A DNA stretch of 20,965 nucleotides from IMG/VR virus record IMGVR_UViG_3300017762_000098, positions 1-20,965 of that record; one strand, written 5' to 3'. The position numbers were made by a program, and so were the translations under genes. Within the stretch, counting starts at the first letter, position 1. Each line of letters starts with the position of its first letter. The DNA comes from a virus. The notes under the pieces were generated by a model. That model had not been told where the DNA came from and did no database searches. It saw nothing but the letters and a program-made list of their open reading frames with translations. Of this stretch, positions 1-20,965 are shown one piece after another.

Positions 1-1
1 G

Positions 2-17
2 GGCTGCTTACGCAGCC
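2..17 (-). terminator. Hairpin at the end of the leftward gene, possible terminator
   Basis: A perfect six-base-pair stem (GGCTGC at 2-7, GCAGCC at 12-17) encloses a TTAC loop. Read on the minus strand, the loop carries the TAA stop codon of the leftward gene, so the hairpin straddles the gene end as intrinsic terminators sometimes do. The U-tract that would prove a terminator would lie left of position 1 and cannot be seen. Confidence 0.35.
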
Positions 18-262
18 GTGTCTAGTAAACTATCGATCTTTCTTTCGTGCGCGGCTTTGTAGTCAATGCCGAATGTCAGTAGCTCGGCTTGTATGGCTTC
101 GCAGCGCTTTCTGTACGTCTTCCACAGTTCTCGGTTGGCTTCGTTTCCAGTTCGGTCCCAGGTATCGAAATGCGCTTGCTTGTTTTGCATGTCCAGCTCG
201 TGCTGGATGATTAGGTCTGCGATGCGTGCTTGGTCTGCTGCGGTGATTACTTTTAGTGACAT
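8..262 (-). CDS. Small protein of unknown function, 84 aa, leftward
   Basis: I do not recognise this protein. The start chosen is the ATG at 262-260, which reads MSLKVITAADQ and has a good ribosome binding site (GGGAGG on the minus strand, about 7 bases upstream). The same frame stays open to 364, but that longer version would begin upstream of the likely promoter and lacks a ribosome binding site. The product is charged, probably mostly alpha-helical, with a central stretch rich in W, R, K and E (around residues 35-60), and has no signal peptide or membrane segment. It is the only gene in the window on the minus strand and faces away from the late operon, so it probably belongs to an early or regulatory transcription unit that continues to the left. 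Function unknown. Confidence 0.65.
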   Translation of the reverse strand: MSLKVITAADQARIADLIIQHELDMQNKQAHFDTWDRTGNEANRELWKTYRKRCEAIQAELLTFGIDYKAAHERKIDSLLDTAA

Positions 263-302
263 GTCGTGGCCCTCCCTGGGCGTTGCGTTGTTGACGTGAT
301 CT

Positions 303-331
303 AAGCTAGGGGATGTGACAGAAGGTGTCAA
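303..331 (-). promoter_or_regulatory. Candidate sigma70 promoter for the leftward small gene
   Basis: On the minus strand a perfect -35 box TTGACA (complement of 326-331) is followed after exactly 17 bases by TAGCTT (complement of 303-308), a moderate -10 match. Transcription would begin near 295, about 33 bases before the ATG at 262. The -35 box lies within an inverted repeat, which suggests regulation. A host-type sigma70 promoter would fit a gene expressed early or during lysogeny. Confidence 0.5.
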
Positions 332-363
332 GCAATAGGGCGAAACGCGTGACAATTGTGACA
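316..363. promoter_or_regulatory. Cluster of TGACA half-sites, candidate operator
   Basis: Four TGACA pentamers lie in 48 bases: an inverted pair TGACA-N5-TGTCA at 316-330, whose right arm forms part of the minus-strand -35 box, and a direct pair in GTGACAATTGTGACA at 349-363. A perfect hairpin, GCTGA-TAT-TCAGC, sits next to it at 371-383. The layout resembles an operator bound by a dimeric repressor or activator, with the promoter-overlapping copy acting as a repression site. The regulator is not in the window, so this is inference from repeat geometry. Confidence 0.35.
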
Positions 364-424
364 AAGCTAGGCTGATATTCAGCGTTTAAGCGGCTTTCAG
401 GGGTGGGAGGTAGGTTGGCATGGG

Positions 425-746
425 GTAGGGGTTTAGCGTGCAGTGAGGGCGATTGTGTGGCCTCTCAGGGCTATGCCAGGGCCTGACCAGGGAATGCTGC
501 AGCTCATGGGTAGGGGTGTAGGGACGTAACCCATAGCCTGAGTCTGTCAGGGGTCGCGCATACAAGCCTCTTGACGCGACGTGTGTGTGCATGTGCGTTG
601 CGCATAACGCAGGTGCGCGTTTGCGTGTGCGTAGGGGCGTACCCCCGCGTATGTGGGCGCGCGTGTTATGTATATATATCCCCACCACAAAACACACATT
701 TGCTTTCAGCCACAGCCAGCTACATAATGCAATGGCTCCGTAGGGG
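425..746 (+). repeat. Four dispersed GTAGGGG heptamers
   Basis: The heptamer GTAGGGG occurs at 425-431, 510-516, 631-637 and 740-746, all on the plus strand, with spacings of 85, 121 and 109 bases. The first two sit in a longer similar context (CATGGGGTAGGGGTTTAG and CATGGGTAGGGGTGTAG), which looks like an old duplication. The third and fourth overlap small hairpins. Repeated short sites just upstream of a small-terminase gene are what a packaging-recognition region could look like, but nothing in the sequence proves that role. Confidence 0.35.
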
Positions 747-759
747 CTTCCTTGTGTTT

Positions 760-791
760 GCCCTCTCGCTGCGAAGCGCAGGGCTTTTTTT
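760..791 (+). terminator. Strong intrinsic terminator directly before terS
   Basis: GCCCT (760-764) pairs with AGGGC (780-784), and an inner CGCT/AGCG stem closes on a GCGA loop with a small internal mismatch. Seven T residues follow at 785-791. This is a textbook rho-independent terminator. The T-run is immediately followed by the GGAG ribosome binding site of the small terminase gene, leaving no room for a promoter between them. Late transcription must therefore read through it, or it acts as an attenuator or as the end of a short upstream RNA. Confidence 0.75.
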
Positions 792-803
792 GGAGTGACG
801 GCG

Positions 804-1217
804 ATGCCTAGAAAGCCAAGGCTTACAAAAGAGCAGTTTGCTGAAATCTGCGAGATGATTGCGGATGGCATGTCATTGACCCGCATATGTGCTGAGAATG
901 CCAAGTTCCCATCCTGGAAAACGGTATTGCGCCATGTGCAGGATTCCGATGACGCATACCAGGAATACCGCAAAGCACGCGCACTACAGGCAGAAGTTCT
1001 AAGAGATCAGATTATAGATATCATTGAACGACCCTTACCAGAAGATCCCAAGCTCGCCATGGCGGAAGTACAGCGCCGTAGGTTAGAGACCGATCACAAA
1101 GATAAGTACGTTAGACAGCTAGCGCCGCTAGGCGTGCGTAACAAGGCTGAAGATAACGATACAAAGGTAAGTGGTACGATTACGCTCAAGTGGGATGACA
1201 GTGCTGCAGGCCAATGA
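804..1217 (+). CDS. terS: Terminase small subunit (TerS)
   Basis: The 137-residue product is the DNA-recognition subunit of the packaging motor, which marks phage DNA and passes it to TerL. The order of features follows the Sf6 gp1-type small terminase: a short N-terminal helix-turn-helix (about residues 8-45, with a GMSLTRIC stretch and a following helix containing WKTVLRHV), a long central helical part for oligomerisation (about 50-100), and a segment RRLETDHKDKYVRQLAP like the 'R..D.RKW...-(L/M)-P' signature of that family. The start is the ATG at 804, eight bases after GGAG (792-795); an in-frame GTG at 795 overlaps this site and is less likely. The stop overlaps the terL start in ATGA, so the two subunits are translationally coupled. 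Family assignment is from memory of motifs and gene order. Confidence 0.85.
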   Translation: MPRKPRLTKEQFAEICEMIADGMSLTRICAENAKFPSWKTVLRHVQDSDDAYQEYRKARALQAEVLRDQIIDIIERPLPEDPKLAMAEVQRRRLETDHKDKYVRQLAPLGVRNKAEDNDTKVSGTITLKWDDSAAGQ

Positions 1218-2500
1218 CAGAGATATACATTCCGTATAAGCCGAGAAGGCTACAGGCTGACCTACATAACCAATTGCAGTCTCATCGGTGGGGCGTGGTT
1301 GTATGTCATCGTCGTTTCGGTAAAACCGTTATGGCGATTAATCACTTGCTTAGAGACGCCATCCTGTCTGACAAAACAAACCCTCGCTTTGCTTACATAG
1401 CGCCCACCTATCGCCAAGCTAAAGCGGTTGCCTGGGATTACCTAAAACAGTTCGCCAGCGCTATACCGATGGTGCGCTTCCATGAGACAGAGTTGCGGGC
1501 CGATTTGCCTAATGGCGCTAGGATTCAGTTATTGGGATCTGAAAACCCTGATAGCTTGCGTGGTATCTATCTTGATGGATGTGTACTCGACGAGATGGCG
1601 GATATGCCCGAGTCCTTGTTTCCTGAGATCATTAGACCCGCCCTATCCGACCGAAAGGGCTGGGCATTATTTATTGGTACACCGCGTGGTCACAATGCGT
1701 TCTATGATCTGTATGACGCAGCAGCTGGCCAGAAGGATTGGTTTACCCAGGTCTACAAAGCCAGTGAGACAGGTATCCTTGATGACGAAGAGCTAGAGGC
1801 TGCCAAAGCAATGATGTCGGCTGACCAGTTTGAGCAGGAGTTTGAGTGCTCTTGGGTTGCGAATGTGCCAGGCGCCATTTACGGAAAAGAGCTACAGGCA
1901 CTCCATGAGAAGGGGCGCATTACCGAGGTTCCATACGATGCCAGTGCTCTGGTAGATACGTGGTGGGATTTGGGTGTAGGAGATTCGACGGCTATCTGGT
2001 TTACCCAAACCATAGGCCGAGCAGTGCACATCATTGACTATTACGAGAATAGGAATGAAGGCTTGCCGCATTACGCTGAAGTGCTTCAGTCAAAAGGCTA
2101 TTTGTATGGCACACACAATGCACCGCATGACATTGAGGTGCGCGAGCTAGGCAGCGGCAAGAGCCGTAGAGAGATTTCGTTTGATCTAGGAATCAATTTC
2201 CGCGTAGTGCCTAAGCTTCCGCTAGAGGATGGCATACATGCCGCTCAACTATTGATTTCTCGATGTATGTTTGACCGCGATACTTGCCAGGCGGGCCTTG
2301 AGTGTTTGCGTCAGTACCATCGTGCGTATAACGAGAAGTCCAGAAGTTTCCGTGCGACGCCTGTGCATGACTGGTCAAGTCACGCTGCTGATGCGTTTAG
2401 ATACCTAGCAGTTGGCATTAAGGACAGCAGGATGCAGGATAGTAGGCCACCACAGGCAATTGCAGATTCATCATACAACCCATTTGCAGCGAGGATGTAG
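1214..2500 (+). CDS. terL: Terminase large subunit (TerL), ATPase and nuclease
   Basis: This 428-residue protein is the motor that pumps DNA into the procapsid and cuts the concatemer. The N-terminal ATPase half has a Walker A-like loop CHRRFGKT (residues 31-38), a Walker B segment GCVLDE (122-127, D126 and catalytic E127) and a coupling motif FIGTPRG (153-159). The C-terminal nuclease half shows the RNase H-like acidic positions: D252/D257 in WWDLGVGDSTAIW, D306 in PHDIE, and D386/D393 in HDWSSHAADAFRY. Length and motif spacing fit the Terminase_6/6C class. The start overlaps the terS stop (ATGA at 1214-1217) and has only a weak ribosome binding site, so translation probably depends on coupling. 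No key residue appears missing. Confidence 0.95.
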   Translation: MTEIYIPYKPRRLQADLHNQLQSHRWGVVVCHRRFGKTVMAINHLLRDAILSDKTNPRFAYIAPTYRQAKAVAWDYLKQFASAIPMVRFHETELRADLPNGARIQLLGSENPDSLRGIYLDGCVLDEMADMPESLFPEIIRPALSDRKGWALFIGTPRGHNAFYDLYDAAAGQKDWFTQVYKASETGILDDEELEAAKAMMSADQFEQEFECSWVANVPGAIYGKELQALHEKGRITEVPYDASALVDTWWDLGVGDSTAIWFTQTIGRAVHIIDYYENRNEGLPHYAEVLQSKGYLYGTHNAPHDIEVRELGSGKSRREISFDLGINFRVVPKLPLEDGIHAAQLLISRCMFDRDTCQAGLECLRQYHRAYNEKSRSFRATPVHDWSSHAADAFRYLAVGIKDSRMQDSRPPQAIADSSYNPFAARM

Positions 2501-2502
2501 TT

Positions 2503-2721
2503 ATGGGCAGACCCAGAATTAAGGTTCCAGCCACACCACCACCGCCACCCATAGCCCCGGTCGCACCAATCTACGAGGGCGAGCAGGAAAGGCTCAAGAA
2601 AAAGTTGTTCGATCCGCGTCGTGTAGGACGCCAACAAACAATTTTGACGGGCCCACAAGGTTTACTTGGTAAAACACAGCGCAAAAAGTTAGGTGCCGGT
2701 GATACGCCCAAGAATACATGA
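2503..2721 (+). CDS. Small basic proline-rich protein with TGPQGLLG motif
   Basis: A 72-residue protein of unknown function. Residues 8-22 are a proline-rich arm (TPPPPP), residues 26-45 are highly charged, and the C-terminal third carries TGPQGLLG (49-56) followed by basic RKKLG (60-64). The next-but-one gene ends in a related peptide. I recall small basic proteins with such a 'T-x-P-x-G-L-x-G ... L-x-x-G' tail at the same place in other podovirus genomes, but cannot verify that here. A GAGGA ribosome binding site precedes the ATG and the gap to terL is two bases, so it is co-transcribed with packaging genes. A minor head or portal-assembly component is the most natural guess. The 3' end overlaps the next gene by 29 bases. 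Confidence 0.7.
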   Translation: MGRPRIKVPATPPPPPIAPVAPIYEGEQERLKKKLFDPRRVGRQQTILTGPQGLLGKTQRKKLGAGDTPKNT

Positions 2722-3094
2722 CGCCAAGCTTTCGCAAGATGCGCTGCTTGACTATATGCGTCAAACTAATTACCCATATCTTGAGGCGCATGAGCGTATA
2801 ATTGATTATGCGTTTGTGTTTACCTGCGAAGTAAAAGACAAGATTGCGGGATTTATTTGGTGCTATGGGCTTGATGGGGACGAAACAACCTGGGCAATAC
2901 ACGCTATGGTTTTACCTGATTATCAAAAGCGCTTTTTTACCAGGCGCCTAGTGAATACCTTGTTTAGTGTGGCATGGGTCTCTGGTGTTGACCGCGTCCT
3001 TGTGGAAAACTCTCAAACTGAAATGCTACTGCGAGTCGGTGGCTACATGACAGATGACGGTGCGGCATTAGATTTGCCGCATAAGTGGGGATGA
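2693..3094 (+). CDS. GNAT-fold-like protein between terminase and portal
   Basis: About 133 residues with the pattern of a GNAT acyltransferase: an N-terminal helical arm, paired strands around YAFVFTCEVKDKIAGFIWCY (residues 39-58), a strand then turn at WAIHAMVLPDYQKR, a helix, and a final strand and turn at DRVLVENSQTEMLLRVGG. The usual acetyl-CoA loop (R/Q-x-x-G-x-G/A) reads QKRFFTRRL, so the key glycines are absent; catalysis is doubtful and a structural role is possible. No ATG suits the start: GTG at 2693 or at 2699 is used, both inside the 3' end of the previous gene (an AGGTG site lies at 2691-2695). The ATG at 2756 would remove the conserved N-terminus. Similar proteins are known in this position in podoviruses (recalled). 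Exact start uncertain. Confidence 0.65.
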   Translation: MPVIRPRIHDAKLSQDALLDYMRQTNYPYLEAHERIIDYAFVFTCEVKDKIAGFIWCYGLDGDETTWAIHAMVLPDYQKRFFTRRLVNTLFSVAWVSGVDRVLVENSQTEMLLRVGGYMTDDGAALDLPHKWG

Positions 3095-3095
3095 G

Positions 3096-3428
3096 ATGGG
3101 TAAGGTAGAGAAGGGAATTAGGCGAGTTGGTCGCAAGCTCGATAGCCAGCTACTTGTTAAGTTTCAGAAAAACAAGCTACAGCAAGAGCTAGGCAATCTA
3201 GGAAAAACGCTGACTGGTGCGCCAAAGATCGTACAGGAAGAGGCTGCAACACGGCCATCTAACGCAGTAGTAAGGCCGTTGGCTGTTACCGGCGCACCAT
3301 CAACCGAAAGCCAAGAGGCCGCCACCCAAGACTTGTATCGCCGTCGCCGTGCTCGGGGTGTGGCTACTAGTCCTGCAGGATTGACCGGTGAGGCATCCGT
3401 AAGACGTAAATTATTGCTAGGCGGCTAA
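3096..3428 (+). CDS. Small basic protein with TSPAGLTG tail motif
   Basis: A 110-residue protein of unknown function. The first 40 residues are rich in K and R and probably helical; the middle (45-78) looks disordered and contains two TGAP tetrapeptides (40-43 and 65-68). The end has RRRR (82-85), then TSPAGLTG (91-98) and RRKLLLGG (103-110). The tail matches that of the 72-residue protein encoded upstream in order and spacing: arginines, T-x-P-x-G-L-x-G, four residues, basic pair, K-L, glycine. It starts two bases after the GNAT-like gene's stop and has a weak ribosome binding site, so translation is likely coupled. A small virion or assembly protein docking by its tail is plausible but unproven. 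Confidence 0.7.
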   Translation: MGKVEKGIRRVGRKLDSQLLVKFQKNKLQQELGNLGKTLTGAPKIVQEEAATRPSNAVVRPLAVTGAPSTESQEAATQDLYRRRRARGVATSPAGLTGEASVRRKLLLGG

Positions 3429-3446
3429 TTGTTCCACGTAGAACAA
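3429..3446. promoter_or_regulatory. parS-like near-palindrome between two small genes
   Basis: TTGTTCCACGTAGAACAA is an 18-bp inverted repeat with one mismatched pair (C at 3435 against A at 3440). It fills most of the 29-base gap before the next small gene and lies just upstream of its AGGAGA ribosome binding site. The 16-base core differs at one position from TGTTCCACGTGGAACA, a form of the ParB/Spo0J binding site parS found in proteobacteria; the left half-site is perfect. It could instead be an operator or an RNA hairpin (TTGTTC/GAACAA stem, six-base loop); no T-run follows, so it is not an intrinsic terminator. Confidence 0.45.
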
Positions 3447-3457
3447 AGGAGAGAATC

Positions 3458-3685
3458 ATGGGCATGGTAAGAAAGATGATTAGCGGTGCACGCGCCGGAA
3501 AGAGCAAAAAAAGTTTTTTCGGTCGCCTTATAGATAGAGCAAGAGAGGAAGGCGATAGAAGGCAGCCTCAGCAAGCAGAGGAAGAACAAGCGCCAAGAGG
3601 TCGAACTCGCCGCCCAGTAGGCGAGCCTTTGATGATGGGCGGCAGTAGAAATCGCAGTTTAATGAAGCAAAGACTGGGGAGCTAA
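3458..3685 (+). CDS. Small basic protein upstream of the portal
   Basis: A 75-residue, very basic protein of unknown function. It starts MGMVRKMISGARAG, has a lysine cluster at residues 15-18, an amphipathic segment FFGRLIDRAREEGDRR (20-35), a Q/E-rich middle and a tail with GEPLMMGGSRNRSLMKQRLGS. The tail loosely recalls the glycine, arginine and leucine pattern of the two other small proteins upstream, but the T-x-P-x-G-L-x-G core is absent. A strong AGGAGA ribosome binding site precedes the ATG and the portal gene follows after one base. It is probably a late minor head component or assembly helper. No homologue recognised. Confidence 0.65.
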   Translation: MGMVRKMISGARAGKSKKSFFGRLIDRAREEGDRRQPQQAEEEQAPRGRTRRPVGEPLMMGGSRNRSLMKQRLGS

Positions 3686-3686
3686 C

Positions 3687-5291
3687 ATGGCTGATGAACT
3701 AGGCGCTGATTTAATGAGGCGCTTCCAAAGCCTGTCTGCGCAACGGCAGGTTTGGGAGAGTCACTGGCAAGAAATCGCAGACTATGTGATTCCTCGCAAG
3801 GCAGATATTACAAAGCGACGCACTGATGGTGACAAACGTACCGAACTAATCTTTGACTCTACGGCGATCCATGCCGCAGAACTCATGGCTGCTAGCTTGC
3901 ATGGAATGCTAACTAACGCTGCTACTCGCTGGTTTTCGCTGCGATTCCGCAACAAAGGCCTTGACGAGAATGATGAAGCAAAAGAATGGCTTGAGTCTGT
4001 CGAAGACGATATGTACTTGGCATTCAACCGCTCTAACTTCCAAGAGCAAATCCATGAGCTGTATTCTGATCTTATCTGCTTTGGTACTGGCGTCATGTTT
4101 ATCGAGCAAGATCCAGATACCCAGGTACGTTTTTCTACCAAACATTGCGCCGAGGTCTATCTATCAGAGGATGATAAGGGCCGCGTTGATACGGTATTCC
4201 GTCAGTTTAAGATGCCGGCGCGTGCAGTCATTCAGCGCTTTGGCGAAGAGGTGCTTGATAACAAAATTATCAATGCCGCAAAAAAGAATCCCTACGATGA
4301 GATCACACTGATCCATGCTGTTTATCCGCGCGATGATCGCAACACCATACGCAAAGATAACAAGAACATGCCGTTTGCCTCGGTCTATCTTGATCCTGGA
4401 AGCCGCACCGTTCTTAGCGAGTCGGGCTTTGAGGAGTTTCCATACGTTGCACCGCGCTTTCTAAAGGCAAGTTTTGAGATTGGCTATGGTCGATCACCGG
4501 CAATGACTGCGCTCCCTGATATCAAAATGCTCAACAAGATGTCAGAGGTAACAATCCGCGCTGCGCAAAAGCAGGTAGATCCGCCATTAATGGTGCCTGA
4601 TGATGGCTTTATGCTCCCTATCCGCACCGTGCCTGGCGGCCTAAACTTCTACCGATCTGGTACTCGTGATCGTCTTGAGCCACTAAATATTGGAGCTAAT
4701 AATCCGCTTGGCCTCAACATGGAGGATCAGAGACGTAGAGCTATTGAGTCTGCATTTTATGTTGACCAGCTAATTATGAGTCAAGGGCCGCAAATGACGG
4801 CTACCGAGGTCGTCCAGCGCACCGAAGAGAAAATGCGCTTGCTTGGCCCCGTGCTAGGAAGACTGCAAGCTGAATTGCTGCAGCCGATGATTGGCCGTGT
4901 TTATAACTTAATGGTACGGCAGAAGGCGTTTAGCCCGGCGCCTGACTTTATGACTAACTCGGACATCGAAATCGAATACGTGTCACCGCTTGCTAAGGCG
5001 CAGCGTTCTGGCGATATTCAGTCAGCGCTTCGCATGATTGAGCTATTCATGCCGCTTTCTCAAATTGACCAATCGGCTATGGATTACATCGACATTGATG
5101 GCATGTCTCGTTATTTACTTAAGGTGCTTGGCGTACCAGCGTCAACAATACGCGGCAATGACCAGGTAGCAGAGATACGGCAAGACAGAGCAGAAGCGCA
5201 AGAAGCTGCGCAAGCCGACCAGCAGGCAATTCAATTTATGGAGGCGGCCGGTCAGGCAGCGCCAGCGGTTAGAGCACTGGAGGGTCAATGA
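3687..5291 (+). CDS. Portal protein (head-to-tail connector)
   Basis: A 534-residue portal of the podovirus head-to-tail connecting family (T7 gp8-like). Twelve copies form the ring at the special vertex through which DNA enters and leaves and to which tail proteins attach. The N-terminus carries the family hallmark: a helical start followed by QRQVWESHWQEIADYVIPRK (19-38) and then FDSTAIHAAELMAASLHGMLTNAATRWFSL (56-85). The middle has the expected wing and stem elements (GFGYGRSP-like GYGRSPAMTALPDIKMLN near 267-285, RRRAIESAFYVDQL and TATEVVQRTEEKMRLLGP near 350-390). The C-terminus is a Q/A-rich helical tail. GGAG precedes the ATG. The stop overlaps the next start (ATGA at 5288-5291). Length is usual for the family. 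Confidence 0.95.
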   Translation: MADELGADLMRRFQSLSAQRQVWESHWQEIADYVIPRKADITKRRTDGDKRTELIFDSTAIHAAELMAASLHGMLTNAATRWFSLRFRNKGLDENDEAKEWLESVEDDMYLAFNRSNFQEQIHELYSDLICFGTGVMFIEQDPDTQVRFSTKHCAEVYLSEDDKGRVDTVFRQFKMPARAVIQRFGEEVLDNKIINAAKKNPYDEITLIHAVYPRDDRNTIRKDNKNMPFASVYLDPGSRTVLSESGFEEFPYVAPRFLKASFEIGYGRSPAMTALPDIKMLNKMSEVTIRAAQKQVDPPLMVPDDGFMLPIRTVPGGLNFYRSGTRDRLEPLNIGANNPLGLNMEDQRRRAIESAFYVDQLIMSQGPQMTATEVVQRTEEKMRLLGPVLGRLQAELLQPMIGRVYNLMVRQKAFSPAPDFMTNSDIEIEYVSPLAKAQRSGDIQSALRMIELFMPLSQIDQSAMDYIDIDGMSRYLLKVLGVPASTIRGNDQVAEIRQDRAEAQEAAQADQQAIQFMEAAGQAAPAVRALEGQ

Positions 5292-5512
5292 ATCCAGTCG
5301 ATCTAAAAGGCGCATACAAGCGACTGCTTGAAACTGATGATGGCGAAGTGGTGCTCAAGGATTTAGAGCATCGCTTTCATATAAACGCCTCAACCTATTC
5401 GTCGGAATCGACGGATACAGCCTATCGTGAAGGGCAGCGCACGGTGGTGTTGTTTCTTAAATCCATGCTGCAGGACTGGGATCCCCAGATAAAGGAACAA
5501 TTCGATGAGTGA
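5288..5512 (+). CDS. Bbp19-like small phage protein
   Basis: A 74-residue protein matching the pattern of the Bbp19 family, named after a virion-module protein of Bordetella phage BPP-1: a short helical N-terminus, then VLKDLEHRFHINASTY (22-37), a loop with T/D/A and REGQRTVVLFLKSML (47-61). The family is usually 70-100 residues and is typically encoded beside the portal or scaffold gene, as here. Its biochemical role is not known to me; the location suggests head assembly. It overlaps the portal stop by four bases and the scaffold start by eight, so expression is coupled to both. Confidence 0.8.
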   Translation: MNPVDLKGAYKRLLETDDGEVVLKDLEHRFHINASTYSSESTDTAYREGQRTVVLFLKSMLQDWDPQIKEQFDE

Positions 5513-6335
5513 AGAACAGGTAGCTGAAGTCTCTGAAGCAGTAGATGCACAAGAGGTAACTCAGTCTGTCGCAGACTGGCGAGATAATATTCCCGAAGAA
5601 ATCCGAGGCCATTCAAGCCTCGAACACATTAACGATATCGGCGCATTAGCTAAAAGCTATGTTCACGCACAGCAAATGGTGGGCGCTGATAAGGTCGCAT
5701 TGCCTGGCAAGAGTGCTACGCATGATGAGTGGGGCGAGGTATACAACAAGCTAGGCCGTCCTGAGTCACCCGATGGCTATGAGTTCTCGTTTAACAATAT
5801 GCCGGAAGGCGCTGAGCTGAGCGATGACATGGTTTCGTGGTTTAAGGATACCGCCCACAAGGTTGGCATGAATCCACAACAGGCTCAGGTAATGCTTGAT
5901 GCTTACAACGAAATGCAGTTTTCAGACGCAGAAAGCATAGGCGTTGAGGCGCAGGCGCGCGTCGAACAAACAGAAGGCGAGCTACGCAAGGAGTTCGGTC
6001 AAGCATTCGATGACCGTATGGCACTTGCTAATGGCGTACTTGCAGAGTTTGGCAATCCTGAGATCACTGAAGTGCAGCTTGCTGATGGAACAATGCTAGG
6101 TGATAACCCAGAGATTATCCGCATGCTGGCTAACATGGGTGTGTATCTACGTGACAAAGTAGGTGAAGACACACTCGAAGGCGTGAAGACTAACGGCGGT
6201 GTTACACCGGACGATGCAATGCAGAAGCTCGGAGAGATAACTGCGCCAAATACACCTTATTGGGATGCTCGACATCCTGAGCACCAGTGGTATGTCCAAG
6301 AAGCTATGAAGTGGAGGGAGTATGCCGCAGGATGA
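5505..6335 (+). CDS. Capsid scaffolding / assembly protein
   Basis: A 276-residue acidic protein of the podovirus capsid assembly (scaffold) type. It builds the inner core around which the major capsid protein polymerises and leaves when DNA is packaged. The N-terminal 25 residues are disordered and acidic. Then comes the family block WRDNIPEEIRGHSSL (26-40) with DIGALAKSYVHAQQMVGADKVALPGK soon after, a region PESPDGYEF, a long helical middle and a C-terminus ending HPEHQWYVQEAMKWREYA, suitable for contacting the capsid shell. An AGGA site lies nine bases before the ATG. The gene immediately precedes a small protein and the major capsid gene, the standard order. Confidence 0.88.
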   Translation: MSEEQVAEVSEAVDAQEVTQSVADWRDNIPEEIRGHSSLEHINDIGALAKSYVHAQQMVGADKVALPGKSATHDEWGEVYNKLGRPESPDGYEFSFNNMPEGAELSDDMVSWFKDTAHKVGMNPQQAQVMLDAYNEMQFSDAESIGVEAQARVEQTEGELRKEFGQAFDDRMALANGVLAEFGNPEITEVQLADGTMLGDNPEIIRMLANMGVYLRDKVGEDTLEGVKTNGGVTPDDAMQKLGEITAPNTPYWDARHPEHQWYVQEAMKWREYAAG

Positions 6336-6531
6336 AAAATTAACGGACAGAGAGTTCAAACTTAAGGTTTTAAGGAGTACACTCGAGTTCGGGACACCCG
6401 AGATGATCCGAAATGCTTTGACAGTTTCAGATCAATTCTTGGAGTGGTGCGAAAAACCTACCGACAAGCCTAGTGCCCGGGGTAAGAGTAGCACGCCAAA
6501 GCCAGGACAAGCGAAAGCCCCTGCCGTGTGA
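6322..6531 (+). CDS. Small protein between scaffold and capsid genes
   Basis: A 69-residue protein of unknown function. Residues 1-45 look helical (KLTDREFKLKVLRSTLEFG, then MIRNALTVSDQFLEWCEK) and residues 46-69 are a lysine-, proline- and serine-rich disordered tail. It overlaps the scaffold gene by 14 bases, and an unusually strong GGAGGGAG sits just before its ATG inside the scaffold's last codons, which argues that it is genuinely translated. Basic tails of this kind suit binding to DNA or to the acidic scaffold, but this is a guess. Confidence 0.65.
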   Translation: MPQDEKLTDREFKLKVLRSTLEFGTPEMIRNALTVSDQFLEWCEKPTDKPSARGKSSTPKPGQAKAPAV

Positions 6532-6576
6532 CGGTAACGTAAAACGTCAAATTAACTCTCGTCCGGTAGTTACCGG
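6529..6576 (+). promoter_or_regulatory. Structured leader before the major capsid gene
   Basis: The 84-base gap before the capsid gene contains several inverted repeats. CCGGTAGTTACCGG (6563-6576) is a perfect hairpin with an AGTT loop. TGACG (6529-6533) can pair with CGTCA (6545-6549). GGTAAC (6533-6538) can instead pair with GTTACC (6569-6574), so two exclusive folds are possible. No T-run follows. Likely roles are an RNA processing site or a 5' stabilising hairpin for the abundant capsid message; a promoter here cannot be excluded. Confidence 0.45.
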
Positions 6577-6615
6577 GTAGCGAAACCAACTTTACATTGC
6601 TAACAGGAGACGATT

Positions 6616-7494
6616 ATGTCTACGCAAATTACAACTGCATTCGTGCAGCAGTTTAGCAGCAATGTCCAGTTGCTTTCACAGCAGATGGGCAGCTTGCTGC
6701 GTGGTTCTGTATCTGAGGAATCAGTTACAGGTGAAAAGGCGTTCTTTGACCAGGTTGGTCAGTCGGCGGCGGTGAAGCGTACTTCACGTCACTCTGACAC
6801 CCCTATCTTAGACACTCCACACTCACGTCGTATGGTCACTATGGACAGCTATGAATGGGCTGACCTGATTGACGATTCAGACAAAGTTCGTATGTTGATT
6901 GATCCCACCTCAGCTTATGCCCGTACTGCGGCTGCTGCTATGGGTCGTGCAATGGACGACGCAATTATCGGTGCTGCTACTGGCACTTCCAAGACTGGTA
7001 AGTCTGGCTCAACTAGCACTTCGCTGCCTTCTGCTCAGCAGATTTCGGCGGGTGGTACTGACCTGACTATCGAGAAGCTAATCGAAGTAAAGCAAAAGCT
7101 CGACGTTAACTCTGTCGATCCAAGCATTGCTCGATACATTGCTGTCTCGCCTTTCCAAATCCAGCGCTTGTTGAACGAGACCGCGGTAACGTCGTCTGAC
7201 TTTAACACAGTGAAGGCCTTGGTTCGTGGCGAAGTTGATACCTTCATGGGCTTTAAGTTCATCGTTTCTAACCGTCTTTCTAAGACTGGTGACGAGCGCA
7301 CTTGCTTTGCTTGGGCGGAAGATGGCATCAAGCTTGCGGTTGGTAAAGACGTTATGGCTCGTATCGAAGAGCGTGCTGACAAATCTTTCTCTACACAGGT
7401 TTATTACTGTGCAACATTCGGGGCGACTCGTATGGAAGAAGACAAGGTTGTTCAGATCGCTTGCGATGAAACTGAAAGCTACTCATTCGGATAA
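6616..7494 (+). CDS. Major capsid protein
   Basis: A 292-residue shell protein of a family common in podoviruses (the 'phage capsid protein' family starting MSTQxTTAFVQQ). Recognisable blocks are MSTQITTAFVQQFSSNVQLL (1-20), KRTSRHSDTPILDTPHSRR (around 54-72), YEWADLIDDSDKVRMLIDPTS (78-98) and AAAAMGRAMDDAIIGAATG (104-122), followed by a glycine/serine/threonine loop (the likely variable surface loop), a helix EKLIEVKQKLDV, and a C-terminal beta-rich part with MGFKFIVSNRL. It should adopt the HK97 fold, with hundreds of copies forming the icosahedral head. A GGAG site precedes the ATG by seven bases. The frame is intact and of normal length for the family. Confidence 0.93.
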   Translation: MSTQITTAFVQQFSSNVQLLSQQMGSLLRGSVSEESVTGEKAFFDQVGQSAAVKRTSRHSDTPILDTPHSRRMVTMDSYEWADLIDDSDKVRMLIDPTSAYARTAAAAMGRAMDDAIIGAATGTSKTGKSGSTSTSLPSAQQISAGGTDLTIEKLIEVKQKLDVNSVDPSIARYIAVSPFQIQRLLNETAVTSSDFNTVKALVRGEVDTFMGFKFIVSNRLSKTGDERTCFAWAEDGIKLAVGKDVMARIEERADKSFSTQVYYCATFGATRMEEDKVVQIACDETESYSFG

Positions 7495-7507
7495 GGAGGA
7501 ATAAACG

Positions 7508-7975
7508 ATGACTGTATATTCTGATGTTCGTACAAGCACCACTCAGGACGATCCTTCTGAATTGGTAAAAGCTAACCAGCTTGCTGGCGCTATTCGCGTT
7601 GCTCGCGGTGTATTTGAGGCCTCGGCCCAAGGAGCTGACACTATTGAGATGTTCGCCGTTCCAAACGGTGCGCGTATCCTTAGTGGTAAGCTATGCCACG
7701 ATGCACTCGGTGCTGGCACTACGCTTGCAGTAGGCCATGCGGCTTACACTGACGCAGACGGAAACGCCGTTGTGGCTGACCCCGACGAGTTCAAGGCAGC
7801 GGCAGCATCTACTGCAGCACAATGTGTTGACGTAGCGGCTACGCTTGCACTTGGCGCTAACTCTGAGGTTAGCATTGACGGTGCAGAAGCAGACAACGAG
7901 TACGTTGTTACTGTTACCTCAACTGGTACTGCTACTGGTACTATTGAGCTAACAATGCTCTACGTCGTAGACTAA
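7508..7975 (+). CDS. Head decoration / capsid-associated protein
   Basis: A 155-residue, alanine-, threonine- and aspartate-rich protein predicted to be mostly beta strand (for example NEYVVTVTSTGTATGTIELTMLYVVD at the end). It sits 13 bases after the capsid gene behind a near-perfect AGGAGGA ribosome binding site, implying high expression. The opening VYSDVRTSTTQDDPSELVKANQLAG and the later FAVPNGARILSGKL resemble structural proteins often encoded right behind the major capsid gene of such phages, where they cap or stabilise the shell. The role is inferred mainly from location and composition. A terminator follows directly. Confidence 0.75.
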   Translation: MTVYSDVRTSTTQDDPSELVKANQLAGAIRVARGVFEASAQGADTIEMFAVPNGARILSGKLCHDALGAGTTLAVGHAAYTDADGNAVVADPDEFKAAAASTAAQCVDVAATLALGANSEVSIDGAEADNEYVVTVTSTGTATGTIELTMLYVVD

Positions 7976-7982
7976 AGCTAAC

Positions 7983-8010
7983 GGGGTCGGAAACGGCCCC
8001 TTTACTTTAT
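7983..8010 (+). terminator. Intrinsic terminator after the head genes
   Basis: GGGGTC (7983-7988) pairs with GGCCCC (7995-8000), with one G-T pair, around the loop GGAAAC. The T-rich tail TTTACTTTAT follows at 8001-8010. It lies in the 47-base gap between the decoration gene and the first tail gene and probably lowers tail gene expression relative to the capsid and decoration genes. The tail is interrupted by A and C, so termination is probably partial. Confidence 0.7.
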
Positions 8011-8022
8011 CGAGAGTAACTT

Positions 8023-8616
8023 ATGGCAGCGTCAATCATAGATATCTGCAATAGCGCACTCAATCAGATTGGCGCGTCTAACATCCTAAGCTTGACTGAG
8101 GATAGTAAGGCAGCGCGTATCTGCAATCAGCGATACGAATTTATACGAGATTCTGTTTTCCGAGCGCATCCCTGGAAGGCGCTAACACGTAGAGCGAGCC
8201 TAGCACCCGATGCAGTCAAACCAGCTTTCGAGTTTGATAACGCGTTTACGCTTCCCGCTGACCCTTATTGCTTGCGTGTGTTGTATCTCCGCTATCACGA
8301 CATCCCCTACCGACTTGAAGGTCGGAAGATTCTCTGCGATGAAGATACGGTCGATCTCGTCTACCTGGCGCGTATCACCGATACAAGCGAGTACGACTCT
8401 TTGCTCATCGAAACTTTGACTGCCGCTATCGCCGCAGATGTTGCCTACCCGTTGGTGGGTAGCAATAGCCTGGCGCAGCAGATGAGAATTACATACGAAG
8501 ACAAGCTAAAAGAGGCGCGCTTTGTTAGCGCGACTGAAGGTACCCCTGCAAGCATAACTGGTGTTTCTGATGCCGGCGCTATTGAGGCAGACACGTTTAT
8601 ACGATCGAGGTTCTAA
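8023..8616 (+). CDS. Tail tubular protein A (T7 gp11-like adaptor)
   Basis: A 197-residue adaptor, the same length class as T7 gp11 (196). It forms a ring under the portal that links it to the tail nozzle and closes the head after packaging. Family features include IIDICNSALNQIGASNILSL (5-24), AARICNQRYEFIRDSVFRAHPWKALTRR (30-57), the central FTLPADPYCLRVLYL, and the helical stretch ETLTAAIAADVAYPLVGS. GAGAG precedes the ATG by six bases. The gene is the first after the terminator and is followed after three bases by the nozzle gene, the conserved gp11-gp12 pair. Confidence 0.9.
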   Translation: MAASIIDICNSALNQIGASNILSLTEDSKAARICNQRYEFIRDSVFRAHPWKALTRRASLAPDAVKPAFEFDNAFTLPADPYCLRVLYLRYHDIPYRLEGRKILCDEDTVDLVYLARITDTSEYDSLLIETLTAAIAADVAYPLVGSNSLAQQMRITYEDKLKEARFVSATEGTPASITGVSDAGAIEADTFIRSRF

Positions 8617-8619
8617 GTC

Positions 8620-11600
8620 ATGGCGAAATCCAGTGCGCCGTTCACTAACTTCACTGCTGGTGAGCTATCGCCAAGGCTGGACGGTCGCACCGACCTCGCC
8701 AAGTATTTCAACGGCTGCAAGAAACTCCAAAACTTTTTAACCTTCCCTCAAGGTGGCGTGACTCGCCGCCCTGGTGCAGAGCACATTGCTGTAGGCATAA
8801 ACTCAGGGGCAAACGAGTTACGACTTATCCCTTTCGAGTTTAATGTCGAGCAAACGTATGTGCTTGAATTTTCTGAAGAAAAATTTCGTATCTTTAAGGA
8901 TGGTGGAATTGTCGTTGCTGGCAGTCCTTCTGTGCCTGTGGAGGTTGCTACCCCCTATCTATCAAGTGAGTTAGCAGAATTAAAATTTACTCAATCTGCC
9001 GACATTATGTATATCGTGCATCCTAATCATGTGCCCAGGCAAATTACTCGCACAGATCACGACTCCTGGACAATTACTGAAATAGATTTTCGTCGAGGAC
9101 CATTTTTAGATCCCGCATTTGATGGCTCGACATTGCAAGCTGATGGAAGAACGGGAACCGTAACAGTAACAGCGGTTCCGGCGCCAGGAGACCCTAATAG
9201 GTTTTTTGCTACAGATGCAGGAAGGCTGATAAAGCTGCATCATGGCTATGCAAAAATTGACAAGATAATTTTTACACTGGGCTACGATAACAAGGTTGGG
9301 GCAGGTAGCTTTTCTGGAAATTGTCACTTAGTTTCAGATGCAAGCCAAAATTTTAATGTAATTGCTGATAGCGGCAGCGTACTCACTATTGACTCTCCAG
9401 CTTTTGGCGCAATTGGAGATGGCGTTGCCTTCCAGAACGAAGCCGGAACTATTACTGCAGATACTAATGTTGCCGGCACTAAGCTGTTTATATCGTCTAA
9501 TACGGCATCCTGTATCGTTCAAGAAAACGATGAGCTAGAAGAAGAGCTAGAGCCTAGCTTTACTGCGACTACGATTAGCTTCCATGAGGGCGATCCTGAT
9601 GCTACACGTCTGGCGCACAATGACTTCATCGAAGATAGTGGCGGCCATTTTATTACCGAAGGCTTTAAGGTCGGTATGCGTATTAGTGCTAGTGGATCAA
9701 CTGATATTGATATTGATAGCTGGCACATAGCATCAAACAAAATTGAGGTTACGACTTCAACACCTCATCGTCTTATTGACGGCGACCTTGTTACATTCAC
9801 CGGCGTGAGTGACGGATCGTTAACCATTACATTTAGTGATGGCAGTGCTGCTGATGTGAACGCGGATACCTTTGAGATTGTTATAGATCCAGACACAGAT
9901 CCGGAAACTAGGTTTCAAATACTAGACCCAAAAACGGGCGGCGATCTAAACCCTTCCGGTAGCGCTTCTGGCGGCGATCTAGTTAACGGCAACAATTTCT
10001 CTAACGCTTTGATTGTTGCTGTATCAGATAGCATTATCACGCTAGCAACCAGCAATGATGTTCACTTCCAAAATGAAGGTACGTCTATTACGTTAAGCGG
10101 TGACCTCATTGCCGATGATGAGTACCAGCTAGGCGCCTTCTCAGAGACTACAGGCTACCCTGCGTGCATTGCATTCTTTGAGCAGCGTCTTGTTTTTGCA
10201 AATACAGCACTGCAGCCACAAACGCTATTCTTCTCGGTAAGCGGAGACTATACAAACTTTACTGCCGGCACTAAAGACGACAGCGCATTGATCTACACCA
10301 TTGGATCTAACCAGGTAAACGTCATTCGCTATCTAACGTCATCTAAGGCGCTGCTGGTTGGCACCTCGGGTGGTGAGTTTGCGGTACGCGCTGGCTCGGT
10401 AGATGCTCCTATTACGCCGCTCAACACGCAGATCAAGCAGCAAGCTAAGTACGGCAGCGCTGACATACAGCCCTTGGTCATCGGCTCTACTGCGTTATTT
10501 GTACAGCGAGAACAGCGTAAATTACGAGAGCTTGTGTATAACTTTGATGTGGACTCATACATTGCCCCGGATATGACGCTGCTAGCAGAGCACATTACTC
10601 TTGGCAAAATTAAAGAAATGGCCTACCAGCAAGAACCAAACAATGTTGTGTGGTGCGTGTTGGAAGACGGCAAGCTAGTGGCGATGACCTATCGACGAGA
10701 GGAAGATGTGATTGCCTGGCACGAGCACCAACTAGGCGGCACATTGACTGATGGCGGCACTACGTATGATTACGGGTTTGTAGAAAGTATTGCGTCTATA
10801 TCTAGTAGCGATCGCACAGAAGAGGAAGTATATGTAGTGGTGCGCCGAACTATTGACGGAACCAATGTGCGCCACGTCGAACGGCTCAAGCCCATTGACT
10901 TCGGTACTGACGTGACCGATGCGTTCTATGTCGATGCTGGCCTAACGTACACCGGCGTGACATCAACACTAGATGGAGGCGTTGGAGCATCAGCCTTGGT
11001 CATTTCGCTAGATGACGCCTCTAGCTTTAGTGCGTCTGGCAAAGTAAGAATACGCAATGAAATCATCGCATACTCAGCTAAAAGCGGAAATGATCTTATC
11101 AAGTGTACGCGAGCGCAGGATGGCAGTGTTGCATCGGCTCATGCTGATGGCGAAACAGTGACTCAATTAGCTACAACAATTAGCGGGCTTGACCACCTAG
11201 AAGGGCAGAGTGTTACCATTCTTGCCGATGGCGCTACTCACTCAAACAAAACTGTGTCGTCTGGTAGCGTCACGCTTGACCGATCTGTTACCAAAGCACA
11301 CATTGGTCTTGGTTACGATTCTATATTGCAGACCATGCGCACCGATGCTGGTGGCACAGAGGGCACAGCCCAGGCTAAGAATAAGCGAATCAGCGACATC
11401 GACATCCGCGTTCTTGAGTCTGTAGGTGCAAAGGTCGGCCCATCAGAGGATGATCTAGACACTGTATTCTTTAGAACTACTAGCATGGCTATGGATAACC
11501 CAGTTCCATTGTATACTGGCGACAAATTTATCGAGTTTCCTGGCGGCTATAACAACGATGGGTTTGTAGTCGTCAAGCAGGATCAGCCACTACCGCTGAC

Positions 11601-11643
11601 AATTCTGTCTATCTATCCTCGATTGCAGACGTTTGATAGGTAA
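8620..11643 (+). CDS. Tail tubular protein B / tail nozzle (T7 gp12-like)
   Basis: A 1007-residue nozzle protein, longer than T7 gp12 (about 790). Conserved opening: NFTAGELSPRLDGRTDLAKYF (10-30), NGCKKLQNF, GGVTRRPG (45-52) and LAELKFTQSADIMYIVHPNHVPRQI (118-142). A long less-conserved part (about 165-505), rich in G, S, T and D, looks like inserted beta modules, including a 'GFKVGMRISASGS' unit. The conserved core resumes at YPACIAFFEQRLVFAN (from 513), with VGTSGGEFAVR, YGSADIQPLVIGSTALFVQREQRKLREL and later MTYRREEDVIAWHEHQLGG. Residues about 793-846 form a small 'EIIAYSAKSGN' domain that is also found in the spike encoded at the right edge. GAGG lies ten bases before the ATG. Six copies are expected to form the tail tip channel. 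Confidence 0.88.
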   Translation: MAKSSAPFTNFTAGELSPRLDGRTDLAKYFNGCKKLQNFLTFPQGGVTRRPGAEHIAVGINSGANELRLIPFEFNVEQTYVLEFSEEKFRIFKDGGIVVAGSPSVPVEVATPYLSSELAELKFTQSADIMYIVHPNHVPRQITRTDHDSWTITEIDFRRGPFLDPAFDGSTLQADGRTGTVTVTAVPAPGDPNRFFATDAGRLIKLHHGYAKIDKIIFTLGYDNKVGAGSFSGNCHLVSDASQNFNVIADSGSVLTIDSPAFGAIGDGVAFQNEAGTITADTNVAGTKLFISSNTASCIVQENDELEEELEPSFTATTISFHEGDPDATRLAHNDFIEDSGGHFITEGFKVGMRISASGSTDIDIDSWHIASNKIEVTTSTPHRLIDGDLVTFTGVSDGSLTITFSDGSAADVNADTFEIVIDPDTDPETRFQILDPKTGGDLNPSGSASGGDLVNGNNFSNALIVAVSDSIITLATSNDVHFQNEGTSITLSGDLIADDEYQLGAFSETTGYPACIAFFEQRLVFANTALQPQTLFFSVSGDYTNFTAGTKDDSALIYTIGSNQVNVIRYLTSSKALLVGTSGGEFAVRAGSVDAPITPLNTQIKQQAKYGSADIQPLVIGSTALFVQREQRKLRELVYNFDVDSYIAPDMTLLAEHITLGKIKEMAYQQEPNNVVWCVLEDGKLVAMTYRREEDVIAWHEHQLGGTLTDGGTTYDYGFVESIASISSSDRTEEEVYVVVRRTIDGTNVRHVERLKPIDFGTDVTDAFYVDAGLTYTGVTSTLDGGVGASALVISLDDASSFSASGKVRIRNEIIAYSAKSGNDLIKCTRAQDGSVASAHADGETVTQLATTISGLDHLEGQSVTILADGATHSNKTVSSGSVTLDRSVTKAHIGLGYDSILQTMRTDAGGTEGTAQAKNKRISDIDIRVLESVGAKVGPSEDDLDTVFFRTTSMAMDNPVPLYTGDKFIEFPGGYNNDGFVVVKQDQPLPLTILSIYPRLQTFDR

Positions 11644-11646
11644 CTT

Positions 11647-12261
11647 ATGGCAGATCCAATAACAGCAACACTTGTAGTAGGGTCGTCGCTCCTTAGTGCG
11701 CGATCTGCGCTAGCGCAAGGCGCTGCTGCCAATGCGGCAGGTCAGTTCAATGCAAACATGGCAGAGCGTAATGCTAAGGTAGCAGAGCAAAACGCAGAGC
11801 AGATTAAGCGCTCGTCTGAGTTTGACATTAATCGGTTCCGCGATAACTTTGATGATCTACAGGCAACCAGCGCCCAGGCGTTTAGATACAACGGATTCGT
11901 GGCTACTGGCGGAACACCGCTGCAAGTATTGCTCGATAACGCTAGAGAGGCTGACGAAGAAATTCATATACGCAGATACAACGCATCTATTGGCCAGCAG
12001 CAAGCGCTTGAGTCTGCAGCCGAGCAAAGATTGCAAGGCCGTCTTGATCGCATGATGGGCAGATCGGCGCAGAGGGCTAGCTACTACCAGGCTGCCGGAT
12101 CGCTTTTGGGCGGCGCCGCTCGAATCTCTAACATTTTTGGCCCGAGCAGCATTACTCAGCCACAGGCCTCGGCGTATTCGGCAGGGGAAAGCGCCGCTCC
12201 TACATTTGAGGGCTCAACAGGCATTCCATTCGGCCCAGCTGAAGGTTATACGGGAAGTTAA
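11647..12261 (+). CDS. Internal virion protein (T7 gp14-like)
   Basis: A 204-residue protein with the gp14-like pattern of DNA-ejection proteins. It has an N-terminal hydrophobic, alanine-rich segment (ITATLVVGSSLLSARSALA, 5-23), a long heptad-like helix (AAGQFNANMAERNAKVAEQNAEQIKRSSEF, about 30-60), the conserved QAFRYNGFVATGGTPLQVLLDNAREAD (77-103), a second helix RRYNASIGQQQALESAAEQ, and a glycine-rich disordered C-terminus. In T7 such a protein leaves the head first and forms an outer-membrane channel. It starts after a three-base gap from the nozzle gene and precedes the two other ejection protein classes, matching the 14-15-16 order. Confidence 0.85.
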   Translation: MADPITATLVVGSSLLSARSALAQGAAANAAGQFNANMAERNAKVAEQNAEQIKRSSEFDINRFRDNFDDLQATSAQAFRYNGFVATGGTPLQVLLDNAREADEEIHIRRYNASIGQQQALESAAEQRLQGRLDRMMGRSAQRASYYQAAGSLLGGAARISNIFGPSSITQPQASAYSAGESAAPTFEGSTGIPFGPAEGYTGS

Positions 12262-12264
12262 TTT

Positions 12265-14415
12265 ATGAAGGTGCCAACATACGAAGCCCAAACACGATTA
12301 GGCGCTGATGTCGGCGCAAGGCCTATGCGTGTGCGCGCTTCACCAGAAGCGTTTGGTGCGGCAGAAGCAAGAGCTATGGGAGGCCTCGCAGAGCAGGTGG
12401 GCCGTACAGCGCTCGACTTAAATCAAAGACAGAGAGAAGCTGCTGATCTTGAGGCCAGGATTCAAAAAGACCTTCAAAGCGAGCAGTTTACTAACGAGTA
12501 CATGGAGGCTGTAACTCTTGCGTCTGAAGAGGCGGCATTGCAACCGCCAGATCAGCAAGAGGCGTTTTACGATAACGCCGTTAAAAATATACAGAGCAAG
12601 ATACCGCAGCGTTTTGAGGATCCCGTACAGCGGCAAGAATTATCACTTAGCTTAGAAAGATACGCGCTTTCTCGAAGGGTTAACGTCCGAGCATCGGCAA
12701 ACAAGAATAGGCTAGATGCGCTTGTTGGCGAGTCTGCCAAACGAGAAATGACGCTTAGGAATGAGGCGATCAATGGCGATAAGGCTACTAGCACTAGGGC
12801 GATAGCTGATTTGCAGCAAATCTATATTGATCTTGAAGAAAAAGGCTTGATGACCGATGAGGATGTCGCAAAGCGATCTGCTCAAATGGTTAAGGATGTT
12901 CAATACGAGCGTGAGATCAACACGATCAACCGAATCAAAACGCCAGAAGAGGCTACCGCTTACGTCAACAGTATACGAGATGACGAACGCTTTGATCCAA
13001 CAGAGCGCCGGCAGCTTATGGGTGCCGTTAGTGGAATGCTTTCAAAGCGGGATGACGAAAGAAAGGCCGCCAGAGCCAAGCTAAAAGATGACATGGGATC
13101 ACTGCGTGATGTAATTGCTACCGGCATGGAAATCGGTCAAGAGCAGCTAGATGCCGTGAATCTTGAGCTAAAAATGTATGGCACTGAAGCCGACGCCAGA
13201 GACTTTGATGACATCCTGGCAGGTAACAAGAATGTCCAGATACTAAACAACACCGGCACACTGGCTGGCGTAGATAGTTTAATTAGGCAAATCGAATCTG
13301 AGCCCACGGCAGGACTTACAGCGCAAGAGCTAGGCTACAGAGCACAAGAATTAGAAAATGCTGAAGAGTATCGAGAAAAGATGGTCACGGCATTTGAGGG
13401 CGGCGATGCTCTGGATTTTCTGTCTCAGCGTGGGATTGTCAACGTAGAGCCTTTTGACTTTGCAAACTTGTCGCAATCTATTCCCGCTCGCACGCAAAAT
13501 ATGAATAAGATCGCCGCAAGCGTTGGTGTAAATGAAACAACCGGAAAGGTTCTGTATCCGCAAAATTTCTTTACAGACGAAGAAGCTGCTCAGTTTGCCT
13601 CATATCTAAATCGCGCCACACCGCAACAAAAGGCCTCATCAGCTTTAGCGCTTATACCTTTGGCCGATAGCTACCCGCAAGTATACGAGCAGATTGCTGG
13701 AAAGAATGGCGAGCTGTTTGCAATGGCTGGTGCAATCAGTGCCACAACAGCAATGGCAAGCCCTGTTAGCGTTCCTGATATGTCGATAGCAGAAGCTATA
13801 TTTGATGGCATACAAATTAGAGAGCAGCCTGGCTATGTTGCGCCACCTAAAAGACTTTTTGCTGCTGCTTTTGAAGAAGCGGTTGGCGATGCTTACAGAC
13901 GATCTCCAGAAGATGAGGCTGTAATGCAAGAGGCCGTGCTATCGCACTATGCCGCCACAAGAAAGTCGCGCGGTGAAGAGATTAATGAAAATACTCAAAT
14001 AACCGAAATACAGGAATCAATTAAGGCGGTATCGGGTGGCATTGGCGAATACAACGATCACCAATTTGAATTGTCTAGAGACCTGGAGCAAGATGAGTTT
14101 GAGTCTATTATTGATGGTATGACGCCTCGAATGTTGCGTTTGTTCGCGCCTAATGGGATAGACGGATACACTGATGAGCAAGCCATTGAGTTAATACAGC
14201 GTTCTCAGATCACGAATGGCGGTCTTGGTTACTACTATCCTGTGGACCCCGGCACCCTTCAACCGTTCTTGCTTACAAATGGTAAGCCTGTGCCGTTTGT
14301 TATCAACAATCGCCGCATGTGGAATGGCCGGACCTTAATGGATTACCTGCCATCAGACTACAAACTTGAGAAGCCTACTGTCTATTCAGTAAGAGGCATG
14401 GAGCTTAGCCTGTAA
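12265..14415 (+). CDS. Internal virion protein (T7 gp15-like)
   Basis: A 716-residue, strongly helical and highly charged protein with no membrane segment. Long helices dominate residues 30-330 (AAEARAMGGLAEQVGRTALDLNQ, then EAADLEARIQKDLQSEQFTNEY). The region around 440-560 includes QFASYLNRATPQQKASSALALI, and the C-terminal 90 residues hold a more globular segment (MLRLFAPNGIDGYTDEQAIEL, NGGLGYYYPVDPG, NNRRMWNGRTLMDYLP) like the end of other phage core proteins. Order, size and composition fit a gp15-like protein that lines the periplasmic tunnel during DNA entry. No peptidoglycan-hydrolase signature was recognised. Ribosome binding is weak (GGGAAG). The stop overlaps the next start as TAATG. 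Identity is by context, hence moderate confidence. Confidence 0.75.
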   Translation: MKVPTYEAQTRLGADVGARPMRVRASPEAFGAAEARAMGGLAEQVGRTALDLNQRQREAADLEARIQKDLQSEQFTNEYMEAVTLASEEAALQPPDQQEAFYDNAVKNIQSKIPQRFEDPVQRQELSLSLERYALSRRVNVRASANKNRLDALVGESAKREMTLRNEAINGDKATSTRAIADLQQIYIDLEEKGLMTDEDVAKRSAQMVKDVQYEREINTINRIKTPEEATAYVNSIRDDERFDPTERRQLMGAVSGMLSKRDDERKAARAKLKDDMGSLRDVIATGMEIGQEQLDAVNLELKMYGTEADARDFDDILAGNKNVQILNNTGTLAGVDSLIRQIESEPTAGLTAQELGYRAQELENAEEYREKMVTAFEGGDALDFLSQRGIVNVEPFDFANLSQSIPARTQNMNKIAASVGVNETTGKVLYPQNFFTDEEAAQFASYLNRATPQQKASSALALIPLADSYPQVYEQIAGKNGELFAMAGAISATTAMASPVSVPDMSIAEAIFDGIQIREQPGYVAPPKRLFAAAFEEAVGDAYRRSPEDEAVMQEAVLSHYAATRKSRGEEINENTQITEIQESIKAVSGGIGEYNDHQFELSRDLEQDEFESIIDGMTPRMLRLFAPNGIDGYTDEQAIELIQRSQITNGGLGYYYPVDPGTLQPFLLTNGKPVPFVINNRRMWNGRTLMDYLPSDYKLEKPTVYSVRGMELSL

Positions 14416-16613
14416 TGCCATTTATAAGCGCAGACGGCAGACGGCGATTAGAGACGGTTTCAGACGCTCCAACAATATCGCCAGAAATCAAAACTGACCC
14501 TACGTTTGGGGAAACGTTTTCTGCCGCTTTTGGCCTTACGATTGATGAGAATTTGTCGATATCCCGATATCTCAATCAAGAGTTATTTAAAGAGCGCAAC
14601 AATAATGTGCAAACGCTTATTAGTGAGGGTGTAGTCGATCCCGCAAGGTATGAGTACAACGACGGCACTTTTGATTACAACAAGCTATCTCTCGACTTAG
14701 ACGGCACAGAGTATGGGGGTATGGTAAAGCCAGACTCCATATTGCGAGAAGAGCGCAATGAGATGTTGCGAAATCGTAGAGAGTACGCTGAGTCAGTATT
14801 GGGCCAAGGCTCAGGATTGGCGCAGTTTTTAGGCATGGGCACCGCCTACATGCTGGACCCTATCAACATCGCAACAATGCCATTAGGCACGGTAGCCGCT
14901 GCGGCAAAAGGATTGACGGCATACAACCTGGCGCTAAATGCCGCCGGTCGTACTGCTGCAATCACCGTCGGATCAGAGGCGGCTATCCAGCTTGGCTTTG
15001 TCTACAACTACAAGCAAGAGATCGACTCTCCATATTCTATGGAGAATGCCTACGCAGCAATTGCCGCTGCTGGAATAGGCGGCGCTGCCATTGGCGCCAT
15101 ACAAGGCGGTGTGGTGGGTGCATTCAGGGCGGCTAAAGAGCGCACTGCGCAACAGCTAAAACTTGGCAGCGTAGTCAAAAGAGATGAAAACGGCAAAGTC
15201 GCACTTATATTTGACGAAAATGGTGAAGAAGATCGCTTACTCACTATAAAAATTTACGAGGCAGAAGACGCAAGCCCTACCGGAATGCTTTCTGATGAGC
15301 AAGTTCTCAAAATAGTTGAAGATTATTACAAGGATTCTCCAAGCCCTGCCGTAGCGCCAGAAGACCAGGCTATACCTAATGCACCAAAACCTAATGACGA
15401 TCTGCCGCTGGCCGATAGGTCGATGGATGCTATGGCCGATATTGCTGAAGCCGCAAGAAAAGAGCGGTTTGGTGAAACTCCACTATCCCCAATACAGATG
15501 GATGCTGATTATCAGGCGTATCTTAGAGGCGAGTATGACTCGATTGTAAAAACTGTAAATGCCAGTCTTCGCAAATTAAAAAGCCAAAGAAACGATTTAA
15601 CAAAATCAGAAAAAGTAGTTGATTGGATAAAGCAAAATGGCGGGCTGAACAAGGCTGCCTGGGAAGCTGACGGGATTGACAAAGCTACCTGGGAGGGCGT
15701 GCCGGAACAGGTTGATGCAATATCAAAAAAAGGTAAGCCGTATAAGAAAACAGTTTATAAAAAGATGAAAGGCTTTCCGAAAGAGTTTTGGAAAGATGGC
15801 GATGAAGGACTAACGCCTGATGGCCTTGCCGAACTAATGAAAGAAGATCCGCGTTTCTTTGAGTTTATTGAAGACGTAGGCGGAGTTCAGCAAATTGGCG
15901 CAAATGATGCGGTGGTTTACTTTAGAGAGCTGCTCAACGATATTGGTCGATTCATTGATCCGGATGTGCAGTTCAAGGTAAATGATTTAGATGAGGCGAT
16001 AGATGCGCTTGCAGTCAAAGCGCCGCCAGACCCATCAGAGGGCCTTACCGGCGATCTAAGAAAGGCCGCTAAGTTTGTTAAGAAACAGAAAAAGCCATTC
16101 AGAATAAGCCCGCTACAAAAGCATCTTAGGACTGGATACAACCCAACGGTAGAAATACTGGATGATCTGGAGTCTAGGGGGATTATCACCAAAAACCCTG
16201 ACACGCTTGAGTATACCTATAAGCAGCCTGACGTTGATTACGACATGGTGCTTGAAAAAGTCTATCGGCAAGCATCAGAAAAAACGATGGAGATTGACTT
16301 AGAGAGCTTGCAGATTCAAATGGCTAACATGAAGGCAAACCTTGAGCCTTCTCGTATACCAGAAAACTACCCATCGCAAGAAGACTTAGCGCTTGATGAC
16401 ATGGCAATCATGGCTAGAGAGCGTGAGTTGTTAGAGATCCAGGGCACTGAAGAATCTTACAATATCGCTATGACAGAGTATGAGCAGCTGCCTGTAGATA
16501 AGCGCAAGCTTATCATTGACGGCGAAGAGATTAGCGCTGATGAGTACATTAAAGAAATTGACGATCAGCTAGAAGATATTGATAACCTAATGAGGTGCGT
16601 ACGCGGTGAGTGA
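14415..16613 (+). CDS. Internal virion protein, N-terminal gp16-like part
   Basis: A 732-residue ejection protein. The start, PFISADGRRRLETVSDAPTI, is typical of this group. Residues 133-240 are markedly hydrophobic and glycine/alanine-rich (FLGMGTAYMLDPINIATMPLGTVAAAAKGL, then AAITVGSEAAIQLGFV and AAIAAAGIGGAAIGAIQGGVVGAF), as expected for a segment that inserts in the inner membrane during DNA entry. The rest is charged and helical, with a lysine-rich stretch (about 385-460) that contains a tandem ten-residue repeat (NKAAWEADGI / DKATWEGVPE-type, about 412-431). A motif resembling the GGL...G...D.LAE pattern seen in large phage virion proteins spans about 410-490. Translation begins at the ATG of TAATG, after GGAG 11 bases upstream. 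The 3' end overlaps the next gene by eight bases. T7 gp16 is one protein; here the function seems split over two. Confidence 0.75.
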   Translation: MPFISADGRRRLETVSDAPTISPEIKTDPTFGETFSAAFGLTIDENLSISRYLNQELFKERNNNVQTLISEGVVDPARYEYNDGTFDYNKLSLDLDGTEYGGMVKPDSILREERNEMLRNRREYAESVLGQGSGLAQFLGMGTAYMLDPINIATMPLGTVAAAAKGLTAYNLALNAAGRTAAITVGSEAAIQLGFVYNYKQEIDSPYSMENAYAAIAAAGIGGAAIGAIQGGVVGAFRAAKERTAQQLKLGSVVKRDENGKVALIFDENGEEDRLLTIKIYEAEDASPTGMLSDEQVLKIVEDYYKDSPSPAVAPEDQAIPNAPKPNDDLPLADRSMDAMADIAEAARKERFGETPLSPIQMDADYQAYLRGEYDSIVKTVNASLRKLKSQRNDLTKSEKVVDWIKQNGGLNKAAWEADGIDKATWEGVPEQVDAISKKGKPYKKTVYKKMKGFPKEFWKDGDEGLTPDGLAELMKEDPRFFEFIEDVGGVQQIGANDAVVYFRELLNDIGRFIDPDVQFKVNDLDEAIDALAVKAPPDPSEGLTGDLRKAAKFVKKQKKPFRISPLQKHLRTGYNPTVEILDDLESRGIITKNPDTLEYTYKQPDVDYDMVLEKVYRQASEKTMEIDLESLQIQMANMKANLEPSRIPENYPSQEDLALDDMAIMARERELLEIQGTEESYNIAMTEYEQLPVDKRKLIIDGEEISADEYIKEIDDQLEDIDNLMRCVRGE
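15645..15704 (+). repeat. Imperfect 30-bp tandem repeat in gp16-like gene
   Basis: Two adjacent ten-codon units share the pattern (L/I)(N/D)KA(A/T)WE. The best matching parts are AACAAGGCTGCCTGGGAAG (from 15648) and GACAAAGCTACCTGGGAGG (from 15678), exactly 30 bases apart. It looks like a local duplication that has since diverged. Confidence 0.6.
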
Positions 16614-19005
16614 TTTCGCTACTTGTATACCAAAGGTCGCAACACGGCTGCCCAAAGAGGTGCAGCAGCTTCTTAACGCTGCGGATGACCCGAATGCGCT
16701 GCTTGATGATTACATCACAACCCTGACCATCCAAAAGAAAGAGGCGGCATTCCAGGCTGTGAGGCTTGCCCAGGCATTTGATGATGCGGCGTCACACTCA
16801 AGAGGTCTTTATCAAGGCATAGAATCGCTAATGGTGTTAGATCGCACTATGAAGGCTGGGTATGAAAACGTAGACAGCCTATCTAAGTATTACGACTCTA
16901 TGTTCCAGGCTAGGGCTGCTGAAATCTTGTTTAGGTTCCGGCGTAAAGGGCTTGGTTTCTTTATGGATGAAGCGGGTTTAGCCAAGTTTATACGTGCCGT
17001 CTATGGTGAAACGACTGATGATGCTGAAATCAACAGCCTTGCAAAACAATGGCTAGAGCTTACTGAATTTATACGAAAAGAAAAAAACAAAAACGGCGCT
17101 TCTATTTCTAAGAATGAGCGCTTCCTGCTGCCACAAAACCATGACCCTCGAGCAATAAGAAAGATGGGCAAGGATGTCTGGAAGCAAAAAATTGCACCTA
17201 TGCTCGATGCTAACCAAATGCGTGACGATGCCGGCAACCTGTTATCAAAAACGCAAATGGATGAATTGCTTGATTACGTGTATGACACAATCACTATGCA
17301 CGGCCTTAACAAAGTCAAAGACCTTACCGTACCCAAACTAGGCAGAAAGCTATCTCGTCGTGGATCAGAGCGTAGAATTCTTTATTTCAAAGATGCTGAG
17401 TCCTGGATGAGCTACCAAAAAGAGTTCGGTAAGGGCGATTTATTTACCACCCTAACCGACTGGGTTAGCAGCAATGCTCACGACACGGCGTTGTTGCGAC
17501 GCATGGGGCCAAACCCAAACCAAACCTATGACGCCTTAATTGCTATGGCAAAAAAAGAAGACGCCTTTAAGGGCATAAAAACTCAAGGCATGTTAGACCG
17601 CATCTTTAACGTGGTGTCTGGCAAAACTAACCCAGTAGAAATGACCACTCTTGCGCAGATTGGCATGGTGCAAAGAAATATTATATCGGCGGCCTACCTG
17701 GGCGGCGCTTTCTTGTCTGCCATAAGCGACATTGCTTTTCTGAAACTAACCAGGCAATACGGCAACATACCGACGCAAAAAATCATGTCTCGGTATATGT
17801 CGTTTATGAATCCTGCAAATGAAGCAGACAGGCTGGCGGCTGCTCGCATTGGCATCATTGCAGAAGAGGCCATTGATCGCGCTCATGCGGCTAACCGATT
17901 TGCTGATGTGGTTGGCACTGGCAAGTCCATGCGCATGGCTGATCTGGTTATGCGCGCATCGCTGCTCAAACCTCACACTGAAAGTTTACGCAAAGCATAC
18001 GCTATGGAGTTCTCCGGCCTGCTTGCTGATAACTTTGGCAAAAAGTTTAATGACTTAGATCCCAATTTGCTTAAGGCTTTTGAGGTGTATGGCATTGGCC
18101 CTAACGAGTGGAGTCGATTTAGCAAGACACCGAAAATGGATTTAAAAGGCGCGCAGTTTGCTGACTTTACACAGCCTGGTGGCTTGAAGTTTCACCAAAT
18201 GGTGATGTCTGAAGTGGATTACGCAGTGCCCACGCCTGATTCAAAGATTCAGGCAATGACTACTGGCGGTCTCCAACGCGGCACTCCAGAAGGCGAGCTG
18301 TGGCGCTCTGCCATGCAAATCAAATCATTTCCGCTTACGGTGGCAAGCCTTCACTTTAATAGGGGCGCCGTTCAAGCAACTATGGGGCAGAAGGTTGGCT
18401 ATTACACGCAGCTAATGGTCTACACAACTGTTCTTGGCGGCATTGCATTGCAAGCAAAAGACCTGGCTGCAGGGAGAGATCCACGCGCCGTGCTAGATAA
18501 AAATGGCGTGCCAAAGAAAGAGTTTTTATTAGCAGCCATGGCTCAAGGCGGAGGCGGAACCCTTATCGGTGACTTCTTCTATAGCGACCAAAACAGATAC
18601 GGGCATAGCTTCTTCAAAACCTTAGCGGGCCCAATAGCCAGTACGTCTGACGATATAGCACAATACACGATTGGTAATGCGCAGGAGCTAGTCAGCGAGG
18701 GCTTTACTTTGGAAGGGCTCAAAAAAGGCTATGCAAAATCGAGGATTGGGCCAGAAACAGTCAAACTTCTTGAGCAATACACGCCCTCTGTATGGCAGGT
18801 AGACTTGTTTCTGCAGTCATTATTTGACTCAATGGAAATGGCGGCAGATCCCGAAGCTGAAAAGAAATACAGACGCCTTATGAAAAAACGGGCAAGAGAG
18901 TACAATCAGGAGTATTGGTGGAAACCTGGCACGCCAATAGGGGAAGTGGTAACTGGAGAAGCAGATATACGCCCGCCTGAGATAGAGGCAATTAGAGAGG
19001 ACTAA
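16606..19005 (+). CDS. Internal virion protein, C-terminal gp16-like part
   Basis: A 799-residue protein starting at GTG 16606, eight bases after GAGGTG; no ATG is near, and the overlap with the previous stop suggests coupling. The first 150 residues are helical. LLPQNHDPRAIRKMG (about 183-197) recalls a motif shared by phage internal core proteins. There are hydrophobic segments near 364-376 (SAAYLGGAFLSAI) and 604-620 (TQLMVYTTVLGGIALQ). The latter runs into AKDLAAGRDPR, then MAQGGGGTLIGDFFYS and GHSFFKTLAGPIAST, blocks I recall as highly conserved in podovirus core proteins. It probably completes the gp16-like ejectosome component with the preceding protein. The C-terminus is basic (KKYRRLMKKRAREY). 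No enzymatic motif was recognised. Confidence 0.78.
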   Translation: MSDFATCIPKVATRLPKEVQQLLNAADDPNALLDDYITTLTIQKKEAAFQAVRLAQAFDDAASHSRGLYQGIESLMVLDRTMKAGYENVDSLSKYYDSMFQARAAEILFRFRRKGLGFFMDEAGLAKFIRAVYGETTDDAEINSLAKQWLELTEFIRKEKNKNGASISKNERFLLPQNHDPRAIRKMGKDVWKQKIAPMLDANQMRDDAGNLLSKTQMDELLDYVYDTITMHGLNKVKDLTVPKLGRKLSRRGSERRILYFKDAESWMSYQKEFGKGDLFTTLTDWVSSNAHDTALLRRMGPNPNQTYDALIAMAKKEDAFKGIKTQGMLDRIFNVVSGKTNPVEMTTLAQIGMVQRNIISAAYLGGAFLSAISDIAFLKLTRQYGNIPTQKIMSRYMSFMNPANEADRLAAARIGIIAEEAIDRAHAANRFADVVGTGKSMRMADLVMRASLLKPHTESLRKAYAMEFSGLLADNFGKKFNDLDPNLLKAFEVYGIGPNEWSRFSKTPKMDLKGAQFADFTQPGGLKFHQMVMSEVDYAVPTPDSKIQAMTTGGLQRGTPEGELWRSAMQIKSFPLTVASLHFNRGAVQATMGQKVGYYTQLMVYTTVLGGIALQAKDLAAGRDPRAVLDKNGVPKKEFLLAAMAQGGGGTLIGDFFYSDQNRYGHSFFKTLAGPIASTSDDIAQYTIGNAQELVSEGFTLEGLKKGYAKSRIGPETVKLLEQYTPSVWQVDLFLQSLFDSMEMAADPEAEKKYRRLMKKRAREYNQEYWWKPGTPIGEVVTGEADIRPPEIEAIRED

Positions 19006-19007
19006 AC

Positions 19008-20965
19008 ATGACAGTATCCAGCGGCACTAGCTCTGTAAGCTATTCCGGCAACGGCAGCACTACCGTATTTGCGTATACGTTTAAGATCTTTGAAGACAGC
19101 GATCTTGTTGTTTCGTTGCGTAACAATACAACCGGCGCATCTACCACACAGACCTTAACAACTGACTACACAGTATCCAATGCGGGCAGCGCTTCTGGCG
19201 GTAGCGTCACGTTTGTGACGGCGCCAACTAGCGGAAACACGGTCATTATTCGTAGAGAGCTGCCTTACACGCAAGAAACCGACTACGTAGAGAATGATCC
19301 ATTCCCAGCCAAAGCGCACGAGGATGCGCTTGATAAGCTGACCATGCTGACCCAGCAAAACCGTGAAGAGGACGCAATCAAGTTTCCTGATGGCGATGTG
19401 ACTTCTGGCGTCAACAACGTAACGCCTAACGTCGTAGATCGAGCGGATACCGTTCTGGCGTTTGATAGCGCAGGTAACGTCACTGTTCAGCCGCTTTCTA
19501 CCACTGCCACTACCACATCTAGCACCCAGCAGGGCTTTACAGGCGATGGCTCTACTACTGCATTTACCCTGGCATCTAATCCTGGTGCTGCCGGCGCTGG
19601 CGTATCTATCTACATTGACGGTGTTTACCAGGAGCGCGACACCTACAGCATTAGCGACACTACGCTGACGTTTACCGAGGCGCCGCCAAACAACGCCAGC
19701 ATCGAGGTGCTGAACTACCGCATAGCAGATATCGGCACGGCTGATGCTAACAACGTCACCTACACACCCGCTGGCACTGGCGCAGTACAGACCACAGTAC
19801 AGACCAAGCTACGAGAAAGCGTTAGCGTCAAGGATTTTGGTGCTGTTGGCGATGGTGTGACAGACGATAGCACTGCACTCCAGAATGCTATTGATGCGGC
19901 GGCAAATGGATCGCTATATATACCCTCTGGCACTTATCTAATTGACGACACTCAAATACGAGTAGCTAGTCCATGTCGCATTTTTGGTGATGGTCCAACA
20001 TCTATTCTGCGATTTGACATTGACACCGTATCACAAGGTCTCCGAGTAACATCTAGCAGTGTCACTCTTGAGTCTCTATACATTGACTCTCGTAACACCA
20101 GCACAGGCGATGTCACGATATTAGTGGCCCATGATGATTCGCTTGGGTATATCAACGATCTTGTAATGAAGAACATCCACGTGTTTGGTGGTAATTCATT
20201 AGATACGAATAGTCTCCCAGAAAATCATGGGATTAAGTTTGCTGACGATACCAATGTGCGGCGCTGGAGAATGGAAGGCTGTACGTTTGAGAAGCTCCGC
20301 ATTGGTATGTTTACAGCTAACGCGTTTGGCGCTAATGGAAATACTGCTGAAGACTGCACGATATCTAACTGTTCATTTTTAAACATGGGTTTACGAGCCT
20401 TAATTTTTAACACTGACTTTGCAACATCCGGTGTAAAGGTCGCATGGGACAATGTTCGAGTTAGCAACTGTTTATTTGAAGGACATCAAGGTACTGACTC
20501 AGAAGATCGCTGTACCATATTAGGCACTGATGGCTGTCGCAGTTTATCGGTTGTAGGCTGTCAGTTTATTGATTTAAACAGACCAAACGACTGCTGTATT
20601 CACGTTGAAAACGAAAGCGATAACTTTGTTGCTACTGGCAATTCATTTAGAAATGTTGGCGGCGGCATTTCTTATTACTCACTTTCATCTGGTGGAAAGA
20701 TTTCCAATAACATCATGTTTGGCAGGCATGATCGCAGTGAATCCACACTTGATGGTGCGCTAACTAATTCAGCAACAACCATCCCATTGCATGATGCGTC
20801 TGGCTTTCCAAGCTCTGGCACAATCAAAATTAATGCTGAGATCATTACGTACACAGGCAAAAGCAGTAACAGTCTGACAGGTGCAACCAGAGGTGCAAGC
20901 AGTACAACTGCGGCGGCCCATTCTGATAACTCTGTTGTGTATTCTGATCCATCGACGTTTGATAC
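19008..20965 (+). CDS. Tail fibre/spike, T7-type anchor plus beta-helix, partial
   Basis: An intact reading frame of 652 codons from ATG 19008 (GAGG seven bases upstream) that runs off the right edge without a stop. Residues 1-120 match the T7 gp17-type N-terminal anchor that binds the fibre to the tail: SGNGSTTVFAYTFKIF, DYTVS, VTFVTAP, RRELPYTQETDYVENDPFPAKAHEDALDKL. Residues 176-237 repeat a similar beta module (GFTGDGSTTAF, YIDGVYQERDTYSIS, TLTFTEAPP). From 272, VSVKDFGAVGDGVTDD starts a pectate-lyase-3-like right-handed beta-helix with YIPSGTYLID. Such helices in phage spikes bind and often cleave capsular or O-antigen polysaccharide. The helix is rich in cysteine. The end (about 588-645) carries the 'EIITYTGKSSN' domain also seen in the nozzle protein. 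Substrate unknown; the catalytic part cannot be judged from this fragment. Confidence 0.88.
   Translation, partial: MTVSSGTSSVSYSGNGSTTVFAYTFKIFEDSDLVVSLRNNTTGASTTQTLTTDYTVSNAGSASGGSVTFVTAPTSGNTVIIRRELPYTQETDYVENDPFPAKAHEDALDKLTMLTQQNREEDAIKFPDGDVTSGVNNVTPNVVDRADTVLAFDSAGNVTVQPLSTTATTTSSTQQGFTGDGSTTAFTLASNPGAAGAGVSIYIDGVYQERDTYSISDTTLTFTEAPPNNASIEVLNYRIADIGTADANNVTYTPAGTGAVQTTVQTKLRESVSVKDFGAVGDGVTDDSTALQNAIDAAANGSLYIPSGTYLIDDTQIRVASPCRIFGDGPTSILRFDIDTVSQGLRVTSSSVTLESLYIDSRNTSTGDVTILVAHDDSLGYINDLVMKNIHVFGGNSLDTNSLPENHGIKFADDTNVRRWRMEGCTFEKLRIGMFTANAFGANGNTAEDCTISNCSFLNMGLRALIFNTDFATSGVKVAWDNVRVSNCLFEGHQGTDSEDRCTILGTDGCRSLSVVGCQFIDLNRPNDCCIHVENESDNFVATGNSFRNVGGGISYYSLSSGGKISNNIMFGRHDRSESTLDGALTNSATTIPLHDASGFPSSGTIKINAEIITYTGKSSNSLTGATRGASSTTAAAHSDNSVVYSDPSTFD
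19783..19806 (+). repeat. Perfect 12-bp tandem duplication in the spike gene
   Basis: CAGTACAGACCA occurs twice in direct succession (19783-19794 and 19795-19806). It keeps the frame and encodes the doubled VQT in AVQTTVQTKLRES, the linker between the N-terminal modules and the beta-helix. Confidence 0.9.

Follow-up and report, generated by a model that had tools for sequence, protein, structure and literature searches.

A small all-beta module, probably mobile, is shared by the tail nozzle and the beta-helix spike of a marine virus

Phage virions carry add-on domains, such as Ig-like and BACON ones, that are optional, occur on diverse virion proteins and are often repeated. Domain VI of the JBD30 hub is said to stabilise the baseplate. 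In the tailspike LKA1 gp49, the run of the beta-helix is broken by a small beta-barrel, according to the accessible part of the source (PMC5701251), and this insertion barrel is said to deepen the substrate groove; the same part of PMC5701251 reports a DALI likeness between the LKA1 insertion domain and residues 222-345 of the P22 capsid protein. For the T7 nozzle protein gp12, a fibre dock is placed after the propeller in the available portion of PMC6702177, and the accessible part of PMC11440229 holds no added information on the nozzle domain.

The window, that is, the whole stretch of viral DNA analysed (20,965 nucleotides), encodes two tail proteins with one copy each of a related module. 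When the record was searched for the module, these two places were found and no third:

8620..11643, plus strand: tail nozzle protein (T7 gp12 type), 1007 aa; phrog_376 tail protein match at 1.2e-209, and a fold match
10963..11160, plus strand: module copy 1, nozzle residues 782-847; boundaries from module-free nozzles; blastp 8e-13 against copy 2
19008..20963, plus strand: beta-helix tail spike, 652 aa seen, no stop, open at the window end; Pect-lyase_RHGA_epim match
20742..20939, plus strand: module copy 2, spike residues 579-644, apparently interrupting the beta-helix; blastp match to copy 1

The first-pass annotation had called the first protein a nozzle, and this identity is backed by its fold: the AlphaFold2 model matched the Carin-1 tail nozzle (8ck1_A) with Z 42.0 (701 residues aligned, rmsd 3.0) and entries titled T7 with Z 26.0-28.9, and phmmer aligned the protein with 8ck1_A at 1.2e-107. 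The label "receptor spike" for the second protein fits a beta-helix spike, with Pect-lyase_RHGA_epim (PF12708) at 56.3 bits, above the cut-off of 27. Residues 1-118 match PHROG tail families at 4.6e-51 and 5.1e-51, and the likeness of the N-terminus to that of the T7 tail fibre (PF03906) scores 22.6 bits, below the cut-off of 25.2.

The likeness noticed initially between nozzle residues ~793-846 and spike residues ~588-645 was confirmed and slightly extended, since blastp between the whole proteins aligned nozzle 782-847 with spike 579-644 without gaps (31 of 66 residues identical, 58.5 bits, E 8e-13). The two segments are homologous. In a profile comparison, named at the outset as a possible way of refuting the likeness, the two copies in the window reached 106.9 and 69.5 bits with a profile of 70 module copies from outside the nozzle and spike clusters, a consistency test and not an independent one, as the 70 copies came from a search begun with the window copies.

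In the alignment with nozzles lacking it, the nozzle copy lies between LTYTG and TTISGLDHLEG, where it replaces a loop of ~5 residues. Its chain ends must therefore lie close together, and splicing into a surface loop would thus leave the scaffold undisturbed. Most likely, this site lies directly behind the beta-propeller, within the fibre-dock domain. A DNA alignment over the nozzle junctions was misaligned across the gap and gave no useful insertion scar. The spike copy, to judge from the sequence, interrupts the beta-helix between rungs: in L010, the stretch with 90% identity to the window spike extends beyond the module with beta-helix-like sequence, and the sequence after the module in L009 is likewise beta-helix-like (both by eye).

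The module is predicted to be an independently folding, small all-beta barrel of ~67 residues. Structure prediction, proposed beforehand as a check, was confident: modelled alone with AlphaFold2, the module gave a small all-beta domain (pLDDT 97.8, pTM 0.83), and in the full nozzle model (block pLDDT 85-93, residues 781-850) the strand order was the same except for the last strand. The closest structures are six-stranded barrels of phage virions, the JBD30 hub barrel among them. The strongest matches were to the VP1 capsid (Z 9.9), the GP4 portal-tail chain (Z 9.6) and the JBD30 hub (Z 8.9), followed by weaker matches to the Mystique tail tube (Z 7.6) and the LKA1 tailspike (Z 7.4); the F1-ATPase background reached Z <=5.9, and Z 8 is the tool's level for a possible common arrangement. 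Foldseek alone returned no match of the module to the PDB below E 0.001.

The JBD30 barrel (hub residues 481-553, which probably represent domain VI) has the same small-barrel fold, with 66 of 67 residues aligned at rmsd 1.8. Profile-profile alignment of the two (hhalign) gave E 9.4e-5 over 65 columns with a probability of 58.9, against E 0.26 in a control alignment, and E, R and H are conserved in either family, as is, for the most part, the G that follows R; the single JBD30 sequence was insignificant against the module profile (best domain 0.8 bits). Whereas the barrel belongs to the hub in JBD30, the module described here comes and goes. The LKA1 insertion barrel may be similar in fold (rmsd 1.8, 61 aligned, with a Z under 8) and, like the copy in the window spike as judged by eye via L010, it is inserted in a beta-helix, but by eye the module shows nothing evidently equivalent to the LKA1 loop that bears Arg329. 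PF20745 (TSP_Ig-like), the model of the LKA1 insertion domain, is matched by LKA1 gp49 itself at 1.9e-49 and by none of 37 module representatives at E <=0.1; a search with this domain yielded 2 loci, not enough to build a profile. The P22 major capsid I-domain, by its range of 222-345, is longer than the module, and the reported likeness concerns the LKA1 domain only; the P22 coat protein is absent from the module's structural match table, which does not argue against kinship.

Of the module family, 47 representatives were picked and 37 aligned; the 10 left out were mostly divergent or insert-bearing, and some of the left-out copies lack parts of the residue pattern. The 37 have E, Y and R without exception, and no Pfam or NCBIfam model scored above cut-off for any of them. 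PF23666 (Rcc01698_C) matched four of them (best E 0.063; L016 with 16.8 bits against a cut-off of 27) and Fn3_arc only two (window spike copy 15.9 bits, cut-off 28.9); four NCBIfam matches, each in a single representative, concerned unrelated families (best E 0.019). None of the Ig, Fn3 and Big models of Pfam exceeded its cut-off in this set, and no Pfam enzyme model covers the module. Searches of the PDB by sequence produced chance matches only, both with the spike module alone (best E 0.61) and with the module profile (best E 0.22). The string EIITYTG is absent from the open-access full texts searched, and no title or abstract start among the matches listed for repeated tail domains describes the module. 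Relatives of the spike copy are encoded at no fewer than 568 loci in IMG/VR (568 of 600 among the matches listed), far above the 6 loci, from 41 pattern matches, found with the nozzle copy as query.

Whether the module comes and goes between relatives, a further check suggested by the first-pass annotation, was examined in the nozzles. Among 99 distinct sequences (from 116 ORFs, 112 of them readable), 21 carry it as a clean insertion, always in one loop, and 78 lack it and mostly have a short loop there; carriers are over-represented in this set because many nozzles came via module searches. In a scan by nozzle sequence alone, it was present at 5 of the 78 loci that could be read. The nozzle tree, a quick one with SH-aLRT support only, calls for no fewer than six gains or losses, every one of them forced by starred branches, and the close relative L108 has no module. 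Recombination inside the nozzle gene could imitate gains and losses.

Several unrelated virion scaffolds carry the module, as seen from matches to phrog_376, phrog_3287, phrog_5107, phrog_4311 and phrog_12985, and so does a YHYH/baseplate-wedge-like protein. Outside virions, SAR116-type bacteria carry it in their flagellar proteins FlgE, FlgK and flagellin, and a module triplet has apparently been copied between two of the flagellar genes; it also occurs in bacterial giant surface proteins. No description of the flagellar modules was found in the titles and abstract starts among the matches listed from the open-access literature searched. Thus, the proposal of a mobile beta module spread among tail proteins stands as regards its unrelated scaffolds and its repeated gain and loss in nozzles, but the module is not confined to tails. 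Being optional and present on diverse virion proteins, it follows the logic of Ig-like and BACON add-on domains. In the module tree (67 residues), 49 of 85 inner branches are open; therefore, transfer routes between proteins are not demonstrated, and the tree does not settle whether the spike copy derives from a nozzle copy.

We consider, with a probability of about three in four, that the module is a mobile, independently folding decoration barrel inserted in virion surface loops. It would have been inserted once in the nozzle loop and once between the rungs of the spike beta-helix, probably spreading between genes by recombination. The JBD30 and LKA1 structural relatives, together with the flagellar and giant surface carriers, suggest an outward projection from the virion and, as a possible benefit, surface decoration, by packing against neighbouring subunits and/or by weak adhesion. 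This widespread domain, for which there is no Pfam or NCBIfam model, now comes with a predicted fold, an exactly placed insertion site and a record of its gain and loss. The module explains mutual search matches between unrelated virion proteins, and naming a protein by it alone may mislead. Since flagellin, FlgK and FlgE of SAR116-type bacteria carry it as well, with a triplet apparently copied between flagellar genes, the choice between adhesive, structural and selfish add-on barrels becomes a testable question.

It is unlikely that the module is instead a tolerated passenger, a selfish or neutral insertion without benefit at nozzle or spike, as its rarity in nozzle loci found by nozzle sequence, its absence from L108 and its many unrelated host proteins might indicate. 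Against this, the aligned representatives share invariant E, Y and R residues, although some left-out copies lack parts of the pattern, and the retention of the module in three flagellar proteins by SAR116-type bacteria, which seem to have copied it between two of these, suggests use.

A broader and quite speculative reading takes the barrel as a shared currency of extracellular tubes, exchangeable and passing between virus and host, with which phages would decorate virion proteins and SAR116-type marine bacteria their flagellar hook, hook-filament junction and flagellin. Such a coat might then have one purpose in both, for instance to lock helical or ring assemblies laterally, or to mask them or make them adhere in seawater, and phage copies might derive from or mimic host flagellar ones.

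It is improbable that the nozzle and spike copies form a functional pair by binding each other or a single shared partner, for example to lock the spike to the fibre dock. One genome holds both, and the nozzle copy would follow the propeller, where the dock lies in T7 gp12. However, this suggestion is left unsupported because four records carry a nozzle module without one in the spike or fibre. The homologous spike of G003 and G004, apparently one and the same in both and 59% identical over 484 columns, lacks it. In G017 the nozzle holds both of the modules present, and in Skadi-1, a complete genome, only the nozzle has one; either record has a homologous spike or fibre ORF free of the module. 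Moreover, the spike copy and its beta-helix recur in G009/L010 behind another spike N-terminus and among other neighbours.

A chance or low-complexity likeness between threonine/serine-rich beta proteins, to which the abundance of T, S, A and G in both regions (by eye) might point, has practically no standing given the composition-adjusted blastp E value, a Smith-Waterman score of 146 where 300 shuffles reached 90 at most, the residue pattern common to the 37 representatives and one confident predicted fold. Recent duplication from one gene into the other within the same phage has equally little standing, although one genome holds both copies: their DNA is 53% identical over 198 bp, which implies an old relation, and blastn between the two genes found no match better than E 0.06. 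The original view of an old shared module thus agrees with the different scaffolds and with the relatives of each copy in other proteins: identity is 57% between the nozzle copy and copies of the phrog_3287 cluster and 71% between the spike copy and a nozzle copy of another record, against only 47% between the two window copies.

The window is a virus record of 20,965 bases. In our own comparison, its ORFs run in an order resembling that in annotated pelagiphages, Skadi-1 and HTVC010P among them. Upstream of the portal, a 133-aa ORF (2693-3094) is acetyltransferase-like by eye, whereas pelagiphage relatives have an annotated acetyltransferase directly 3' of the nozzle. The two proteins carrying the module are:

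8620-11643, tail nozzle; phrog_376 (1.2e-209), and Carin-1 nozzle by sequence (1.2e-107)
from 19008, past the window end after 652 codons, spike ORF; pectate-lyase-like beta-helix above the Pfam cut-off

An AlphaFold2 model of the nozzle (39 sequences, mean pLDDT 81.6, pTM 0.74) matched the Carin-1 nozzle with Z 42.0 and entries titled T7 with Z 26.0-28.9; the T7-type N-terminus of the spike scored below the Pfam cut-off. The similarity between a nozzle and a spike segment, which the first-pass annotation had read as an old shared module, was borne out computationally as homology. In an ungapped alignment of nozzle residues 782-847 with spike residues 579-644, 31 of 66 positions are identical (E 8e-13), and the score of 146 lies well over the maximum of 90 among 300 shuffles; at the DNA level the copies are 53% identical.

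Across alignment A1 (37 module representatives, out of 47 picked), E, Y and R are invariant. Modelled alone from A1, the spike copy reached pLDDT 97.8 and pTM 0.83, and the nozzle copy within the full nozzle model (residues 781-850, block pLDDT 85-93) has the same predicted strand order, the last strand excepted. No Pfam or NCBIfam model scored above cut-off for the module, and Foldseek of its model against the PDB returned no match below E 0.001; the six top-ranked matches were all phage proteins. After structural realignment against 95 chains, F1-ATPase barrels, taken as background, stayed at Z ≤ 5.9, under all five of the following matches.

Phage and virion matches to the module model (by the tool's own warning, Z below 8, as for Mystique and LKA1, may mean merely a common arrangement)
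VP1 capsid chain, residues 65-141, Z 9.9
GP4 portal-tail complex, 116-residue chain, Z 9.6
JBD30 hub, residues 481-553, Z 8.9
Mystique tail tube, Z 7.6
LKA1 tailspike, residues 288-365, Z 7.4

According to PMC11445458, domain VI of the JBD30 hub is a small barrel of six strands with a stabilising effect on the baseplate; PMC5701251 reports for the LKA1 domain a barrel, also of six strands, which breaks into the beta-helix and makes its groove deeper. The likeness to LKA1 in fold is tentative, at a Z under 8; JBD30 domain VI combines the small barrel fold with a profile match (E 9.4e-5, probability 58.9, 65 columns; JBD30-type profile from 27 sequences out of 80 loci; control alignment E 0.26), and the module is likely akin to it. 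As a family the module is new, but its type, that of small barrel domains inserted in virion proteins, is known. It would be displayed outward on the virion, where it may serve in packing or weak adhesion. A predicted viral library gave 50 matches below E 0.001. Bodo saltans virus, presumably a virus of a protist going by its name, contributes one match to the module model, the "membrane associated protein" BFVD A0A2H4UVI4_2, with 58% sequence identity over 64 columns.

In aligned nozzles the insertion is clean: LxYxG is followed by ~70 residues and then xSGLxHLEG, and most relatives lacking the module have ~5 residues there. This usual site falls between the propeller and the C-terminal strands and, since PMC6702177 places the fibre dock of T7 gp12 between propeller and platform, the nozzle module likely sits in the dock. 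Nozzle ORFs numbered 116; the site could be read in 112, with 99 distinct C-termini. The module was present in 21 and absent in 78 of these 99, a set in which many carriers came from module searches. When the nozzle sequence was the sole query, 5 of the 78 loci that could be read had it, as did one of the 12 named phages compared (Skadi-1). Skadi records matching the module in tail tube B number nine in all. A tree of the 99 nozzles, made by a quick method with the module left out, needs six gains or losses, each forced by starred branches. The nozzle of L108, closely related to the window, is without it; the module comes and goes between nozzle relatives. Four loci, L045 (1310-4648), L048 (2231-4687), L054 and L061, carry an additional copy on the N-terminal side of the one at the usual site.

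Starting at residue 245 or 472 and up to the end of the window, the window spike is ~90% identical to those of loci L010 and L009, whose sequence past the module is beta-helix-like by eye. The L010 spike has a different N-terminus, and its 12-kb record has no ORF matching the window nozzle (module excepted) or the proteins at 12265-19005; beta-helix and module therefore seem to travel together. Between window 19740-20963 and L010:2690-4930, the helix plus module is 90% identical amid other neighbours, as though the receptor part had been swapped as a whole.

A partner common to nozzle and spike, one of two explanations first offered, is not supported, because the two copies vary independently. 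Genomes G003 and G004, near relatives of the window, have the nozzle module and no second one; their homologous spike, apparently the same in both, has 767 codons and 59% identity over 484 columns. The two modules of G017 and the single one of Skadi-1 all lie in the nozzle; the fibre ORFs of these two genomes have N-termini related to that of the window spike (46% and 51%) and lack the module.

The other explanation, a mobile beta module in several tail proteins, is supported by repeated nozzle gain or loss and by the variety of scaffolds. Carriers tested match phrog_376, phrog_3287, phrog_5107 (named amidase), phrog_4311 (minor head) or phrog_12985, or are YHYH/baseplate-wedge-like. A relative of the spike module occurred at 568 of 600 IMG/VR pattern matches, among the matches listed. 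Phage records matching the two window copies numbered 25 and 58, nearly all of Synechococcus, Prochlorococcus or Pelagibacter, and two of Roseobacter. Scanning 182 records (184 minus two window sub-loci; some loci overlap and a few copies are counted twice) gave 123 module matches in 102 ORFs at E 1e-3.

The presence of the module in bacterial flagella is the least expected part. A bacterial genome scan yielded 23 loci. At 16 of them, two belonging to the same assembly, a giant FlgE of 1,708-1,747 codons where complete carries the module; 12 are titled SAR116 and four other Alphaproteobacteria or Pseudomonadota. Fifteen agree at 94% or above with the FlgE at L188 in its N-terminal part; L197, which is truncated, corresponds to the C-terminal part. 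Up to three copies occur per giant FlgE in these SAR116-type bacteria (L188:1692-6830, L206, L187 and 13 further genome loci). The L188 operon around it is a normal flagellar one: two rod proteins, FlgD, giant FlgE, two FlgF/G-like proteins, FlgH and FlgI. Among the other seven are L184 with a nozzle, L185 with a phrog_3287 protein, and L195 and L196 with giant surface ORFs. The giant open ORF at L196:3-10193, from an assembly bearing the title Candidatus Kuenenia stuttgartiensis, combines cadherin domains with 14 module-like matches, several of them weak.

In genomes G033 and G034, three adjacent copies occur also in FlgK and in flagellin, in G034 as follows:

L299:3166-10575, FlgK with module triplet
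L298:3074-6043, flagellin with module triplet

Over 647 bases the two G034 triplets share 91.5% DNA identity, and at E 1e-5 these genes match nowhere else in DNA, which has the look of gene conversion among flagellar genes; the proteins show a weaker similarity past the triplet as well (e.g., 36% over 205 residues). At the protein level, G033 and G034 share 66.8% identity in the flagellin triplet whereas the remainder of the flagellins is 96-97% identical, and the G034 FlgK and flagellin triplets are 88.8% identical, suggesting that the triplet was replaced, for example by copying from FlgK into flagellin. A family search found a match in 45 of 58 genomes at E 1e-6 (carriers checked by ORF length), and nine flagellar copies were 44-62% identical to their best phage matches over 47-71 columns.
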